The notes beneath the pieces are model-generated. The model worked only from the letters and a program-made list of their open reading frames with translations, was not told the origin of the DNA and made no database searches. This document shows positions 1 through 64,000 of a stretch of 64,000 bases of DNA, one piece after another. Location: assembly GCA_035531755.1 (NCBI GenBank), contig DATKSK010000003.1:1-64000 (forward strand). The letters are read 5' to 3'. This stretch comes from Acidimicrobiales bacterium. Lineage in GTDB: Bacteria; Actinomycetota; Acidimicrobiia; Acidimicrobiales; UBA8190. The first letter of the stretch is position 1. Each line of letters begins with the position of its first letter. Both the position numbers and the translations under genes were made by a program.

Positions 1-606
1 TCAGCGTTCGATCGTGGTGTGCTTGAACTCGTTGAGCTCGGGGTGGTTCTCGAGGAGCGACAGGACGCCGTCGATCGTCGAGCGGGCCACGTCGGCATCG
101 CCGCCGGGCCGCGTGGTGATACGGACGAAGACCGCCCGGTCACCCGAGACGAAGGTGGGCACCCCGAAGACGTGATGGTCCGCCACCGCGGCCTCGTGGG
201 CCTTGCGGAACTCGGCACGCGGGCCCCCGCCGGCCACCGTGGCGAGCACGGCGTCGGCGTCGGCCCCGGCACCCGTCAGCACGTCGCGGACGACGGCCTC
301 GTCGCGCACGTCGCGTCCGTGGTCGTGCCGGGTGGAGAACAGCCCGAGGTGCACGTCGAAGAACCGGTCGGGGTCGGTGTCGCGCACCACCAGGCCGGCT
401 TCGATGGCGAGGAGGTGCGACGCCTTGTCCGGGTCGTCCCATACCGGGACGCCGCCCTCCTCCACGTGTGCCTGGGTCAGCGAGAAGGGGGTGAATTCCA
501 CGTCCCAACCCGCACCGCCGCGCAGGCCGGCCACCAGATGCTCGTGGACGTTGCGGGCGAAGGGACAGCGGTAGTCGTAGGTGACGGAGAAGACGGGCGT
601 GCCCAC
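1..606 (-). CDS. DsbA-family thioredoxin-fold oxidoreductase
   Basis: A complete 201-residue thioredoxin-fold protein, GTG start at 606 and TGA at 1-3. A first beta strand runs into YRCPFARN (residues 12-19), so only the first cysteine of the usual CXXC site is present (Cys14) and there is no second Cys. FGVPTFVSG at about residue 147 is the cis-proline loop. The layout resembles the mycothiol-dependent nitroreductase/DsbA group of actinobacteria, which use a thiol cofactor to reduce nitro compounds or disulfides; the substrate here cannot be read. No signal peptide is visible, so it is probably cytoplasmic. It starts 7 bp after the PAP2 gene on the same strand and likely shares its transcript. 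Confidence 0.85.
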   Translation of the reverse strand: MGTPVFSVTYDYRCPFARNVHEHLVAGLRGGAGWDVEFTPFSLTQAHVEEGGVPVWDDPDKASHLLAIEAGLVVRDTDPDRFFDVHLGLFSTRHDHGRDVRDEAVVRDVLTGAGADADAVLATVAGGGPRAEFRKAHEAAVADHHVFGVPTFVSGDRAVFVRITTRPGGDADVARSTIDGVLSLLENHPELNEFKHTTIER

Positions 607-613
607 CTGACGG

Positions 614-1183
614 TCAACGCCGCGGGCGCCCTGTGCATTCCAGGCGGCCCATGACGGCCCCCCCCGGGGCGAGCAGGTGGCGGCCCAGGCGTCCGAGCCC
701 CACGCCCAGGACGGACCCGGCCACGACGTCGGTGGCGTGGTGGAGCCGGAGGTGCACCCGGCTGGCCGAGACGGCGGCCGCGGCGGCGTAGTAGGCGGCG
801 GCAGCCGGGTCGTCCTCGGCGAGCAGCGTGGCCGCGCACCAGGCGGCGAGGGCGTGGCCCGAGGGGAAGCTGGCGGTGCGCGGGATGCGCACGGGAATGG
901 ACCGACCCGACTGTCGGTCCGGCCGCACCCGGCCCACCGCCGACTTGAGCCCGGCGTTCACCACGGGGGTCAGGACCCCGGTGAAGACCACGGCGCGCAC
1001 GGCCAGGGCGCGCCGTGGGCCGGCCCGACGCCCGCGCACCACGCCGGCGAGGAACCACACGAGGCCGTGGTCACCGAGGGCCGACGCCGCGTAGGCCACG
1101 GCGTCGGCGACCCGCCGCCCGCGCCACGGCTCGAACCGCTCGTCGACGAAACGGTCGAACGACTCGACGGCGGACGACAGCAC
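614..1183 (-). CDS. PAP2-superfamily phosphatase
   Basis: A 189-residue membrane phosphatase of the PAP2 (phosphatidic acid phosphatase type 2) superfamily. All three signature blocks are visible: KSAVGRVRPDR (residues 80-90), PSGH (107-110) and SRVHLRLHHATD (141-152), which supply the phosphate-binding Lys/Arg and the two catalytic histidines. Hydrophobic stretches lie between them. Family members dephosphorylate lipid phosphates such as undecaprenyl pyrophosphate or phosphatidate at the membrane. The GTG start at 1183 is supported by a TAGCCT hexamer 6 nt upstream, which suggests a leaderless mRNA. It is followed by the DsbA-like gene 7 bp later. Confidence 0.9.
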   Translation of the reverse strand: MLSSAVESFDRFVDERFEPWRGRRVADAVAYAASALGDHGLVWFLAGVVRGRRAGPRRALAVRAVVFTGVLTPVVNAGLKSAVGRVRPDRQSGRSIPVRIPRTASFPSGHALAAWCAATLLAEDDPAAAAYYAAAAAVSASRVHLRLHHATDVVAGSVLGVGLGRLGRHLLAPGGAVMGRLECTGRPRR

Positions 1184-1189
1184 GGCCGC

Positions 1190-1195
1190 AGGCTA
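1190..1195 (-). promoter_or_regulatory. -10 hexamer (TAGCCT) for PAP2 gene
   Basis: TAGCCT on the minus strand ends 6 nt before the GTG at 1183. Transcription would begin at or next to the start codon, so the message is probably leaderless. Confidence 0.5.
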
Positions 1196-1285
1196 CCGGC
1201 CGCATACCGCCGCCCGGCACCGTGCCGGCCGGCGCGCCGTGGCCGGGACGACGAGCGCACCGGGCCCGGCGATTCGACGACGCGC

Positions 1286-2128
1286 TCAGCCCGCCCGGGC
1301 CACCGGCACGGCGGCACCGTCGGCGGCCGCCGGGGCGTGCTCTGCCGCCTGCGTGGGGTCCCCGCCGTAGACCGGGCACAGCGGCCGGAAGCTGCACCAA
1401 TTGCACAGGGCGGACGGGCGCGGCCGGAAGTCCTCCTGCACGCACGCCCGCGCGATGGCCGACCACACCGCCGTGGTCCGCTGGCGCGTGCCCTTGACCG
1501 CCTGCTCCGAGGGCTCGGCCTCGATGACGAGCGGCTCGCGCAGGTACATGAGCCGGATGCGGCTGGGTCGGCGCCCGAGGACCTGCTCGCAGAGCAAGGC
1601 GTAGAACTGCACGCCGCCGAGCCGCTGGTTCTCCTGGTTGACCGACGGGACGCGCCCCGTCTTGTAGTCGACGACGACCAGCTCGCCGTCGGGCGTGACG
1701 TCCAGGCGGTCGATGATGCCCCGCAGGCGCAGATCGCCCATGGCCGCCTCGAGCGTGAGCTCCACCCCCACGGCGTCCACGGCGTCGGGGTCCTCGAGCC
1801 GGAAGTACCCGTCGAGCAGCGACTGGGCGTCGGCCACGAACGCGTCACGGTCGTCCGCCGACAGGTCGAGGGCGGTGGCGTCGGGGCTCTGGGCGAGCGA
1901 CTCCCAGGCCGCGGCCAGGGCGTGGCGGGCGGCGTCGGGGGTGCGCGCACCCCGGGGGTGGTCCCAGAACAGGCGCTCCAGGGCGCTGTGCACCAGCGTC
2001 CCCTTCACCATGTGGGGCGACGGCTCCTCGGGGACGCGGTCGATCGCCGAGAAGCGGAAGGCGAGCGGGCAGTCCTTGAAGGCGCTCAACTTCGAGGGGG
2101 AGAGCGAACGGGGCAGCGCCAGGGCCAT
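1286..2128 (-). CDS. PD-(D/E)XK nuclease family protein with Fe-S cluster motif (RecB/Cas4-like)
   Basis: A 280-residue nuclease of the RecB/Cas4-type PD-(D/E)XK superfamily. The active site is readable: His47 in GTLVHSAL, Asp140 in GIIDRLD, then Asp154-Tyr-Lys156 (VVVDYKTGR) and Gln174 in VQFYALL. Four cysteines are placed as in AddB/Cas4 iron-sulfur nucleases: Cys20 in KDCPLAF and a C-terminal C-x2-C-x5-C (242, 245, 251), so a [4Fe-4S] cluster is likely. The ATG at 2128 starts directly before MALALPRSLSPSKL, a typical beginning for this family; longer open frame upstream belongs to the preceding hydrolase gene. No CRISPR array or helicase partner is nearby, so general DNA repair is a more likely role than CRISPR adaptation. 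Confidence 0.88.
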   Translation of the reverse strand: MALALPRSLSPSKLSAFKDCPLAFRFSAIDRVPEEPSPHMVKGTLVHSALERLFWDHPRGARTPDAARHALAAAWESLAQSPDATALDLSADDRDAFVADAQSLLDGYFRLEDPDAVDAVGVELTLEAAMGDLRLRGIIDRLDVTPDGELVVVDYKTGRVPSVNQENQRLGGVQFYALLCEQVLGRRPSRIRLMYLREPLVIEAEPSEQAVKGTRQRTTAVWSAIARACVQEDFRPRPSALCNWCSFRPLCPVYGGDPTQAAEHAPAAADGAAVPVARAG

Positions 2129-2135
2129 CGACCGA

Positions 2136-2141
2136 AGGTTA
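2136..2141 (-). promoter_or_regulatory. -10 hexamer (TAACCT) for PD-(D/E)XK nuclease gene
   Basis: TAACCT ends 7 nt before the ATG at 2128. Its first three bases are the TAA stop codon of the upstream hydrolase gene, so stop codon and promoter element would overlap. Confidence 0.4.
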
Positions 2142-3050
2142 CGTCCGGGGTGTGCCGGCCACAGGGACCAGGGCGCCCGCCACCGAGCCCGCCACCGCGT
2201 CGGGGTCCTCGAGCGGCCCGAAGTGGCCGATGCCGGCGAGCACCACCGTCGTCGCCGCCGGCAGGCGCCCCGCATAGGCGGCCAGGAGGTCGGGCCCGAA
2301 CCCGTCGGTGTCGGCGCCGCAGGCCAGGGTCACCGGACAGCGGACCAGGCCCAGCCGGGCGAAGGCGTCGTGGGAGAAGGCGTGGGCGTAGACCGCGGCC
2401 TCGTCCCCCCGGCGGCAGCGCAGCCCGATACCGCCCCCGTCGAGCGGGGCGAACCCGTTGTCGACGTAGGCGGCCAGCGCCTCGGGGTGCAGGCCGTCGA
2501 ACGGGGGCTTGCCCGAGAAGTTGGCGAGGGCCTCGCCCCGCGAGCCGAATCGCGGGCGCCGGCGCAGCGCGCTGGCCGACAGCGGGTTCCGGGCGTATGT
2601 CGGCGCCAGGGGCTCGTCCCCCGGGTAGACGACGGGCTCGAAGCAGTACAGGCCGGCGAAGGTGCCGGGCCGGGCCTCCTCGGCGAGCAGGAGCGACGCC
2701 CCCCCGCAGGAATGGCCGAACCCGACGGCCCCCTCGATGCCCAGGTGGTCGACCACGGCCAGCACGTCGGCGGCGAAGCCGTGCCAGTCGAAGTCCGCAC
2801 CCGGCGGGGGGCCCGAGGCCCCGTGCGCCCGCAGGTCGAGCGCCACGCAGCGGAAGTGGTCGCCGAGGCGGGCGGCCAGGGGGGCCAGGACCGGGCCGCA
2901 GAACCCGGTGGCGTGCACCAGGAGCAGGGGAGGGCCGACGCCCCCGAGCTCGTAGTAGGCCACCGCCACGCCGTCGGGCGTGGTCACGTGGCCAGCCGGG
3001 ACCGCCGGCCGCAACGGGCCGTCGTCGTCGGAGAAGGGTGTCCCGGGCAT
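2139..3050 (-). CDS. alpha/beta-fold hydrolase
   Basis: A 303-residue alpha/beta hydrolase. The nucleophile elbow is GFGHSCGG with Ser114, the oxyanion-hole loop is LLVHATGF (residues 43-50), and the catalytic His is His276 in AGIGHFGPL; an acid is probably in CGADTDG (about 247-249). The substrate is unknown; the family covers esterases, lipases, haloperoxidase-like and epoxide hydrolases. The ATG at 3050 is chosen because a TAGCGT hexamer lies 7 nt upstream and the frame further upstream is antisense to the DedA gene. It is transcribed divergently from the DedA gene across 87 bp. Confidence 0.9.
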   Translation of the reverse strand: MPGTPFSDDDGPLRPAVPAGHVTTPDGVAVAYYELGGVGPPLLLVHATGFCGPVLAPLAARLGDHFRCVALDLRAHGASGPPPGADFDWHGFAADVLAVVDHLGIEGAVGFGHSCGGASLLLAEEARPGTFAGLYCFEPVVYPGDEPLAPTYARNPLSASALRRRPRFGSRGEALANFSGKPPFDGLHPEALAAYVDNGFAPLDGGGIGLRCRRGDEAAVYAHAFSHDAFARLGLVRCPVTLACGADTDGFGPDLLAAYAGRLPAATTVVLAGIGHFGPLEDPDAVAGSVAGALVPVAGTPRT

Positions 3051-3057
3051 CGCGGCG

Positions 3058-3063
3058 ACGCTA
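3058..3063 (-). promoter_or_regulatory. -10 hexamer (TAGCGT) for alpha/beta hydrolase gene
   Basis: TAGCGT on the minus strand ends 7 nt before the ATG at 3050, consistent with a leaderless or near-leaderless transcript. Confidence 0.45.
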
Positions 3064-3137
3064 CCGGGTGCCCGGCCGCCGGCGACGCGGCCCCGGGGGA
3101 GTACCCGTCGCGGGACGGGGCCGACTAGAACAGGCCC

Positions 3138-3836
3138 GTGGAGCACTTCATCTCGCATTGGGGCTACCTGGCCGTCTTCCTCCTCACGGTGGCCGAGGCG
3201 GCCTGCATCCCGATCCCCTCCGAGCTGACGCTGGGCCTGGCCGGGGCCCTCTCGAGCGGGGCCACCCTGTCGGGTGCGGTCGACCACCACCCGCTCAACC
3301 TGGTCCTCGTGATCGTGGTCGGCGTGGCCGGCGAGCTGGTCGGCTCCTTCGTCTCGTACGGCGTGGGCCGCACCGGCGGCCGGGCCTTCGTGGACCGCTT
3401 CGGCCGCTACCTGCTGCTCACCCACCGCGACCTCGACAAGGCCGAGGCCTGGTTCGCCCGGCGCGGGGACTCCGCCGTGCTCGTCGGCCGGGTGGTGCCG
3501 GTGGTGCGGACGTTCATCTCGTTCCCGGCGGGCGTCGCCGAGATGCCCCTGCTGCCCTTCGGCGTGTTCACGGCCATCGGGGTCACCGTCTGGGTGGGCG
3601 TGCTGGCCGGGATCGGCTACTCGCTCGGCAGCAGCTACCACTCCATGGTGAAGGCCTTCGGGGACGCCTCCTACGTCGTCGCCGCCCTGGCGGCCGTCGT
3701 CTTGGTGGCGGCGCTCGTGCACCGCATCCGGGTGGTGCGCACCGAGCAGGCCCAGCGTGGTGCCCGGACCGGCGCGACGCCCCCGGGGACGGCGGGCCCG
3801 GGGGACGGCGACCGCCAGCCGGCCGACCGCGGCTGA
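3138..3836 (+). CDS. DedA family membrane protein
   Basis: A 232-residue integral membrane protein of the DedA (VTT-domain) family. It opens with the typical amphipathic start and an EAACIPIPSE motif (the E-x-P-x-P-x-E class seen in DedA). A FVDRFGRYLL cytoplasmic loop and the GRVVPVVRTFISFPAG motif follow; the latter holds the conserved arginines. DedA proteins act as flippases for phospholipid or undecaprenyl-phosphate carriers, or in proton-motive-force homeostasis. The GTG at 3138 has TAGAAC 6 nt upstream, an imperfect -10. The last 35 residues are a hydrophilic Gly/Pro/Thr tail. A second DedA gene is at 13654-14271. Confidence 0.9.
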   Translation: MEHFISHWGYLAVFLLTVAEAACIPIPSELTLGLAGALSSGATLSGAVDHHPLNLVLVIVVGVAGELVGSFVSYGVGRTGGRAFVDRFGRYLLLTHRDLDKAEAWFARRGDSAVLVGRVVPVVRTFISFPAGVAEMPLLPFGVFTAIGVTVWVGVLAGIGYSLGSSYHSMVKAFGDASYVVAALAAVVLVAALVHRIRVVRTEQAQRGARTGATPPGTAGPGDGDRQPADRG

Positions 3837-3838
3837 TC

Positions 3839-3868
3839 CCCCGACGGCGCGCCGCCGCGGGGTTGTTC
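3839..3868 (+). terminator. probable intrinsic terminator after DedA gene
   Basis: Two bases after the DedA stop codon a GC-rich hairpin can form: CCCCG(A)CGGCG pairs with CGCCGCGGGG around a 3-nt loop with one bulged A. It is followed by TTGTT rather than a full T tract. Folding was judged by eye. Confidence 0.45.
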
Positions 3869-4018
3869 GCGCATCGTCCACGTAGTGTTCGCGCCACGTT
3901 CGCCTGAGGTTCGCCAGGAATTCATCGCCCCGGTGTGGTCGGCGACGACCCTGGACAGAGGCGCAAACGGCCGGATTCGGCCTGCTCGGCGCCCTGAGAC
4001 GGAGCCCGTCGCCTTGAC

Positions 4019-4024
4019 TAGGGT
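4019..4024 (+). promoter_or_regulatory. -10 hexamer (TAGGGT) for the 60-residue gene
   Basis: TAGGGT ends 8 nt before the GTG at 4033; no Shine-Dalgarno sequence is present between them, so the mRNA is probably leaderless. Confidence 0.4.
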
Positions 4025-4032
4025 CTGCGCCC

Positions 4033-4215
4033 GTGGGGCCGTGGCGGTACGGGCTGACGTTGTTGCCGGGGGCGTTGCGCCCCGAGGACACCCGCGACGC
4101 GGGCAGGGTCGACGAGGTGTTGCGCGCCCGTTCCGAGGGCGGCTGGGAGCTCGTGACCGCCGTCACGGCGCGCGACGGCTCGGACCTCCTGGTGTTCCGT
4201 CAGGCCGTCGACTGA
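4033..4215 (+). CDS. small DUF4177-like protein
   Basis: A 60-residue protein starting MGPWRYGLTLL and ending in GGWELVTAVTARDGSDLLVFRQ. The pattern of a short strand, a helix and then GWELV...LVFR is that of the small DUF4177-type proteins, whose function is unknown. The GTG start fits the TAGGGT promoter element 8 nt upstream. It stands alone between the DedA gene and the convergent tyrosine phosphatase gene. Confidence 0.6.
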   Translation: MGPWRYGLTLLPGALRPEDTRDAGRVDEVLRARSEGGWELVTAVTARDGSDLLVFRQAVD

Positions 4216-4285
4216 CCGGCGCGCCCGCCGGCGTCGGAGCGGCACCGGCGCCGAGCGACCATGCCGGGATCACGCCCCGGGGGGC

Positions 4286-5044
4286 TCACCCGTCGAGCAG
4301 CGCGGCGCGCAGCGCTCCGACGGCGTCGGTGACCCCGAGCGTCGCCGCCAGGTCGTCGAACGTGCCGTGCTCGTCCTGGAGCGAGTCCAAGAACCCGTCC
4401 ATCGTCTCGGGAGCCACCGAGATCACCGCGGGCGCATAGCGCCCGACCTCCTCGGCGGCGTCGGCGTACTCGGCCTCGAGGCGCGCCAGCAGGGCCACCA
4501 TGGCCTCGGCGCTCAGCGCGTAGTCCTCCACGATCACCGGTCGCGGCACGCCGAGGAAGCCGAGCACGAGGGCGGCGAGGACGCCGGTGCGGTCCTTGCC
4601 GGCGCTGCAGTGGAACACCGCCGGAAGGGCGCCGGGCTCGGCGAGCACGTGAACGGCACGGGTGAGCGATGCGGAGCCTTCGGTGAAGAGCTGGAGGTAG
4701 CGCGACGTCACGAAGGCGGGCTCGTCGTAGCGGCCGAGGTCCTCGACGGGCGGCAACACGTCGGTGAGCGGGAGGTGGTGGTACTCGACCTCGACGGCGT
4801 CCTCGGGGAACGTCCCGCGCTCCTCGACCTCCCCCGGGGTCCGAAGGTCGATCACCGTCGACAGGCCGAGCCCGACGAGCTGCGCGCAGTCGTCCTCGTC
4901 GAGGCGGGCGAGCCCGTCGGCGCGAAAGAGCATCCGCCAGCGGATGTGCCGACCGTCCGCGGCGGGGTAGCCGCCGAGATCGCGGAAGTTGACGCAGCCC
5001 GTCAGCGACAGTCTGCGGACGGGTGGGGCAGCGCCGTCGGCCAC
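4286..5044 (-). CDS. tyrosine-protein phosphatase (Y_phosphatase3 type)
   Basis: A 252-residue protein-tyrosine/lipid phosphatase. The P-loop VFHCSAGKDRTGV gives catalytic Cys146 and Arg152. The N-terminal NFRDLGGYPAADGR and RSDGL-like RADGLARL blocks are those of the PtpB/Y_phosphatase3 family. The long tail after residue 160 (EDYALSAEAMVALLARLEAEY) is the alpha-helical cap. Relatives dephosphorylate phosphotyrosine or phosphoinositides; the target here is unknown. The GTG start at 5044 is supported by TAGCCT 7 nt upstream. No partner kinase is in the window. Confidence 0.92.
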   Translation of the reverse strand: MADGAAPPVRRLSLTGCVNFRDLGGYPAADGRHIRWRMLFRADGLARLDEDDCAQLVGLGLSTVIDLRTPGEVEERGTFPEDAVEVEYHHLPLTDVLPPVEDLGRYDEPAFVTSRYLQLFTEGSASLTRAVHVLAEPGALPAVFHCSAGKDRTGVLAALVLGFLGVPRPVIVEDYALSAEAMVALLARLEAEYADAAEEVGRYAPAVISVAPETMDGFLDSLQDEHGTFDDLAATLGVTDAVGALRAALLDG

Positions 5045-5051
5045 GAGGCGA

Positions 5052-5057
5052 AGGCTA
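5052..5057 (-). promoter_or_regulatory. -10 hexamer (TAGCCT) for tyrosine phosphatase gene
   Basis: TAGCCT on the minus strand ends 7 nt before the GTG at 5044. The element sits just outside the 3' end of the ABC permease gene, which therefore need not be co-transcribed with the phosphatase. Confidence 0.5.
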
Positions 5058-5065
5058 CCGCAGCG

Positions 5066-5941
5066 TCAGGACAGCACCCGGCGCCGGAAGTTGCGCAACC
5101 CGACGGCGAGGAAGAGCGCGCTGAACGCCACCAGCACCGGGTAGACGACGTACAGGTGCATGTGTGACGCGTCGGTGAACGCGGCGCGCATCCCCTCGTT
5201 CACGTAGATGAGCGGGTTGACGAGGACGATCGTCTGCATCCAGTGCCATCCGCCGATCTTCACCGGCGCCAGCCTGGTCCACTGGTAATAGGTGCCCCCC
5301 AGGAAGGTGATGGGCAGGACGACGAAGCCGAACATGAGGCCGATGTTGCGGGGCTCGAAGGAGGTCCCCAGCAGCAGCCCGAGCGATGTCATGGCGATGC
5401 AGGACAAGGGGACGATGCTGAGCACGGTCCAGACGTGCAGGTGGATGTCGGCCTCGACCCCGGCGGCGTGGACGACCGAGGCGATCGGCAGCACGATGGC
5501 GGCCGACACCAGCCCCTGCACCGCCCCGGAGAGGACCTTCGCCACCGCCACCAGCCAGATCGGGCAGGGCGCCTGCACCCGGTCCTCGATCTCGCGGGTG
5601 AAGCCGAACTCCTGGGCCATCTGCAGGGCCACGGACTGCACGCCCTGGAACATGATGGAGATGCCCACCACCCCGGGGACGAGCACGGTGGCGAACCCCG
5701 ACTCGGCGGCCGCACCCCGGCCCCCGCCGATGCCCTGGCCGATCTTGGGGAAGACGAACAGGAAGACGAAGCACAGCAGGAACGGCTGGACCAGCGTGCG
5801 GATCACGAACTCGCCGAGGTTCTTCCTGAGCACGACCAGGTCGCGCAGCATGAGCGCCTGCAGTGAGACCCAACTGGCGGCGACGGCCGAGCGCGTGGGC
5901 CTGGTCTCTATGTGGAGGGCGGGCGCCGGGGTGGTCACCAT
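5066..5941 (-). CDS. ABC-2 type transporter permease (DrrB-like)
   Basis: A 291-residue ABC-2 permease with about six membrane segments. An amphipathic N-terminus (MLRDLVVLRKN) precedes the first segment. The GLLLGTSFEPRNIGLMFGFVVLPITFLGGTYY region is the conserved ABC-2 block before the last segments. It resembles DrrB/NodJ-type drug or lipid exporters. Its ATG shares a base with the TGA of the ATPase gene (TGATG at 5939-5943), so the two are translationally coupled and form one exporter. The substrate cannot be told from sequence. Confidence 0.92.
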   Translation of the reverse strand: MVTTPAPALHIETRPTRSAVAASWVSLQALMLRDLVVLRKNLGEFVIRTLVQPFLLCFVFLFVFPKIGQGIGGGRGAAAESGFATVLVPGVVGISIMFQGVQSVALQMAQEFGFTREIEDRVQAPCPIWLVAVAKVLSGAVQGLVSAAIVLPIASVVHAAGVEADIHLHVWTVLSIVPLSCIAMTSLGLLLGTSFEPRNIGLMFGFVVLPITFLGGTYYQWTRLAPVKIGGWHWMQTIVLVNPLIYVNEGMRAAFTDASHMHLYVVYPVLVAFSALFLAVGLRNFRRRVLS

Positions 5942-6891
5942 CAGTCGCGCAGGTCCTTTCCGGTGAGGTTGATGAAGACCGTCTCGAGGCTCGGCTCGGC
6001 GACCGACAGGTCGACGACCTCGAGCCCGGCGTCCTCCACCACGTTGACGACCCTGGGCACGATCCGGTCCGACACCGTCACGTGGACCTCGACGCCGTTG
6101 TCGATCTGGCGCGTGCGGGTGACCCCGTCGAGGTCCCGCAGCACGGCGGAGAGCGTGTCGTAGTCCCCGGTGGCCTTGACCGTCACGATGGTGTCGGCTC
6201 CCACGGTGCGCTTCAGCTGGGCCGGGGTGTCGAGAGCGAGGATCTTGCCGTGGTCCATGATCGCCACCCGCGCGCACAGCTGGTCGGCCTCCTCCATGTA
6301 GTGCGTCGTGAGGAGGATGGTCTGGCCCTCGGCGTTGAGCGTGCGCAGCACCTCCCACAGGGCCAGGCGGCTCTGGGGGTCGAGGCCGGCGGTGGGCTCG
6401 TCGAGGAACAGCACCGCCGGCCGGTGGAGGATCGACCGCGCCACCATCAGCCGCTGTGCCATCCCGCCCGACAGGGCGTAGACGGTGGTCTTCGCCCATT
6501 TGGAGAGCTGGAATTGCTCGAGCAGCTCGTCGGCCGCCTGGCGGGACCGGCGGGCGCCGATGCCGAAGAGGCGGCCGTGGAAGTACAGGTTCTCCCACAC
6601 CGACAGCTGACGGTCCAGCGTGTTCTCCTGGCTCACGATCCCGAGGATCTGCTTGGCGAGCGTCGGGTGCGCCACCACGTCGATGCCGCCCACCCAGGCC
6701 CTCCCCGACGTGGGGACGACGCGGGTGGTGAGCATGCCCGCCGTGGTGGTCTTGCCGGCGCCGTTGGGCCCGAGCAAGCCGAAGATCTCGCCGGGGGCGA
6801 CGGTCAGGTCGAGCTCGTCGACGGCCCTGAAGTCGGTGCCCGCATACACCTTGGTCAGGGCCTCGGTGTGGATGACGCCGGCTTCGGCCAC
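5941..6891 (-). CDS. ABC transporter ATP-binding protein (DrrA-like)
   Basis: A 316-residue ATPase: Walker A GPNGAGKTTT (residues 41-50), Q-loop VSQENTLD, signature ALSGGMAQRL, Walker B VLFLDEPTAGLDP and switch His in LLTTHYMEEAD. The C-terminal 90 residues are the DrrA-type extension that pairs with an ABC-2 permease. The GTG at 6891 is preferred over upstream starts because TAGCCT lies 7 nt before it, and the upstream frame belongs to a decayed gene. Coupled to the permease gene by a one-base overlap. Confidence 0.93.
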   Translation of the reverse strand: MAEAGVIHTEALTKVYAGTDFRAVDELDLTVAPGEIFGLLGPNGAGKTTTAGMLTTRVVPTSGRAWVGGIDVVAHPTLAKQILGIVSQENTLDRQLSVWENLYFHGRLFGIGARRSRQAADELLEQFQLSKWAKTTVYALSGGMAQRLMVARSILHRPAVLFLDEPTAGLDPQSRLALWEVLRTLNAEGQTILLTTHYMEEADQLCARVAIMDHGKILALDTPAQLKRTVGADTIVTVKATGDYDTLSAVLRDLDGVTRTRQIDNGVEVHVTVSDRIVPRVVNVVEDAGLEVVDLSVAEPSLETVFINLTGKDLRD

Positions 6892-6898
6892 GGGGCCG

Positions 6899-6904
6899 AG
6901 GCTA
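6899..6904 (-). promoter_or_regulatory. -10 hexamer (TAGCCT) for ABC exporter operon
   Basis: TAGCCT on the minus strand ends 7 nt before the GTG at 6891; leaderless start inferred. Confidence 0.5.
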
Positions 6905-6959
6905 CCGGGTCGGTGCGCCAGGGCGGTGGTCTCGGCGCCGAACGCGGATCGGATGTCGG

Positions 6960-7285
6960 CCCGAGGAGGCTCGTGGACGACGGTAGGCAGTCCTCGTCGT
7001 CGTACCACCAGGAATAGCCGCCGACAGAGTAGGGCAAGGTGATGCGCAGCCCGTAGTCGTACGCCATGACGGAGCGCGCCGCGGCGGCGTCGACGGGCGT
7101 GGCGGGATTGTCCATGCCGACCTCGCCGAAGCCGAGGAGCGCGTTCGGGTACAGGGTGTGCAGCTGCGCGAAGTACGCCGTCCATGCCGCCACGCCGGGC
7201 GGATGCCCTGGCAGTTGTCCTCGTGGTACGACAGCAGGACGTAGGAGAGGCCGGCCCGCACCGTCGGGGACACGAATCGGCGCGT
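6960..7285 (-). pseudogene. frameshifted fragment, possibly of a glycosidase-like secreted protein
   Basis: Two minus-strand frames join into one protein-like sequence: SPTVRAGLSYVLLSYHEDNC (about 7220-7270) continues, after a one-base frame change near 7194-7197, into AAWTAYFAQLHTLYPNALL, GFGEVGMDNP and YSVGGYSWWYDDEDCLP. The pattern of strand, Phe-Gly-Glu, and a Trp/Tyr-rich C-terminus looks like the last part of a TIM-barrel glycoside hydrolase, but I cannot name a family with confidence. The N-terminal part is missing (the membrane protein gene ends at 7306), and there is no clean stop codon at a natural end. I read it as a dead 3' fragment. Confidence 0.5.
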
Positions 7286-7305
7286 CCGGTGCTCGACAGG
7301 GGCGG

Positions 7306-8529
7306 TCAGATCACGATGATGAGCTGAACGGCGACCACCACCCACGAGATCGCCACGAGCGGGGCCACCCACCGGGCCCGCCGGCTCGATGCCAGGAGCA
7401 CGAGGCAGCTGAGCACGTAGAGGTCGTCGAGGCCGCGGAACCCGACGTCACCGAGCCAGATGCCCGGTGACAGGCAGACGGTCATCACCCCGTAGGCCGC
7501 CCAGGCGATCCGCTCGTGGGCGGGCGCGACGCTGCTGCGCACGCGGCGCGCCGCCGAGGCCACCACGACGCCCAGGACCACGATCTCCGCGAACCACAGC
7601 TCCGAGGCGTGGCTCGGGAAGAGGGACGCGTAGTGGTGGACGCCCCGCACCACACCGGCGAACGGCAGCCCGACGTTGTGCCGGCTCGACGCCGTGAGCG
7701 GCAGTTGCCCGACGGCCGAGCCGGCGACGGCCTGCCACACCACGAAGGCCGTCAGCGGCACGCCCCACGTCATGGCGCGCACGCGCGGCCGCCCGGTGTC
7801 CTCCCGCCCGCGTCGTCGGCTCCACCACTGGGCGAGCTGCACCACGGCGAGGCACGCCACGACGACGAGGGCGGTCTCGCGGGCGAGCACGGCACCGGCC
7901 AGGGCGACGGCGGCCACCACCGGTCGCCCCCGCCGCACGGCCAGCAGGCCACCCACCAGCAGCGCCGCCTCGGTGATCTCGGTGAGGTCGCGCGACAGCG
8001 TCCAGACGAAGCCGAAGTAGCCGGGGATCAACAGTCCCCACAGGGCGCGCCGACCTCCGTCGCGGGCGAGCATCCCCCCCAGCCACCCGAGCACACCGAG
8101 GCCGACCACGTTCACGGTCGCGAGCGACCACGGCACGAGGCCCGCCCGCCCGCCGGCCAGGGCCCAGCCCAGGGCCGGGTAGGTGATCCGCTCGACGCGC
8201 GCCGGGGAGTCCAGATGGATGCCGAAGGCGTGCGGGGCGAGGTCGAGGGGCCCCAGGGCGAGGCGGTAGTAGAACTGCCCGTCGTACCCGTTCCCGGCGA
8301 TCACGGGTACCCGCAGGTGCGTGCCGGCGAACCGGCTCCCGGCCACGACGAATGTGCCGATGTCGCCGTGGCCCACCACCGCGATGCGCAGCGCCGCTAC
8401 CACCACCGCCGCCGCCACGGCGATCAGGCCCACGACACGCGGGTCGTCGACGAGGTCGCGCCACGGCCTCGTCCACCGTCGGGCCCCTGGCGTCGGGCCC
8501 CCCGGATGATCGGGCGTCGTCGTCGGCAT
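7306..8529 (-). CDS. polytopic membrane protein, GT-C-like (AZOBR_p60025-type)
   Basis: A 407-residue protein with about ten membrane segments. After the first segment comes a luminal/periplasmic loop with NGYDGQFYYRLALGPLDL and ITYPALGWAL, typical of a family annotated as cell-surface glycopolymer formation or GT-C-type membrane glycosyltransferase-like proteins. A later loop carries LTASSRHNVGLPF. The function is not established. The ATG at 8529 (MPTTTPDHPGG) is preferred over a start 159 bp upstream because the intervening residues are not protein-like. The gene is downstream of nothing obvious, and the frameshifted fragment follows it. Confidence 0.75.
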   Translation of the reverse strand: MPTTTPDHPGGPTPGARRWTRPWRDLVDDPRVVGLIAVAAAVVVAALRIAVVGHGDIGTFVVAGSRFAGTHLRVPVIAGNGYDGQFYYRLALGPLDLAPHAFGIHLDSPARVERITYPALGWALAGGRAGLVPWSLATVNVVGLGVLGWLGGMLARDGGRRALWGLLIPGYFGFVWTLSRDLTEITEAALLVGGLLAVRRGRPVVAAVALAGAVLARETALVVVACLAVVQLAQWWSRRRGREDTGRPRVRAMTWGVPLTAFVVWQAVAGSAVGQLPLTASSRHNVGLPFAGVVRGVHHYASLFPSHASELWFAEIVVLGVVVASAARRVRSSVAPAHERIAWAAYGVMTVCLSPGIWLGDVGFRGLDDLYVLSCLVLLASSRRARWVAPLVAISWVVVAVQLIIVI

Positions 8530-8830
8530 CCGAGCCGTTCTCTCCAGGACGGTCACAGCGAGGGCCGTGGGGCCCGCCAGCTCCGCCGCCCGCCGGTTGG
8601 CGGTGGCGGCATCGTGCGACCTCGACCTGTGAGAAGGATGTGGATGCACCTCACGACCGTGCCCCCCGGGGAAGCACCGGCGCCCCATCCTGGCAGCCCG
8701 GCCCGCCGCCGTGGGGGAGTGTGGCCGGGTGGACGGGCCCGAGGAGCGTGGTGGGCGAGGGTCGTCAGACGCCCGTCATCCCCGGATGTGGGCCGGGGGC
8801 GCCGGGCCCCCACGCGGGAGGAGCACCCGC
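8530..8830. other. intergenic stretch without recognisable gene
   Basis: About 300 bp between the GT-C-like gene and the SRPBCC fragment. All frames give Arg/Pro/Gly-rich translations without conserved motifs, and I see no RNA gene or strong hairpin. Confidence 0.5.
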
Positions 8831-8986
8831 CTACGGGCGCAGCGCGTCGTCCCGCCGGGGGGCGGCGGCGCCGGTCGGCAGGGCGTCACCGGTCTCGAGG
8901 AGGGTCTTCAGGCTGGACCGGACCTGGGGCCAGCCGTGGCTGACCATGTTCATGACGGCGCCCCCGGGCTCGAACCCGTCGTCCGG
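8831..8986 (-). pseudogene. C-terminal fragment of an SRPBCC (AHSA1-like) gene
   Basis: The minus strand encodes DDGFEPGGAVMNMVSHGWPQ and SSLKTLLETGDAL, ending at TAG 8831-8833. This is the C-terminal helix region of START/AHSA1-type SRPBCC proteins (the HGW...LK.LLETG pattern). The upstream two-thirds of the gene is missing; instead the sequence changes to transposase-like code at about 8986. It is a broken 3' remnant. Confidence 0.6.
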
Positions 8987-9117
8987 TGCTCGGTGTAGGG
9001 GTCGGACAGCCACCGCTCGTCGAGGTCGCCGGCGCTGAAATCCCGGCCGACGAGGGCGTCGTGCGCCGGTGGGCCCGTCTTCTTGCGAAGCCCGACGTGC
9101 AGTCCCTGTCGCAGAAG
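8985..9117 (-). mobile_element. remnant of an IS3-family transposase (OrfB)
   Basis: The minus-strand translation contains LVGRDFSAGDLDERWLSDP followed by TEHRTT, and before it GLHVGLRKKTGPPAHD. IS3-family OrfB proteins carry the equivalent VGRDFSA-x-x-x-D-x-LW-x-x-D-ITEH block at the start of the integrase (DDE) core. Only about 44 residues remain, with no start codon, no further DDE residues and no terminal inverted repeats seen. It abuts the truncated SRPBCC gene, which suggests an old insertion that later decayed. Confidence 0.55.
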
Positions 9118-9153
9118 TCAGCGGGCCACGACGGCCGGCTTGCTGAAGGCCGA

Positions 9154-9180
9154 TTCAGCGTTGTTCAGCTGCCGTTCAGC
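9154..9180 (+). promoter_or_regulatory. three TTCAGC direct repeats upstream of the secreted peptide gene
   Basis: TTCAGC occurs at 9154-9159, 9164-9169 and 9175-9180, that is with periods of 10 and 11 bp; an inverted copy (GCTGAA) is at 9142-9147. The same hexamer recurs four times at an exact 11-bp period ahead of the response regulator gene (9623-9661). Tandem sites about one helical turn apart are typical for OmpR/PhoB-type regulators. I infer that the adjacent regulator binds here to control the peptide gene. Confidence 0.6.
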
Positions 9181-9237
9181 GGACCACCTGCACGATGACC
9201 ATGCATCATCAAACCCAGCAAGGAGTTGCACATCACG

Positions 9238-9528
9238 ATGAACCTCACACGGAAGCTAGCCATCGGAGTGGGCGGCATGCTCGGCGTCGTGGGCGTGGCG
9301 GGCGGAGTCGCATTCGCCCAGTCCTCGCCCTCGTCGGCAGCGTCCACCCCCGCGACGCATGCGCCGGACCTGACCCAGCCGACCGCCTCGGGCGCGGCCA
9401 CCGAAACGCAGGGAACGGGGGCGGAGACGCCGGGAGTCGAGGAGCCAGGTGACGCCGGCCTCCCCGGCGGCGGACACGCTGACACGGCCGGCCAAAACGT
9501 GGACCACCAGTTCGAGGGCGTCGAGTAA
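9238..9528 (+). CDS. small secreted protein of unknown function
   Basis: A 96-residue protein starting MNLTRKLAIGVGGM. It has a classical signal peptide: basic start, hydrophobic core to about residue 24 (GVVGVAGGVAFA) and an AFAQ-S type cleavage site. The mature part is 65-70 residues, acidic and rich in Ala, Thr, Gly and Pro, without cysteines or known domains. The ATG at 9238 is chosen because AAGGAG (9220-9225) lies 12 nt upstream; a TTG at 9226 would sit directly on that site. Three TTCAGC boxes precede it and a strong terminator follows, so it is a monocistronic unit probably controlled by the neighbouring two-component system. Confidence 0.7.
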   Translation: MNLTRKLAIGVGGMLGVVGVAGGVAFAQSSPSSAASTPATHAPDLTQPTASGAATETQGTGAETPGVEEPGDAGLPGGGHADTAGQNVDHQFEGVE

Positions 9529-9547
9529 AGCCCCTCGTCCTCGGGCC

Positions 9548-9579
9548 GGAGGAGGGACGCCTACGGGCGTCCCTCCTCC
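9548..9579 (+). terminator. strong intrinsic terminator after the secreted peptide gene
   Basis: A perfect 14-bp stem (GGAGGAGGGACGCC with its exact complement) encloses the loop TACG and is followed by ATTT. It lies 20 bp after the stop codon and separates the peptide gene from the response regulator gene. Confidence 0.85.
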
Positions 9580-9622
9580 ATTTCGTGGGCATGCCCGCCC
9601 CCCGCACAGCCCCCTGCCGACG

Positions 9623-9661
9623 TTCAGCCGACGTTCAGCCGACGTTCAGCCGACGTTCAGC
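9623..9661 (+). promoter_or_regulatory. four TTCAGC boxes at 11-bp period upstream of response regulator gene
   Basis: TTCAGC is repeated at 9623, 9634, 9645 and 9656, each unit being GTTCAGCCGAC. The exact 11-bp period and head-to-tail direction match the way OmpR/PhoB-family dimers bind. The array ends 40 bp before the response regulator start, a position suited to autoregulation. The same hexamer precedes the secreted peptide gene at 9154-9180. Confidence 0.65.
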
Positions 9662-9701
9662 TCGCAGGGGGCACGATGGAGTCCGAGGAAGAGGACGTCC
9701 G

Positions 9702-10379
9702 GTGCGGGTGCTCATTGTCGAAGACGAGACAAAGATCGCGGCGGCGGTGCGCCGCGGCCTGGAAGCCGAGGGCTTCACCGTCGAGGTTGCCCTCACGGGG
9801 ACCGACGGGCTGTGGATGGCGACGGAGAACTCCTACGACGCCATCGTGCTCGACATCTTGTTGCCGGGGATAAACGGGTACGAGGTGTGCAGGAATATCA
9901 GGGAAGCGGGTGACTGGACACCGATCCTGATGCTCACCGCCAAGAGCGGCGACTATGACCAGGCAGAGGCGCTCGACACCGGCGCGGACGACTACCTGAC
10001 CAAGCCGTTCTCCTTCGTGGTGCTCCTAGCCCGCCTCCGCGCCCTGCTTCGCCGGCGTGGGCACTCGGAACCGGTGGTGTACGCGGCGGGCGACGTCAGG
10101 CTCGATCCGGTCACCCACCGCTGTGCGCGCGGGGAGGTCGAAGTGGCGCTCACGGCGCGAGAGTTCTCCGTGCTGGAATTCCTGATGCGACGGGCCGGCG
10201 AGATCGTCACGAAGGCGGAGATTCTCGACAACGTGTGGGACTTCGCATTCGATGGCGACCCCAACATCGTCGAAGTCTATATCCGCCACTTGCGTAGAAA
10301 GCTCGAGGAGCCGTTCGATCGTGGCCTCATCCAGACGATTCGCGGCGCGGGCTACCGACTCGACCGCAACGGAGGTTGA
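9702..10379 (+). CDS. OmpR-family two-component response regulator
   Basis: A 225-residue response regulator. The receiver domain (about 1-115) has acidic residues EDE at 7-9, phospho-acceptor Asp51 in IVLDILLPG, the Thr in MLTAKS and Lys in YLTKPFS. The C-terminal part (about 125-222) is a winged-helix DNA-binding domain with LTAREFSVLEFL and VEVYIRHLRRKLE. The GTG at 9702 gives the standard start VRVLIVEDE and has GAGGAAGAGG upstream. It is followed by its sensor kinase; the gap from regulator stop to kinase start is only 5 bp. Four TTCAGC boxes upstream suggest autoregulation. Confidence 0.93.
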   Translation: MRVLIVEDETKIAAAVRRGLEAEGFTVEVALTGTDGLWMATENSYDAIVLDILLPGINGYEVCRNIREAGDWTPILMLTAKSGDYDQAEALDTGADDYLTKPFSFVVLLARLRALLRRRGHSEPVVYAAGDVRLDPVTHRCARGEVEVALTAREFSVLEFLMRRAGEIVTKAEILDNVWDFAFDGDPNIVEVYIRHLRRKLEEPFDRGLIQTIRGAGYRLDRNGG

Positions 10380-10384
10380 GCGGG

Positions 10385-11734
10385 GTGCGCGGATTCGCGT
10401 CCGTTCGGGTCCGTATAACCCTGGCTGCGGTCATCGTCGTGGCGCTTGCCCTCGCGGCTGGTGGGGCCTGGGTGGTCAACGCTCACCGCGTCTCGCTGAT
10501 CGACAACATCGAGACGGCGGCACGACTGCGGGCTCGTGACGTCGCCACGACTGTTGCCGACGGAACCCCGACTTCCCCACTGGCCGTGACGCCGGGCGAC
10601 GAAAGCGCGGTCCAGGTGGTTGATGTGCGCGGGAATGTGATCGCCGCATCATCGAATATCGAAGGTCAGCCGCGCATCAGCACGCTGCAACCCGGTCCTT
10701 CGGGCTTCGCCTCCCGCATGGTCGCCCGTCTGCCCGTCGGGGATTCCTCGTTCCTCGTCGTGGCGCTCCGGGTAGCCACACCGAGCGGCACCTACATCGT
10801 GTACGTGGCGGGGAGCCTCAATATCGTGGGCGCCAGCACGAACAGTCTCGCCCGGCTCCTGCTCATTGGGCTGCCGGTCCTGCTGCTATTCGTGGCCGGG
10901 ACGACCTGGGTGGTGAGCGGCAGGGCGCTCCGGCCGGTGGAAGCGATCCGCCAACAGGTCGAGGTCATCGGGGCCGAAGACCTCCACCAACGTGTCCCGG
11001 AGCCGAACAGGGTCGATGAGATTGGTCGTCTGGCGCGCACTATGAACGCCATGCTCGGTCGGCTCGACGATGCGAACGAGCGCCAACGTCGATTCATCGC
11101 CGACGCGAGCCACGAGATCCGCAGCCCGCTGACGGGCATACGAGCCCGGCTCGAAGTCGATCTGGCGCATCCTAGCGGTGCTGACTGGCAGGCAACCGAG
11201 CAAGATGTGCTGGACGACGCGATCCGGCTGCAGCATCTGGTGGATGACCTGCTCGTCCTCGCCGCGTCGGACGCCTCGTCGTCAGGCGTATCTGCCCGCG
11301 AGCCGATCGACCTCGATGAGATCGTGATGACCGAAGCGCGGAGGCTACGCAGCCGCTCATCTCATCGTATCGACACCGCCGGTGTCTCGGGCGCGCAGTT
11401 CCTCGGCGATGCCGACGCGTTAACTCGAGCGGTACGGAACCTCCTCGACAATGCCGCGCGGCACGCACAGTCAAAAGTGACCATAACCCTGACCGAGTCC
11501 GACACAACGGTTACGCTCATCGTCGCCGATGACGGTCCCGGGATCCCGCCTGATCAACGCCTGCGGATCTTTGAACGGTTTGCTCGCCTTGACGACGGTC
11601 GGGCCCGCGATCTCGGTGGCACTGGGCTTGGCCTGGCTATTACCCACGACGTCGTGGTGTCACACGGCGGTCGGATCGACGTCGACAACGCGCCCGGAGC
11701 ACGTTTCACGGTTTCCTTCCCACTTGCCGTTTGA
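10385..11734 (+). CDS. two-component sensor histidine kinase
   Basis: A 449-residue membrane sensor kinase. Transmembrane segment 1 (about residues 10-32) and segment 2 (about 155-178) enclose an extracytoplasmic sensor region of about 120 residues with no recognised fold. A HAMP linker follows, then HisKA with FIADASHEIRSPLTG (phospho-acceptor His), and HATPase with NLLDNAARHA, DDGPGIPP and GGTGLGLAIT. GGAGG at 10371-10375 supports the GTG at 10385 rather than the TTG at 10376. It pairs with the upstream regulator. Base composition of this pair is visibly less GC-biased than in the core genes. Confidence 0.92.
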   Translation: MRGFASVRVRITLAAVIVVALALAAGGAWVVNAHRVSLIDNIETAARLRARDVATTVADGTPTSPLAVTPGDESAVQVVDVRGNVIAASSNIEGQPRISTLQPGPSGFASRMVARLPVGDSSFLVVALRVATPSGTYIVYVAGSLNIVGASTNSLARLLLIGLPVLLLFVAGTTWVVSGRALRPVEAIRQQVEVIGAEDLHQRVPEPNRVDEIGRLARTMNAMLGRLDDANERQRRFIADASHEIRSPLTGIRARLEVDLAHPSGADWQATEQDVLDDAIRLQHLVDDLLVLAASDASSSGVSAREPIDLDEIVMTEARRLRSRSSHRIDTAGVSGAQFLGDADALTRAVRNLLDNAARHAQSKVTITLTESDTTVTLIVADDGPGIPPDQRLRIFERFARLDDGRARDLGGTGLGLAITHDVVVSHGGRIDVDNAPGARFTVSFPLAV

Positions 11735-11849
11735 GCGGTGTGCCACCGAAGTCCTTCGCCAGTATCGGCGCCATGGTGGAGCACCGACCTGCCGGGCCAC
11801 AGGGAGCCCGTACCGGTGCCCCGACCGGATAGCCCTCGGGGTCGACGCC

Positions 11850-12050
11850 TCAGCGGGAATTGCTGTCGAGCGCCACGCGCCGGAGTTGGCGGATCGCACC
11901 GTCAAGCCTTGTCCTGGCTTGGGCCAGTTCGTCGCCGACGGAGCCTGGGAGTCCCTCGCTGTTCGCACGGATCAGCAATCCAGCTCGATGGATATGGAAG
12001 ACCACCGCGTCGAGTGGACCGATCATGGCTTGTGGACCTGGTGGATGCAT
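11850..12050 (-). CDS. possible small protein, unknown
   Basis: A 66-residue frame from ATG 12050 to TGA 11850-11852. Its sequence (IGPLDAVVFHIHRAGLLIRA, then ELAQARTRLDGAIRQLRRVA) has a believable strand-helix pattern, and the last helix resembles the C-terminal helix of GAF-type sensor proteins. There is only a weak GAGG before the start and no homologue I can name. It may be real, or part of a decayed gene. Confidence 0.25.
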   Translation of the reverse strand: MHPPGPQAMIGPLDAVVFHIHRAGLLIRANSEGLPGSVGDELAQARTRLDGAIRQLRRVALDSNSR

Positions 12051-12217
12051 GACCTCGCTGCCTTCGACCACTGGTAGCCGCTCCGTGGAGGCATCCGAAT
12101 CGTGACGGGCACGGACGGGAGGTGCGTGACTCGCGGCGTCCTCCGATAGTGCCTCAACGTCCGATCCGCCAGGGACCGATCGGTCACCGAGTGTCGGGAA
12201 CCCTCGGCGAGGGCTGC

Positions 12218-12496
12218 TCATGGTGCCATCTCGAGCCGGCCGGCATCCCCCCACTCGTCGAGAGTGACGAGTGCACAATGGATGGCACGACTGGCTACGT
12301 CGAATTGGACGAATCGCTGACCGGACAGAGCATCGGTTGATGCCTCGGACGCTCGATCGAGGGAGGCCAGCGCCCGTATGAGGTGGGTCGAGACGAGTGC
12401 CAGGGAATCTTCGGCTCGGCACCCATCCATTGGTCGCTCCTGCGTTTTGGGGCTCGCTCCACGCTCTTGGTTTGCCATGCACCGAGTGAACGCCAC
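12218..12496 (-). CDS. possible small protein, unknown
   Basis: A 92-residue frame (GTG 12496; an ATG is at 12478). It contains LALVSTHLIRALASLDRASE and VASRAIHCALVTLDEWGD, which look helical and hydrophobic-patterned rather than random. No family recognised and no clear ribosome binding site. It could be the 5' part of the same decayed gene as the frame at 11850-12050. Confidence 0.25.
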   Translation of the reverse strand: MAFTRCMANQERGASPKTQERPMDGCRAEDSLALVSTHLIRALASLDRASEASTDALSGQRFVQFDVASRAIHCALVTLDEWGDAGRLEMAP

Positions 12497-12575
12497 CGAT
12501 GTGCAGGGACTCCTGGAGACGACGTGAAGAAGGGATGGAGATTCCTATGCAGTGGGCGTCAGATGCGTGGCGGCT

Positions 12576-13619
12576 TCACCACAGGGAGGTGCATCCGGTG
12601 ATCGAGCTGTCATGGCCGTCGCGGCCCAGGAGCTTGATGCCGGCGCCTCGGGATCCGACGGACGACTGCCGCGCCCGGCACCGGCATCCCATCGGAGCCG
12701 GTGCCGGGCGGGTGCATGGCTGCCCCGGCGAAACGAGACCGCCATCGGGGTGTCCCCCCTCCTCGTAGATGCTGAGCACGGTGGGGGAGGTGGCGAGGAG
12801 CTCGATCCCGCCGCACGCCACGAGGGCGGCCAGAAGCTCGAGCAGCAGCGCCGGTCCGTGCATCTGGACCTGCTCGCCCAGCACGGTGGCGCCCATGAAG
12901 ACCGCGACGACAGGTTCGAGCACTCCCACCAGCGGAAGGGAGTACGCGAGGGGCCCCGCCTGGTACGCGCTCTGCGACAAGACGAGGGCGAGGATCCCCA
13001 GCGCGACCACGCCGTAGAGCTGCCAGCTCGTGAAGGCCCGGCCCACGCTTTCACCCAGCAGGTGCGTCGTGGCCTTGGTGAGCACGGCAAGGACACCGAA
13101 GGCCATTCCCGCAGCGGCGCCGAGGAGCATTGCCCGCTTCGGACCGCTCGCCTTGGCGCCGAGGCCGGAGGCCAGCACGATGGCGGCTCCGGCCGGCAGC
13201 AGAGCCAGGAGCCATGCGAATCGACCCGGGTCGGGGTTCCCGCTCTGGGGCGATGCCACCAGGAGGAAGGTGGCGATTCCGACCAGGACGCAGCCGATCC
13301 CGGTCCACTCGCGACGCCCGGCGGGGCGACGGCGTCGCCAGATGGCGAGCGGGATGGCGAAGGCAAGCTCGGTGATGACGATGGGCTGGACGAGCGCGAC
13401 CGGCCCATAGGCCAACGCCACGAGTTGGAGGCCGTATCCGGCGACGAGCAACCCCACGCCCGCCACCCACTTCGGTCTCCGCAGCAATTCGGTGAGGAGT
13501 CTCAACGTGAGCGTCTTGTCCACGGGCATCGACTGTGCGGCCTCCTGCTGAAGGATGGCCGCCAGGGCGAAGCTCATCGCCGCGCCCAGGGCTGCCACCA
13601 CGGAGGCCCCGACCGTCAT
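12576..13619 (-). CDS. DMT-superfamily transporter (EamA/NIPA-like)
   Basis: A 347-residue protein with about nine or ten membrane helices covering residues 5-285. It starts MTVGASVVAALGAAMSFALA and includes the LALAYGPVALVQPIVI motif typical of bacterial DMT proteins related to the NIPA Mg2+ transporters. The substrate is not known. The ATG at 13619 is the first residue of the first helix. After the last helix there is an unusual hydrophilic tail of about 65 residues with several Cys and Arg, which suggests loss of the original stop. It is the last gene of the TerC-DedA-DMT operon, 34 bp after the DedA stop. Confidence 0.8.
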   Translation of the reverse strand: MTVGASVVAALGAAMSFALAAILQQEAAQSMPVDKTLTLRLLTELLRRPKWVAGVGLLVAGYGLQLVALAYGPVALVQPIVITELAFAIPLAIWRRRRPAGRREWTGIGCVLVGIATFLLVASPQSGNPDPGRFAWLLALLPAGAAIVLASGLGAKASGPKRAMLLGAAAGMAFGVLAVLTKATTHLLGESVGRAFTSWQLYGVVALGILALVLSQSAYQAGPLAYSLPLVGVLEPVVAVFMGATVLGEQVQMHGPALLLELLAALVACGGIELLATSPTVLSIYEEGGHPDGGLVSPGQPCTRPAPAPMGCRCRARQSSVGSRGAGIKLLGRDGHDSSITGCTSLW

Positions 13620-13653
13620 CGCCGTCCCTGATCGCTGCGCCGGACGCAAGGCA

Positions 13654-14271
13654 TCACAGCGCACTCTCCCCGAGCTGGCGCCGCCAGCCGACGACGCGAC
13701 GGGCGAGCTCGATGGCGATGCTCACGACGAGCGCCAGGCCGAGGGCGAGGAGAAAGCCCGCCCAGGGCTTGCCGGCGAAGGCCTTGCCACCGAGCCGGCC
13801 GATGAAGAAGGCGTATGTCGCCCAGATCACCCCGGCGGTGGCTGTGGCGGGGACGAACTGCCGTCGCGGGTAGCCGATCGCGCCGCAGGTGAACGTCACG
13901 GCGGTGCGGCCGCCGGGGACAAAGCGGCAGACGATGATGAGGCGGGCGCCGAAGCGCTCGAGCGTGCGCTCGGCCCATGCCCTGCGTTCGGCGCCACGGG
14001 CACTCGAGAAGAACGTCCGGTTGGCCCACGGGCCGTAGTGCCGCCCGATCAGATAACACAGATTGTCTCCGAGAAACGCTCCGCCTGCGGCGAGGGCGAC
14101 CAGGACGGCGATTCGCGGATCGATGCTCCCGGCGGTGGCGACACCCAATGCCACGATGGCCGTCTCGCTCGGGAGGACGGGGAAGACGGCGTCGAGGGTG
14201 GGGACCAGGAAGGCCACGAGGTACGACAGGGCCGCGTCGACCTGGAGGTCCGAGAGAAGGCCGACCGTCAT
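13654..14271 (-). CDS. DedA family membrane protein
   Basis: A 205-residue DedA/VTT protein: AVFPVLPSETAIVALG carries the conserved P-x-x-P-S-E motif, and CRFVPGGRTAVTFTCGAIGY holds the conserved R-F-x-P-x-x-R block. The ATG at 14271 overlaps the TGA of the terC-like gene by one base (TGATG), so translation is coupled; a GTG one codon earlier is possible. Together with TerC and the DMT transporter it forms a three-gene membrane operon. The role is likely lipid carrier flipping or membrane stress tolerance. Confidence 0.9.
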   Translation of the reverse strand: MTVGLLSDLQVDAALSYLVAFLVPTLDAVFPVLPSETAIVALGVATAGSIDPRIAVLVALAAGGAFLGDNLCYLIGRHYGPWANRTFFSSARGAERRAWAERTLERFGARLIIVCRFVPGGRTAVTFTCGAIGYPRRQFVPATATAGVIWATYAFFIGRLGGKAFAGKPWAGFLLALGLALVVSIAIELARRVVGWRRQLGESAL

Positions 14272-15209
14272 CACGTCCTGGATGCTCCCGCCGGCACCAC
14301 CGCCTTGCGCGGTTCGTGCCAGACGCTGATGGCGATCGAGATGCCGATGATCACCACGATGGCGATCAGGCTGGCGAGGATCGGGATGACCACCAACCAG
14401 GCCAGCAACATCTTGAGTCCGACGAAGATGAGAAGCGCAGCCACCCCGTACTTGATGTAGGCGAATCGGTGGAGCGCGCCGGCCAGCACGAAATACAGCG
14501 CACGAAGACCCAGAACGGCGAAGGCATTCGCAGTGAAGACGACGAAGACGTCTCTCGTGACTCCGAAGATCGCGGGGATGGAGTCCATGGCGAAGACCAG
14601 ATCGGTGACCTCAATGGCAATCAGCGCCACGAGCAGTGGTGTCGCCATCAGTCTGCCGTCGTGCCGACCGAAGAACCGTGCGCCGACGTACGTGGGAGTC
14701 ACAGGGAGAACACGGCGGAGACCCTTGATGACGAAATTGCGCTCCGGATCGACAAGAGCGGTGTCACGCACCATGCGTCCTGCCGAGAGGAGCAAGAGGG
14801 CGCCCAGGACGTAGAGGGCCCAGCTGAAGTGGTCGAGGAGTGAGGCACCGGCGGTGATGAAGACGCCTCGAAGCACGAGCGCGCCGAAGACTCCGTAGAA
14901 GAGGACTCGGCGTTGATGGGTCGGTGACACGCCAAAGGAGCCAAAGAGGAGAGCGAAGACGAAGATGTTGTCGATGCTCAGCGACTTCTCGATGAGGTAG
15001 CCGGCAAAGTACTCCGATGCACTGTCCCAACCCCGGGTCGCTCCCAGTACCAGTCCGAACAGGACACCGACGCCGATCCAGCCGGCGCTGACGGCGATCG
15101 CATACCGGAGGCTGATCTGGCGGACGCCGCGGTGCACGGCGAAATCGACGGCGAGGAGAGCGGCGATCAACGCACCGGCCGCAAACCAGCACCACAGGGG
15201 AACACTCAC
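14271..15209 (-). CDS. TerC family integral membrane protein
   Basis: A 312-residue TerC/Alx-type protein with about nine membrane helices. The family motif SLSIDNIFVFALLF (around residue 76) and the second motif AIEVTDLVFAMDSIPAIFG carry the paired acidic residues thought to bind metal. TerC proteins export Mn2+ or metallate secreted enzymes, and older work links them to tellurite resistance. I looked for a yybP-ykoY Mn2+ riboswitch upstream and did not find one. It is the first gene of a coupled operon with DedA and a DMT transporter. Confidence 0.92.
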   Translation of the reverse strand: MSVPLWCWFAAGALIAALLAVDFAVHRGVRQISLRYAIAVSAGWIGVGVLFGLVLGATRGWDSASEYFAGYLIEKSLSIDNIFVFALLFGSFGVSPTHQRRVLFYGVFGALVLRGVFITAGASLLDHFSWALYVLGALLLLSAGRMVRDTALVDPERNFVIKGLRRVLPVTPTYVGARFFGRHDGRLMATPLLVALIAIEVTDLVFAMDSIPAIFGVTRDVFVVFTANAFAVLGLRALYFVLAGALHRFAYIKYGVAALLIFVGLKMLLAWLVVIPILASLIAIVVIIGISIAISVWHEPRKAVVPAGASRT

Positions 15210-15326
15210 GGGGTCAGCCGATGTCGGAGCAGCGCGGTGGTCGTGGCGCTGCCCCGCTCGGGAGCGGATGCGGCGCCCCCGCGGTGCCCTGGTCGATGGC
15301 GAACGTCGTCGGGCCGAGCGATGCGG

Positions 15327-15638
15327 TCATGGATTCTCGAGCCCGACCCGCCGTTGCCCCTGGGGCCCCGCGACTGCGTGCGGGGGAATCGGGGCCCCAG
15401 GGTTCCGGAAGGGCCCGCTCGAGTGCATCGGGCTGACCAACCGGACATCGGCGGGGGGGAAGGTCTCGGGGAGGATGGCGCCGTCGCCCGTTCGGCGTAC
15501 GCGAAAGCCAAAGGGGAGAACATCGGTGATCTCGAAGCCCGGGACCCACAAGTCCACCTCGAATCGGGTGCGCACCTCCACGGACGTACCGACGATTGTC
15601 GCGAATCCCTGCTCGTTGTCGGCATCCCGACGGCCCAT
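15327..15638 (-). CDS. small conserved actinobacterial protein, unknown function
   Basis: A 103-residue protein. Its first 70 residues have the pattern GTSVEVRTRFEVDLWVPGFE, then ITDVLPFGFRVRRTGDGAIL and PETFPPADVR. That is the small SH3/Tudor-like barrel (a repeated strand pattern with VEVR-R-F...GFE...R-LP..F...DVR) often seen as a hypothetical protein in actinobacteria. GGAG sits about 7 nt before the ATG at 15638. The last 30 residues are Pro/Gly-rich. It is transcribed divergently from the htpX gene. Confidence 0.6.
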   Translation of the reverse strand: MGRRDADNEQGFATIVGTSVEVRTRFEVDLWVPGFEITDVLPFGFRVRRTGDGAILPETFPPADVRLVSPMHSSGPFRNPGAPIPPHAVAGPQGQRRVGLENP

Positions 15639-15863
15639 GTCATTCTCCGATGATCATCACGGCGCCTGCGCAGCGGCCGCTCGTTTCGTGTCCCTGCCAG
15701 CCCACCATGCTCCGGTCGAGGGGGCGTGTAGGTGATGTGGAGGCTCCATGGACATTGCCGAGGACCGGCCCGCGTGGACTCCACACCAACTCCACGGGAG
15801 CGCCATGGCGCCCTCACCTCGACGCGGTCGAATGCGGGGCACCAACCAGGGAGAGTCGGGAAC

Positions 15864-16742
15864 GTGATTCGCAACACGGTGAAGACCGCATTCTTGCTCG
15901 GCGCCATCGGCGGCCTCCTGGTCATCTGCGGCGGGCTCGTCGCAGGACGTGCGGGGACCCTGCTCGGCCTGGGATTCGGGCTTGTCGTCGTAAGCGGCTC
16001 CTGGTGGTTCTCGGACCGGCTGGCCATCCGCGTCGCCCGGGCGCGCCGCCTGGGTCCCGACGAGGCGCCCGGCCTTCAGGCGATGGTGGTGGAGCTCGCC
16101 CGACGGGCGGAACTTCGCGCACCGCGGATGTACCTGTCGTCGTGCCCGCAGCCCAACGCTTTCGCCACCGGGCGCAGCCCCAAGCACGCAGTGGTGGTCG
16201 TGACCGAGGGTCTGCTGGCCTTGCTCGAGCCGGCCGAGGTCCGGTCGGTGATCGCCCACGAGCTCGCCCACATCCGCCATCGCGACACGCTGCTCACCTC
16301 GGTGGCCGCCGCGCTGGCGACCGGCGTCTCGGCGCTCGCCAACCTGGCTTTGTTCTCGTCATTGCTGGGTGGGCGCAGCCGCGACGACGGCCCAGGGCCG
16401 TTCGGCGCCCTGCTCGCAGCGCTGGTGGCGCCCGTCGCAGCGGGACTCCTGCACCTCGCCCTGTCACGCAGTCGCGAGTTCGACGCCGACCGTACCGGGG
16501 CCGACATCGCCGGTGGTGGCGAGACGCTGGCCCGGGCCCTCGAGCGCATCAACGGATACGCCCACGTCGTGCCCATGGCCCTGGCGCCCGCGCAGGCCTC
16601 GGCGTGGGTGGTGAACCCGCTCGGGCCCGGCGTGGCCTTCGCCCGGCTCTTCTCGACGCACCCGCCGGTGGCCGAGCGCGTGGCCCGCCTCCGCGCACGC
16701 GCGGCACACCCGGCCGCCGGTCACGGCCTTCTTGACCGATAA
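15864..16742 (+). CDS. htpX: M48 family membrane metalloprotease (HtpX-like)
   Basis: A 292-residue membrane zinc protease. Two N-terminal hydrophobic segments (residues 7-27 and 31-48) are followed by the zinc site HELAH (132-136) with a third ligand in SREFDADRTGAD. Further helices lie between (about 155-210). The start NTVKTAFLL at the GTG 15864 is the usual HtpX beginning. HtpX degrades misfolded membrane proteins. The gene ends 21 bp before a response regulator/kinase pair on the same strand, so protease and sensor system are probably one envelope-stress operon. Confidence 0.92.
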   Translation: MIRNTVKTAFLLGAIGGLLVICGGLVAGRAGTLLGLGFGLVVVSGSWWFSDRLAIRVARARRLGPDEAPGLQAMVVELARRAELRAPRMYLSSCPQPNAFATGRSPKHAVVVVTEGLLALLEPAEVRSVIAHELAHIRHRDTLLTSVAAALATGVSALANLALFSSLLGGRSRDDGPGPFGALLAALVAPVAAGLLHLALSRSREFDADRTGADIAGGGETLARALERINGYAHVVPMALAPAQASAWVVNPLGPGVAFARLFSTHPPVAERVARLRARAAHPAAGHGLLDR

Positions 16743-16763
16743 TGGCGGCATGAAGGGACGCTG

Positions 16764-17462
16764 ATGGCGACCACGGTGGTGGTCGTCGAGGACGAGAGCA
16801 AGTTGCGGGACCTCCTCCGCTCCTATCTCGAGCGTGAAGGCATGGTCGTGCTGTCGACGGGACTCGGAGCCGAGGCCCTTGCCTTCGCCCGCAGGGCGGA
16901 CCCCGACCTCGTGATCCTCGACCTCGGTCTCCCCGACCTGTCCGGTGAGGACGTCGCCACCGAGCTGCGCACCTTCACCGACGTTCCGATTCTGATCCTG
17001 ACGGCGAAGGCGTCCGAGAGCGACCGGATCCGAGGTCTGGAACTCGGCGCCGATGACTACATGACCAAGCCGTTCAGCCCGCGCGAGCTCGTGCTGCGCG
17101 CGCGGGCCATCGTGCGTCGGGGTCGGACCACGGCCGGGCACGACGACCGATCCTCCTTCGGTGACGGCCAGCTGGTGATCGACGAGGGTCGACGAGAGGT
17201 GATGGTTCGCGGCGACACTGTCAAGCTGACCCCTACGGAATGGGGGCTGTTACTCGCCCTGGCCACGACTCCCGGCCGCGTGTACTCACGTCTCGAGTTG
17301 ATCAACAGGGTGCGCGGCTACGAATTCGAGGGCTACGAGCGGACGGTCGACTCTCACATCAAGAACCTTCGGCGCAAGATCGAGCTGGACCCCCATGCCC
17401 CTCTGATCGTTGAGACGGTGCTCGGAGGCGGCTATCGGCTTCGCCTCCCCCGTGATGGCTGA
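16764..17462 (+). CDS. OmpR-family response regulator
   Basis: A 232-residue regulator: receiver domain with EDE (9-11), Asp53 in VILDLGLPDLS, Thr in ILTAKAS and Lys in YMTKPFS; then a winged-helix domain with LTPTEWGLLLAL and TVDSHIKNLRRKIE. The C-terminal wing GGGYRLRLP is complete. ATG at 16764. The kinase gene starts inside its 3' end (8-nt overlap), and htpX precedes it by 21 bp. Confidence 0.93.
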   Translation: MATTVVVVEDESKLRDLLRSYLEREGMVVLSTGLGAEALAFARRADPDLVILDLGLPDLSGEDVATELRTFTDVPILILTAKASESDRIRGLELGADDYMTKPFSPRELVLRARAIVRRGRTTAGHDDRSSFGDGQLVIDEGRREVMVRGDTVKLTPTEWGLLLALATTPGRVYSRLELINRVRGYEFEGYERTVDSHIKNLRRKIELDPHAPLIVETVLGGGYRLRLPRDG

Positions 17463-18858
17463 GATCCGCGACCCGGCCTCGACCGTGCAAGGTCGCGCCA
17501 ACCTGGTTCCCCCGGAGCGGGGGACGGCGGTCGGAGTGCTGTCGCCGATCGGCTGGCGCCTCGCCCGCGTGATCGCACTGGTCTCGCTCATCGCCCTGGG
17601 GCTCCTCGCGGGCGTCACCCTGGTGTTCGCCAGTGCCGATGTCTCGACTCTGGCGCGCCAGCAAGAGGACGACCTGGCCCACGCGGTGGCAAGCGCGTTG
17701 GCGGTCAGCTACCGCGCCTCGGGGTCGTGGTCGAACGCGGATCTGTCGGCCCCCTTGACACTGGCCACGAGAGCGGGCATCGCAGTACGCGTGACCGATG
17801 CCTCGAGCGGTCTGGTCGCGAGCGCCATCCCAGAAGGCTCCCGCCCGGACTCGCGGGGCCGGCCTCGGTCACTGCCGATTCTGGTCGAGGGCCACCGGGT
17901 CGGATCCGTGACGGTGCAGGTCGGAGCTACCGGCATCGGTGCGGTCGGCAGCCACCTGCGCGGCACACTGGCCGCGGCAGTGGCCGGGAGCGCGGCGGTC
18001 GTCGCCCTGCTGGCGGTGTTCGCCGGCTTCGTCGCCGCCAGGAGGATCACGCGGCCCGTCGTGTCTCTGACCCGAGCGGCGCGGGCCATGGCAGCCGGAG
18101 AGCGTGGGACCCGTGTGGGCGACATCGAGGCGCCGGGCGAGCTGGCCGAGCTGTCCAGCGCGTTCGACCACATGGCGGACACCCTGGAACACGAGGACCA
18201 CCTGCGCCGAGTGCTCGTGGCTGACATCGCGCACGAGCTACGTACGCCCCTTGCGATACTGCAGGCGTCGACCGAGGCGTTGGTGGACGGCGTGTCCGAG
18301 CCGAACGTCCAGACGCTCTCGTCGCTGCACGACGAGACGATCCGGCTGTCGCGCATCGTGGAGGACTTGGAGGTCCTGGCCGCCGCGGAAGCGGCGGGTC
18401 TCTCGATGGACCATCGGCCTGTCGACCTTGCCCGAGTGGCGGCGGGTGCTGCCGACGCCATGGAGGCTCGCGTGGATTCGGCGGGGCTCGTCCTCGTGCG
18501 GTCGCTCGAGCCCGTCGTCATGAGAGGCGACAAGGCGCGCTTGCACCAAGTGGTGACCAACCTTCTCACCAACGCGGTCAAGTTCACCCCGGCGGGCGGC
18601 CGCATTTCGCTCACCGTCGAGGCCGCGGACCGTCATGCGCGGCTGGTCGTCGCCGACACGGGCGTCGGCATCCCCTCGGACGAGCTGCCGTATGTCTTTG
18701 ACCGGTTCTGGCGCGGGCGCGCCGCCCGACAGGTCGAGGGGAGTGGAGTCGGGCTCGCCGTCGTGGTCGAATTGGTGCACGCCCACGGAGGCGAGGTGAG
18801 CGTGACGAGCCAGGACGAGCAGGGCGCGCACTTCGTCGTCACCTTCCCCCGCTCGTAG
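17455..18858 (+). CDS. two-component sensor histidine kinase
   Basis: A 467-residue membrane kinase. Segment 1 is about residues 38-60 (VIALVSLIALGLLAGVTLVF), the extracytoplasmic region is about 110 residues, and segment 2 is about 173-198. HAMP (ITRPVVSLTRAARAMAAGER) is followed by HisKA with ADIAHELRTPLAIL, then HATPase with NLLTNAVKFTPAGG, DTGVGIPSDE and GSGVGLAVVV. The ATG at 17455 overlaps the regulator stop (ATGGCTGA), a clear coupling. The layout resembles MprB/BaeS-like envelope stress sensors, which fits the htpX neighbour. Confidence 0.92.
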   Translation: MAEIRDPASTVQGRANLVPPERGTAVGVLSPIGWRLARVIALVSLIALGLLAGVTLVFASADVSTLARQQEDDLAHAVASALAVSYRASGSWSNADLSAPLTLATRAGIAVRVTDASSGLVASAIPEGSRPDSRGRPRSLPILVEGHRVGSVTVQVGATGIGAVGSHLRGTLAAAVAGSAAVVALLAVFAGFVAARRITRPVVSLTRAARAMAAGERGTRVGDIEAPGELAELSSAFDHMADTLEHEDHLRRVLVADIAHELRTPLAILQASTEALVDGVSEPNVQTLSSLHDETIRLSRIVEDLEVLAAAEAAGLSMDHRPVDLARVAAGAADAMEARVDSAGLVLVRSLEPVVMRGDKARLHQVVTNLLTNAVKFTPAGGRISLTVEAADRHARLVVADTGVGIPSDELPYVFDRFWRGRAARQVEGSGVGLAVVVELVHAHGGEVSVTSQDEQGAHFVVTFPRS

Positions 18859-18968
18859 GATCGCTGACCTGGTTCTCCATCGCATGCGCACACGAGCACG
18901 ACGGTTCCTTCACATCCAGGGCGTTCAATTCGGCAATGACCGACACCTGCCGACAGAAGGAGCCCGAC

Positions 18969-19097
18969 ATGGCAGTCAGCCAGTGCCCCCGTTGCGACCT
19001 CCGTTTCCCGTCGAGGTCGGAGCTCGAGTGGCATCTCGTCGAAGACCACGACGTGCCGTTGCCGACGCGGCCGTTGCCTGCACGGACTCGCCCCTGA
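18969..19097 (+). CDS. C2H2-type zinc-finger microprotein
   Basis: A 42-residue frame not easily seen by length cut-offs. ATG 18969 is preceded by an excellent AAGGAG (18957-18962) at 6-nt spacing. The protein contains CPRCDLRFPSRSELEWHLVE followed by DH, that is C-x2-C-x12-H-x4-H, with the Phe and Leu positions of a classical C2H2 zinc finger (Cys6, Cys9, His22, His27). A Pro/Arg-rich tail ends at TGA 19095-19097. Single-finger microproteins of this kind exist in actinobacteria, but their function is not known; DNA, RNA or protein binding are all possible. It lies 110 bp after the kinase gene. Confidence 0.75.
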   Translation: MAVSQCPRCDLRFPSRSELEWHLVEDHDVPLPTRPLPARTRP

Positions 19098-19302
19098 TGG
19101 CACCGCGCGTGACCGCGACGTGCGCGGCCCGCCGCTCCAGGATCCAGGAGGAGGCCATGGCCCCCCGTGGGGTACGCCGGGCCTTCGAGCGGCGCTCATG
19201 TGCCAGGGTGGCCCGGCACATCGCCCGCCGAGGATGTGGTGGCTCGCGCCGGCCGAGGAGGGCGTTCCGAGCGCCAGTGTGACGCGGTTGCGCGGGCGAC
19301 GG

Positions 19303-19377
19303 TGGAGCGGGCGACGGGAATCGAACCCGCATAACCAGCTTGGAAGGCTGGGACTCTAGCCATTGAGCTACGCCCGC
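19303..19377 (-). tRNA. tRNA-Gly (anticodon TCC)
   Basis: The minus strand gives a full cloverleaf: acceptor GCGGGCG/CGCCCGC, D arm around GCTCAATGGCTAGAG, anticodon stem CCAGC-CTTCCAA-GCTGG with anticodon TCC, and T arm GCGGGTTCGATTCCCGT. The discriminator base is T, and CCA is encoded (19303-19305). Confidence 0.95.
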
Positions 19378-19474
19378 GAACGGCCCGAGGTTACCCGTGG
19401 CGTGCCGCGCGTCGGATCCTGGCCCCACCCGTCACCGCTCCGACCCGCTGATCGCACGGGGCGGGCCGGCGCTG

Positions 19475-19548
19475 TCGGGGAGGGGGGATTCGAACCCCCG
19501 ACCTCCTGCTCCCAAAGCAGGTGCGCTGCCAGGCTGCGCTACTCCCCG
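19475..19548 (-). tRNA. tRNA-Pro (anticodon TGG)
   Basis: Minus-strand cloverleaf: acceptor CGGGGAG/CTCCCCG, anticodon stem CCTGC-TTTGGGA-GCAGG with anticodon TGG, and T arm GGGGGTTCGAATCCCCC. The discriminator is A; CCA is not encoded. It lies 97 bp upstream of tRNA-Gly on the same strand and may be co-transcribed with it. Confidence 0.95.
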
Positions 19549-19811
19549 GGTACCTCCGGGCCCTCCGGATCTCGCCGCCTCAGGCCCGATGCGTTCCCCG
19601 GCGCGGCGCCCGCAGCACTCGTACGCCGGGGAACGGAACACGGACAGCGTAGGCGACCCGAGGGTCGGCGAGGTCCGTGGCGCGGCCTCGGCCGCCCTGA
19701 GCGCGTGTCCCGCGTCGCCACTGCGTGGGCGGTCCGGTGATGCCGTCGCAGGCACGCCGAGGGGGAGCGGGTGCCTCGACGACCCCGTCCGGAGGTGGGC
19801 AGACCGAGCGG

Positions 19812-19919
19812 ATGGACAAGCTCACCCACTCGGAGTCGATCGTGATCGGTCGCTCGCCCGAGGACGTCTCCGACCTGGTCCGCCGCGACCGCGGCCGCTC
19901 GTCATGCGATCGGGCGTAG
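19812..19919 (+). pseudogene. N-terminal fragment of an SRPBCC (polyketide cyclase-like) gene
   Basis: ATG 19812 opens MDKLTHSESIVIGRSPEDVS DLV in two blocks that match the N-terminal strand and helix of SRPBCC family proteins (pattern H-S-x-x-I-x-I-x-x-x-P-E-x-V-x-D-LV). After 23 residues the pattern is lost and the frame stops at 19917-19919. The rest of the gene is absent. Confidence 0.45.
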
Positions 19920-19941
19920 CCTCCGCGCACGACACGAGGAG
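19917..19941 (+). promoter_or_regulatory. promoter -10 (TAGCCT) and ribosome binding site of the serine hydrolase gene
   Basis: TAGCCT at 19917-19922 is followed by a 19-nt leader with GAGGAG just before the ATG at 19942. Unlike many neighbours, this gene would have a short leader. Confidence 0.4.
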
Positions 19942-21204
19942 ATGCAGGTGACGACGACAAGCGGGTGGGTGGCGCCGGGCTTCGAAGGCGTGCGCGACAC
20001 GTTCCAGGCCAACTTCGACGCCGGGACCGAGGTGGGTGCCGCCTTCGCTGCCTATCACCGGGGTGAGAAGGTGGTCGACCTGTGGGGCGGCATCGCCGAC
20101 CAGACGACGGGCAGGCCCTGGGACGAGGACACCCTCGTGCTCGTGTACTCGACCACGAAGGGCGCCACCGCCATGTGCGCCAACCGGCTCGCCCAGGAAG
20201 GGCTGCTCGACGTCGAGGCGCCCGTGGCCTCGTACTGGCCCGAATTCGCCCAGGCCGGGAAGGAACGGGTCACGGTGGCCGACCTCCTGGCGCATCGAGC
20301 GGGTCTGGCCTGGGTGGACGGCACGATGTCCTTCGACGACATGCTGCGGTGGGACCCGGTCGTCGAGGCCCTGGAACGGCAGGCCCCGTCATGGCCACCG
20401 GGCACCGCCCACGGGTATCACGCCACCACGTACGGCTGGCTGGTCGGCGAGGTCGTACGCCGGGTGACGGGCATGAGCATCGGCACCTACCTGCGCGACG
20501 AGATCGCCGGTCCGCTCGACGCCGACGTCTACATCGGCCTCCCCGCTTCCGAGGAGCCGCGCGTGGCACGGCTGGTGTCGTTCGTCGACGGGCTCAAGTC
20601 CGGGCTGTCGACCGGCTCCCTGGCCGCCGGGGGCGCCGGCGCGCCCGGGGCCGGGGCCGGGCCGGATCTGGCGCACCTGGCCGAGTTGGCGTCCACGTAC
20701 TTCGCCGAGGACGGGCCGCTCTTCAAGGCGCTGACTGCTCCCGGCGGGGCGCTCAGCGACGAGGCGATCTGGCACACCCCCCGGCTCCATGCCGCGGAGA
20801 TCCCCGCCGCCAACGGCATCTGCGACGCCCGCTCGCTCGCCTGTCTCTACGGAGCGTGCGTGAGCGACGTGCAGACTGCATCGGGGAAGCCGTTCCGCAT
20901 CCTCACCCCCGAGCAGGTCGACCGGGCGGTGCAGCCGCAGACCACCGGGCCCGACACCGTGCTCCTCGGCCTGGACATTCAGTGGGGCCTCGGGTTCAAC
21001 GTCAACCGCGGGCTCATCGCCGCCGCCGGGCTCGGCGGGGAGAAGGCCTTCGGGCACTTCGGCATGGGCGGGTCCGCCGGGTGGGCCGACCCCGATCAGG
21101 AACTGGGCATGGGGTACGTGATGAACCGGATGGACATCGGCACGACGGGCGACACCCGGAGCTTCCGGCTCATGCAGGCTTGCCTCGACGCGGTGCGCCG
21201 CTGA
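19942..21204 (+). CDS. serine hydrolase, beta-lactamase/EstB-like
   Basis: A 420-residue class C beta-lactamase-fold protein without a signal peptide, so probably a cytoplasmic esterase (EstB type). Catalytic Ser70 and Lys73 lie in VYSTTKGATAM, Tyr159 is in HGYHATTYGWL, and the KTG-equivalent is HFGMGGSAGW. The N-terminal block FAAYHRGEKVVDLWGG and the WDEDTLVLVYS spacing match the EstB/LpqK-like group. The physiological ester is unknown. It is bracketed by two gene fragments (SRPBCC before, VOC after), which suggests rearrangement around it. Confidence 0.9.
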   Translation: MQVTTTSGWVAPGFEGVRDTFQANFDAGTEVGAAFAAYHRGEKVVDLWGGIADQTTGRPWDEDTLVLVYSTTKGATAMCANRLAQEGLLDVEAPVASYWPEFAQAGKERVTVADLLAHRAGLAWVDGTMSFDDMLRWDPVVEALERQAPSWPPGTAHGYHATTYGWLVGEVVRRVTGMSIGTYLRDEIAGPLDADVYIGLPASEEPRVARLVSFVDGLKSGLSTGSLAAGGAGAPGAGAGPDLAHLAELASTYFAEDGPLFKALTAPGGALSDEAIWHTPRLHAAEIPAANGICDARSLACLYGACVSDVQTASGKPFRILTPEQVDRAVQPQTTGPDTVLLGLDIQWGLGFNVNRGLIAAAGLGGEKAFGHFGMGGSAGWADPDQELGMGYVMNRMDIGTTGDTRSFRLMQACLDAVRR

Positions 21205-21205
21205 C

Positions 21206-21310
21206 TCAGCCGTAGTGGCGCAGCTCGACCAGGTTCCGATCGGGATCGCGGATGTAGAGCGAGGTGCCGTCGCCGGTGGGTGTCGACCGGGGGTACGGCG
21301 CAAGGTCCGT
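21206..21310 (-). pseudogene. C-terminal fragment of a VOC/glyoxalase-family gene
   Basis: On the minus strand, ending at TGA 21206-21208, the translation is STPTGDGTSLYIRDPDRNLV followed by ELRHYG. This is the last strand pair of vicinal-oxygen-chelate proteins (the S-x-Y-x-x-DPD-x-N-x-VEL motif, where Glu is the last metal ligand). The rest of the gene is not present upstream. The fragment begins 2 bp from the hydrolase stop codon. Confidence 0.5.
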
Positions 21311-21457
21311 GACCCTCGGAGTCGCCGGTGTCGCGTCGTACGGGCACTGCGCCTCGTTCGCTCACCGTCTCGCCCAGGGGACGCAGAGTGAGGCCATCGG
21401 ACGATGCGTCGAGACCGGAGGGCGTCACCGCCCGGCGACGGATCGGGAGCGGCCTCG

Positions 21458-21463
21458 TAGCAT
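21458..21463 (+). promoter_or_regulatory. -10 hexamer (TAGCAT) for a small gene
   Basis: TAGCAT ends 7 nt before the ATG at 21471 and favours that ATG over the one at 21462, which lies inside the hexamer. Confidence 0.35.
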
Positions 21464-21470
21464 GGGACCA

Positions 21471-21635
21471 ATGATCGACGGTGAGCTGACAGACGGACTC
21501 TGCGTGCTGATGGTCGTGGCCGAGGACATCCGGGACGGCCGGCGGGCCGAGCCGTTCACGCACGAGGAGATCTCGCGTCTCTGCAGTGAGCTGGGGCGTG
21601 CCATCGCGCTCTTGTCGGGGGAGGACCGGGAGTGA
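21471..21635 (+). CDS. small hypothetical protein
   Basis: A 54-residue acidic protein (MIDGELTDGLCVLMVVAEDI, then EPFTHEEISRLCSELGRAIA). It looks like a compact two-helix protein; no family recognised. The start is chosen from the TAGCAT element 7 nt upstream. It stands alone between the VOC fragment and the IPT/TIG gene. Confidence 0.5.
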   Translation: MIDGELTDGLCVLMVVAEDIRDGRRAEPFTHEEISRLCSELGRAIALLSGEDRE

Positions 21636-21805
21636 GCGTCCCCACCGACTGTCCGTAGGGGACCCGGGGCGGCTCCCCGAGGCGTCGAGGGCCGACAGGC
21701 GATCCCGGGCCGCGCCCACGCTGGTCCTTGTGCCTCCCCACCTGCTTCGATGCACGGGCGGACGTAAGATGACCGCGCTCGGTGGTGGGAAGGAGGGCGG
21801 GCGGG

Positions 21806-24154
21806 GTGTCGACGGAGCGGACCGGGACGGGGCGGCGTGCCCCGCGTCCCCGGGTGCAGCCCGGGCCCCGCGCCCGGTTTCGGGCACGGCTGGCGATCGG
21901 TGGGGCGATCCTGGCGACGGCCACGGCGCTGTCGGTCGCCGGTCCCTTCGCCGTGCGCCCGGCCGTGGCGTCGCCGGCGGTCCCGACCGTGACCCACGTG
22001 AGCCCGGGCTCCGGGCTCGCGGGTGGGGGAACGGCGGTGACGATCACCGGCACGGGATTCGCCATCGGGTCTTCGGTGGTGCTGTTCGGCCCCGGCGCGG
22101 CCATGTCGGTGTCGTGCACATCGACCACGTCCTGCACCGCCGCGTCGCCCCCCGGACTGGGTGTGGCCGACGTCACCGTCACCACGTCGGGGGGCACGTC
22201 GACGACGTCGGCCTCCGACCGCTTCACCTACACGGGTGCGCCGCCGCCCCGGGTCACCGCCATCAGCCCGCGGTCGGGGGCGGCCGGGACCACGGTGACG
22301 GTCTCCGGCACCGAACTCACCGGAGCGAGCGCCGTCACCTTCGGGCCCGGGAACCCGGGCACGAACGTCACCGTGGTGAACGCCACCACCGTGACCGCCG
22401 TCGCGCCGGACGGGTCGGGGACCGTCGACGTCCAGGTGACCACGCCGGGCGGCACCAGCATGGTGCAGACCCTCGACTGGTTCACGTACTCCGACACGCT
22501 CGTGCTCAACCCCACCAACGTCATCGTCCCGGCCGACGGGTCGATGCAGGGCGGTGTCACAGCCACGCTCACCTCGGGGGGCCTGCCGGCCACCGGCGTC
22601 ACGGTGACCGCCACCGAGTCCTCGGGCAGCCTGGGCACCCACGACCTCACCTCGTGCACGACCGACGGCAACGGCCGCTGCATCCTCCTGACCGCGGCCG
22701 ACAGCACCCAGGAGAGCGCGACCGTCACCGCCGGCGCGTCGGGCTTCCCCGACGGTACGGCCACCGTCGTCTACCGCAACCCCGGGCCCGCACCCACCGG
22801 CCTCGTCATGTCGGTCACCGACGGCAACGGCGCGGCCGCATCCGTGGCCGGCGCCGACGTGTACTCCGACGGAGGCCACTACTTCGTCGAGGAGTCGAGC
22901 GGCCACCCCGGCCAGGACGAGGACACGGCCGCCCAGGCCGTGGTCGGCGCCACCATGGTGAACGGCTCCGGGGCGCTGTCGTCGGGGACCGAGCCCTATG
23001 CGCTCGCGTGGTCGGTGAAGAACACCGGGCCGACCACGCTGTACATCGCGGCCATCGCCAACGTGGCCGAGATGCCGTACACCAACGTCATCTGCACCCT
23101 CGCCACCCAGTCCGACCCCGACGGCTCCCTGCGCTGCACGCCGAGCAGCTACGACCTCGACTACAACCAGCACTTCGCCAACCCCGCCGACCCGGGCCCG
23201 TCCGGCCTGGGGGTCAACAACGACACCATGGGACCCCAGGGCGGTGGTGTCCGTACCGTGGCGTCGGGCGCCACCGCCACCTTCACCACCTACATGGTGG
23301 GCGCCAACAACGACGCCAAGGTGGTACTCGACTCCCCCGACGGGCAGTCGGCGTCGGCCACCGTCAGCACCCAGCTGGCGCACGACCCGGCGGGATCGCC
23401 GGTCGCCGGGTCGACGTTCGGGAGCACGGTGACGAGCGAGCTGCGCTGGGCCGCGCCCGCTCCGGGGCCGTCGGTGGCCGGCACCGTGGTCGCCGCGGAC
23501 GGCGCCGAGGCGGCCGAGCCCGACTCGGTCCACGACTGGGTGGTGGCCGACGCGTCGGGCACGCCGACGCTCGTCCAGTTCGGCCAGGACGCCAACCAGC
23601 AGTACACGGTCAACGGGGTCCCGGTCTCCGAGGATGTCTTCGAAGCCGACCTGGCGTCGGCGAGCTCGCCCACGCTCACGGTCACCGGCTACGGCGCCCC
23701 GGGACAGGTGAACGCCCTGACCGGGGGCGGACTCCCCAGCCCGCCGACCGTCACGGGGGTGTCGCCGGCCAGCGGCGCGGCGGCGGGGGGCACGGTCGTG
23801 ACCGTCCGGGGCACCAGCCTCACCGGGGCCACCGCCGTGCGCTTCGGGCCGACGGCTGCCCCCTCGTTCCACGTGGTCGACGCCACCACCGTCACCGCCA
23901 CCTCGCCGGCGGGCGCAGGCTCGGTGGACGTCACCGTCACCACGCCGGTGGCGACGAGCGCCACGTCGGCGGCCGACCGGTTCGTCTACATTCCCGTCGT
24001 CCCCGTCGTCCCCGTCGGCACCCCCGACGGGGCGGGCTACTGGCTGGTGGCCTCCGACGGCGGCGTGTTCTCCTTCGGCGACGCCGCCTTCCACGGCTCC
24101 ACGGGGGCGATCACCCTCAACAAGCCCATCGTCGGCCTGGCGCCCACCCCCTGA
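21806..24154 (+). CDS. secreted IPT/TIG-repeat protein with a C-terminal VASDGG repeat unit
   Basis: A 782-residue exported protein. A basic N-terminus and a hydrophobic segment (about residues 30-55) form a signal sequence. Three IPT/TIG Ig-like domains are recognisable by P-x-V-x-x-x-SP-x-SG-x-x-x-G-x-T-V-x-V-x-G (starting about residues 60, 150 and 645). A Big/invasin-like domain follows the second (about 240-320), and a region of about 300 residues has no recognised fold. The C-terminus is one unit [20 protein letters not shown], the repeat found six times in the protein at 58134-59720. The GTG at 21806 is chosen for AAGGAGG at 21790-21796; a TAAGAT at 21765 may be the -10. Probably a surface adhesion or scaffold protein. 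Confidence 0.8.
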
Positions 24155-24222
24155 TCGCCACAGGCGTCGCGGGCTACGGTCCGGGCAGCGCGAGGAAGCA
24201 GCGCGAGGGAGGGGTCACCGCC

Positions 24223-25191
24223 GTGAAGGCAGCCGTCTACGACCGAACGGGGGGGCCCGAGGTCCTGCGCTACGCCGACGTGCCGGACCCGGTGGCGGGG
24301 CCCGGCGACGTCCTGGTGGGCGTCGAGGCCGTCAGCATCGAGGGTGGCGACACCCTCAGCCGCGCCGGCGGGGAGATGGGCACGGCGCCGCACATCGTCG
24401 GCTACCAGTGCGCGGGAACGGTGGTGGCGGTCGGGAGCGAGGTGGGCGGGTTCGCCGTGGGCGACCGGGTGGTGACCGTCGGGCTCGACGGGTCGCACGC
24501 CGAGCTTCGGGCCGTGCCCACGCCGTTCTGTTGGGCCGTGCCGGACGGCCTGTCGACCGAGGAGGCCGCCTGCGTCCCCGTGCCGTTCGGCACCGCCGAC
24601 GACTGCCTGTTCGAGTTCGGCCGCCTCCAGGCGGGGGAGACCGCGCTCGTCCACGCGGGGGCGAGCGGCGTGGGGATCGCCGCGGTCCAGCTGGCGGCAC
24701 GCGCCGGCGCCCGGGTGCTCGCCACGGCCTCGAGCGACGACAAGCTCGCCCGCCTCGCTGCGCTCGGCCTCGACGACGGGATCAACTACGCGGCCACGGA
24801 CTTCGTGGCCGAGGTGCGCCGGCTCACCGACGGGCGCGGCGCGGACGTGATCGTGGACTCGGTGGGCGGCACCACCCTGCAGGGCAGCCTGCGCGCCCTC
24901 GCCTACCGGGGCCGCTGCGTCACGGTGGGGGACGCCGGGCGCGACGCCCTGGAGCAGCTCGACGTGTCGACCCTGCGCCCCAACAACCAGAGCCTCACCG
25001 GCTACTTCCTCGGCGCCGAGCTGTTCCTGAGCCCGCGTCCCCACGCCGTGATCGCCGGGCACCTGGCGGACGTCGCCGCCGGCCGCCTCAGTGTCGTCAT
25101 CGACCGCCGCTTCGCCCTGTCGGAGGCCGCGGCCGCCCACGCCTACATCGAGAGCCGGCAGGCCTTCGGCCGCGTCCTCCTCGTCCCCTGA
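24223..25191 (+). CDS. NADPH:quinone oxidoreductase family, zinc-independent MDR
   Basis: A 322-residue medium-chain dehydrogenase/reductase of the quinone reductase type. It begins VKAAVYDRTGGPEVLRYADV, has the nucleotide-binding AGASGVGIAAVQLA (about residue 147) and DVIVDSVGG, and lacks zinc-ligand cysteines. Such enzymes reduce quinones or enoyl substrates with NADPH. GAGGGAGGGG lies 8-9 nt before the GTG at 24223, and a TACGGT at 24175 may be its -10. It converges with the alcohol dehydrogenase gene, with only 23 bp between the stops. Confidence 0.9.
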   Translation: MKAAVYDRTGGPEVLRYADVPDPVAGPGDVLVGVEAVSIEGGDTLSRAGGEMGTAPHIVGYQCAGTVVAVGSEVGGFAVGDRVVTVGLDGSHAELRAVPTPFCWAVPDGLSTEEAACVPVPFGTADDCLFEFGRLQAGETALVHAGASGVGIAAVQLAARAGARVLATASSDDKLARLAALGLDDGINYAATDFVAEVRRLTDGRGADVIVDSVGGTTLQGSLRALAYRGRCVTVGDAGRDALEQLDVSTLRPNNQSLTGYFLGAELFLSPRPHAVIAGHLADVAAGRLSVVIDRRFALSEAAAAHAYIESRQAFGRVLLVP

Positions 25192-25214
25192 CAGTGACGT
25201 GGGCGCCGCGGGCG

Positions 25215-26225
25215 TCACGTCTCCGGGGTCACCCGGAGCACGGCGGCCCCGGTGACGCGGTCCCCGGCGAGGTCGGCCAGGGCGCGGTCGGCCTCCTGCA
25301 GTGGATAGGTGGTCGTCGTCGCCATTACGCCGAGACGCGACGCCAGGCGGAGGAACTCTTCCCCGTCGCGTCGTGTGTTGGCCGTGACGCTGCGCACCTG
25401 CCGCTCGTAGAAGAGGTGGTCCTGATAGTGCAACGGCGGCACGTCGCTCAGATGGATCCCGGCGATGACGAGCACCCCGCCACGGTCGAGGGCCGCCAGG
25501 GCCCTGGGCACGATCTCGCCCGCCGGGGCGAACACGATGGCGGCGTCGAGGGGGACCGGCGCTGCGGCGTCGGCCCGGCCCACCGAGGACACCCCGAGCT
25601 CGGCCGCCAGGCGCCGGGCGTCCGCGGACCGGGTCATGACGTGGACCTCGGCGCCCTGGCGCATGGCCACCTGGGCGGTCAGGTGCGCCGATCCTCCGAA
25701 CCCGTAGAGGCCCAGGCGCCCACCCGGGGGCAGTTCGGTGCGGCGCAGGGCGCGGTAGCCGATGATGCCGGCGCACAGCAGCGGGGCGGCCTGCTCGTCG
25801 GCCAGGGCGTCGGGGAGCCGGTAGGCGTAGCGCTCGTCGACGACGGCCGCTTCGCCGTAGCCGCCGTCGTGGTCCCAGCCCGTGAAGGTGGCCTCGGGGC
25901 ACAAATTCTCGTCCCCGCGTCGGCAGAACCGGCAGCGGCCGCAGGTGGTGGCCAGCCAGGCGACGCCGATGCGGTCCCCGGGCTCGAAGCGCGTGGCGCC
26001 GGCGCCCACGGCGTCCACGACACCGACGACCTCGTGGCCCGGCACGACGGCGGGGCGGTGGACCGGGAGGTCGCCCTCGACCACGTGCAGGTCCGTGCGG
26101 CACACGCCGCATACCGAGACGCGCACGCGCACCTGGCCCGGGCCGGGCACCGGTCGGGCCCGCTCGGCCAGGCGGAGCGGGTGTCCCGCCACGGGTCCGG
26201 GCGAGACGACCTCCCAGGCGCGCAC
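25215..26225 (-). CDS. zinc-dependent alcohol dehydrogenase (AdhA-like)
   Basis: A 336-residue zinc MDR. The catalytic zinc ligands are in [10 protein letters not shown] and GHEVVG. The structural zinc site is the four-cysteine cluster [15 protein letters not shown], and the nucleotide fold has [14 protein letters not shown]. This is the AdhA/propanol-preferring group common in actinobacteria. The GTG at 26225 begins [12 protein letters not shown], the usual start. The gene is divergent from the PPOX-type gene at 26376, and a DosR-like palindrome sits between them (26324-26343). That hints at induction under low oxygen. Confidence 0.92.
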
Positions 26226-26323
26226 GGCCCATGGTCGCGCACCGCCGACGCCCGGCGCCGTTCGGGGCACGCGGTCACCGGGCGCGTTCCCGCGCGGGGC
26301 CCCCGCACCGACCCGGCCGCAAA

Positions 26324-26343
26324 GAGGGACCTTCGACCCTTGG
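26324..26343. promoter_or_regulatory. DosR/DevR-like palindromic box
   Basis: GAGGGACCTTCGACCCTTGG contains two inverted half-sites, AGGGAC and GACCCT, separated by CTTC. This matches the layout of the mycobacterial DevR/DosR consensus (GGGAC, four bases, GTCCC) with one mismatch in the second arm. Its centre is 43 bp before the ATG at 26376, the typical activating position if the PPOX gene is leaderless. It is 107 bp from the divergent alcohol dehydrogenase start. Confidence 0.5.
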
Positions 26344-26375
26344 TCCGGGCACGCCGGGGGAGCGATGGTGGGATC

Positions 26376-26918
26376 ATGACCAATGAGCGCGGGGCGGCGC
26401 CGGTTCCGGCGGGCGGGCTCGTGCCCCCGCGGCGGGTCGACACCGGTCGAGCGTCCCCGGGGACATGGGGAGCGGGCGGGGGCGGCGGCGTCCTGGAGGA
26501 GATCGGCGAGGAGGACTGCCTGGCCCTCCTGGGCGGTGAGCGCGTCGGCCGTCTGGTGGTCTCGGGCCGGCCGCCCCACGTCTTCCCGGTGAACTTCGTG
26601 CTCGACGGCCGTGCCGTCGTGATGCGCACGGCGGCCGGGACCAAGCTCGACGCCGTGCGGCGCGACGCCGAGGTGTGCTTCGAGGTGGACAACATCGACC
26701 GCGTCGCCGAGTCGGGGTGGAGCGTGGTCGTGACCGGCCACGTCCGCGAGGAGATCCACATCCACGACGGATCGCCCCAGCCGAGGCCCGAGCCGTGGTC
26801 CGCCGGTGTGCGCGCCTACTGGCTGCGCCTGACGCCCACGGCCATGACGGGGCGCCGCGTGCGGCCCGGGCCCCGCCGGTCGGCGCCGCCGGCGACCGCC
26901 GGGCACCCCGGCCGCTAA
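26376..26918 (+). CDS. pyridoxamine 5'-phosphate oxidase (PPOX)-family protein
   Basis: A 180-residue split-barrel flavin-binding family protein. The core is [15 protein letters not shown]...[27 protein letters not shown] with VCFEVDNID and [13 protein letters not shown], as in the Rv3129/PPOX-like group associated with dormancy regulons. The first 38 residues are a Gly/Pro-rich extension, and the end is Arg/Pro-rich. GATGGT just upstream may be a -10, which would make the gene leaderless. The stop TAA overlaps the stop of the convergent ackA gene by 3 bases (26915-26918). Confidence 0.85.
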
Positions 26919-28030
26919 GGGGCGGGGACCAGGGCGCGGACCTGCCGGGCGATCTCGAGGTCCTCGCGGGCGCGCACGACCAGCACGGCCGGCTCGACGC
27001 CGTCCGGGGACACCACGCGGTCGGGGGACACCACGCGGTCGGGCTCCGACGCCTCGTTGCGCGCCGGGTCGAGCACGATCCCGAGGAACCCGAGCCCCCC
27101 GGCGGCATCGCGCCGCAGTCGTGGCGAGCCCTCGCCCGCGCCGCCCGTGAAGACCACGCCGTCCAGCGCACCCATGGCCGCCACCATGGCGGCGATGCCG
27201 GCGCGCAGCCGGTGGACGTACACGCCGACGGCCAGCCGCGCCCGGTCGTCGCCCCGGTCGGCGGCCTCGAACACCGCCCGCAGGTCGGCGGAGGTGCCCG
27301 ACAGGCCGAGCAGGCCCGAGCGGCGGTCCAGGACGTCCTCGATCTCGTCGACCCCGGCGTGCTCGTGGCGCAACAGCCACACGAGCACGCCGGGGTCGAC
27401 GCTCCCCGAGCGCGTCGCCATCACGAGCCCGTCGAGGGGGGAGAATCCCATGGTGGTGTCGACCGACCGCCCGCCGTCCACCGCCGCCAGCGACGCCCCC
27501 GCGCCCAGGTGGGCGGTGACGAGCCGCAGGGAGCGGGCAGGGCGGCCCAGCAGCTCGGCGGCCCGCCGGGCGGCCCAGGCGTGGCTGAGGCCATGGAACC
27601 CGAATCGCCGGAGCCCGAGACGTCGCCAGGCGGCGGGCAGCGCGTACGTCGAGGCCTCGTCGGGCATCGTGGCGTGGAAGGCGGTGTCGAAGCACGCCAC
27701 CTGGGGGAGGCCGGGCCGAAGCGCCTGGAGCCTGCGGATCGCCGCCAGGGCCGGCGGGTTGTGGAGCGGGGCCAGCGTGGCCAGGCCCGCCAGCCGATCC
27801 TCGAGGGCGGGCCCGAGCACGACGGCCTGGCGGAACTCGAGCCCGCCGTGCACCACGCGGTGCCCGGCGGCGGCCACGGCCGGCACGTCCCGGAGTGCCT
27901 CCTCCACCACGTCGGCGATGTCCCCCGGGTCCGGCAGGGGGAGGGCGCGTTCCATGACCGGGACGTCGTCGGGGCCGAGCACGCTCAGCTTGAGGCTGCT
28001 CGACCCCGCATTGACCACGAGCACTCGCAC
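26915..28030 (-). CDS. ackA: acetate kinase
   Basis: Acetate kinase, 371 residues (slightly short for the family, about 400). Motifs: VNAGSSSLK at the start, [53 protein letters not shown] and [10 protein letters not shown]. It converts acetyl phosphate plus ADP to acetate plus ATP. It is divergent from the phosphoketolase gene, with start codons 29 bp apart, so the two enzymes form a phosphoketolase-acetate kinase module. A perfect 18-bp duplication (27006-27041) inserts DRVVSP twice near the C-terminus. Confidence 0.95.
27006..27041. repeat. 2 x 18-bp tandem duplication inside ackA
   Basis: The unit GGGGACACCACGCGGTCG occurs twice head to tail at 27006-27023 and 27024-27041. It keeps the reading frame and adds six residues to a surface-like region close to the C-terminus. 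Confidence 0.85.
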
Positions 28031-28059
28031 GTCCCCACCATGCCAAGGAGGAACCCACC

Positions 28060-30486
28060 ATGCACGACGCGGCCGACGCCCCGTCCCGTTCGCCGGAGGA
28101 GCCCGTCGCCGTGCGGGGCACCGGCGGTGACACCGCGCCCGAGGACCTCTCGGGGTTGGACGCCTACTGGCGCGCCGCCAACTACCTGTCGGTCGGCCAG
28201 ATCTACCTCCTCGACAACCCCCTCCTGCGCGAGCCGTTGCGTGTCGAGCACATCAAGCCCCGACTCCTCGGCCACTGGGGGACGAGCCCGGGCCTGAACT
28301 TCGTCTACGCGCACCTCAACCGCGTCATCACCCGGCGCGACGCCAGCGTCCTGTACGTGTGCGGCCCGGGACACGGTGGGCCGGCCATGGTGGCCAACGC
28401 CTGGTTGGAGGGGACCTACAGCGAGCTGTACTCCCACGTCTCGACGGACGCCACCGGGATGGCCCGGCTCTTCCGGCAGTTCTCGTTCCCCGGCGGCATC
28501 CCCAGCCACGCCGCACCGGATACCCCCGGCTCGATCAACGAGGGCGGCGAGCTCGGCTACAGCCTGGCGCACGCCTACGGCGCGGCATTCGACAACCCCG
28601 ACCTCGTCGTGGCCTGCGTCGTCGGTGACGGCGAGGCCGAGACCGGTGCGCTCGCCACCAGCTGGCACGCCAACAAGTTCCTCGACCCGCAGCGTGACGG
28701 CGCCGTGCTCCCCGTCCTGCACCTGAACGGGTACAAGATCGCCAACCCCACGGTGCTGGCCAGGATCCCCGAGCACGAGCTGACATCGCTCCTCGCCGGC
28801 TACGGCTACCGGCCCTGGATCGTCGACGGGGGCTTCGACGGCGAGGACCCGATGCTCGTGCACCAGCGGATGGCGGTCGCCCTCGACGCCGCCTTCGACG
28901 AGATCGCACGCATCTGGGCGCAGGCCCGATCGGGCGGTGACCGCCGGCGGCCGGCGTGGCCCATGGTGGTCCTGCGCACCCCGAAGGGCTGGACGGGCCC
29001 GCGTTTCGTCGACGGCGTCGCCGTGGAGGGTACGGCCCGCTCGCACCAGGTCCCCCTCGACGAGGTCCGGAGCAACCCCGCGCACCTCGCCCAGCTCGAG
29101 CAGTGGATGCGCAGCTACGGCCCCGACGAGCTGTTCGACGAGCACGGCCGGCCCACCCCCGTCGTCACGGGCGTGGCCCCGGTGGGTGAGCGCCGCATGA
29201 GCGCCGTCCCGGTCGCCAACGGGGGCGTGCTGCTCGAAGACCTCGAGCTCCCGGACTGGTCGGCCTACGCCGTGGAGGTCGACACGCCGGGCCCGGCCCT
29301 CCACGGCGCCACGTGGGTGCTCGGCGAGTACCTGCGCGACGTGATCAGGGCCAACCCGTCGACCTTCCGGCTCTTCGGCCCCGACGAGACGGCGTCGAAC
29401 CGCCTGCAGGCCGTGTTCGAGGCCACCGACCGGGCGTGGATGGGCCGGGTCGTCGACGGCGACGACCACCTGGCCCCCGGGGGGCGCGTCCTCGAGGTCC
29501 TGTCCGAGCACCTCTGCCAGGGCTGGCTCGAGGGATACCTGCTGTCCGGGCGCCACGGCCTGTTCAACTGCTACGAGGCCTTCATCCACATCGTGGACTC
29601 CATGTTCAACCAGCATGCCAAGTGGCTGGAGTCGGCCCGTCACATCCCGTGGCGGCGGTCGGTGGCCTCGCTCAACTACCTGCTGTCGAGCCACGTCTGG
29701 CGCCAGGACCACAACGGCTTCTCGCACCAGGACCCGGGGTTCCTCGACGTGGTCGTGAACAAGCAGGCGTCGGTCATCCGCGTCTATCTCCCCCCGGACG
29801 CCAATTGCCTGCTGTCGGTGGCGGACCACTGCCTGCGCAGCCGCGACTACGTCAACGTCATCGTGGCGGGCAAGCACCCCGAGCACGACTGGCTGTCGGC
29901 CGACGCCGCCATGATCCACTGCACGCGCGGGGCGGGCGTCTGGGAGTTCGCGTCGAACGACGCCGGGTCGATGCCCGACGTCGTGATGGCCTGCTGCGGG
30001 GACGTGCCCACGCTCGAGACCCTGGCGGCCGTCGACCTGCTGCGCCGGCACCTGCCCGACCTGAAGGTGCGGGTCGTGAACGTGGTCGACCTCATGCGGC
30101 TGCAGCCCGAGTCGGAGCACCCGCACGGCCTGACCGACCGGGAGTTCGACACGATGTTCACGACCGACCGACCGGTCGTGTTCGCCTTCCACGGGTACCC
30201 GTTCCTGATCCACCGGCTGACGTACCGCCGCGCCAACCACGACAACATCCACGTGCGCGGCTACAAGGAGCACGGTACGACCACGACGCCGTTCGACATG
30301 GTCATGCTGAACGACCTCGACCGCTTCCATCTGGTCATCGACGTCCTCGACCGGGTGCCCGGCCTCGAGGTGCGGACCGCTGCACTGCGCCAGCAGATGG
30401 TCGACGCCCGGTTCGAGGCTCGTCGCTACACCCGTGAGCACGGCGAGGACCCGGCGGACATCGCGCAGTGGCGCTGGCCGGGTTGA
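28060..30486 (+). CDS. xfp: phosphoketolase (xylulose-5-P/fructose-6-P)
   Basis: An 808-residue thiamine-diphosphate enzyme of full family length. It shows [19 protein letters not shown], the signature [20 protein letters not shown], and the TPP-binding [10 protein letters not shown]. Later come the catalytic His-rich blocks HQDPGFLD and [10 protein letters not shown], and the C-terminal [17 protein letters not shown] and [17 protein letters not shown]. It cleaves xylulose 5-phosphate (and probably fructose 6-phosphate) to acetyl phosphate, which AckA turns into ATP and acetate. AAGGAGG (28045-28051) precedes the ATG. Its promoter must lie within the 5' end of ackA. Confidence 0.96.
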
Positions 30487-30509
30487 CACGCCCGGGTGCG
30501 GGCGGCGAC

Positions 30510-30515
30510 TACGTT
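30510..30515 (+). promoter_or_regulatory. -10 hexamer (TACGTT) for Ppx/GppA gene
   Basis: TACGTT ends 6 nt before the GTG at 30522. It lies 24 bp after the phosphoketolase stop codon and indicates an independent leaderless transcript. Confidence 0.45.
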
Positions 30516-30521
30516 CGCGCC

Positions 30522-31469
30522 GTGCCGGTGCGGGTCGCGGTGTGGGATCTCGGAAGCAGTTCCTTTCACCTGTTGGTGTGCGAGGCGGGGCCCGGGCGCA
30601 CGCTGACCCCGGTCCTGCACCGCCGGGCCCTGCTCAACCTGGGGTTGAGCGTGGGCGCGCGCGGGAGCATTCCCCGCGACCGGGTGGCGGCCTCGGTGGC
30701 GGCCGCCAAGCGCCTGCGGGCCGGGCTCGCGGAGGCGCGCGCCGAGGTGGTCGTGGCCCTGGCGACCGCCGCCCTGCGCGACGCCGCCAACGGCACCGAG
30801 GTCGTCGAACGCCTGGAGCGGGTGGTCGGGACCAAGGTGCGCGTGCTCGACGGCGAGGAGGAGGCCCGCCTGTGCTTCATCGGCCAGCGTGCCGGGGTGT
30901 GGATGGGCCCGGGCCCGACGCTCGGGCTCGACCTCGGTGGCGGGAGCCTCGAGGCGGCCGTGGGCGACGCCCACCGGGTGCCGGTGGCCACCAGTGCGGC
31001 GGTGGGCCCGGCGCGTCTGCGCGGCGAGCTCGGCACGGGCGACCCGATGTCGGAGGCCGACCGCCACGCGGTGCGGGACCGCACTGCGCAGGCCCTGGTC
31101 CCCATCGCCATGGCCATCGGGGGCTACCGGGGCGTGGCCGGGCGCACCGTGGTGAGCGGCGGCACGGTACGGGCACTCGCCCGTCTGGTGGCGGCGCGGG
31201 CCCGGCGCCGGCCCTCGGCGGGCCCCGGTGAGGTCAACCAGGTGGAGCTGCCTGCCGACCAGGTCCGCGAGCTCGCCGGCCTCCTGGCCGGCCTCGACCT
31301 GCGCGCCCGCCTGGCGCTGCCCGGCATGCAACCACGTCGGGCGGACCTGCTGCCGGTGGGCGCGACCGTCCTGGCAACCGTGGCCACCGAGCTGGGGGTC
31401 GGGCGCTTCGTGGTGAGCGAGTGGGGACTGCGGGAAGGGGCGCTGCTCGACGCCCTCGACCGCCGCTGA
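30522..31469 (+). CDS. Ppx/GppA-family phosphatase
   Basis: A 315-residue member of the exopolyphosphatase/guanosine pentaphosphate phosphatase family (ASKHA fold). Phosphate-binding loops are WDLGSSSFHLL near the start and GLDLGGGSLEAAVG (about residue 130). VVSGGTVRALARL and SEWGLREGALL complete the C-terminal lobe. It is the short, two-domain actinobacterial form, which hydrolyses polyphosphate or pppGpp. The GTG at 30522 (VPVRVAVWDLG) is preferred because of TACGTT 6 nt upstream. Confidence 0.9.
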   Translation: MPVRVAVWDLGSSSFHLLVCEAGPGRTLTPVLHRRALLNLGLSVGARGSIPRDRVAASVAAAKRLRAGLAEARAEVVVALATAALRDAANGTEVVERLERVVGTKVRVLDGEEEARLCFIGQRAGVWMGPGPTLGLDLGGGSLEAAVGDAHRVPVATSAAVGPARLRGELGTGDPMSEADRHAVRDRTAQALVPIAMAIGGYRGVAGRTVVSGGTVRALARLVAARARRRPSAGPGEVNQVELPADQVRELAGLLAGLDLRARLALPGMQPRRADLLPVGATVLATVATELGVGRFVVSEWGLREGALLDALDRR

Positions 31470-31473
31470 GCTG

Positions 31474-31623
31474 CTACTTCTTGCCCAGGATCCTGTTCAT
31501 CTTGGTCCCGCAGGTCGGGCAGCTGCCCTGGGCGGCACGCCGACCGTTGGCGAGCTCGACTTCGGTGCCCTCGAACTGCCGCTTCTCACGGCACTTCACG
31601 CAATAGCCCTCGTACGACGCCAC
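31474..31623 (-). CDS. DUF5679 zinc-ribbon microprotein
   Basis: A 49-residue protein, GTG at 31623 with GAGGAGG about 7 nt upstream. It contains GYCVKCREKR near the start and SCPTCGTKM near the end, that is two CXXC pairs, and finishes in NRILGKK. This is the DUF5679 family, a small zinc-ribbon protein widespread in actinobacteria and of unknown role. It converges with the Ppx/GppA gene (4 bp between stops). Confidence 0.85.
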   Translation of the reverse strand: MASYEGYCVKCREKRQFEGTEVELANGRRAAQGSCPTCGTKMNRILGKK

Positions 31624-31786
31624 GTTTCGGCCTCCTCGCTGTGCGCCCCGCCAGGGGTCGGGTCGAAGCTATCGCCGGGCCCCCCACCACACGCGGATGG
31701 TGGCGCCTCCCGGGCCGCGAGGACGGCCGGGGCGATCGGGGACACCCCGGCGTCAGGAGGAGCGGGGTGCCGGAGCGGCCGGGGTG

Positions 31787-34108
31787 TCAGGCGGGAGCCG
31801 GGCCGGGGCGGGTCCCGGCCTCTTGCCGGGCGTCGTCGGGCCGCGGGCCCGGGGGCTCCGCCATGAAGACGCGGAAGTTGTTGCCACCCGTTCCCTTCGA
31901 CTGGTACATGGCGGCGTCGGCGCTCGACAGCAGCTCGTCGTAGGTCCCGCCGTGGAGGGGGGCGAGCGCGATGCCGATCGACGCCGTCGTGTGCACGTCG
32001 CGGCCCGAAACGACATAGGGCTGGCCGAGGGCGTGGAGGGCCCGGCCGGCGAGCTCCGACACCGCCTCGAGGTCCCCCACGTCCGGCAGGAGCACGGCGA
32101 ACTCGTCGCCGCCGAGGCGGGCCACGGTGTCCTGGCGGCGCACGGTCTCGCACAGGCGGCGCCCCGCCTGCTGGATGAGCTCGTCGCCCGAGGCGTGGCC
32201 CAGGGCGTCGTTGACGTGCTTCAAGCGGTCGAGGTCGACGAAGAAGATGCAGACGGACTCGCCGGTGCGCGTGGCGCGCAACAGCGCCTGGCGCGCCCGG
32301 TCGGCGAGCAGCCGCCGGTTCGGCAGGCCGGTGAGGGCGTCGTGCCATGCCATGTGCCTGATCTGCTCCAGCAGCCGAGCGTTCTGGAGGGCGGTCACGG
32401 CGTGGTCGGCGAGGCCCCGCAGCCGCTCGTGCAGCCCCCGGTCGGTGCGCAGCATGTCGTCCATGCGGTGCTCGAAGTCGGCGGCGACGAACCCCAGGAA
32501 CTCGTCGCCCGAGAACAGGGGGGCGATCACCGCCGTGGCGGTGTCGGAGCCCGCCAGCACCGATTGCACGAACGGGTCGTCGGTGGCGCGGTCCACGATG
32601 ACGATCTCCCGCCGATGCAGGAGCCGCTCGACCAGTGGTGTGGCCGACCGGTGGATCGTGAGTGTCTCGTCGGCGGCCCCGGCGCCGGCTCCGGCCCCTC
32701 CCGCCGGCCCGGCGCCGGGGGTGTCGTCCGGCGCGGTCGCGCCGGCGTCGTCGGGCACGACGGGGGCCCACCCGGGAGCGGGGTGCCGTACGGTGAGGGT
32801 CTCGGTGTCGGGGTCCCACAGCATCACCGTGGCGCGCTCGCAACCCGCGACGGTGGGGACGGTGGCGAGCAGCGTGGCCACCACCTCGTCGACGGTGTCG
32901 GCGCCCGAGAGCGCCCGCGAGAAGTCGAGCAGGGCACTCGCCGTGGCGTTCGAGCGCCGGGCCTCGTCGAGGGCGGTGACGACGTCGAGCGCGGTGGCGG
33001 CGTAGTCCCCGTAGACGGCGAGGATCTGCTGCTCCTGCGTGAAGAACCGCATGCCCTCCGGATAGACCGCGGCGAGGCGGCCGTAGTGTCGACGCGACGA
33101 CGCGATGTCGACGATCAGGCGCGATCCGCCGAGGTCGTCGGGCCGGTCAGCGAGCAGCTCGTGGGCGAGCAGGTTGGCCTCGTCCTCGGAGAATCCGTGA
33201 TGGTGCAGCTGGTAGGTGGCGTCCGACGACGTCTGCACCACGAGGAGGTACCGGGGAGCGTTGACGGCGTGCGCCGCCCGGGCCGTGATGCGGGCGAGGA
33301 CCCCTTCGATGTCCTCGGCGGCGAGGAGGTCGGCCGCCGTGGAGTACACGCCCTCGAGGCGCTTGGTGAGCTGCCGCACCTGGCCCTCCAGGGCGGCGAT
33401 GCGCTCGTGCTCGTCGAGCTCGATCTGCGAGCGCGCCTCCACCACGGTCCTGTCGCTCCAGGCCGCGGTGTACAGGCTGGTGCGCCCGTCGACGAAGGAG
33501 GACCACTGCCCCGCTTCCCAGGCCACGCTGTAGAGGCAGAAGCGCCCTCCCCGAGCCTGGCACTCCGACTCGCCCACGACGGCGGGGACGAGGCCGAACA
33601 GGGCGGGGACCTGTGACAGGAGGCCCTTCGTGAATGCGCAGATCTGGGGGTGGCGTGCGAAGCCCGGTCGGGTGATGGCGCGCACCACGGCGTGGGCGTC
33701 GCCGACCTCGAGGGGCTCCACGGTCGAGACGGTCGAGAACTTGGCGGCGGCGGCGGCCACGTTGCGCAACAGCTCGCCGGGTGAGCCCAGGGAGCGCAAC
33801 AGGTCGGCGACCTCGGTGCCATCGTGCTGGCGGAGCATCTCCTCGCCGACATGGCGGCCGATGTCGGGGTCGCCGGTGACCACGGCGGCGGCGTCGAGCA
33901 GTGCCACCGCCTCGTCGTGCGAGCTCCAGCTGGTGGGGTCCTCGAGCACCGCCGCCGGCCGGGTCTCGCCTCCGAGCTCGAGCATGCGGGCCACGCCCTC
34001 GTCCCCGACGCGCCCGCGCACGTAGCGCACCACGACGCTCGTCAGCGCGCCCGAGACATCCTGGCGGGCGGCCCCGAGCCCGGGCCCTCCCGACGTTCCC
34101 ACCGTCAT
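31787..34108 (-). CDS. diguanylate cyclase with V4R-like, GAF and GGDEF domains
   Basis: A 773-residue soluble regulator. Residues 10-200 resemble the V4R (4-vinyl reductase/heme NO-binding-like) sensor fold and end in CQARGGRFCLYSVAWEAG with two cysteines. A short coiled coil follows (about 235-260), then two GAF-like domains (about 270-420 and 430-590) split by an Ala/Gly/Pro-rich loop. The C-terminal GGDEF domain has HDALTGLPNRRLL and active-site GGDEFAVLLP. It should make cyclic di-GMP from two GTP. ATG at 34108; upstream open frame is minisatellite. No EAL domain or effector is adjacent. Confidence 0.88.
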   Translation of the reverse strand: MTVGTSGGPGLGAARQDVSGALTSVVVRYVRGRVGDEGVARMLELGGETRPAAVLEDPTSWSSHDEAVALLDAAAVVTGDPDIGRHVGEEMLRQHDGTEVADLLRSLGSPGELLRNVAAAAAKFSTVSTVEPLEVGDAHAVVRAITRPGFARHPQICAFTKGLLSQVPALFGLVPAVVGESECQARGGRFCLYSVAWEAGQWSSFVDGRTSLYTAAWSDRTVVEARSQIELDEHERIAALEGQVRQLTKRLEGVYSTAADLLAAEDIEGVLARITARAAHAVNAPRYLLVVQTSSDATYQLHHHGFSEDEANLLAHELLADRPDDLGGSRLIVDIASSRRHYGRLAAVYPEGMRFFTQEQQILAVYGDYAATALDVVTALDEARRSNATASALLDFSRALSGADTVDEVVATLLATVPTVAGCERATVMLWDPDTETLTVRHPAPGWAPVVPDDAGATAPDDTPGAGPAGGAGAGAGAADETLTIHRSATPLVERLLHRREIVIVDRATDDPFVQSVLAGSDTATAVIAPLFSGDEFLGFVAADFEHRMDDMLRTDRGLHERLRGLADHAVTALQNARLLEQIRHMAWHDALTGLPNRRLLADRARQALLRATRTGESVCIFFVDLDRLKHVNDALGHASGDELIQQAGRRLCETVRRQDTVARLGGDEFAVLLPDVGDLEAVSELAGRALHALGQPYVVSGRDVHTTASIGIALAPLHGGTYDELLSSADAAMYQSKGTGGNNFRVFMAEPPGPRPDDARQEAGTRPGPAPA

Positions 34109-34482
34109 CGGTGCCCACCCCTTCGACGGTGGTGCCTGGCCACGCCCGGAATGGTAATTGCGCGCCGGGACGGGCGCGCCGGCGACGTCGCCCGCCGGGA
34201 CGGGCGCGCCGGCGACGTCGCGCGCCGGGACGGGCGCGCCGGCGACGTCGCGCGCCGGGCGCGTGCCGCGGGCTGCAGCCCGCCGCCGGGCGCGGCCGGT
34301 GTCGCCCGAACGGCCGCCAGGGCGGGGGACGGGAATGGGGAAGGGGATGGGAAGGTCCTCGTGAGGGGAATTGTCGGTCCCGTGGGGCCGGGCCTTGAAC
34401 CGCCGGGCACCGCCGCCCCTAGCCTGGGGGCCCCGGGGCCGGCGGGGGTTGGGTCGGTGGCCGGCGCGGCGAAGGGGGCCAG
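34109..34482. other. divergent promoter region with minisatellite, no gene
   Basis: About 370 bp between the divergent GGDEF and MDMPI-family genes. It holds the 30-bp tandem repeats (34161-34260) and a TAGCCT at 34420-34425 that may be a -10 for the plus-strand gene with a leader of about 50 nt. Frames through the repeats are repeat-encoded and not considered genes. Confidence 0.5.
34161..34260. repeat. 30-bp tandem minisatellite (3.3 copies)
   Basis: Three head-to-tail units of 30 bp begin at 34161, 34191 and 34221, each built of CGCGCCGGGACGGGCGCGCC plus GGCGACGTCG, and a partial fourth copy of 9-10 bases follows. Only one base differs among the three full copies, so the expansion is recent. 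There are no spacers, so it is not a CRISPR array. Confidence 0.9.
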
Positions 34483-35304
34483 ATGCCAACGCGAGCAGTC
34501 GAGCCGGTCGTGGCGATCCTCGACGAGGAGTGGCACGCCATCTCCGCTCTGGCGCAGGAGCTCGCCGACGTCGAGTGGGACCTGCCGTCGGAGTGCCCCG
34601 GCTGGAGCGTGCGCGACGTCCTGGCGCACATGATCGGGACCGAGCGCTGGCTGCTCGGCGAGCCCGAGCCCGACCCGCTGCCCGACGTACCCGACTTCGT
34701 GCGCAACGACCTCGGCGCCAGCAACGAGGCATGGGTGGCGCAGTGCCGGCCGCTCCCGGCCGGTGCGGTCGCCGACGAGTTCAGGGCGGTCACGGCGCGG
34801 CGGCTCGACGAGATGCGCTCGTGGCCCGAGGAGCGCTTCGCGGCTGTGGGTCCGAGCCCGGTGGGGCCGGTCCCGTACCGCGAGTTCATGCGCGTGCGCG
34901 CCATGGACTGCTGGGTGCACGAGCAGGACATGCGCGTGGCCACCGGGCGGCCCGGCCACTGCACCGGGCCCGTCGCGCAGCTGGCGCTCGGCCGGCTGGC
35001 GTCGGGCATGCCCTTCGTCGTCGGCAAGCAGGCGGCCGCGCCCGAGGGCTCGTGCGTGCGCTTCGAGTTGCGCGGGCCGGTGCTCGGGCGCCTGGACGTG
35101 GCCGTGCGCGGAGGCCGGGCGAGCATCGTCACCGCCGGCGACGACGAGACGGGCGCCGTGCTCGAGCTCGACGACGAGGTGTTCTGGCGCCTGGCGTGCG
35201 GCCGGGTCACGGGCGCCGCGGCCCGTGACGCCGGCCTGGTCGTCGTCCACGGTGACGCCGATCTGGCGCGGCGGGTGCTCGACGCCATGGCGTTCATGGT
35301 CTGA
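34483..35304 (+). CDS. maleylpyruvate isomerase-family mycothiol-dependent enzyme
   Basis: A 273-residue protein of the MDMPI/DinB-like four-helix fold. The metal-binding histidines are in the pattern ECPGWSVRDVLAHMIGTE (His about residue 49) and DCWVHEQDMR (H-x-x-x-D). The C-terminal 90 residues form the MDMPI C-terminal domain. Family members use mycothiol as cofactor or transfer it; the reaction here cannot be predicted. ATG at 34483. It precedes tig by 160 bp and is not in its operon. Confidence 0.88.
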   Translation: MPTRAVEPVVAILDEEWHAISALAQELADVEWDLPSECPGWSVRDVLAHMIGTERWLLGEPEPDPLPDVPDFVRNDLGASNEAWVAQCRPLPAGAVADEFRAVTARRLDEMRSWPEERFAAVGPSPVGPVPYREFMRVRAMDCWVHEQDMRVATGRPGHCTGPVAQLALGRLASGMPFVVGKQAAAPEGSCVRFELRGPVLGRLDVAVRGGRASIVTAGDDETGAVLELDDEVFWRLACGRVTGAAARDAGLVVVHGDADLARRVLDAMAFMV

Positions 35305-35378
35305 GCATGACCCGGGCGACGCCCCACCGGTCCGCCGCCGCACAGCTCCGCCCTGGGCGGCTCGGCCCGACGGTCACC

Positions 35379-35430
35379 GTCCGTGGTGCGCCCGAGAGGC
35401 GACGGTCCGTGGTGCGCCCATGAGGCGACG
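35379..35430. repeat. 26-bp tandem duplication upstream of tig
   Basis: The unit starting GTCCGTGGTGCGCCC and ending GAGGCGACG lies at 35379-35404 and again at 35405-35430, with two differences, followed by a partial third copy (GTCGGTCGCG). The duplication directly abuts the -35 region of the tig promoter (-10 at 35451). Confidence 0.8.
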
Positions 35431-35450
35431 GTCGGTCGCGCCGAGGCTTG

Positions 35451-35456
35451 TAGACT
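35451..35456 (+). promoter_or_regulatory. -10 hexamer (TAGACT) for tig-clpP operon
   Basis: TAGACT ends 11 nt before the ATG at 35468, and no ribosome binding site lies between, so the tig mRNA should have at most a few leader bases. Confidence 0.5.
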
Positions 35457-35467
35457 CTGCCTTCCTT

Positions 35468-36916
35468 ATGCGTGCCACCGCCGTGCCGGTCGAGGGCAAC
35501 CGGGTCCGTCTCTCGGTCGAAGTCGACGAGTCCGAGGTCGACGAGGCCCTCGACGCAACGGTCCGCCGCCTCGCCCGGCAGGTGCGCGTCCCCGGCTTCC
35601 GCCCGGGCAAGGTGCCCCGGCCCGTCCTCGAGGCGCGCTTCGGTGGCGCGGCCGCCCTGCGTGCACAGGCGCTCAACGACGCGTTGCCCGACATGTACGC
35701 CCGGGCTGTCGTGGACACCGAGCTCGACCCCATCGCCGCACCGGAGATCGACATCACCTCGGGGGAGGACGACGGCCCGGTGACCTTCGACGCCGTGGTC
35801 GAGATCCGGCCCGTCGTGTCGATCGCCGGCTACGCCGGGCTCCAGGTGACGCTCCCGGGCGTGGAGGCGACGGACGAGGAAGTCGACGCCCAGCTCGACC
35901 GGTTACGCGAGCAGGGTGGCGAACTGACCGCCGTGGGCCGGGCGGCCAGGGACGGTGACTACGTCTCCATCGACCTCACCGGCATACGCCCGCGCGGCGA
36001 GGACCTGCACGTCGAGGACTACCTCTACGAGGTGGGGAGCGGCGCCGACATCGTGGGCCTCGACGACCAGCTCCGCGGGACCAAGCCCGGGGACATCCTG
36101 CAGTTCGCGGCGCCGGTGCGCGCCGAGGACGGCTCGCAGGACGAGGCTCAGATCCGCGTGCTGGTGAAGGACGTCAAGGAGAAGGTGCTCCCCCGGGCGA
36201 CCGACGAGTGGGCGTCGGAGGCGTCGGAGTTCGACACGCTGGAGGCGCTGCGCGACGACCTGCGGTCGAGGCTGAGCCAGATCAAGGTGGTGCAGGCCCA
36301 GCTCGCCCTGCGGGAGCGCACCCTCGACGCGTTGGTCGGCCTGGTGGCCGACGACCCGCCCGCGTCCCTCGTCGAGGAGGAGGTCCGCGAACGCCTCCAC
36401 GACCTCGGCCACCGGCTGGAGGCCCGCCGCCTGAGCGTCGAGCAGTTCCTGCAGGCCTCGGGCCGGGACGAGGCCGACCTGCTCTCGGAGATCCGTGCCG
36501 ACGCGGCCCGGGCGGTGCGTCTCGATCTCGCGCTGCGCGCCCTGGTCGACGCCGAGAACATCCAGGTCACCGACGACGAGCTCGAGGAAGCGGTGGAGGA
36601 GATGGCCCATCAGGCGGGCACCACGGCCGCAGATCTCCACCGCCGACTCGACCGCGCAGGCAGGCTCCCCGCGGTACGCTCGGACAGGAGGAAGGCGAAG
36701 GCACTCACCTGGCTCCTCGACCACGTCGACCTGGTCGACGAGGACGGGAAGCCTGTCGCCAGGGACGTCTTGCGGGCGGACGTCGGAGCACAACTGACCG
36801 GTGGCGCCGATCCCGTCGGCGGCGGAGAGGGCACCGCCGAGGCGGACGGGCCCGGCGAGCAAGGGAGCGAGGGCGTGCAGGTTGAGGAGCGGTCCACCGT
36901 GGAGGCCGAGTCATGA
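35468..36916 (+). CDS. tig: trigger factor (ribosome-associated chaperone)
   Basis: Trigger factor, 482 residues. The N-terminal ribosome-binding domain has [20 protein letters not shown] (the GFRxGKxP signature). The FKBP-type PPIase domain (about 150-245) starts at [11 protein letters not shown], and the helical C-terminal chaperone domain follows, with an acidic Gly/Glu-rich tail. It binds nascent chains at the ribosomal exit. The ATG at 35468 follows a TAGACT promoter element. Its stop overlaps the clpP start (ATGA). Confidence 0.95.
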
Positions 36917-37554
36917 GCGGCACCGGTGATGCACACGGCTATCTCGTTCCCACGGTCATCGAGCAGACCAGCCGCGGCGAGCGTGGGTACGACCTGTACT
37001 CCCGGCTGCTCAAGGAGCGCATCATCATCCTCGGGACGCCCATCGACGACACGGTGGCCAACCTGATCTGCGCGCAGATGCTCTTCCTCGAGTACGAGGA
37101 GCCCGACAAGGACATCCATCTGTACGTGAACTCGCCCGGCGGGGACATCACGGCGCTGTTCGCCATCTACGACACCATGAAGTTCGTGAAGCCCGACGTG
37201 TCGACCTTCTGCTTCGGCCAGGCGGCGTCCGCGGCGGCGGTCCTCCTGGCCGCCGGGGGCAAGGGCAAGCGCTTCGCCCTCCCGCACGCCCGGATCCTCC
37301 TGCACCAGCCCTGGGGTGGCGCCGCCGGCCAGGCGAGCGACATCGAGCTGCAGGCCAAGGAGATCATCCGCATGCGCGACCTCCTCAACTCGATGCTCGC
37401 CGACGACACCGGCCAGTCCGTCGAGAAGATCGCCCGGGACACCGACCGCGACTTCGTGATCACGGCGGAGGAAGCTGTGAACTACGGGCTGATCGACGAG
37501 GTCATCACCAGCCGGGACGCCGTGGGCGCAGCCGAAGCCGTCGGCGCGGCGTAG
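36913..37554 (+). CDS. clpP: ATP-dependent Clp protease proteolytic subunit
   Basis: ClpP, 213 residues. The catalytic triad is Ser in [16 protein letters not shown], His in [12 protein letters not shown] and Asp in ARDTDRDF. The [11 protein letters not shown] context is that of ClpP2 in mycobacteria rather than ClpP1, and only one clpP gene lies here where many actinobacteria have a clpP1-clpP2 pair. The ATG at 36913 overlaps the tig stop by 4 nt (ATGA), a translational coupling. clpX follows after 28 bp. Confidence 0.96.
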
Positions 37555-37557
37555 GCT
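37552..37557 (+). promoter_or_regulatory. -10 hexamer (TAGGCT) for clpX
   Basis: TAGGCT overlaps the clpP stop codon (TAG 37552-37554) and lies 25 nt before the GTG of clpX, leaving a short leader with AAGGGGGA as ribosome binding site. clpX can thus be expressed apart from tig-clpP. Confidence 0.35.
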
Positions 37558-37582
37558 CGGCCAAGGGACGAAGGGGGAGACG

Positions 37583-38857
37583 GTGGCGAAGTTCGGGGAC
37601 GGTGGGGACCTCGTGAAGTGCAGCTTCTGCGGCAAGTCCCAGAAGCAGGTCAAGAAGCTGATCGCCGGGCCGGGCGTGTACATCTGCGACGAGTGCATCG
37701 ATCTGTGCAACGACATCATCGCCGAGGAGCTGGCCGAGACCACCGAGCTGTCGTTCGAGGAGCTCCCCAAGCCGCGTGAGATCTTCGACTTCCTGAACGA
37801 TTACGTCATCGGGCAGGAGTACGCCAAGAAGATCCTGTCGGTCGCCGTCTACAACCACTACAAGCGGGTGCAGGCCGGCCCGACGCAGACCGCCGAGGTC
37901 GAGCTGGCGAAGTCCAACATCCTCCTGCTGGGCCCGACCGGCTGCGGCAAGACGCTGCTGGCACAGACGCTCGCCCGCATGCTGAACGTCCCGTTCGCCA
38001 TCGCCGACGCCACGGCGCTCACCGAGGCGGGGTACGTCGGCGAGGATGTCGAGAACATCCTTCTCAAGCTGATCCAGGCGGCCGACTACGACGTCAAGCG
38101 GGCCGAGACCGGGATCATCTACATCGACGAGATCGACAAGATCGCCCGCAAGAGCGAGAACCCCTCGATCACGCGGGACGTGTCGGGTGAGGGAGTGCAG
38201 CAGGCGCTGCTCAAGATCCTGGAGGGGACCACGGCCTCGGTGCCGCCCCAAGGGGGGCGCAAGCACCCCCACCAGGAGTTCATCCAGATCGACACGACGA
38301 ACATCCTGTTCATCTGCGGCGGCGCCTTCGCCGGGCTCGACAAGATCATCGAGAGCCGCATCGGCCGCAAGGGCATCGGCTTCAGAGCCGAGGTACGCCG
38401 CAGCACCGAGGCCCGCGACGCCGAGGTCCTGCGCCACGTCCTGCCCGAGGACCTCATGAAGTTCGGCCTCATCCCCGAGTTCATCGGCCGGCTCCCGGTC
38501 GTGGGTGCCGTGTCGAGCCTCGACAAGGTCGCCCTGATCCAGATCCTGGTGGAGCCGAAGAACGCTCTCGTCAAGCAGTACCACCGTGTCTTCGAGCTCG
38601 ACGGCGTGGAGCTCGAGTTCGCCCCGGACGCCCTCGAGGCTGTCGCCGAGCAGGCGATGCTGCGGGGCACGGGGGCCCGGGGCCTGCGCGCCATCCTCGA
38701 GGAGGTCCTCCTCGACGTGATGTACGACCTCCCGAGTCGCTCGGACGTCGGGCGGTGCCTGATCGACCGTGCCGTCGTGCTCGACCGCGTCCACCCGACG
38801 CTTGTGCCCCAGGGCGAACCGGCCAAGACCGTTCGCACCCGTCGGGCCGCTTCCTGA
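37583..38857 (+). CDS. clpX: ClpX, ATP-dependent unfoldase of ClpXP
   Basis: ClpX, 424 residues. The N-terminal zinc-binding domain has CSFCGKSQ (Cys13, Cys16) and [10 protein letters not shown] (Cys35, Cys38). The AAA+ module has Walker A GPTGCGKT, Walker [12 protein letters not shown], the pore loop GYVGED, and sensor 2 GTGARGLRA. It unfolds tagged substrates and feeds them to ClpP. GTG start with a purine-rich GGGGGAGA 3-10 nt upstream. Confidence 0.97.
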
Positions 38858-38925
38858 CGCGGCTCCCACCCGCGGTGCCCGTCCGCCACGAGGGCGGCGA
38901 CGCCGGGCGCGTCGCGCGCGACGAG

Positions 38926-40251
38926 ATGGTCGCCTGGCTCGACGACCACACGGACTACGAGCGGTCCATGCCGACGCGCGTGGGCGCCCCCACGCTCGAT
39001 CGCATCCGGGCCCTGTGCCGGCTGCTGGGCGATCCCGAGCGGGCCTGTCCGGTGGTGCACCTGACGGGCACCAACGGCAAGGGGTCGACCGCCAAGATCC
39101 TGAGCGAGCTGCTCATGGCCAACGGGCTCACGGTGGGGACCTACTCGAGCCCCAATCTCGCCCGGGTGAACGAGCGCATCGCCCGCGACGGTGAGCCCAT
39201 CGGCGACGACGACCTCGTCGAAGTGCTGGAGGCGCTGCGGCTGGTCGAGCCCCTGCTCACCGACCGCCTCACCCGGTTCGAGCTGCTGACAGCGGCGGCG
39301 TTCCGCTGGTTCGCCGACAGCCCCGTCGACGTGGCCGTGGTGGAGGTGGGCCTCGGCGGCCGCTGGGACGCCACCAACGTCGTCGAGCCCGATGTCGCCG
39401 TCGTCACCAACGTGAGCTACGACCACGTCGAGATCCTCGGCCCCACGCTGCTGGACATCGCCACCGAGAAGGCCGGGATCATCAAGCCCGGGTGCCGGCT
39501 CGTGCTCGGGGAGACCGAGCCCGGGCTGTTCGACGTCTTCCTCGGGGCGGCCGAGGCCAACGGCGTGGTCGAGACCTGGGTGCGCGGCCGGGACTTCGCC
39601 TGCGACGCCAGTCGGGTCGCCGTGGGGGGCCGGCTCCTGGACCTGCGGACGCCCGGGGCCTCGTACCCCGAGGTGTACCTGCCGCTGCACGGGGCGCACC
39701 AGGGTGACAACGCGGCGTGCGCCCTGGCGGCGGCCGAGGCGTTCTTCGCGGCCCCGCTGTCGCCCGACGTGGTCGAGCAGGCCTTCTCGGCGGTGCGGGT
39801 CCCCGGGCGCGTCGAGATCGTCGGGCGGTCCCCGCTCGTCGTCCTCGACGGGGCGCACAACGTGGCGGGCGCCCACGCGCTGGCCCGCGCCCTGGTCGAC
39901 GACCTGGGCGCCGGCGGTCGGGCGGTGGTCGTGATCGGCATGCTCCAGGGGCGCGACCCGAGTGCGGTGCTCGAGGCGCTGGCCGCGGCGGGGCTCGACA
40001 CCGTCGTGGCGTGCACGGCGCCGTCGCCGCGCGCGTTGCCGGCGACGGTGATCGCCGAGGCGGCCCGCGCCCTCGGCCTGCAGGCGGTGTCCACCGACAC
40101 GGTGGCCGACGCGCTGGCCCTCGCCCGCGGGCGGGTGGCTGTTGACGGCACGCTCGTCGTCACCGGGTCGCTCTACGTGGTGGCGGACGCCCGTGCGCTG
40201 CTCGTCGGATCGACGCAGCAAGCCCCTCCCGGTAGCCTCTCCGGTCCATGA
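38926..40251 (+). CDS. folC: folylpolyglutamate synthase / dihydrofolate synthase
   Basis: FolC, 441 residues. The P-loop is HLTGTNGKGSTAKIL, followed by TYSSPNLARVNERI, VEVGLGGRWDATNVV, the carbamoylated-lysine region EKAGIIKPG, and the C-terminal Mur-ligase lobe with LVVLDGAHNVAGAHALA. It adds glutamate to dihydropteroate and folates. Start choice is uncertain: the ATG at 38926 (MVAWLDDHTDYERSM) fits the family start, but an in-frame GTG at 38875 exists. The ndk start overlaps its stop (ATGA). Confidence 0.94.
   Translation: MVAWLDDHTDYERSMPTRVGAPTLDRIRALCRLLGDPERACPVVHLTGTNGKGSTAKILSELLMANGLTVGTYSSPNLARVNERIARDGEPIGDDDLVEVLEALRLVEPLLTDRLTRFELLTAAAFRWFADSPVDVAVVEVGLGGRWDATNVVEPDVAVVTNVSYDHVEILGPTLLDIATEKAGIIKPGCRLVLGETEPGLFDVFLGAAEANGVVETWVRGRDFACDASRVAVGGRLLDLRTPGASYPEVYLPLHGAHQGDNAACALAAAEAFFAAPLSPDVVEQAFSAVRVPGRVEIVGRSPLVVLDGAHNVAGAHALARALVDDLGAGGRAVVVIGMLQGRDPSAVLEALAAAGLDTVVACTAPSPRALPATVIAEAARALGLQAVSTDTVADALALARGRVAVDGTLVVTGSLYVVADARALLVGSTQQAPPGSLSGP
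40233..40238 (+). promoter_or_regulatory. -10 hexamer (TAGCCT) for ndk
   Basis: TAGCCT ends 9 nt before the ATG of ndk and lies inside the 3' end of folC. ndk may therefore be both coupled to folC and transcribed on its own. Confidence 0.4.
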
Positions 40252-40658
40252 ATCGCACGCTCGTGATCTGCAAGCCCGACGCCGTCGAACGGGGACTGGT
40301 GGGGGACATCGTGGGCCGCCTCGAGCGCAAGGGGCTGCGCCTGGTGGCCGCCGAGCTCCGGCGGATCGACGAGGACACCGCCGCCCGGCACTACCGGGAG
40401 CACGAAGGGAAGCCCTTCTACCGGGACCTGGTGGCCTTCATCACCCGGTCGCCGTCGATGGTGCTCGCCGTCGAGGGCCCCGAGGACACCTGGCGCACCG
40501 TGCGCACGCTCATGGGCCCCACGAACCCCGCCGAGGCCCCGCCGGGGACCATCCGCGGCGACCTGGGATCGCTGCTGACCGAGAACCTGGTGCACGGGTC
40601 GGACTCCGCCGAGTCCGCGGCGCGCGAGATCGGGATCTTCTTCCCGTCCCTGGTCTGA
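40248..40658 (+). CDS. ndk: nucleoside-diphosphate kinase
   Basis: Ndk, 136 residues, the standard size. It starts [20 protein letters not shown], and the catalytic histidine is in [12 protein letters not shown] (His117 region). It transfers phosphate from ATP to NDPs. ATG overlaps the folC stop by 4 nt. Confidence 0.97.
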
Positions 40659-40781
40659 CGGCCGCCACCCGGCGGCAACGCCCGCCGTGGCGTCCCGGGG
40701 GCCAGGGGTGGTGGACGGCGCCGTCGGCGCGTCCTCGCAGGCAGCAGGGACAACGCGGGCGGTGGCGTCCCGGGCGTCGCC

Positions 40782-40810
40782 TTGTGTGGTCGCGCATGGT
40801 CCCGTACCCT
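40782..40810 (+). promoter_or_regulatory. probable mreB promoter (TTGTGT - 17 bp - TACCCT)
   Basis: In the 229-bp gap between ndk and mreB, TTGTGT (40782-40787) and TACCCT (40805-40810) are 17 bp apart, the optimal sigma-70-type spacing. The leader to the mreB ATG would be about 70 nt. Confidence 0.4.
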
Positions 40811-40887
40811 TGTGCCAACCCCCAGTACCGGCGGGAGGCCGCCCGGATCCGGCGACGGCCCCCGCTCCATCACGAGGATCGACGCCC

Positions 40888-41919
40888 ATGAGGGACAACC
40901 GGTTCTTCCTGCTCGGCCGCGACATGGCGGTCGACCTCGGCACCGCCAACACGCTCGTCTACGTGCGAGGCCGCGGCATCATCCTCAACGAGCCCTCGGT
41001 CGTGGCGGTGAACGTCAAGGACGGTCGGCCCCTCGCCGTGGGCGCCGAGGCCAAGCGCATGATCGGCCGCACGCCCAGCCACATCCAGGCCATCCGCCCG
41101 CTGAAGGACGGCGTCATCGCCGACTTCGAGATCTGCGAGAAGATGCTCCGCTACTTCATCCAGCGCGTCCACCAGCGCCGCTTCGCCAAGCCGCGCATGG
41201 TGATCTGCGTGCCGTCGGGCATCACCGGCGTGGAGCAGCGCGCCGTCATGGAGGCGGCCGAGTACGCCGGCGCCCGCAAGGCCTACATCATCGAGGAGCC
41301 CATGGCCGCCGCCATCGGTGCGGGGCTCCCGGTGCACGAGCCGACGGGGAACATGGTCGTCGACATCGGCGGCGGGACCACCGAGGTGGCCGTCATCTCC
41401 CTGGGCGGCATCGTCACGAGCCAGTCGGTTCGCATCGGGGGCGACGAGCTCGACGAGGCGATCATCTCCTACATCAAGAAGGAGTACAGCCTCGCCCTCG
41501 GCGAGCGCACCGCCGAGGAGATCAAGATCGCGCTGGGGTCGGCCTTCGCCCTCGAGGAGGAGCTGCACGCCGAGATCAGGGGCCGCGACCTCGTGACCGG
41601 TCTGCCCAAGACCGTCGTGGTCTCCACCGAGGAGATCCGCAAGGCGATCGACGAGCCGGTGTCGGCCATCATCGACGCCGTGAAGGTCACCCTCGACAAG
41701 ACCCCGCCCGAGCTGGCGGCCGACATCATGGAGCAGGGGATCGTGCTCACCGGGGGCGGCGCCCTGCTCCACGGCCTCGACGCCCGTCTGCAGGAGGAGA
41801 CCGGCATGCCCATCGTGGTGGCCCGCGACCCCCTCAACTGCGTGGCCATCGGCAGCGGGCAGTGCCTGGAGGAATTCGAAGCCCTCAAGCAGGTCCTCAT
41901 CACGTCCTCCGCCGGGTGA
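40888..41919 (+). CDS. mreB: rod-shape determining protein MreB
   Basis: Bacterial actin homologue, 343 residues. Phosphate 1 loop [15 protein letters not shown], the membrane/filament region [28 protein letters not shown], the phosphate 2 loop [18 protein letters not shown] and the adenosine motif [12 protein letters not shown] are all intact. It guides lateral wall synthesis. ATG at 40888 with GAGGA upstream. mreC has its own promoter 126 bp downstream. Confidence 0.97.
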
Positions 41920-42033
41920 TGGGGGCCCGCGCCCGGCGCGGCGCCGATTCGGCCGGCACGCGGGGCGGCGGGACCGCCCGGTGGCGCGCTGCGGAGGCCG
42001 GCCCGGCCGGCGGGGCCGTCAGCCCTGCCTGAG

Positions 42034-42039
42034 TAGGGT
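42034..42039 (+). promoter_or_regulatory. -10 hexamer (TAGGGT) for mreC operon
   Basis: TAGGGT ends 5 nt before the mreC ATG at 42045, which implies a leaderless mreC-mreD-mrdA message. Confidence 0.5.
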
Positions 42040-42044
42040 CCCGC

Positions 42045-42890
42045 ATGCCGAGGAGGACACGGCGCACCCGGCGCGCCCGCCGCGGGATGACCATCGCCCT
42101 GCTGGTGGTGGCGTCGATCACCATCATCACCCTCGACTACCGGGGGCAGGCGCACGGCGTCATCTCGTGGGCCAAGCGCGGCGCCCATGACGCCTTCTCA
42201 CCCGTCCAGCACGCCGTGGACGACGTGGTGCGGCCCGTGGGGAGCTTCCTGTCGGGGGCGGTGCACGCCGGGGACCTCGAGAACCAGAACGCCAAGCTCC
42301 GTCGCCAGCTGGGTGCCCTGCAGCGCCAGGCGCTCTCCCGCCAGGCGCTCCAGAACGCGGTGCGCTCCCTCGACCGCCTCGACGCGCTGCCCTGGACCGG
42401 GGGGATCCCCACCGTCGTCGCCCAGGTGACGGCGCTGAGCCCGTCGGACTTCACCGCCACCGTGGAGCTCGACAAGGGGAGCAGGCAGGGGGTGGCGGTG
42501 GGGATGCCCGTGGTCGGCGGGGCCGGCCTCGTCGGCCAGGTCATCGAGGTGTGGTCCTCGGGGTGCACCGTGCGCCTCGTCACCGACGTCCGGTCGTCGG
42601 TCGGCGTGCGCTTCGGCCCCGGCGACGACCTCGCCCTGGTCCAGGGATCGGGCCTGGGCCGCGACCTGGCGGTGAACCTGGTCGCCCCGGGGGTGCCGCT
42701 GCACACGGGGGAGGTGCTCACCACGAGCGGGCTCCAGCACGCCCAGTTCCCGCCCGACATCCCCGTGGCGCGCGTCCGGTCGGTGTCGTCGACACCGTCG
42801 GCCACGCAGGAGACGGTGACGGCCCAGCCCCTCGCCGACCTCGACGTCCTCACCTACGTCGACGTCCTGCAGTGGCAGTCGGGATCATGA
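42045..42890 (+). CDS. mreC: rod-shape determining protein MreC
   Basis: MreC, 281 residues. A basic N-terminus (PRRTRRTRRARRG) and one transmembrane helix (about 15-33) precede a coiled coil (about 75-110, LENQNAKLRRQLGALQRQAL) and the two beta-barrel domains with VAVGMPVVGGAGLVGQVIEV and PDIPVARV. It is the periplasmic/extracytoplasmic scaffold linking MreB to PBP2. Its stop overlaps the mreD start (ATGA). Confidence 0.93.
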   Translation: MPRRTRRTRRARRGMTIALLVVASITIITLDYRGQAHGVISWAKRGAHDAFSPVQHAVDDVVRPVGSFLSGAVHAGDLENQNAKLRRQLGALQRQALSRQALQNAVRSLDRLDALPWTGGIPTVVAQVTALSPSDFTATVELDKGSRQGVAVGMPVVGGAGLVGQVIEVWSSGCTVRLVTDVRSSVGVRFGPGDDLALVQGSGLGRDLAVNLVAPGVPLHTGEVLTTSGLQHAQFPPDIPVARVRSVSSTPSATQETVTAQPLADLDVLTYVDVLQWQSGS

Positions 42891-43420
42891 CGAGCGCGGA
42901 TGTCGCCCGGTCGACGCTGGTGGTGGCGGTGGTGCTCGTGGTGCAGCACACCCTGCTCGACTCGGTGCGCGCCGGCGGCGCCCACCCCGACATGATGCTC
43001 CTGCTGCCGGTGATGGCCGGCTACGCGGCGGGGCCCGACCGGGGGGCGGTCTTCGGCTTCGTCACCGGCCTCGTCGCCGACCTGTTCCTGCCCACCCCGT
43101 TCGGCCTGTCCGCGCTCATCGGCTGCCTGCTCGGGTTCGTCACCGGCCTGGCCACCCGGGGGCTCGTCCGCAGCTCGTGGTGGTTGCCGCCCGTCGTCGC
43201 CGTGGCCGCGACCGCCGCCGGCATGGGGGCCTACGCGATCCTGGGGGCCGTGCTCGGCGACCCCGCGATGCTCAGGGCGTACCTGGCGCCCGCCCTGGCG
43301 GTGGGAGCACCGTCGGCGGCGCTGCTGGCCATCCCCGTCCTGCGCATGGTGGCATGGGCCGTCCCGCCGCCGGGCCCGGCCCACGGCCACGGCGCCCAGA
43401 TGGGCGGGGCGCTGCGATGA
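42887..43420 (+). CDS. mreD: rod-shape determining protein MreD
   Basis: MreD, 177 residues, with about five membrane helices. The family motifs PDMMLLLPVMAGYAAGPDRG and GFVTGLVADLFLPTPFGLSA are clear. It overlaps mreC upstream and the PBP2 gene downstream, both by ATGA, so stoichiometry is set by coupling. Confidence 0.92.
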   Translation: MTSADVARSTLVVAVVLVVQHTLLDSVRAGGAHPDMMLLLPVMAGYAAGPDRGAVFGFVTGLVADLFLPTPFGLSALIGCLLGFVTGLATRGLVRSSWWLPPVVAVAATAAGMGAYAILGAVLGDPAMLRAYLAPALAVGAPSAALLAIPVLRMVAWAVPPPGPAHGHGAQMGGALR

Positions 43421-45705
43421 GGGTCCGCCGCCGCCGGTTCGCGCTGGCGCTGCGCTCGGCCGACACGCCGCGCCGCCCCCCGCGCCCCCCCCGCCCGCAG
43501 CGCGTGGGCGGGGGCCGGCTGCGCCACCCGCTGCGCGGCGCGCGCCTGTACCCCAAGCCGAAGGCCCCCCGCCCGGCGCGGTCGCACGAGCCCCGGGGGC
43601 CGCGCATGCGCCCGCGCCGCTCGGTCGTCGACCGCGTCATGTCGGTGAGCGAGCCGTCGGCGCCGCGCCCCGTGATCCGGCTGCGCGTGCTGGGCGTGGC
43701 CGCACTGGCGCTGTTCTCGCTCATGTTCATCCGCCTGTGGTACCTGCAGGTGCTCGACAAGTCGGCGTACACCCAGACGGTGGTGGCCAACCAGGTGCGG
43801 CCCGTCGAGGTGCCCGCGCCGCGGGGGCTCATCCTCGACCGCACCGACAACATCATGGTGAGCGACCAGGTGACGCGCGACATCACGCTGTCGCGGGTGG
43901 CGGCCCAGCAGCACCCCGAGGTGGTCGGCCAGCTCGCCGCGCTCCTCGGCATCCCCGTGGCCCAGATCCAGGCCGACCTGGCCAACGTCCAGTACAGCCT
44001 GTACAAGCCGGTGCCCATCCTGGAGAACGCGCCCCTCGCCGACGTCCTCTACATCGGGGAGCACGCCTCCGCCTTCCCCGGCGTGTCGACGGTCGCCGAC
44101 ACCAACCGGACCTACCCCATGGGCCAGACCGGGGTGCAGATGCTCGGCTACGTCGGCCAGATCTCGAGCTCGCAGCTGCAGGCGCACCAGTCCGACGGCT
44201 ACCAGCTCGGCGACCTCTACGGCCAGAGCGGGCTCGAGGGCCAGTACCAGGCCGAGCTGCGGGGGCACCCCGGTGTCGACAGGGTCGAGGTCGACGCCCA
44301 CGGCCAGGTCGTGGGGAGCCTCGGCGAGACGCCGCCGAAGTCGGGCGCCGACCTCGTGACCAACGTCGACGCCGGCCTCCAGCAGACGCTGCAGCAGGCA
44401 CTCGACGCCGAGATCGCCACGTTCCACGGCGCCTCCAAGGGTGGCGCGGCGGTGGCCCTCGACCCCCAGACGGGCGCCGTGCTGGCGCTCGTGTCGTCGC
44501 CGACCTACGACCCCACGTGGTGGACCAACGGCATCTCCACCACGCACTACGACCAGCTGCGGTCGTCGGGCGCCCTCAACAACAACGCCATCGCCGGCCT
44601 GTACACGCCGGGGTCGACGTTCAAGCTCGCCACCGCCACGGCCGCCCTGCAGACGGGCCTGATCTCGCCGGGCACCGTGATCAACGACACCGGCTCGTAC
44701 ACCATCCCGGGGTGCCAGACCGGGGGGTCGGGCTGCGCCGTGTACCACGACAACGAGGGCGAGGTGGGGGGCCGCATCAACGTGTCCCAGGCCCTCACCG
44801 TGTCGAGCGACATCTTCTTCTACAACCTCGGCGTCAATTTCTGGGACGCGTACAAGGCGAACGGGCGCTACGGCCCGACGCCGATCCAGGACGCCGCCAC
44901 CCAGCTCGGCTACGGGATCGTGACCGGCATCGACCTGCCCGGCGAGACCGACCTCGGGCGGGTGGACTCGCCGGCGGTGGTGGCCCGCGAGCACGCCCAG
45001 TACCCGAAGGCCTACCCCAACGGCGGGTGGTTCACGGGGAACAACCTCGAGCTCGCCTTCGGCCAGGGCGGCACCGTGATCACCCCGCTCCAGCAGGCGG
45101 TGGCGTTCGCCACCTTCGCCAACGGTGGGACCCGCTACGTGCCGCAGGTCGCCGCCGGGTTCGTCGACGCCCACGGCAGGGTGCTCCGGACCATCTCCCC
45201 CAAGGTCGCCGGGCACGTCGACTACTCGCCCGCCAACTACCAGGCCATGCTGTCGGGGTTCGAAGGCGTCGTCCAGAACCCCAAGGGCACCGCCGCCCCG
45301 GCGTTCGCCGGCTTCCCCCTGTCGACCTTCCCTCTGGCGGGCAAGACCGGCACCGCCACGACCAACGAGCAGCAGCCCAACTCGTGGTTCGTCGGGTGGG
45401 GGCCCCTGCCGCACCCCCGGTACCTCATCGCCGTCGTGGTCCAGGGCGGTGGGTACGGGTCCCTGGCCGCCGCCCCGGTGGCGCGCCAGGGCTTCGACTA
45501 CCTCGTGGCCCACCCCGAGGCCCCGGCCAGCCTGGCGCCGCCGGCGCCGGCCACACCATCGGCCCCGGCCCCGCCCACCCCGGCCCAGCCGGGCTCGGCG
45601 GCCGGCGCCACCGGGGCGGGCGGCACCACCACGACGGTGGCCACCTCCACGACGGCGGGGGCCCTTCCCCCGCAGCGGCGCCGGGCCCCGCGGGGAGGGC
45701 TCTAG
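43417..45705 (+). CDS. mrdA: penicillin-binding protein 2 (elongasome transpeptidase)
   Basis: A 762-residue class B PBP. The cytoplasmic N-terminus is long (about 88 residues) and very Arg/Pro-rich. One transmembrane helix (89-110) follows, then the dimerisation domain (PAPRGLILDRTDNIM) and the transpeptidase with Ser400-Thr-Phe-Lys403, Ser463-Ser-Asp465 and Lys643-Thr-Gly645. The last 75 residues are a Pro/Ala/Thr tail. It cross-links lateral wall peptidoglycan with MreBCD. No rodA follows, which is unusual because rodA often sits next to mrdA. Confidence 0.95.
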   Translation: MRVRRRRFALALRSADTPRRPPRPPRPQRVGGGRLRHPLRGARLYPKPKAPRPARSHEPRGPRMRPRRSVVDRVMSVSEPSAPRPVIRLRVLGVAALALFSLMFIRLWYLQVLDKSAYTQTVVANQVRPVEVPAPRGLILDRTDNIMVSDQVTRDITLSRVAAQQHPEVVGQLAALLGIPVAQIQADLANVQYSLYKPVPILENAPLADVLYIGEHASAFPGVSTVADTNRTYPMGQTGVQMLGYVGQISSSQLQAHQSDGYQLGDLYGQSGLEGQYQAELRGHPGVDRVEVDAHGQVVGSLGETPPKSGADLVTNVDAGLQQTLQQALDAEIATFHGASKGGAAVALDPQTGAVLALVSSPTYDPTWWTNGISTTHYDQLRSSGALNNNAIAGLYTPGSTFKLATATAALQTGLISPGTVINDTGSYTIPGCQTGGSGCAVYHDNEGEVGGRINVSQALTVSSDIFFYNLGVNFWDAYKANGRYGPTPIQDAATQLGYGIVTGIDLPGETDLGRVDSPAVVAREHAQYPKAYPNGGWFTGNNLELAFGQGGTVITPLQQAVAFATFANGGTRYVPQVAAGFVDAHGRVLRTISPKVAGHVDYSPANYQAMLSGFEGVVQNPKGTAAPAFAGFPLSTFPLAGKTGTATTNEQQPNSWFVGWGPLPHPRYLIAVVVQGGGYGSLAAAPVARQGFDYLVAHPEAPASLAPPAPATPSAPAPPTPAQPGSAAGATGAGGTTTTVATSTTAGALPPQRRRAPRGGL

Positions 45706-45708
45706 ACT
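45703..45708 (+). promoter_or_regulatory. -10 hexamer (TAGACT) for radical SAM-rne region
   Basis: TAGACT overlaps the mrdA stop codon (TAG 45703-45705) and ends 10 nt before the ATG at 45719. The same sequence and spacing occur ahead of tig. Confidence 0.45.
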
Positions 45709-45718
45709 CGGCGGGCAC

Positions 45719-47689
45719 ATGACCTCCCTGTGGCCACGGATCGAGTCTCTCCTGGCCCAGGTCACGAAGCCCGCCCGCTACATCGGCGGCGAGCTCGGGG
45801 CGCTCCGTCCCGTCCATGCACCCGGGCGCGTGGCCTGGCTGCTGCTGTATCCCGACACGTACGAGATCGGGCTGCCCAACCAGGGCCTGCAGATCCTCTA
45901 CGAGATCCTGAACGAGCGTGACGACGCCGTCGCGGAGCGCGCCTACGCCCCCTGGACCGACATGGAGGCCGCCATGCGGGCCGCCTCGGTCCCGCTGTTC
46001 TCGCTCGAGGGGAGCCTCCCGGCCTCGGCGTTCGACGTCCTGGCCTTCAACCTCTCGGCCGAGCTGACCTACACCAACGTGCTGAACCTGGTGGACCTGG
46101 CCGGCGTGCCCGTGCGCAGCGCCGACCGGGGCCCCACCGACCCCCTGGTGGTGGCGGGGGGCCACTGCGCCTTCAATCCCGAGCCCCTGGCCGACTTCGT
46201 CGACGCCTTCGTGCTGGGCGACGGCGAGGAGGCGGTGGGCGAGCTGACCGAGGTGATCGGGGCCTGGCAGGCCGCGGGGAGCAGGTCGCGCCCCGACCTG
46301 CTCGTGGCCCTGGCGGCGGTCCCGGGCGTCTACGTCCCCTCGTGCTACGAGCCGGTCTACGACGACGGGCGCCTGACCGGTGTCGTCCCGCGCCTCGCCG
46401 GCGTCCCGGCGCGCGTGGAGAAGCGGACGATCGCCGACCTCGGGCAGTGGCCCTACCCGAAGCAGCAGCTCGTGCCGCTGGTCGAGGTCGTCCACGACCG
46501 GCTCAACGTCGAGGTCTTCCGGGGCTGCACGCGGGGGTGCCGGTTCTGCCAGGCCGGCATGATCACCCGCCCGGTGCGCGAGCGCCCCGTGGAGCAGGTG
46601 GACCGGATGGTGCGCGAGGGGCTGGCCCGCACCGGGTACGACGAGGTGACGCTGACCTCGCTGTCGAGCGCCGACTTCTCCGGCATCGAAGGTGCGGTGT
46701 CCTCGGTGATCAACGACCCCGAGTGCTCGGGCCAGGTGTCGGTGAGCCTCCCGAGCCTGCGGGTGGACGCGTTCACCGTGGGCCTGGCGGCGGAGATCCA
46801 GAAGGTCAGGCGCACCGGGCTCACCTTCGCCCCCGAGGGCGGCACGTGGCGCATGCGCCAGGTGATCAACAAGCTCATCCGCGAGGAGGACCTCTACGCC
46901 GCCGTCGACGCCGCGTTCTCGCAGGGCTGGCAGCGCGTGAAGCTGTACTTCCTGATCGGCCTGCCGACCGAGACCGACGAGGACGTGCTCGGGATCGCCC
47001 GCCTGGCCCGGAACTGCGTGGAGATCGGCCGACGCCACCACCGCTCCGTCACCGTGACCGCCTCGGTCGGCGGATTCGTGCCGAAGCCGCACACCCCGTT
47101 CCAGTGGTTCGGGCAGAACACGATCGAGGAGCTCCGGCGCAAGGTGGGGCTGCTCAAGGACGAGGCCCGGGCCACGCGCGGGCTGACCCTGCGCTGGCAC
47201 GACCCCGAGGCCACCGCGGCCGAGGGCATCGTGAGCCGGGGGGACCGCCGCATGGGCGCGGTGGTGGAGCACGTGTGGCGGGCCGGCGGCACCTTCCAGG
47301 AGTGGTCCGAGCACTTCGACCTCGGCCTGTGGCGCGACGCCCTGGACGCCGCGGGCCTGGACCTCGCCGATGCCGTGTACCGCCACCGGGAGCAGGACGA
47401 GGTCCTGCCCTGGGACCACCTGTCGGCCGGCCTGCACCGGGACTTCCTGTGGCAGGACTTCCAGGAGGCGCTGGCCGAGCACGGCCTGGAGGACTGCCGC
47501 TGGACCCCCTGTTACGACTGCGGGGCCTGCACCGGCCTCGGCGTCGAGCACATGGTCGCCTCCGCCGTCCCCCCGGCGGGCGGCAGCCAGGGGACGGGCC
47601 AGGACCTGGCGACCGGGGGTGCGGTGCCCGTGCGGTTCCTCGACAAGGCGCCGATCGTCGCCGCGGTGGGCGGGGCGCGATCGGCATGA
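45719..47689 (+). CDS. B12-binding radical SAM protein (TIGR03960 family)
   Basis: A 656-residue protein with an N-terminal cobalamin-binding-like domain (YPDTYEIGLPNQGLQIL, VAGGHCAFNPEPLADFVDAF) and a radical SAM core whose cluster ligands are Cys270, Cys274 and Cys277 (FRGCTRGCRFCQAG). FAPEGGTWRMRQVINK and LYFLIGLPTETDEDV follow, and a second Cys-rich site TPCYDCGACTG is near the end. It belongs to the TIGR03960 family, usually encoded with a TIGR03936 partner and RNase E. The substrate is not established. It is coupled to the next gene by ATGA. Confidence 0.93.
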   Translation: MTSLWPRIESLLAQVTKPARYIGGELGALRPVHAPGRVAWLLLYPDTYEIGLPNQGLQILYEILNERDDAVAERAYAPWTDMEAAMRAASVPLFSLEGSLPASAFDVLAFNLSAELTYTNVLNLVDLAGVPVRSADRGPTDPLVVAGGHCAFNPEPLADFVDAFVLGDGEEAVGELTEVIGAWQAAGSRSRPDLLVALAAVPGVYVPSCYEPVYDDGRLTGVVPRLAGVPARVEKRTIADLGQWPYPKQQLVPLVEVVHDRLNVEVFRGCTRGCRFCQAGMITRPVRERPVEQVDRMVREGLARTGYDEVTLTSLSSADFSGIEGAVSSVINDPECSGQVSVSLPSLRVDAFTVGLAAEIQKVRRTGLTFAPEGGTWRMRQVINKLIREEDLYAAVDAAFSQGWQRVKLYFLIGLPTETDEDVLGIARLARNCVEIGRRHHRSVTVTASVGGFVPKPHTPFQWFGQNTIEELRRKVGLLKDEARATRGLTLRWHDPEATAAEGIVSRGDRRMGAVVEHVWRAGGTFQEWSEHFDLGLWRDALDAAGLDLADAVYRHREQDEVLPWDHLSAGLHRDFLWQDFQEALAEHGLEDCRWTPCYDCGACTGLGVEHMVASAVPPAGGSQGTGQDLATGGAVPVRFLDKAPIVAAVGGARSA

Positions 47690-48381
47690 AGGTGCGGGCG
47701 CGCTTCACCAAGGTCGGGCGGGTGCGCTGGACCAGCCATCGCGACGTGGCGCGCATGTGGGAGCGCGCCCTGCGCCGGGGCCGCGTTCCGGTGGCCTACA
47801 CCGCGGGGTTCTCGCCGCGCCCCCAGCTGAGCTTCGGCCTCGCCCTGCCCACCGGCTGCGAATCGGTGGCCGAGTACCTCGACATCTCGCTGGCCACGCC
47901 CGTCGACCCGGTCGACCTCGGCGCACTCGTCGGGCCACTGTTGCCCGACGGCGTCGACGTCGTCGCCGCGGGTGTCCTCGAGCACGGCGCCCCGTCGCTC
48001 CAGGAAATGGTGTCCTCGTGTACCTGGGAGATCGAGGTGCCGGGTGATCCCGACGACCTCGGTGCGGCCATCGAGCGCGTGCTCGGGGCCGCCTCCCTCC
48101 CCATCCGGCGCGAGCGAAAGGGGCGTGCCGTGGTCGACGACCTGCGCCCCTCGGTGCTGGCGCTGTCGTCAGCCGGCGCCGGTGCGACCGGGGCCCTGCT
48201 CCTCGCGGAGCTGGGCACCAGGCCACGCGGCGTCCGTCCCGCCGAGCTCGCCCAGGCGATGGGCATCGAGCTCGGCCTTGCCCGCAGAACCCGTCAACTG
48301 ATCGAGCGCGACGGCTCCCGCGGGGAGCCCCTCGTGGCGGACCACACCGGTGCCGCCTTCACCTGGGAGCGCGCCTCGTGA
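47686..48381 (+). CDS. TIGR03936/DUF2344 family protein
   Basis: A 231-residue protein starting MKVRARFTKVGRVRWTSHRD, with the diagnostic YTAGFSPRPQLSFGLALPTGCES. It is the DUF2344 partner of the TIGR03960 radical SAM protein; in some genomes the two are fused. Function is unknown, but the conserved link with rne suggests a role in RNA modification or processing. Overlaps the upstream gene by 4 nt; rne starts 25 bp later. Confidence 0.92.
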   Translation: MKVRARFTKVGRVRWTSHRDVARMWERALRRGRVPVAYTAGFSPRPQLSFGLALPTGCESVAEYLDISLATPVDPVDLGALVGPLLPDGVDVVAAGVLEHGAPSLQEMVSSCTWEIEVPGDPDDLGAAIERVLGAASLPIRRERKGRAVVDDLRPSVLALSSAGAGATGALLLAELGTRPRGVRPAELAQAMGIELGLARRTRQLIERDGSRGEPLVADHTGAAFTWERAS

Positions 48382-48405
48382 GCAGTACGAGAAGGGATCA
48401 TCCCC

Positions 48406-50367
48406 ATGTCCGATACGAGCGCCGGGCCGCCGGCGGCCGAGCCGACCGGCTCGCCGTCCGTGCCCGCATCCACCGACCCCGCGTCGAGCGACGCTGCGCC
48501 GCACGAGCCCCAGTCCAACGGCTCGGCATCGACCGGCTCGCCCACCGGCGACGCGCCCACCGGCGACGCGCCCTCGAGCGACTCGCCGTCACCACCGTCC
48601 TCCACCGGCGCATCCCGTAACCGCCGCCGGCGCAAGCCGGCCGGTGCCGCCGAGGACGCGGGCGGCAAGGCCGGGGCCGACGAGGACGCGGGCGGCGAGG
48701 CCGGGGCCGACGAGGACGCGGGCGGCGAGGCCGGGGCGGCGCCTGCCGACGTCGCCGCCGTCGGCGCCGTCGCGGGCGCGACCGCCACGATCGCCGAGGT
48801 CGTCCCCACCGCGGCGCCGTCGCCCCGGCTCGGCGACACGCGGCCGCCCCCGGCGCGCCCGAGGATCGGCGACACCCGTCCCGCCCGCGTCCCCGCCACC
48901 CCCGCACCGGCGGCCGCGGTGGCGCCTGCGAGCCCGGCGACCCGCGCGCCGCGCGGCGCCAAACGCCCGGCGCCGGCGTCGTCGGTGGTGGCGGCGCCGG
49001 CCCCGGGCGGTGGGGACGCCGACGACGACACCGGCGAGGGGTCGCCCGCCGGGGGCCGGTCGCGCCGCAAGAGCGGCCGGGAGCGCCGGGGCCGCCCGGT
49101 GGGCCGGTACCTGATGTGCGTGCACGTGCGGCCCCATGCCACCCAGATCGCCGTGCTGGAAGGGCGCACGCTGGTCGAGCACTACGTGTCGCGGATCTCC
49201 GACGACGCCACGCAGATCGACGGCAACATCTACCGGGGCCGTGTCCAGAACGTGCTGCCGGGCATGGAGGCGGCCTTCATCGACATCGGCACGCCCAAGA
49301 ACGCCGTGCTCTACCGGGGTGACGTCCGCTACGACCGCGACGACATCGAGACGGCTCAGAAATCCTCCCCGCGCATCGAGGAGATGCTCCGGCCCGGCCA
49401 GGTGATCCTGTGCCAGGTCACCAAGAACCCCATCGGCGCCAAGGGGGCCCGGCTCACCCAGGAGGTGTCGCTGCCGGGGCGCTTCGTCGTCATGGTGCCC
49501 AACTCCACGGCGTTCGGCATCTCCAAGCGCCTCGACGACAACGAGCGCAAGCGCCTGCGCCGCATCGTGGACGAGGTCCGGCCGCCCGGCCACGGCCTCA
49601 TCGTGCGCACGGCGGCCGAAGGGGCCAGCCAGGAGGAGCTGCGCCACGACGTCGACCGGCTGGTGTCGCAGTGGGCCGTTATCGAGGCCGAGGCGGGCCG
49701 GTCGAGCGCGCCGGGCCTGCTGTATCGCGAGCCCGACTTGGCGGTGCGTATCGTGCGCGAGGAATTCAACCGCGAGTACCGCGGTGTCGTCATCGACGAC
49801 GAGGAGCTGTTCGCCCAGGTCCGCGACTACATCGGGCAGGTGAACCCCGAGCTCGCCGACCGGGTCGAGTACTACGACCCCCAGGCCGAGAACCTCCCGG
49901 TGTTCGAGCGGTTCCACGTCCACGAACAGCTGCACAAGGCGCTCGACCGCAAGGTGTGGCTGACGTCGGGCGGCTCGATCATCATCGAGCGCACCGAGGC
50001 CCTCACCGTCATCGACGTCAACACCGGCAAGAACGTGGGGACCTCGAACCTCGAGGAGACCGTCTACCGCAACAACCTCGAGGCCGCCGAGGAGATCGCC
50101 CGCCAGCTGCGCCTGCGGGACATCGGGGGGATCATCGTCATCGACTTCATCGACATGGAGATCCGGGAGAACCGGGACCGGGTGGCCGCCGCCCTGCGCT
50201 CGGCGCTGGCACGCGACAAGACCCGGACCCAGGTGTTCGACATCTCCGAACTGGGTCTCGTGGAGATGACCCGCAAGCGGGTCTCGGAGGGCCTGGTGGA
50301 GTCGCTCTCGAGCACCTGCACGATCTGCGGGGGCCGCGGGATCGTGCTCGACGACACGCTGCTGTAA
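48406..50367 (+). CDS. rne: ribonuclease E/G family
   Basis: A 653-residue RNase E/G. Residues 1-225 are a low-complexity Ala/Pro/Ser/Asp-rich arm that includes three copies of a 10-residue unit ([10 protein letters not shown]). The catalytic part begins with an S1 domain ([20 protein letters not shown]...[13 protein letters not shown]), then the 5'-sensor/RNase H region and DNase I-like catalytic site with VIDVNTGKN and IVIDFIDME. The Zn-link is CTICGGRG close to the C-terminus. It cleaves AU-rich single-stranded RNA in decay and rRNA/tRNA maturation. Confidence 0.95.
48651..48737. repeat. 30-bp in-frame tandem repeat in rne
   Basis: Three units beginning at 48651, 48681 and 48711 (CGAGGACGCGGGCGGCRAGG plus CCGGGGCCGA, the last incomplete) encode the acidic 10-residue repeats in the disordered N-terminal arm of RNase E. 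Only one base differs between the first two copies. Confidence 0.85.
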
Positions 50368-50370
50368 GCT
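50365..50370 (+). promoter_or_regulatory. -10 hexamer (TAAGCT) for rplU-rpmA
   Basis: TAAGCT includes the rne stop codon TAA and ends 9 nt before the rplU ATG; no Shine-Dalgarno is present between, so rplU may be leaderless when started here. Confidence 0.35.
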
Positions 50371-50379
50371 TGTCGGGCT

Positions 50380-50700
50380 ATGTACGCAGTGATCCAGAGC
50401 GGAGGCAAGCAGGAGCGCGTGGCCGAGGGCCAGCAGCTGCGCGTGGAGCTCCTGGGGGTGCCCGAGGGCAGCGAGGTCGAGCTGGCCCCGGTCCTGGTGG
50501 TCGACGAGGAGCGGGTGCTCGCCACCCCGGCCGAGCTGGCCGGGGCCGTCGTGGCCGCCCGGGTGGTGGGCCACGAGCTGGGCCCCAAGATCCGGGGCTT
50601 CACGTACCAGGCCAAGGCCCGCCGCCGGCGCCGGTGGGGGCACCGCCAGCAGTACGCCACGGTCGAGATCACGTCGATCACCGTCCCGACCGGCAGCTAG
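50380..50700 (+). CDS. rplU: 50S ribosomal protein L21
   Basis: L21, 106 residues, starting [20 protein letters not shown] and ending with the conserved [19 protein letters not shown]. It is a 23S rRNA-binding protein of the large subunit. It lies 12 bp after rne and 23 bp before rpmA, the widely conserved rne-rplU-rpmA order. Confidence 0.97.
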
Positions 50701-50723
50701 ACCGCACCCAGGAGGAGATCCCC

Positions 50724-50978
50724 GTGTCGAAGACCAAAGGCGGCGGCTCCACCCGCAACGGCCGTGACTCGAAGTCCAAGCGCCTCGGCGTGAAGGCCTA
50801 CGACGGCATGACCGTCCCGGCCGGGGCCATCATCCTGCGCCAGCGCGGGACGAAGTTCCACCCCGGCGAGAACGTCGGGCGGGGCGGTGACGACACCTTG
50901 TTCGCGACCGCCGGAGGTGTCGTGAGCTTCGGCAGCCGCAAGGGCCGTCGCCTCGTGAGCGTTCGCGCCGAGTCCTGA
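50724..50978 (+). CDS. rpmA: 50S ribosomal protein L27
   Basis: L27, 84 residues, starting [20 protein letters not shown] and containing [20 protein letters not shown]. The glycine-rich N-terminus reaches the peptidyl-transferase centre. GTG start with AGGAGGAG (50710-50717) 6 nt upstream. Confidence 0.97.
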
Positions 50979-51019
50979 GCCCTCGCCGCCCGGCACGCCG
51001 GGCCGGCAGGACTGCGCCG

Positions 51020-51025
51020 TAGGAT
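51020..51025 (+). promoter_or_regulatory. -10 hexamer (TAGGAT) for obgE-proB
   Basis: TAGGAT ends 7 nt before the GTG at 51033, implying a leaderless obgE-proB mRNA separate from rplU-rpmA. Confidence 0.45.
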
Positions 51026-51032
51026 CGGAGCC

Positions 51033-52364
51033 GTGCCCGGGTTCGTCGACGAGGCGCAAGTCCACGTGAAGGCCGGGGACGGCGGAGCGGGCGCGGTGTC
51101 GTTCCGCCGTGAGGCGCACGTGTCGCGGGGCGGCCCCGACGGGGGCGACGGCGGTCACGGCGGTGACGTGTGGCTGGTGGCGTCGCCCAACCAGGCATCG
51201 CTCCTCGGCTTTCGCGACCACCCCCACCGGCGTGCCACCAACGGCCAGCACGGGCAGGGCAAGCGGCGCCACGGGGCCCGCGGGCCCGCCCTCGACGTCG
51301 CCGTGCCCGTCGGCACCATGGTGCGTGCCCGCGACGGCACCGTCCTCGCCGACCTGGCGGCGGCGGGGGACCGGTGGCTGGCCGCCGAGGGCGGCCGGGG
51401 CGGCCGGGGCAACGCCCGTTTCCTCTCCAACCGGCGCCGGGCGCCGGCCTTCGCCGAGCAGGGCGAGGCCGGGGAGGAGCGCTGGCTCGATCTCGAGCTG
51501 AAGCTGCTCGCCGACGTCGCGCTGGTCGGCATGCCCAACTCGGGCAAGAGCACGCTCATCTCGCGGATCTCGGCGGCGAAGCCGAAGATCGCCGACTACC
51601 CGTTCACCACGCTCGAGCCGCATCTCGGCGTGGTGAGGATGGGACGACAGGGCGACGAGACCGAGTTCGTGGTGGCCGACATCCCCGGCCTGATCGAAGG
51701 CGCCGCCGAGGGGCGGGGCCTCGGGCACCGGTTCCTTCGCCACACCGAGCGTGCCCGTGTGCTCGTGGTGCTGCTCGACCTGGCGGCCTCCGACGGGCGC
51801 GCCCCGGAGGACCAGGAGCGCATCCTGCTCGAGGAGCTGGGCCGCTTCCGCCCGGAGCTGCTCGACCGGCCCCGCGTGGTCGTCGGCTCGAGGGCCGACG
51901 CCGCCCCCGGTGCCGTCGGCGGGCCGGCTCTCCGGGTCTCGGGGGTGACCGGCGCCGGGGTCCCGGAGCTGCTCGCCCTGCTCGCCGCCGCCGTCACCGA
52001 CGCCCGGGGGGCGGCGGCGGCACCCGACGGGTCCATCGTGATCCACCGGCCTGTCGCCGAGGGTGTCGAGGTCAGCCGCGCCGACGACGGGTCCTTCGTC
52101 GTGCAGGGCCGCGCCGCGCTGCGCGCCGTCGCCCTGTCGGATCTGACCGACGACGGCGCCGTCGACTACGTCCAGCACCGCCTGCGCCGGCTCGGAGTGG
52201 AGCGCGCCCTCGTGCGCGCCGGCGTGCGCGAGGGGGACGTCGTCCATCTCGGCGCCCTCAGCTTCACGTACCAACGCGACGAAGGCGTCGACGCCGCCGT
52301 GGCCAAGCCCCCGCCCGCGCCCATCCGCCGATCCCGGCGACGCGACGGCGGAGACGAGCAGTGA
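51033..52364 (+). CDS. obgE: GTPase Obg/CgtA
   Basis: Obg, 443 residues. The N-terminal glycine-rich Obg fold (FVDEAQVHVKAGDGGAGAVS) is followed by the G domain with P-loop GMPNSGKSTLIS, switch region YPFTTLEPHLG, G3 DIPGLIEGAAEGRGLG and NKxD-equivalent degenerate GSRAD. The actinobacterial C-terminal OCT domain occupies about residues 330-425. It acts in 50S assembly and stress control. The G4 motif GSRAD instead of NKxD is atypical and could lower guanine specificity. Coupled to proB by GTGA. Confidence 0.95.
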   Translation: MPGFVDEAQVHVKAGDGGAGAVSFRREAHVSRGGPDGGDGGHGGDVWLVASPNQASLLGFRDHPHRRATNGQHGQGKRRHGARGPALDVAVPVGTMVRARDGTVLADLAAAGDRWLAAEGGRGGRGNARFLSNRRRAPAFAEQGEAGEERWLDLELKLLADVALVGMPNSGKSTLISRISAAKPKIADYPFTTLEPHLGVVRMGRQGDETEFVVADIPGLIEGAAEGRGLGHRFLRHTERARVLVVLLDLAASDGRAPEDQERILLEELGRFRPELLDRPRVVVGSRADAAPGAVGGPALRVSGVTGAGVPELLALLAAAVTDARGAAAAPDGSIVIHRPVAEGVEVSRADDGSFVVQGRAALRAVALSDLTDDGAVDYVQHRLRRLGVERALVRAGVREGDVVHLGALSFTYQRDEGVDAAVAKPPPAPIRRSRRRDGGDEQ

Positions 52365-53569
52365 GCCGGCCCTCCGCGCCGGGCGTCGACCCGATCGGCG
52401 CAGCAGGCGCGGCCGACCCGATCGGCGCAGCAGGCGCGGCCGACGCGATCGGCGCAGCAGGCGTGGCCGGCATCGTCACCCGCACCGTGGTGGCCAAGAT
52501 CGGGTCGTCGTCGTTGACCGACGCCGGCGGGGGCGTGGACACCGCCGCCGTCGACGCTCTGTGCGCAGAGGTGGCGGCGCTGCACGCGCTCGGCCACAGC
52601 GTCGTCCTCGTCAGCTCGGGTGCCATCGCGGCGGGCTGGTCCGCCATGGGCGGCGGGCCGCGGCCGAGCGACCCGGCCACCCTGCAGGCCGTGTCGGCGG
52701 TGGGCCAGCCCCGGCTCATGCGCGTCTACGACGACGCCCTGGGCCGGCACGGCCTGGCGGTGGGGCAGGTACTGCTGGCGCCGCTCGACTTCATCCACCG
52801 CCAGCAGTACCTCCACGCCCGCCGGACGCTGGCGCGCCTTCTCGAGCTGGGCGTGGTCCCCGTCGTCAACGAGAACGACGCCACCTCCGACGACGAGATC
52901 CGCTTCGGCGACAACGACCGCCTGGCCGCCCTCGTCGCCCACCTGGTCGCCGCCGACCTCCTGGTGCTGCTCACCGACACCGCCGGCCTGCTCACCGCCG
53001 ACCCCCGTACCACCGCCGAGGCATCGCTCATCGAGGAGGTCGTGGAAGTCGACAAGGAGCTCGAGGCGCTGGCCGGTGGACCGGGCACCGAGGTCGGCAG
53101 TGGGGGGATGGCGTCGAAGCTGGCGGCCGCCAAGATCGCCGCGTGGTCGGGCGTCGAGACGGTGATCGCCGACGCCGCCCGCCCCGGCGTGCTGCGCGGC
53201 GCCGTGCTCGGGGAACCCGGCGTGGGCACCGTGTTCCGCCCGCGCGGGCGCCGGCTGCCGGCGCGCAAGCTCTGGATCGCCTTCGCGGTGGCGGCGGCGG
53301 GCAGCCTCGTGGTCGACGAGGGCGCCCGGCTCGCCCTCGTCGAGCGGGAGGCGTCGCTCCTTCCGGCGGGGGTGGTCTCGGTGTCGGGCCGGTTCGACGC
53401 CGACGACGCCGTGGAGATCGCCGGGCCCGACGGCGTGGTCTTCGCCAAGGGGCTCGCCCGGCACTCCGCCGAGCGCATCGCGTCGTGGGCCGGCCGGCGC
53501 ACGACGGAGCTCCCCGAGGCGCTGCCCCACGAGGTCGTGCACCGGGACGACCTCGTGGTGCTGGTCTGA
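52361..53569 (+). CDS. proB: glutamate 5-kinase
   Basis: ProB, 402 residues. The amino-acid-kinase domain starts at VVAKIGSSSLTD (about residue 42) and continues with VLVSSGAIAAGWSAMG, NENDATSDDEIRFGDND and GTEVGSGGMASKLAAAKIA. The C-terminal PUA domain (about 310-395) is present. The GTG overlaps the obgE stop (GTGA). The first 38 residues are three copies of a 9-residue repeat (DPIGAAGAA) not found in the family; a start at a GTG just before TRTVVAKIG would remove them. It catalyses the first step of proline synthesis. Confidence 0.93.
   Translation: MSRPSAPGVDPIGAAGAADPIGAAGAADAIGAAGVAGIVTRTVVAKIGSSSLTDAGGGVDTAAVDALCAEVAALHALGHSVVLVSSGAIAAGWSAMGGGPRPSDPATLQAVSAVGQPRLMRVYDDALGRHGLAVGQVLLAPLDFIHRQQYLHARRTLARLLELGVVPVVNENDATSDDEIRFGDNDRLAALVAHLVAADLLVLLTDTAGLLTADPRTTAEASLIEEVVEVDKELEALAGGPGTEVGSGGMASKLAAAKIAAWSGVETVIADAARPGVLRGAVLGEPGVGTVFRPRGRRLPARKLWIAFAVAAAGSLVVDEGARLALVEREASLLPAGVVSVSGRFDADDAVEIAGPDGVVFAKGLARHSAERIASWAGRRTTELPEALPHEVVHRDDLVVLV
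52388..52468. repeat. 3 x 27-bp tandem repeat at the 5' end of proB
   Basis: Units start at 52388, 52415 and 52442, each GACCCGATCGGCGCAGCAGG plus CGCGGCC, with single-base differences in the third copy. If translated they give DPIGAAGAA three times ahead of the kinase domain. Confidence 0.85.
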
Positions 53570-53664
53570 CGGTCGCGCCCGTCCCTCCCCACTGCCGCCC
53601 GTCCGGGACACGGGCCGGGTGGTCGGGGCGGCCCCGAGCGGCCGGGACGGTCGCGGGGCGGGGG

Positions 53665-53670
53665 TAGCCT
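53665..53670 (+). promoter_or_regulatory. -10 hexamer (TAGCCT) for proA operon
   Basis: TAGCCT ends 5 nt before the ATG at 53676, so proA should be leaderless and the head of a proA-moxR-VWA-phosphatase operon. Confidence 0.5.
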
Positions 53671-53675
53671 GGGGC

Positions 53676-54923
53676 ATGGCCCGAGCGCACCTCGTCGACC
53701 TCGGGCGCCGCGCCAAGGCGGCGTCGCGTGCGCTCGCCGTGGCCGGCACCGCCGCCAAGGACGGGGCCCTGGGCGTGGCGGCCGACCTGGTGGAGGGGCG
53801 CGCCCGCGAGATCCTCGGCCACAACGCCGCCGACCTGGACAGCGCCGGGGCGGAGGGGGCCAGCGAGGTCCAGCTCGACCGGTTGCGCCTCACGGGCGAC
53901 CGGGTGCTGGCCATGGCGGCCAGCCTGCGCGACATCGCCGCGCTGCGCGATCCCGTGGGTGAGGTCGTCGAGGGATGGCGGCGGCCCAACGGCCTGCTCA
54001 TCGAACGTGTCCGCGTCCCGCTCGGGGTGGTGGGTATCATCTACGAGAACCGGCCCAACGTCACGAGTGACGCCGCGGGGCTGTGCCTGAAGGCGGGCAA
54101 CGCCACCATGCTGCGGGGCTCGTCGAGCGCCCTGCGCTCCAACACCGCCATCGTCGGCTGTCTGCGCGACGCGCTCGCCAAGGTAGGACTCCCGGAGGAC
54201 GCCGTGGTGCTCGTGTCCGACACGAGCCGTGACGCCGCGGTGGAGTTCATGCAGCTCGAGGGCATGATCGACTGTCTGGTGCCGCGCGGCGGCCACTCGC
54301 TGGTGGCGTCGATCCGCGAGCACGCCACCGTGCCCTACGTCATCGACGGGGACGGCAACTGCCACGTGTACGTCGACGGCGCCGCCGATCTCGACATGGC
54401 CCTCTCCATCGTCGTGAACGCCAAGACGCAGCGGCCCGGGGTGTGCAACGCCGCGGAGTCCCTCCTCGTGCACGAGGACGTGGCTGCCGAGTTCCTGCCG
54501 CGCGCCGCCGAGGCGCTCGCCGGCGTGGAGCTGCGCGGCGACGAGCGCAGCCGGGCCGTCGTCGCGGCGATGGGGCCGGCGACCGAGGAGGACTTCGCCA
54601 CCGAGTTCCTGGGCCCGGTGCTGTCGGTGGCGGTGGTGCGCGACCTCGGCGCCGCCATCGACCACATCGCCCGGTACGGCTCGGGGCACTCGGAGGCCAT
54701 CGTGACCACGGACCTGCGTGCCGCCGAGCGGTTCTGCCGCGAGGTCGACGCCGCCGCCGTGGTGGTGAACGCCTCGACCCGGTTCGTCGACGGGGGGGAG
54801 TTCGGGTTGGGATCGGAGATCGGGATCTCGACGCAGAAGCTCCACGCCCGCGGGCCGATGGGACTACGCGAGCTGACCTGTGTGAAGTACCTGGTGATCG
54901 GGGACGGGCAGGTGCGGTCATGA
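53676..54923 (+). CDS. proA: glutamate-5-semialdehyde dehydrogenase
   Basis: ProA, 415 residues. VPLGVVGIIYENRPNVTSDA, GLCLKAGNATMLRGSSSA and the catalytic Cys in AKTQRPGVCNAAESLLVH are intact, followed by RFVDGGEFGLGSEIGISTQ. It reduces glutamyl 5-phosphate to the semialdehyde in proline synthesis, directly after proB's reaction. The ATG at 53676 is set by the TAGCCT element. Overlaps the moxR gene by ATGA. Confidence 0.96.
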   Translation: MARAHLVDLGRRAKAASRALAVAGTAAKDGALGVAADLVEGRAREILGHNAADLDSAGAEGASEVQLDRLRLTGDRVLAMAASLRDIAALRDPVGEVVEGWRRPNGLLIERVRVPLGVVGIIYENRPNVTSDAAGLCLKAGNATMLRGSSSALRSNTAIVGCLRDALAKVGLPEDAVVLVSDTSRDAAVEFMQLEGMIDCLVPRGGHSLVASIREHATVPYVIDGDGNCHVYVDGAADLDMALSIVVNAKTQRPGVCNAAESLLVHEDVAAEFLPRAAEALAGVELRGDERSRAVVAAMGPATEEDFATEFLGPVLSVAVVRDLGAAIDHIARYGSGHSEAIVTTDLRAAERFCREVDAAAVVVNASTRFVDGGEFGLGSEIGISTQKLHARGPMGLRELTCVKYLVIGDGQVRS

Positions 54924-55927
54924 GCGTGGCGGGCGAGGCCGGAGCGGCGACCGAGGAGAACGTCACGGGGGTCCCCGGCCCCCTCGGGTTCCCGGACCCC
55001 GGCCCGCCCCTGTTCTCCTCGGTGACCGAGGTGCGCGAGCGCCTGGCGGAGGTCGGCTACCTCGCCGACGACGGCATCGCGGGCGTGGTCCACCTGGCCG
55101 ACCGTCTGGCCAAGCCCGTGCTGGTGGAGGGGCCGGCGGGCACCGGCAAGACCGAGCTCGCCAAGTCCGTCGCCCGGGTGACGGGGAGCCGGCTCATCCG
55201 CCTGCAGTGCTACGAGGGCCTCGACGAGTCCAAGGCGCTCTACGAGTGGAACTACAAGAAGCAGCTGCTGCGTATCCAGGCGCAGCGCGTCGTCGACGAT
55301 ACCGGGTCGGCCCCCGGAGCAGGCACCGCACCGGCCGCGGCGGGCGCGTGGCGCGACCTCGAGGACGACATCTTCTCCGAGGAGTTCCTCCTCACCCGAC
55401 CGTTGCTCGAGGCCATCCGCTCCCACGAGCGCGTGGTCCTTCTGATCGACGAGGTCGACCGCGTCGAGCTCGAGACCGAGGCGCTGCTGCTCGAGGTGCT
55501 GTCGGAGTACCAGGTCTCGATCCCCGAGCTCGGGACGGTGCGCGCCGAGCAGATCCCGCTCGTGTTCCTGACGTCGAACAACACCCGCGAGCTGTCGGAG
55601 GCGCTCAAACGCCGTTGTCTGTACCTGCACCTCGACTACCCGTCGCTCGAGCGCGAGCGCGACATCGTCCTGGCCCGCGTCCCGGGCGTCACCGAGGAGC
55701 TCGCGGACCAGGTGGCGAGGATCGTCCGGTCGCTGCGCACGCTCGAGCTCAAGAAGTACCCGTCGGTCTCCGAGACCCTCGACTGGGCACGCACGCTGGT
55801 CGTGCTGGGCGTCGAGTCGATCGACGCCCAGCAGGCGACCGCCACGCTGCACGTCCTGCTCAAGTACAGAAGCGACCTCGAGCGGGCGGCCAAGGAGCTC
55901 GCCGGCGCCGGGGAGAAGCGGGCCTGA
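54920..55927 (+). CDS. MoxR-family AAA+ ATPase
   Basis: A 335-residue MoxR/CoxD-type ATPase: Walker A GPAGTGKTELAKS (about residues 69-81), Walker B VVLLIDEVDRVE, sensor FLTSNNTRELSEALKRRCL with arginine finger. An Ala/Gly-rich insert of about 20 residues lies after QRVVDDTG. MoxR ATPases act with VWA-domain partners as chaperones that mature enzymes. The partner is the next gene (10 bp downstream), and proA is translationally coupled upstream. No CO dehydrogenase genes are nearby. Confidence 0.93.
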   Translation: MSVAGEAGAATEENVTGVPGPLGFPDPGPPLFSSVTEVRERLAEVGYLADDGIAGVVHLADRLAKPVLVEGPAGTGKTELAKSVARVTGSRLIRLQCYEGLDESKALYEWNYKKQLLRIQAQRVVDDTGSAPGAGTAPAAAGAWRDLEDDIFSEEFLLTRPLLEAIRSHERVVLLIDEVDRVELETEALLLEVLSEYQVSIPELGTVRAEQIPLVFLTSNNTRELSEALKRRCLYLHLDYPSLERERDIVLARVPGVTEELADQVARIVRSLRTLELKKYPSVSETLDWARTLVVLGVESIDAQQATATLHVLLKYRSDLERAAKELAGAGEKRA

Positions 55928-55937
55928 GGGCCCCGCC

Positions 55938-57389
55938 GTGCTCGACGTCCTGACCGGCTTCGTCGGCGAGCTGCGGGCCGCGGGGCTCCCGGTCTCGCTC
56001 ACCGAGTCCATCGACGCCGCCGAAGCGGTGCACCACATACCGCTCGAGGACCGTGAGGCGCTCAAGTACGCGCTGGCTGCCACCCTCGTGAAGTCCTCGG
56101 CGCACTGGAAGGCGTTCGAGACCGCCTTCGAGGTCTACTTCTCCATGCGGGGCCCGCAGTACGACATCGACGCCGACCACGGCGGCACCGGGGACCTCGA
56201 CACCGACCCCGACACCGACGCCGACGCCGACGCCGGCCAGGGCCGTGGGCGCGGCCAGGGCGGTGGCGGGGGGGAGCCCGTCTCGGCGGAGGAGTTGGCC
56301 GAGATGCTCTTCCGCGCCCTTGCGTCGGCCAACGACTCCCAGGTCGCCGCGCTCGCCCGCCAGGCCGTCACCCGCTACGCCGGCATGGAGCCGGGACGCC
56401 CGGTCGGTGGCACCTACTACCTGTACCGCACGCTGCGGAACCTCGACCTCGATGGGATCCTGGAGCGCCTCATGGAGACGGCGCGCGCCGAGGCGCCCGA
56501 CGGCCACCTGACGCCGCTCGAGGAGCGGTTGGCGCGCGACGAGTTCAAGGCGCGGCTCGACCGCCTCCGGCGCGAGCTCGAGGACGAGATCCGCCGCCGG
56601 CTGGTGGCCGACCGCGGCACGGAGGCGCTCGCCCGGTCCCTGCGCTCCCCGCTGCCCGAAGAGATCGATTTCATGCACGCCACGCGCGACGAGCTGGCGT
56701 CGTTGCGCCGCGCCATCCATCCGCTCACGCGGAAGCTGGCCGTGCGCCTCGCCCGCAAGCGCCGCCACGGCCGCAAGGGGCCGCTCGACTTCCGCTCAAC
56801 AGTGCGGCATTCGCTCTCGACGGGCGGCGTCCCGGTGGACCCGAAGTTCCGCTACCCGCGCCCGGCCAAGCCCGACATCATGGTGATCGCCGACATCTCG
56901 GGCTCGGTGGCCGCCTTCGCCCGCTTCACGCTGCACCTCGTGCACGCCATCAGCTCGCAGTTCTCGAAGGTCCGCAGCTTCGTGTTCATCGACGGCATCG
57001 ACGAGGTCACCAGGTTCTTCGAGGGTGTCGACGACGTGGCCGAGGCGGTGCACCGGATCAACACGGAGGCCGATGTCGTCTGGGTGGACGGGCACTCCGA
57101 CTACGGCCATGCCCTATCGGTGTTCTGGGAGCGATGGGGTGAGGAGATCACGCCGCGCACGAGCGTGCTCCTGCTCGGCGACGCCCGCAACAACTACCAC
57201 GCCTCCCAGGCCTGGGTCGTCCAGGAGATCCGGCACCGGGCCCGCCACGTCTTCTGGCTCAACCCCGAGCCCCGCGCCTACTGGGGGACGGGCGACTCGA
57301 TCCTGGGCGAGTACGCGGTGCACTGCGACGACGTCTTCGAGTGCCGGAACCTGCGCCAGCTCGAGCACTTCGTCACGGAGCTGGCATGA
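55938..57389 (+). CDS. VWA-domain protein (CoxE-like), MoxR partner
   Basis: A 483-residue protein with the CoxE-type N-terminal region (FVGELRAAGLPVSLTESIDA) and a C-terminal VWA domain with the metal-binding MIDAS start VIADISGSVAAFARF and the later STSDYGHA-like HSDYGHALSV. A linker rich in Asp and Gly (about 77-112) is disordered. It is the usual partner of the preceding MoxR ATPase. Start GTG at 55938. The phosphatase gene overlaps its stop (ATGA). Confidence 0.9.
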   Translation: MLDVLTGFVGELRAAGLPVSLTESIDAAEAVHHIPLEDREALKYALAATLVKSSAHWKAFETAFEVYFSMRGPQYDIDADHGGTGDLDTDPDTDADADAGQGRGRGQGGGGGEPVSAEELAEMLFRALASANDSQVAALARQAVTRYAGMEPGRPVGGTYYLYRTLRNLDLDGILERLMETARAEAPDGHLTPLEERLARDEFKARLDRLRRELEDEIRRRLVADRGTEALARSLRSPLPEEIDFMHATRDELASLRRAIHPLTRKLAVRLARKRRHGRKGPLDFRSTVRHSLSTGGVPVDPKFRYPRPAKPDIMVIADISGSVAAFARFTLHLVHAISSQFSKVRSFVFIDGIDEVTRFFEGVDDVAEAVHRINTEADVVWVDGHSDYGHALSVFWERWGEEITPRTSVLLLGDARNNYHASQAWVVQEIRHRARHVFWLNPEPRAYWGTGDSILGEYAVHCDDVFECRNLRQLEHFVTELA

Positions 57390-58093
57390 GCGGGGAGGCC
57401 CCGCCCGGGGGCGGGGTGCCCCCCGGGCTGCGGACGGTGCGCGTGGCCCCCGAGGGACGCACCCGGGTGGTGCTCGTCCGCCACGGTGAGGCCGCCTGCA
57501 ACGTGGCCGGCGTCATCGGCGGGCGCACGGGCTGCACCGGCCTGTCACCCGACGGCCGCCGCCAGGCGGCGGCGCTGCGCACCCGGCTCGTCGAGACCGG
57601 CGAGCTGTCCGGCGCCGGCGCCCTCTACGCCAGCGTGCTCGCCCGCGCCCTCGAGACGGCGGGCATCGCCGCTCCGGGCATCGGCGGCGGGGCGGCCCCC
57701 GTGGCCGACTGCGGGTTGTGCGAGCTGCACCCCGGCGAGGCCGACGGGCTCACGTGGGACGAGTACCGCGCCCGGTTCGGCGACGTCGACTTCGACGTCC
57801 GCCCCGACGCGGTGGTGGCGCCGGGCGGGGAGAGCTGGACGTCCTTCGTGGCGCGCGCCTCGGGGGCGGTGGCGCGCCTCGCCGACGCGCACAAAGGCGA
57901 GCTCGTCGTGGTGGTCTGTCATGCCGGGGTCATCGAGTCGACGCTGCTGGCGTTCCTGCCGGTGGCGCCGGACCGGGGGCGCCTCGGGCTGCCCACGGAG
58001 CACACGTCGATCACCGAGTGGGAGCGCGACGGGGAGGCGTGGCGCCTGGTGCGCTACAACGATGCCGCCCACCTCCACACGCGGGCGGGCTGA
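57386..58093 (+). CDS. histidine phosphatase family protein
   Basis: A 235-residue phosphoglycerate mutase-like phosphatase. The RHG motif is VVLVRHGEAACNVAG (His about residue 36), with a second catalytic His in VVVVCHAGVIESTLLAF and the catalytic Glu in LCELHPGEADG. Substrate unknown. The ATG at 57386 overlaps the VWA gene's stop. The gene converges with the GH25-like gene. Confidence 0.88.
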   Translation: MSGEAPPGGGVPPGLRTVRVAPEGRTRVVLVRHGEAACNVAGVIGGRTGCTGLSPDGRRQAAALRTRLVETGELSGAGALYASVLARALETAGIAAPGIGGGAAPVADCGLCELHPGEADGLTWDEYRARFGDVDFDVRPDAVVAPGGESWTSFVARASGAVARLADAHKGELVVVVCHAGVIESTLLAFLPVAPDRGRLGLPTEHTSITEWERDGEAWRLVRYNDAAHLHTRAG

Positions 58094-58133
58094 GCGTCAC
58101 CCGCGGGCCCCGGGGGGCGCGGCACCGCCGGGG

Positions 58134-59720
58134 TCAGCAGGCGTAGTCGCCGTCGAGGCTCTGGCCGTTCGCCTGGTCGGTGTACTGCGTCACCCACACA
58201 CCGCCGGTGGGGAGCAGGTCGCCGTGCTGGGTGGCGTAGGCGACCGCCGTGGCGCAGTTGCCGACGGGGTCGCCCGTGTACCAGGCGATCCACAGGGGCA
58301 GGGCCGGCTGGTAGGCGCCGGCGATGCCGTTCCAGGTGAGCGGGCTCGTGTAGATGCCCACGTTGTTGACGCCGAGGTCGCGCAGGGCGTTGAAGGCGCC
58401 TGCGATGACCTGGTCGTTCTCGGCGGTGCTCGCCGACCAGCTGGTGTTGGACGGCTCCACGTCGAGCCACCACGTGACGAGCGGGTTCACGCCCTGGGCC
58501 TGGGCGTACTGGAAGGCGTAGGTGCCGGCCTCGTAGCCCCAGTTGCAGGCGAGGTCGCCGTTGCACCCGGGCTGGTCGGCGGGGTCGGTGCCGAAGGTCA
58601 GGAAGATGTAGAGGTTGAGGCCGCCCCCCGCCCAGGCCGCCTCGTGGGCCAGGCAGGGGTTGGGAGCGCCGTTCGCCTGGCCCGTGGCCTCCACGATGCC
58701 GATGGTGTGCCCCGAGGGGAGGGCGTTGTCGCACGTCGGCGGGGCCCAGTTGTCCTGGAACTTCGAGATGTCGTAGCCGTAGGTCCCCGACGGGAACGCG
58801 CCGTTGGCCGCCGTGCCCGTCCCGGGGCCGTCGGCGATGGCCACCACGGGCCGGTCGATGTGCTGCGGTGCCGACCCGAAGTAGCCGGCGTCGCCGAAGG
58901 CGGTGACCGCGCCGTTGGTGTCGGTGAGCCAGTAGCCCCCGGCGTCGGCGGCGGCCATGCCGGTGAGGGGGCGGGACAGGGCGTGGCCGCCGAGGGAGCC
59001 GAAGTACCCGGCGTCGCCGAACGAGAAGACGCCGCCGTCGGACGCCAGCATCCAGTAGCCGCCGGCATCGGGTGCGGCCGCGCTCACCACGGGCTTGGCG
59101 AGCGCGATCCCGCCCATCGAGCCGAGGAACGGGGCGTCGCCGAAGGCGAAGACGCCGCCGTCCGCCGCGAACAACCAGTAGCCGCGGCCGTCAGGCGTGG
59201 GCGTCATGGCGACGACCGGTTGGTCGAGCCGCGTCCCGCCCATGGAGCCGAGGAAGGGGGCGTCGAAGGCGAAGACCCCGCCGTCCGACGCGACGGTCCA
59301 GTAGCCGCCGGTGGCGGGGTCCGCCACGATCCCCACCATCGGGCTGTGCAGCCGGACGCCGCCCATCGACCCGTGGAACTGGGCACTGCCGAAGGAGAAG
59401 ACCCCGCCGTCCGACGCGACGGTCCAGTAGCCCTTGCCGTCGGCGCCCGCCGGGCTCTCGGTGGGGGTGATGCCCACCATGGGCGCATTGAGGGCGACGC
59501 CGCCCATCGACCCGTAGAAGGGCAGGCCCCCGAAGGCGAAGACCCCGCCGTCGCTGGCCACGGTCCAGTAGGCGGGCACGCCGCGGGCGGAGGCCGGCGC
59601 CGGGCCCGTCAGCGGTCGTGGGGCGGGGGAGGCCGGCGCCACGGCGATGCACAGCGCGAGCGCGCCGAGCGCGCCGAGGAAGCGTCCCGGGCGCGAGAAG
59701 AGGTGTCCGACGACTGCCAT
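58134..59720 (-). CDS. secreted protein with six VASDGG repeats and a GH25-like domain
   Basis: A 528-residue exported protein. A signal/anchor segment (about residues 12-34) is followed by six units of about 41-45 residues, each with the pattern YW-x-x-ASDGGVF-x-FG-x-x-x-x-GS-x-GG-x-x-L-x-x-P-x-V (starting about residues 50, 99, 142, 183, 225 and 267). The sixth is degenerate. Six similar four-strand-like units suggest a beta-propeller. The last 210 residues are a GH25-like/DUF1906-type TIM barrel with YGYDISKFQDNW, WWLDVEPSN and VGIYTSPLTWNG, possibly a peptidoglycan hydrolase; DVE may hold the catalytic acids. Start ATG 59720. Confidence 0.85.
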   Translation of the reverse strand: MAVVGHLFSRPGRFLGALGALALCIAVAPASPAPRPLTGPAPASARGVPAYWTVASDGGVFAFGGLPFYGSMGGVALNAPMVGITPTESPAGADGKGYWTVASDGGVFSFGSAQFHGSMGGVRLHSPMVGIVADPATGGYWTVASDGGVFAFDAPFLGSMGGTRLDQPVVAMTPTPDGRGYWLFAADGGVFAFGDAPFLGSMGGIALAKPVVSAAAPDAGGYWMLASDGGVFSFGDAGYFGSLGGHALSRPLTGMAAADAGGYWLTDTNGAVTAFGDAGYFGSAPQHIDRPVVAIADGPGTGTAANGAFPSGTYGYDISKFQDNWAPPTCDNALPSGHTIGIVEATGQANGAPNPCLAHEAAWAGGGLNLYIFLTFGTDPADQPGCNGDLACNWGYEAGTYAFQYAQAQGVNPLVTWWLDVEPSNTSWSASTAENDQVIAGAFNALRDLGVNNVGIYTSPLTWNGIAGAYQPALPLWIAWYTGDPVGNCATAVAYATQHGDLLPTGGVWVTQYTDQANGQSLDGDYAC

Positions 59721-59916
59721 GATGAGGTGGTTGCTGCGGTCCTTGCTGGGCGGGGAGCGCCGTGTCCCTGGGGGGCGCGCCGGCGTCGAGGGCGCCGGCG
59801 GATACCCGTCATTCTCACGGAGTGCCCCCGGTAACGCAACGATCCCGGCGCCGACCCTCGCCCACCTGCACCGACGCGCCGCGTCGGCCCTCGCGTCGTG
59901 GGGGTGGGCCGGCCCG
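59721..59916. other. intergenic region upstream of the six-repeat gene
   Basis: About 196 bp between the DAHP synthase stop and the six-repeat gene, both on the minus strand. On that strand TTGCGT and GAGAAT are about 21-22 bp apart and could form a weak promoter. I looked for a ydaO-type riboswitch, often found before actinobacterial wall hydrolases, and did not see one. Confidence 0.3.
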
Positions 59917-61263
59917 TCAGGCGCGCAGGAGCTCGGCCACCCGGAAGGCCAGGTCGATCGCCTGGCGGGCGTTGAGCCGGGGGTCGCACGTGGTGGTGTA
60001 GCGCTCGTGGAGCTGGCCCTCGAGGATGTCGCCGAACCCGCCGAGACACTCCGTGACGTCGTCGCCGGTGAGCTCGAGGTGCACCCCGCCGGGCCACGTG
60101 CCGGCATCGTGGTGCGCGGCGAAGAAGCTCTTCAGCTCCGTGAGGATGTCGTCGAAGCGCCGCGTCTTGCGGCCGCCTTCGCTCACGAACGTGTTGCCGT
60201 GCATGGGGTCGCACGCCCACACCACGGGATGGCCCGCGGCGCGCACGGCCTCCAGCAGCGGCGGCAACGCGTCGTTGATCGCCGACGCGCCCATCCGCGC
60301 GATGAGGGTCAGCCGCCCCGGCGTGCGATCGGGATCGAGCCGCTCGCACAGCGCCACCACCTCGTCGGGCGTCGTCGACGCGCCGACCTTGCACCCGAGC
60401 GGGTTGTGGATCCCCGACAGGAAGTCGATGTGGGCGCCGTCGAGCTGGCGCGTGCGCTCGCCCACCCACAGCATGTGCGCGGAGCAGTCGTACCAGTCGC
60501 CGGTGAGCGAGTCCATGCGCGTCAGGGCCTCCTCGTAGCCGAGGATGAGCGCGTCGTGACTGGTGTAGAAGTCGACCTGGTGCAGCGACTCCTCTCCGGC
60601 CAGGTCGATCCCGCACGCGGCCATGAAGCGCAGGGCGCGGTCGATCTCGGCGGCGATCTGCTCGTAGCGGCGCCCTTCCTCGCTCGACGCCACGAACTGC
60701 TGGTTCCACAGGTGGACCTGCGACAGGTCGGCGAAGCCGCCCTTGGTGAAGGCGCGCACGAGGTTGAGCGTCGACGCCGACTGGTGGTACGCGGCCACCA
60801 GCCGCCGGGGGTCGGGCACCCTCGCCGACGCGCTGGGGGCGTCGTCGTTGACCATGTGGCCCCGGAAGGCGTCGAGCTCGAGGTTCCCGATCGTCTCGGT
60901 GGCCGACGACCGGGGCTTGGCGAACTGCCCGGCGATGCGCCCCACCTTCACGACCGGGACGCCGGCGCCGTAGGTCAGGACCACGGCCATCTGCAGGATG
61001 ACTTTCAGCTTGTCCCGGATCGAGTCGGCGGAGAACTCGGCGAACGACTCGGCGCAGTCGCCCGCCTGCAAGAGGAACGCCCGCCCGTCGGCGACCTGGG
61101 CGAGCTGGCCCACCAGGCGGCGGGCTTCGCCCGCGAACACGAGCGGGGGCACGGAGGAGAGCTCCTTCAGGACCCGCTCGAGCTCGTCGTCGTCGGGCCA
61201 GGCCGGCTGCTGCGCCGCGGGGCGCTGCCGCCAGCGCTGGGGGCTCCACTCGGCCGGGCTCAT
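59917..61263 (-). CDS. aroG: class II 3-deoxy-7-phosphoheptulonate (DAHP) synthase
   Basis: Class II (plant/mycobacterial type) DAHP synthase, 448 residues. It has LLQAGDCAESF, VVKVGRIAGQFAKPRS, the metal/PEP-binding SGIHNPLGCKVG, ARMGA and WACDPMHGNTF blocks, and ends in DPRLNARQAIDLAF. It condenses PEP and erythrose 4-phosphate, the first step of aromatic synthesis. ATG at 61263 with TACGCT 8 nt upstream. It is divergent from nadD across a 39-bp spacer. Confidence 0.97.
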   Translation of the reverse strand: MSPAEWSPQRWRQRPAAQQPAWPDDDELERVLKELSSVPPLVFAGEARRLVGQLAQVADGRAFLLQAGDCAESFAEFSADSIRDKLKVILQMAVVLTYGAGVPVVKVGRIAGQFAKPRSSATETIGNLELDAFRGHMVNDDAPSASARVPDPRRLVAAYHQSASTLNLVRAFTKGGFADLSQVHLWNQQFVASSEEGRRYEQIAAEIDRALRFMAACGIDLAGEESLHQVDFYTSHDALILGYEEALTRMDSLTGDWYDCSAHMLWVGERTRQLDGAHIDFLSGIHNPLGCKVGASTTPDEVVALCERLDPDRTPGRLTLIARMGASAINDALPPLLEAVRAAGHPVVWACDPMHGNTFVSEGGRKTRRFDDILTELKSFFAAHHDAGTWPGGVHLELTGDDVTECLGGFGDILEGQLHERYTTTCDPRLNARQAIDLAFRVAELLRA

Positions 61264-61271
61264 GGGGCTAC

Positions 61272-61277
61272 AGCGTA
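61272..61277 (-). promoter_or_regulatory. -10 hexamer (TACGCT) for DAHP synthase gene
   Basis: TACGCT on the minus strand ends 8 nt before the ATG at 61263. A plus-strand copy of the same hexamer serves nadD 14 bp away, so the two promoters are back to back. Confidence 0.45.
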
Positions 61278-61290
61278 AATGCTCGGCGCC

Positions 61291-61296
61291 TACGCT
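61291..61296 (+). promoter_or_regulatory. -10 hexamer (TACGCT) for nadD
   Basis: TACGCT ends 6 nt before the in-frame GTG at 61303; it supports that start over the ATG at 61279, which lies upstream of the hexamer. Confidence 0.45.
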
Positions 61297-61302
61297 CGTG
61301 AC

Positions 61303-61935
61303 GTGCAACCGGTCGCCGGCAACGGATGGGGCGGTCCGGTGGCCCCCGGAGCCCGCATCGGCGTGTTCGGCGGCACCTTCGACCCGGTCCATGTCGGCCA
61401 CCTGGTGGCGGCCATGCGGGCGCGCGAGGCGCTCGAGCTCGATCGTGTCCTGCTGGTGGTGGCCAACGTGCCCTGGCAGAAGGCCGGGACCCGCCCGGTC
61501 ACCCCGGCCGAGGACCGCTTGCGCGTCGTGTCGGCGGCGGTCGAGGGGGTCGTGGGGCTCGAGGCGTGCCGGGTCGAGATCGACCGGGGGGGTCCGAGCT
61601 ACACGGTCGACACCGTCTCGGCCCTGCTCGACGAGGCCCCGACCGCCGTTCCCTTCGTGATCGTCGGGGCCGACGTGGCCGCCGAGCTCGACAGCTGGCA
61701 GCGGGTGGACGAGCTGCGCCGGGCGGCCACGCTGGTGGTCGTCGACCGGGGGGGTGTCACCTCGGGGGCCGACCCGCCGGGCTGGAGGGTGGAGCGGCTG
61801 CGCATCCCGGCCCTCGACATCTCGAGCAGCGAGCTGCGCCGGCGGCTGGCCGAGGGGAGATCGGTCGACTTCCTGATCCCGGAGGCCGCAATTCGTTGCA
61901 TTCGGCGGCTGGGTCTGTACTCTGGCTCCAGATGA
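61303..61935 (+). CDS. nadD: nicotinate-nucleotide adenylyltransferase
   Basis: NadD, 210 residues from the GTG at 61303 (an ATG at 61279 would add eight). The nucleotidyltransferase motif is GVFGGTFDPVHVGHLVAA (with H-x-G-H), and the second conserved block is DISSSELRRRLAEGRSVDFL. It adenylates nicotinate mononucleotide in NAD synthesis. rsfS follows 81 bp later, as in many actinobacteria. Confidence 0.95.
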   Translation: MQPVAGNGWGGPVAPGARIGVFGGTFDPVHVGHLVAAMRAREALELDRVLLVVANVPWQKAGTRPVTPAEDRLRVVSAAVEGVVGLEACRVEIDRGGPSYTVDTVSALLDEAPTAVPFVIVGADVAAELDSWQRVDELRRAATLVVVDRGGVTSGADPPGWRVERLRIPALDISSSELRRRLAEGRSVDFLIPEAAIRCIRRLGLYSGSR

Positions 61936-62016
61936 GGAGCCCGGCCGCCGTCCGAACTGCCGTGGGCCACTGGTCCGCGCCGGGTCGGCCGAGGTGATCG
62001 TGACGGTTCCCGCCGT

Positions 62017-62433
62017 ATGACGGGCTCCGCCGAGCGGGCCTCGGCGGACAACGGGCGCGACGACGTGCCGGAAGCTGCCCTGGTGGCGGCGCGGGCCGCC
62101 GACGCCAAGCTGGGTCAGGACACCGTGGTCCTCGCCATGCGGGACCTCCTGGGTGTGACCGACGCCTTCGTCGTGACGAGCGGTGCCAACACGCGCCAGG
62201 TCCGCACCATCGTCGAGGAGGTCGAGCGACGGGTGAAGGAGTCGACGGGCCGCACCCCGCGGGCCGTCGAGGGACTGCGCGACCTGACGTGGGTCCTCAT
62301 GGACTACGGCGACTTCCTGGTGCACGCCTTCCTGGCCGAGGCGCGTGCGTACTACGACCTCGAGCGCCTGTGGGGTGACGCCCCCCGGATGGCGTTCACC
62401 GGGAGCGCGTCCCACCGGTCCGCCGAGGATTGA
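62017..62433 (+). CDS. rsfS: ribosomal silencing factor RsfS
   Basis: RsfS, 138 residues: VLAMRDLLGVTDAFVVTSGA, then VEGLRDLTWVLMDYGDFLVHAF and YYDLERLWGDAP. It binds L14 and blocks subunit joining when nutrients are short. The first 20 residues are a hydrophilic extension. It usually follows nadD, as here. Confidence 0.95.
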   Translation: MTGSAERASADNGRDDVPEAALVAARAADAKLGQDTVVLAMRDLLGVTDAFVVTSGANTRQVRTIVEEVERRVKESTGRTPRAVEGLRDLTWVLMDYGDFLVHAFLAEARAYYDLERLWGDAPRMAFTGSASHRSAED

Positions 62434-62470
62434 GGGGGGCTCCCCCGGACGGTCGGGCGCCCGGGGACGG

Positions 62471-63109
62471 TCAGGCGTGCGGGGCCGAGGTGCCCGAGGT
62501 CGAGGTGCCCGGGGCCACCGGCGCCAGCGGTGCGAACTGGGCCGTGGTCGCCAGCGGGACCTGGGCGCCGCTCGCCACCGGGACCGCCACCGCCGCGCCC
62601 GACAGCTCGAAGGCGACCCCGGTCACGCCGGGGAGAGACGACGCCGTGAAGACGATCTGCGCCACCGCCTGGATCTGCGGGGGGCCGACCAGTTGGCCGA
62701 AGGTGCCGCCCAGGTTCACCGTGGCGATCCCCCCGGCGATGGTGGCGCCCAGGACGGTGGTCTGCGGTGACAACGCGCTCTGCAGCCCGGCCGCCGCCTC
62801 GGCGTCGGTGGGCCCGATCACGAGTGCGCCGAGAACGGTGGCGAGGTCGGGTGCGGACACCGGCACGTCGCGCGCCACCGGCTCCACGTGACCGGTCGGG
62901 CCGATCAGGAAGATCTGCACCGGCACCTCGATCGGGGAGGGTTCCGTCGTCGCCGTGGTCGTGGGCGCCGACGGGTCGAGAAGGCCGAACGGGATGCGGT
63001 TGCGCGCCAGCGCGGCAGGTTGCGTGTCGACGGGGACGCCGCACGCGGCCAGGCCCAGGGCCGCCGCCGCGGCGGCCAGCGTCACGCACCATCCTCGGTG
63101 GCGCGTCAC
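62471..63109 (-). CDS. GerMN-domain lipoprotein next to an MtrB-like kinase
   Basis: A 212-residue lipoprotein. Its signal peptide ends in a lipobox LGLAAC with Cys23. A GerMN domain (about 60-175, IEVPVQIFLIG...GHVEPVARDV...GGIATVNLGGTF) follows, then a Pro/Thr/Ser tail. The gene order kinase-lipoprotein matches mtrB-lpqB, but LpqB is normally near 580 residues with a C-terminal beta-propeller; that part is missing here. The GTG at 63109 overlaps the kinase stop (GTGA). It may modulate the kinase's activity at the membrane. Confidence 0.85.
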   Translation of the reverse strand: MTRHRGWCVTLAAAAAALGLAACGVPVDTQPAALARNRIPFGLLDPSAPTTTATTEPSPIEVPVQIFLIGPTGHVEPVARDVPVSAPDLATVLGALVIGPTDAEAAAGLQSALSPQTTVLGATIAGGIATVNLGGTFGQLVGPPQIQAVAQIVFTASSLPGVTGVAFELSGAAVAVPVASGAQVPLATTAQFAPLAPVAPGTSTSGTSAPHA

Positions 63110-64000
63110 GATGCCGGCGCCTGTGTCTGGCGACGGCCCCGGGGCGAGCGCGTGCCGGGGGAGTGCGCGCCGGGGGGCTGGGTGCCGGCGGGCTGGGTGC
63201 CGGGGGAGTGCGCGCCGGGGGAGTGCGCGCCGGGGGGCTGGGTGCCGGGGGAGTGGCCCGTTCCCGTCCCGGGTTCGGCCCGCGAGCCCGGCGCACCCTC
63301 CGGATGCTCGCCCCCGGCGGGGAGCTCCACCACGAACCGGTTCTCGCCGCCGGCGCCGGTCTCCACCCACACGCGCCCGCCGTGGAGGCGGACGTGCTCG
63401 GCGACGAGGGACAGGCCGAGGCCCGTGCCGTCGCTCGCCCCGCGCTGACCGGCGGCCTGGCCGCGGTAGAAGCGCTCGAAGATGCGGTCGCGCTCACCGG
63501 GGGCGACCCCGGGGCCGCGGTCGATCACCACGAGCCGCACCCCGTCCTCACCGGGTTCCGCCGCCAGGCGGGTGACGCCGCCGGCGTGTTGTGCGGCGTT
63601 GGCCACCAGGTTGGTCACGACCCGCTCGATGCGGCGCTTGTCGACCCACAGCCGGACGCCCGACACCGACGGGTCCACGTCGACGGGGACGCCGCCGGCC
63701 CCGGCGGCGACGGCGGCCTGACGGGCCAGCTCCCCCACTTCGACCTCGTCGAGGGACAGCTCCGCCGACCCGGTGTCCACCCGGCTGATCTCGAGCAGGT
63801 CGTCGACCATGCGCTGGAACCGGCGGAGCTCGGCGCTCAGCAGGTCGAGCGCGTGCCGGCTGCGGGGGGGCAGTTCGTCGCGGTGCGACTCCAGGACCCC
63901 CAGCGAGGTCGCCAGGGTGGTGAGCGGGGACCGCAGCTCGTGGCTGACGTCCGACGTGAAACGGACCTCGTGGTCGATCCGTTCCTGGAGCGCATCGGTC
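63106..64000 (-). CDS. sensor histidine kinase, MtrB-like (5' end outside the window)
   Basis: The C-terminal 297 residues of a sensor kinase; the N-terminus lies beyond position 64000. HisKA begins RFTSDVSHELRSPLTTLA with the phospho-acceptor His, followed by MVDDLLEISRVDTGSAELSL, HATPase blocks NLVANAAQHAGG, DRGPGVAPGER and GTGLGLSLV. The VSHELRSPLTT context and the lipoprotein partner point to MtrB, which with MtrA controls cell division and wall genes. After the ATPase domain there is a tail of TQPPG/AHSPG pentapeptides encoded by 15-bp repeats. Confidence 0.9.
   Translation of the reverse strand, partial: TDALQERIDHEVRFTSDVSHELRSPLTTLATSLGVLESHRDELPPRSRHALDLLSAELRRFQRMVDDLLEISRVDTGSAELSLDEVEVGELARQAAVAAGAGGVPVDVDPSVSGVRLWVDKRRIERVVTNLVANAAQHAGGVTRLAAEPGEDGVRLVVIDRGPGVAPGERDRIFERFYRGQAAGQRGASDGTGLGLSLVAEHVRLHGGRVWVETGAGGENRFVVELPAGGEHPEGAPGSRAEPGTGTGHSPGTQPPGAHSPGAHSPGTQPAGTQPPGAHSPGTRSPRGRRQTQAPAS
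63153..63255. repeat. 15-bp repeats encoding the kinase tail
   Basis: About seven 15-bp units of two alternating kinds (GGGGGAGTGCGCGCC and GGGGGGCTGGGTGCC) run through the 3' end of the kinase gene. On the minus strand they encode AHSPG and TQPPG pentapeptides, a probable flexible cytoplasmic tail that can change length by slippage. Confidence 0.8.

Follow-up and report, generated by a model that had tools for sequence, protein, structure and literature searches.

In the 64,000-nucleotide stretch of Acidimicrobiales DNA analyzed here as a whole (the window), a response regulator (RR), the sensor histidine kinase encoded behind it and a small exported protein quite probably constitute a self-contained UipRS-type circuit that would operate at two promoters, with the exported protein as a feedback modulator. 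The two halves of this reading are held with different confidence: it is highly probable, judging from the sequence evidence, that the RR binds and activates both promoters, while the proposal of feedback from the exported protein to the kinase, which is made by analogy, stands at about even chances.

The locus and its repeat arrays

The features of the locus, with window coordinates and strand, are the following:

9143–9147, minus: CTGAA, a TTCAG half-site of the target operator in inverted orientation, matched in position by 38 of 39 three-site target promoters of relatives
9154–9180, plus: three direct TTCAGC half-sites with periods of 10 and 11 bp, ahead of the secreted protein gene
9191–9196, plus: predicted -10 element CACGAT of the secreted protein promoter, +16 to +21 from the last TTCAG
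9238–9528, plus: gene for a 96-residue secreted protein of an unnamed family with a conserved C-terminal tail
9548–9579, plus: 14-bp GC-rich hairpin, a likely terminator, downstream of the secreted protein gene and ahead of the RR promoter
9617–9661, plus: four direct TTCAGC half-sites with an exact 11-bp period, ahead of the RR gene
9672–9677, plus: predicted -10 element CACGAT of the RR promoter, +16 to +21 from the last TTCAG
9702–10379, plus: response regulator (Response_reg and Trans_reg_C), UipR-like, GTG start
10385–11734, plus: sensor histidine kinase (HAMP, HisKA, HATPase_c) with a short extracytoplasmic mixed alpha/beta domain, UipS-like

The TTCAGC copies start at 9154, 9164 and 9175 before the gene for the 96-residue protein (periods 10 and 11) and at 9623, 9634, 9645 and 9656 before the RR gene (period 11 three times), copy for copy and period for period as the initial annotation had described them. 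Tandem Repeats Finder reports the RR array as a perfect tandem repeat of 11 bp with 4.2 copies at 9616–9661, so the copies beyond the conserved two may stem from slippage. The pattern TTCAGC-N4/5-TTCAGC was observed five times in the window against 0.01 expected after shuffling it, and these five places are the sole occurrences in the genome (3,276,893 bases in 77 contigs); the looser TTCAG-N5/6-TTCAG is likewise confined to the same five places of the 3.28 Mb. Throughout this genome, the array patterns had no occurrence on the reverse strand and none for a reversed control. The initial annotation had called for such a scan and named frequent arrays elsewhere as the outcome that would speak against a shared regulon; TTCAGC arrays with 10–11 bp spacing proved confined to the two promoters. 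It had also assigned the regulator to the OmpR/PhoB family, which is borne out by a receiver domain (PF00072, E 3e-28) and a winged-helix domain (PF00486, E 5e-27). Two elements are additions to it, namely CTGAA at 9143–9147, which completes a conserved operator in the window (0 expected), and the identical CACGAT hexamer at equal distance from both arrays.

The small secreted protein (96 residues) combines a signal peptide with an acidic stretch of low complexity and a C-terminal tail ending LPGGGHADTAGQNVDHQFEGVE. The hairpin behind its gene is strong (region 9526–9600, MFE -47.4 kcal/mol, z -5.5) with a weak T tract, and it was not among the calls of a terminator scan; since it lies between the small gene and the promoter of the RR, the two genes are probably transcribed separately. 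The longest ORF in frame with the RR begins at 9585 and traverses the array; as the conserved start is 9702, automatic annotation may put the RR array within the gene. The AlphaFold model of the kinase (mean pLDDT 91) has strands at residues 74–144 between two long helices, and a fold search with this model gave matches dominated by the kinase core, which carried no information on the sensor domain. The best NCBIfam matches of RR and kinase are heavy-metal RR and kinase subfamilies; these matches fall below the cut-off and so give no metal assignment. A few kb downstream, the window holds ORFs that by eye are DedA-like (13654–14274) and TerC-like (14271–15209).

Association of the array with one clade of response regulators

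A protein search returned 80 relatives of the RR with 60–79% identity across Actinomycetota, from Acidimicrobiia, Micrococcales, Nocardioides, Actinoplanes, Nonomuraea, Streptomyces and others, the searched genomes being samples and several of the relatives metagenome bins. The array TTCAG-N6-TTCAG (period 11) was found on the coding strand within 200 bp upstream of the RR start in 61 of these 80 orthologues. The other 19 have no forward array, the closest orthologue (L010, 79%) included; in L010, a single TTCAGG lies upstream of the RR and the array stands instead before a divergent DedA-type gene. This gene (L010:1249–1890) encodes a membrane protein with a VTT domain. Among loci of other OmpR-type RRs from the window's family (42–54% identical), none of 29 had the array. 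The next-best RR within the window's own genome is 45% identical, and the RRs of the Microbacterium loci are 61–64% identical; in two complete Microbacterium chromosomes, TTCAGS-N4/5-TTCAGS occurs solely at the RR promoter and at a second promoter. Elsewhere in the orthologue loci, TTCAG pairs were counted 37, 53 and 38 times at spacings of 10, 11 and 21, respectively, and 0–3 times at every other spacing; the pairs at these three spacings are a second set of arrays.

The distribution of the RR is patchy, possibly as a result of horizontal transfer. The best RR match in 16 other genomes of the window's family is 54% identical, other families of the class reach 67–70% and one metagenome bin 79%.

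Operator and promoter geometry

Second promoters with at least three sites were found in 39 cases, with periods that are nearly always 10 and 11 as in the window, and they share the fixed operator CTGAA-N6-TTCAG-N5-TTCAG-N6-TTCAG. When these promoters are stacked on the last TTCAG, the inverted CTGAA stands at -32 in 38 of the 39. The -10 element (nAnnnT) is equally fixed in place, with A at +17 and T at +21 in 84% of the 61 RR promoters, 95% of the 39 three-site promoters and 100% of 28 two-site promoters, and the A/T pair at any other offset from the last TTCAG in at most 33% of promoters. The half-sites cover the -35 region and the -10 begins 10 bp after the last half-site, an arrangement that both window promoters fit; head-to-tail half-sites one turn apart over -35 with a -10 at fixed distance are the configuration of OmpR/PhoB-type class II activation. 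In pho promoters, the distance from the site to the -10 is short and fixed. PhoB sites overlap the -35 (PMC3348028). This shared PhoB-type geometry would make activation a better inference than repression.

The operator alone leads back to the same regulator. A search for CTGAA-N6-TTCAG-N5-TTCAG in 396 genomes of the phylum returned the window and 15 further sites in 14 genomes, 12 of them beside an RR 58–61% identical and 2 more beside a related kinase; these 14 sites precede an exported protein gene, mostly PepSY-like by eye.

Targets of the second promoter

Behind the second-promoter arrays, 43 of 64 genes encode PepSY proteins (target-gene starts in relatives being annotated by rule), and the array-controlled target proteins are acidic. 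The array target in Microbacterium maritypicum is UipA (PDB 7ath, E 3e-94), a uranium- and iron-binding protein that is reportedly the subject of a paper by Gallois et al. in the ISME J of 2022. Because the same operator precedes uipA in Microbacterium, the RR and kinase of the window can be identified as UipR and UipS homologues. No PepSY protein was found in the window genome, and the 96-residue protein gave no PepSY match; it stands in the slot where Microbacterium has UipA and most relatives have PepSY proteins.

Other kinds of target were also observed. A third kind (L019, L055, L067 and L035:6873–7580) is exported and has a DNPYxP-like motif, belonging neither to the PepSY nor to the tail proteins. 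In two Dactylosporangium loci (L065:3188–3988 and L086:3188–3988), arrays precede genes upstream of the RR, including those of DUF347-type membrane proteins; no PepSY gene lies behind these arrays, and the RR itself is without an array.

The tail-protein family

Searches of Pfam, NCBIfam and PDB with the tail protein gave no credible family, and when the literature was searched for UipRS/UipS or the tail sequence, the matches listed were all unrelated. Among 395 genomes of the class, profile searches detected relatives in 9, and among 396 genomes of the phylum in 17, with the window's genome counted in both. The family is characterized by a tail like LPGGGHxDPxGxNVDHQFEGVE, the C-terminal 22 residues being conserved; it carries conserved H, D and E residues, and F and G are conserved about equally. 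One tail histidine is replaced by T in G147, and the middle motif DTDNxQxGDQTTPD of many relatives is missing from the window protein.

An RR or kinase match lies within about 1.5 kb of 24 of the 26 hits outside the window, compared with 1 of 17 control loci, which are loci of weak hits. No clear tail is present in five of the 26 (L168, L182, L184, L185 and L187), and 19 of the 21 with a tail are linked. Conserved synteny of peptide, regulator and kinase, which the initial annotation had proposed to look for, is seen to recur in related genomes, including G147 of another family of the class (RR 70%), where the order is protein, RR and kinase and the TTCAG array TTCAGCCGATTCAGCTGCTATTCAGC precedes the RR; a second copy of the tail protein in G147 is divergent. 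A small exported protein beside a two-component system, which characterizes modulators of the DbfQ/FeuN type, is thus the arrangement found. In G112, the array lies about 65 bp upstream of the tail-protein gene with no kinase near. Divergent members of the family adjoin kinases of only about 30–37% identity, so kinase adjacency of the tail protein need not imply direct contact.

An independent second form of the arrangement occurs in a distant clade (RR 39–47% identical), which has TTCAT-N6-TTCAT (period 11) in the tail-protein promoter, with the -10 again at a fixed distance, one base closer than with TTCAG; in L236 and L238, a TTCAT array also precedes the RR. The half-sites thus appear to drift from TTCAG to TTCAT with the 11-bp architecture kept. 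In 18 tail-protein promoters, 19 period-10/11 repeats were counted, where shuffled sequences gave 4.1 on average and 9 at most, a comparison that is indicative given mononucleotide shuffles and related loci. In L164–L167, which belong to intermediate clades (RR 51–67%), TGTGA...CACACG-like repeats lie upstream of the tail-protein gene and may represent a further, third variant of the half-site in this operator.

Proposed mechanism and alternative explanations

In the proposed circuit, the kinase would respond to a signal at the cell surface by phosphorylating the OmpR/PhoB-type regulator, which would then bind in head-to-tail orientation to TTCAG half-sites spaced by one helical turn over the -35 and recruit RNA polymerase to the -10 that begins 10 bp beyond the last half-site. 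The first of the two promoters would drive the regulator–kinase operon in positive autoregulation, and the other, with its one inverted and three direct half-sites, would drive the small exported protein. With less certainty, this protein may act outside the membrane on the kinase sensor domain as a feedback modulator, its conserved C-terminal tail serving as the contact and its variable acidic stretch as a spacer. That the RR acts on its own promoter and on the one ahead of the neighboring secreted protein gene, as the initial annotation had suggested, is well supported at the sequence level by conservation of array and -10, by the absence of the array from paralogous RRs, by exclusivity, by the motif-only search and by synteny. 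More tentatively, and at somewhat less than even confidence, the unnamed tail family may supply neighboring sensor kinases throughout Actinomycetota with a dedicated partner outside the membrane, replacing PepSY modulators without homology to them in the same closed circuit, whose half-sites drift from TTCAG to TTCAT.

The two-promoter circuit could be the same with the secreted protein as its output, an acidic metal buffer or envelope protectant that does not touch the kinase. UipA, which binds uranyl and iron, occupies the same operator slot in Microbacterium, the target proteins are acidic, the tail has its conserved H, D and E, and the RR and kinase match heavy-metal regulator families best, though below the cut-off. 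However, the tail family keeps its link to two-component systems even at RR identities of about 40%, which a kinase partner fits better; conservation of the F and G in the tail is similar to that of the possible metal ligands; and a tail histidine is T in G147. We regard the output role as unlikely, although it is the main competitor. It is distinctly improbable that the tail is released by cleavage and diffuses as an autoinducing peptide to be sensed by the kinase, which would make the circuit a gauge of cell density. A short exported protein with a low-complexity spacer and 22 conserved C-terminal residues, an adjacent kinase and positive autoregulation would suit such a pheromone, but near-identity of the tail in distant species is not what known pheromones show, the counterparts of PepSY type are folded domains, and by eye no dedicated exporter or protease was recognized among the neighboring ORFs.

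The arrays themselves might belong to another regulator or a repressor, with the adjacent RR uninvolved, as the G112 array without an adjacent RR could suggest and as RR sites predicted from sequence would permit. This is very improbable, since the array follows this RR clade alone, the motif-only search leads back to it, and sites over -35 with a conserved -10 occupy the activator position in this family. A tandem repeat born of chance or slippage without function has a negligible probability: the RR array is indeed a perfect 11-bp tandem repeat, but 0.01 was expected in the window, the array is unique in the genome and it is conserved in many genera. For the two-site core, conservation across genera refutes a chance origin.

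Comparison with known systems

The UipRS–UipA system of Microbacterium has been described in a 2022 review, according to which UipRS lies upstream of uipA and a sensing role for UipRS had not been shown (PMC8963506). The window shares with it an orthologous RR and kinase in RR–kinase order, a common operator before an exported target gene (one inverted and three direct half-sites with the -10 in register) and a target that is acidic and exported or membrane-anchored. Unlike UipA, the window target is not a PepSY protein, sits upstream of the RR and belongs to a genome without PepSY. DbfQ of Vibrio cholerae, which binds the sensor domain of DbfS in the DbfQ–DbfRS system (PMC12714742), is likewise a small exported protein encoded beside a two-component system, but it is a PepSY protein of a Gram-negative organism, whereas the window protein is without a PepSY match and its kinase binding is putative. 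FeuN of Sinorhizobium meliloti is a small protein that modulates its two-component system FeuPQ, and a candidate FeuP site, TTCA-N7-TTCA, is an 11-bp direct repeat present before feuN (PMC3616915). The window resembles it, by analogy, in having a small protein as putative modulator and an 11-bp direct-repeat site, while FeuPQ comes from an unrelated lineage and has a larger regulon (at least 14 genes).

The PHO box of Streptomyces PhoP and Microlunatus PolR consists of GTTCAC direct repeats with an 11-bp period bound by an OmpR/PhoB-type regulator (PMC6754071; PMC7866108). The period and the regulator type recur in the window, where binding is predicted, but the half-site is TTCAG[CG] rather than TTCACC and the target is one exported protein rather than phosphate genes. 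Identity with a PHO box or PhoP regulon was rejected, as the half-site is TTCAGC, the targets differ and only two promoters in the genome carry an array. CutRS/CssRS of Streptomyces was also rejected as a match, the CutR site being TAWATAAA.

Biological significance

UipRS-type systems gain a base-resolved operator that is open to immediate testing, and the match to the uranium- and iron-related UipRS–UipA makes the wiring of the window circuit testable. In some genomes, nothing beyond the circuit and one exported protein is recognizable as its regulon. The unnamed protein family is a likely partner for sensor kinases, a class of proteins for which few signals are known.

Follow-up and report, generated by a model that had tools for sequence, protein, structure and literature searches.

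Our analysis identifies a DosR/DevR-type box in the intergenic gap between the divergent genes of a zinc-binding alcohol dehydrogenase (ADH) and a PPOX-class protein of an Acidimicrobiales bacterium. This motif is very probably a binding site for a DosR relative, in a position to activate the adjoining PPOX gene. We hold with high confidence the fuller reading in which it is the predicted site of the genome's own DosR orthologue, activating a leaderless PPOX transcript. The low-oxygen dormancy switch of mycobacteria and Streptomyces, as judged from sequence comparison, also appears in this distantly related part of the phylum.

A DosR-type box in the ADH-PPOX intergenic region

The window, that is, the whole 64,000-nucleotide stretch of DNA that was analysed, is part of contig C3 of a 3.28-Mb genome in 77 contigs. 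The 16-mer AGGGACCTTCGACCCT (AGGGAC-CTTC-GACCCT) lies between ADH on the minus strand and PPOX on the plus strand (Table 1), where the first-pass annotation had placed it. The DevR-like layout and the distance of about 43 bp to the PPOX start that the annotation proposed are borne out: the box centre is at 26332.5, 43.5 bp before the ATG, which corresponds to a class II position and probably to a leaderless gene. Pfam matches also agree with its naming of the ADH, PPOX, acetate kinase (AckA) and phosphoketolase (XFP) genes.

Table 1. Features around the DosR-type box, with positions in the window.
Feature	Position	Strand	Remarks
Zinc-binding alcohol dehydrogenase, ADH (TIGR02822)	25215..26225	-	Divergent; not a predicted target
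DosR-type box AGGGACCTTCGACCCT, 16-mer	26325..26340	+	Oriented to PPOX
-10-like GATGGT	26364..26369	+	A 26365 and T 26369, at +32.5 and +36.5 from box centre
PPOX-class protein, Pyridox_ox_2 (PF12900), 180 aa	26376..26918	+	E 6.6e-23; predicted leaderless box target
Acetate/propionate kinase AckA	26915..28030	-	Convergent with PPOX, not downstream of box
Phosphoketolase XFP	28060..30486	+	Own Shine-Dalgarno AAGGAGG; no box

Within this box, GGGACCTTCGACCCT (26326-26340) is one base off the stringent mycobacterial DosR consensus GGGACTTNNGNCCCT (PMC6448022), that is, 1 mismatch in 12 specified bases. A weight matrix trained on sites of the same genome, whose scores are descriptive, gives it 24.5, and the next best site in the window 14.6. 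A first search pattern, GGGACNNNNNGNCCC, had the wrong spacing, was uninformative and was dropped. Matches to the loose pattern GGGACNNNNGTCCC with 1 mismatch are not enriched within the window (3 found versus 11.9 expected), a count below chance expectation that, taken by itself, leaves room for a chance GC-rich palindrome without function. Since the window alone gives nothing beyond chance, the question was settled genome-wide.

Recurrence of the box in the genome and its co-occurrence with DosR

Among the matches listed, the exact 14-mer GGGACCTTCGACCC recurs at five other places (C18, C41, C42 twice and C65). Searching the genome for GGGACYTTNGNCCC with at most one mismatch returned 96 matches versus 36 for the reversed control, and the exact 15-mer GGGACYTTNGNCCCT occurs 17 times versus 0 for the reversed pattern. 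Coding sequence makes up 85% of the surveyed DNA, yet 18 of the 21 exact GGGACYTTNGNCCC matches fall between genes (binomial p ~8e-13). In the quarter of the genome that was sampled around known sites, the matrix gave 52 hits. The window box is very probably one of a few dozen sites forming the DosR regulon of this bacterium.

We extended the comparison to 147 other genomes of the order, with a cut-off of E <=1e-60 for a DosR orthologue and the 15-mer as the box. The box is present in 63 of 79 genomes with DosR versus 9 of 68 without (Fisher p 1.3e-16, the cells being genomes, which are non-independent events and span some 60 families). Genomes with DosR contain 208 sites versus 15 reversed controls, and those without contain 13 versus 11. 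These class-level statistics, together with the exact 15-mer counts, the intergenic bias of the 14-mers and the locked -10 element described below, make a functionless chance palindrome very improbable for the motif as a class, despite the low number of loose matches in the window.

A DosR orthologue and its putative heme-GAF kinase

The first-pass annotation had seen no dosR-like gene in the window, and nothing contradicts this; it had also called for a genome-wide search for a DosR-type regulator and for more boxes, and both turned up, the regulator on another contig. The query was the M. tuberculosis DevR sequence, which matches PDB 3C3W over its full length at 4e-135. The gene at C21:16527-17147 encodes a protein with 59% identity to M. 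tuberculosis DevR, the next paralogues reaching at most 38%, and 3C3W is also its best match among solved structures (1e-74). Residues D8, D9, D54, T82, K104, K179, K182 and N183 are retained, which include the phospho-acceptor Asp54 and the DNA contacts K179, K182 and N183. In a phylogenetic tree this orthologue groups with DosR of Acidimicrobiaceae inside a single DosR clade that includes M. tuberculosis DosR, and two of the genome's own paralogues fall outside that clade; the tree speaks to these groupings rather than to the deeper branching order. The nearest DosR proteins, 89-92% identical, come from Acidimicrobiaceae metagenome-assembled genomes (MAGs), one of them from a bog, and this kinship assigns the genome to Acidimicrobiales.

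A box read by another NarL-family regulator, for instance C28:31433 or C12:13980, has to be weighed because such paralogues exist, with 36-38% identity to DevR. We regard this as quite improbable, given that the recognition helix of DevR recurs nearly intact in the DosR orthologue and that the motif resembles published DosR/OsdR sites. Moreover, genomes with only paralogues of about 40% identity show no enrichment, the box being found in 4 of 26, which argues against paralogues as its reader. The DosR orthologue remains the favoured reader.

The kinase gene adjoining dosR has a GAF-HisKA_3-HATPase layout. Its GAF domain matches the heme GAF of DevS at ~1e-41 and keeps the PPxHPPM histidine, which we take to be the heme ligand, and the protein is probably a DosS/DosT-type partner with a putative heme-GAF sensor.

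Tandem boxes with a spacing of 21 bp are found close to dosR, ahead of the neighbouring gene C21:15698-16360 (L090:7699-8361, + strand). The 220-aa product of this gene belongs to no Pfam or NCBIfam family and is kept near DosR in relatives (L370, L371, L374), as a conserved partner of DosR that still lacks a name. MAGs labelled Thermoleophilia and Nitriliruptoraceae also contain DosR proteins, with 66-68% identity (L244, L231, L280), which extends the regulator to further deep classes of actinobacteria.

A locked -10-like element and probable leaderless starts

Alignment of 38 intergenic sites on the box yields the consensus GGGACCTTNGNCCCT and only one other strong signal, which is one-sided: an A at +31.5 and a T at +35.5 from the box centre. 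A-N3-T occurs at exactly +31.5 in half of the sites (19/38, versus a mean of 0.7 at other offsets), and in 27/38 when ±1 is allowed (versus ~1-3 at most other offsets). These two bases are the -11/-7 signature of a -10 element, which would set transcription initiation near +42.5. ORFs with coding character begin 41-44 bp from the box centre at 8 of the 38 sites in the sense direction, with a cluster at 41.5-43.5, and at none in the antisense direction. From the locked -10 element and the clustered start codons, we infer that the boxes overlap the -35 region, with their centre near -42 to -44, and that at least some genes are leaderless. This -10 element also occurs at 17 of 31 box sites of other genomes that were not used in its discovery. 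Likewise, the proximal DevR site overlaps the -35 element in the M. tuberculosis target promoters that have been analysed (PMC3029386).

At the window site, the distance from the -10 element to the start codon is as expected. The -10 element itself lies one base beyond its most frequent distance from the box and is poor, GATGGT rather than TANNNT; a GGTGGG ahead of the PPOX ATG can be read as a weak Shine-Dalgarno sequence. The following course of events would fit these features. The adjoining heme-GAF kinase, which resembles DosS, would probably phosphorylate DosR when oxygen falls or when NO or CO binds. Phosphorylated DosR would bind the box over the -35 region and recruit RNA polymerase to the GATGGT -10 element, and a leaderless PPOX mRNA would start at or near A 26376.

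The PPOX protein and its paralogues

The PPOX ORF scores weakly as coding sequence. Its conserved domain starts at about residue 39, and the start codon is less certain because the N-terminal extension of ~38 residues is absent from most homologues; the real start could be GTG 26421 instead of ATG 26376. The protein resembles the PPOX class of FMN- and F420-dependent oxidoreductases through its PF12900 match and through FMN-binding relatives in the PDB such as 6eci, and differs in lying far below the cut-off of the F420 family TIGR03618 and in its long N-terminal extension. It is probably a flavin- or F420-dependent redox enzyme. No closely similar orthologue was found in relatives, the best reaching ~50% identity, so that the exact site cannot be footprinted, and in none of the relatives examined does PPOX occupy this position in an ADH-PPOX gap.

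Two PPOX paralogues of the same genome carry a box in or near the class II position, C3:79609-80028 with its ATG at 43.5 and C11:14140-14523 with a GTG at 44.5. PPOX promoters with the layout of the window site were found in six other families.

The box faces PPOX within a fermentation gene block

The first-pass annotation had set the box over the whole ADH-PPOX-AckA-XFP cluster, a claim that did not hold: box and -10 element face PPOX only, and ADH, AckA and XFP are separate units. A promoter serving a single cluster was rejected on gene directions; the 3' ends of PPOX and AckA overlap by 4 bases, and XFP is divergent from AckA. The annotation's remark that such clusters recur in actinobacteria is a fair one, as several other families have AckA or XFP close to DosR, PPOX, Usp or boxes. 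AckA-XFP pairs occupy such a setting in genomes G045, G031, G020 and G059, which makes a functional link to low oxygen plausible.

Control of all four genes by this box, as one hypoxic fermentation module, seems unlikely to us. Besides the four genomes just named, the idea can draw on two relatives in which XFP itself is preceded by a sense DosR-like box with a -10-like element (L305 in G010:C7 and L312 in G029:C26), and on the sharing of DosR sites by divergent genes in M. tuberculosis. Gene directions nevertheless rule out one operon, A-N3-T is absent at the right distance on the ADH side of the box, and the weight-matrix scan found no second strong box in the cluster. Among relatives, 8 of the 29 PPOX loci are preceded by a sense box, as against 2 of 19 for XFP and 0 of 26 for ADH, the null counts being 1, 0 and 0, and six of the eight boxed PPOX loci have their ATG at 42.5-43.5. 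In addition, the close relative G011 carries an ADH-AckA-XFP-Ppx block, 73-83% identical, that has neither a PPOX gene nor a box. In G010, box and PPOX gene are convergent with AckA. The simplest reading of these arrangements is that a self-contained box-PPOX unit joined the fermentation block in this lineage, with PPOX as the predicted target of the box.

Relation to known DosR systems

The predicted regulon resembles the DosR/DevR regulon of M. tuberculosis in its orthologous regulator with the same contact residues, its DevS-type heme GAF kinase, its near-identical box, the proximal box overlapping -35, and shared Hsp20, Usp and triacylglycerol-synthase-type WS/DGAT genes. It differs in several respects: the box prefers GGGACCTTNGNCCCT and works in a single orientation, with its -10 element at a fixed distance; one box per target appears to be the rule for most targets; GAPDH, glutamate dehydrogenase and several PPOX paralogues belong to the gene set; and the kinase has one GAF domain whereas DevS has two. 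In S. coelicolor, predicted sites of OsdR, also a DosR orthologue, lie before the PPOX gene SCO0214, zinc dehydrogenases, Usp and pyruvate phosphate dikinase, and one listed site, CGGGACCTTCGGCCCT, is one core base off the window box (PMC5069765). Unlike the box described here, the Streptomyces consensus AGGGCCGATCGGCCCT has no CTT core.

An open-access literature search found no work joining DosR and Acidimicrobi*, although such work may exist elsewhere; among the matches listed, DevR with Acidimicrobi* gave unrelated titles only, and nothing on point was found for phosphoketolase or acetate kinase with DosR. Most work on DosR concerns its role as a dormancy switch in pathogenic mycobacteria. 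Its recurrence in uncultured Acidimicrobiales together with the kinase, the box and the promoter geometry, backed by strong genome-wide statistics, points to an old, general actinobacterial low-oxygen programme. The balance is even on whether the DosR-DosS circuit, the leaderless class II layout and PPOX as a core output represent an ancestral actinobacterial oxygen response, kept in much of Acidimicrobiales and possibly in Nitriliruptoria and Thermoleophilia, of which the M. tuberculosis dormancy regulon would be a specialised descendant, derived from an environmental low-oxygen programme. For regulon prediction in MAGs, the analysis offers a ready motif, GGGACYTTNGNCCCT with A-N3-T ~31.5 bp downstream of its centre, and it singles out PPOX proteins as an output that recurs but lacks a functional explanation.

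Genes adjoining the boxes

The regulon list comes from the part of the genome read around known sites and is non-exhaustive; gene calls were made with a simple codon-usage caller, which missed the PPOX gene itself. Many sites lie before stress or dormancy genes, as in a DosR regulon. Box-adjoining genes encode a WS/DGAT acyltransferase, Hsp20, Usp, pyruvate phosphate dikinase (PPDK), GAPDH, enolase, glutamate dehydrogenase, archease, RtcB, acyl-CoA dehydrogenase, WhiB, a GGDEF protein and several family-less proteins, some of these links being weak because the box is distant or imperfect.

A Usp gene and an archease-RtcB pair flank two boxes (C42:41250-43815, L078:7751-10316). The M. tuberculosis DosR-regulon genes Rv2630-Rv2631 are presumably of the same kind as this pair; if the likeness is true, RNA ligation is a shared part of the programme. 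Two family-less proteins are candidate new regulon genes, L074:8745-9368 (C18) with its ATG 42.5 from the centre of a strong box, and L086:5739-6287 (C65) with its ATG 43.5 from one. Boxes also stand ahead of central carbon genes at C71:65047 (GAPDH), C60:7683 (enolase), C71:56441 (PPDK) and C42:35907 (glutamate dehydrogenase); the GAPDH ATG is 41.5 from the box centre, and the links to the other three are less certain.
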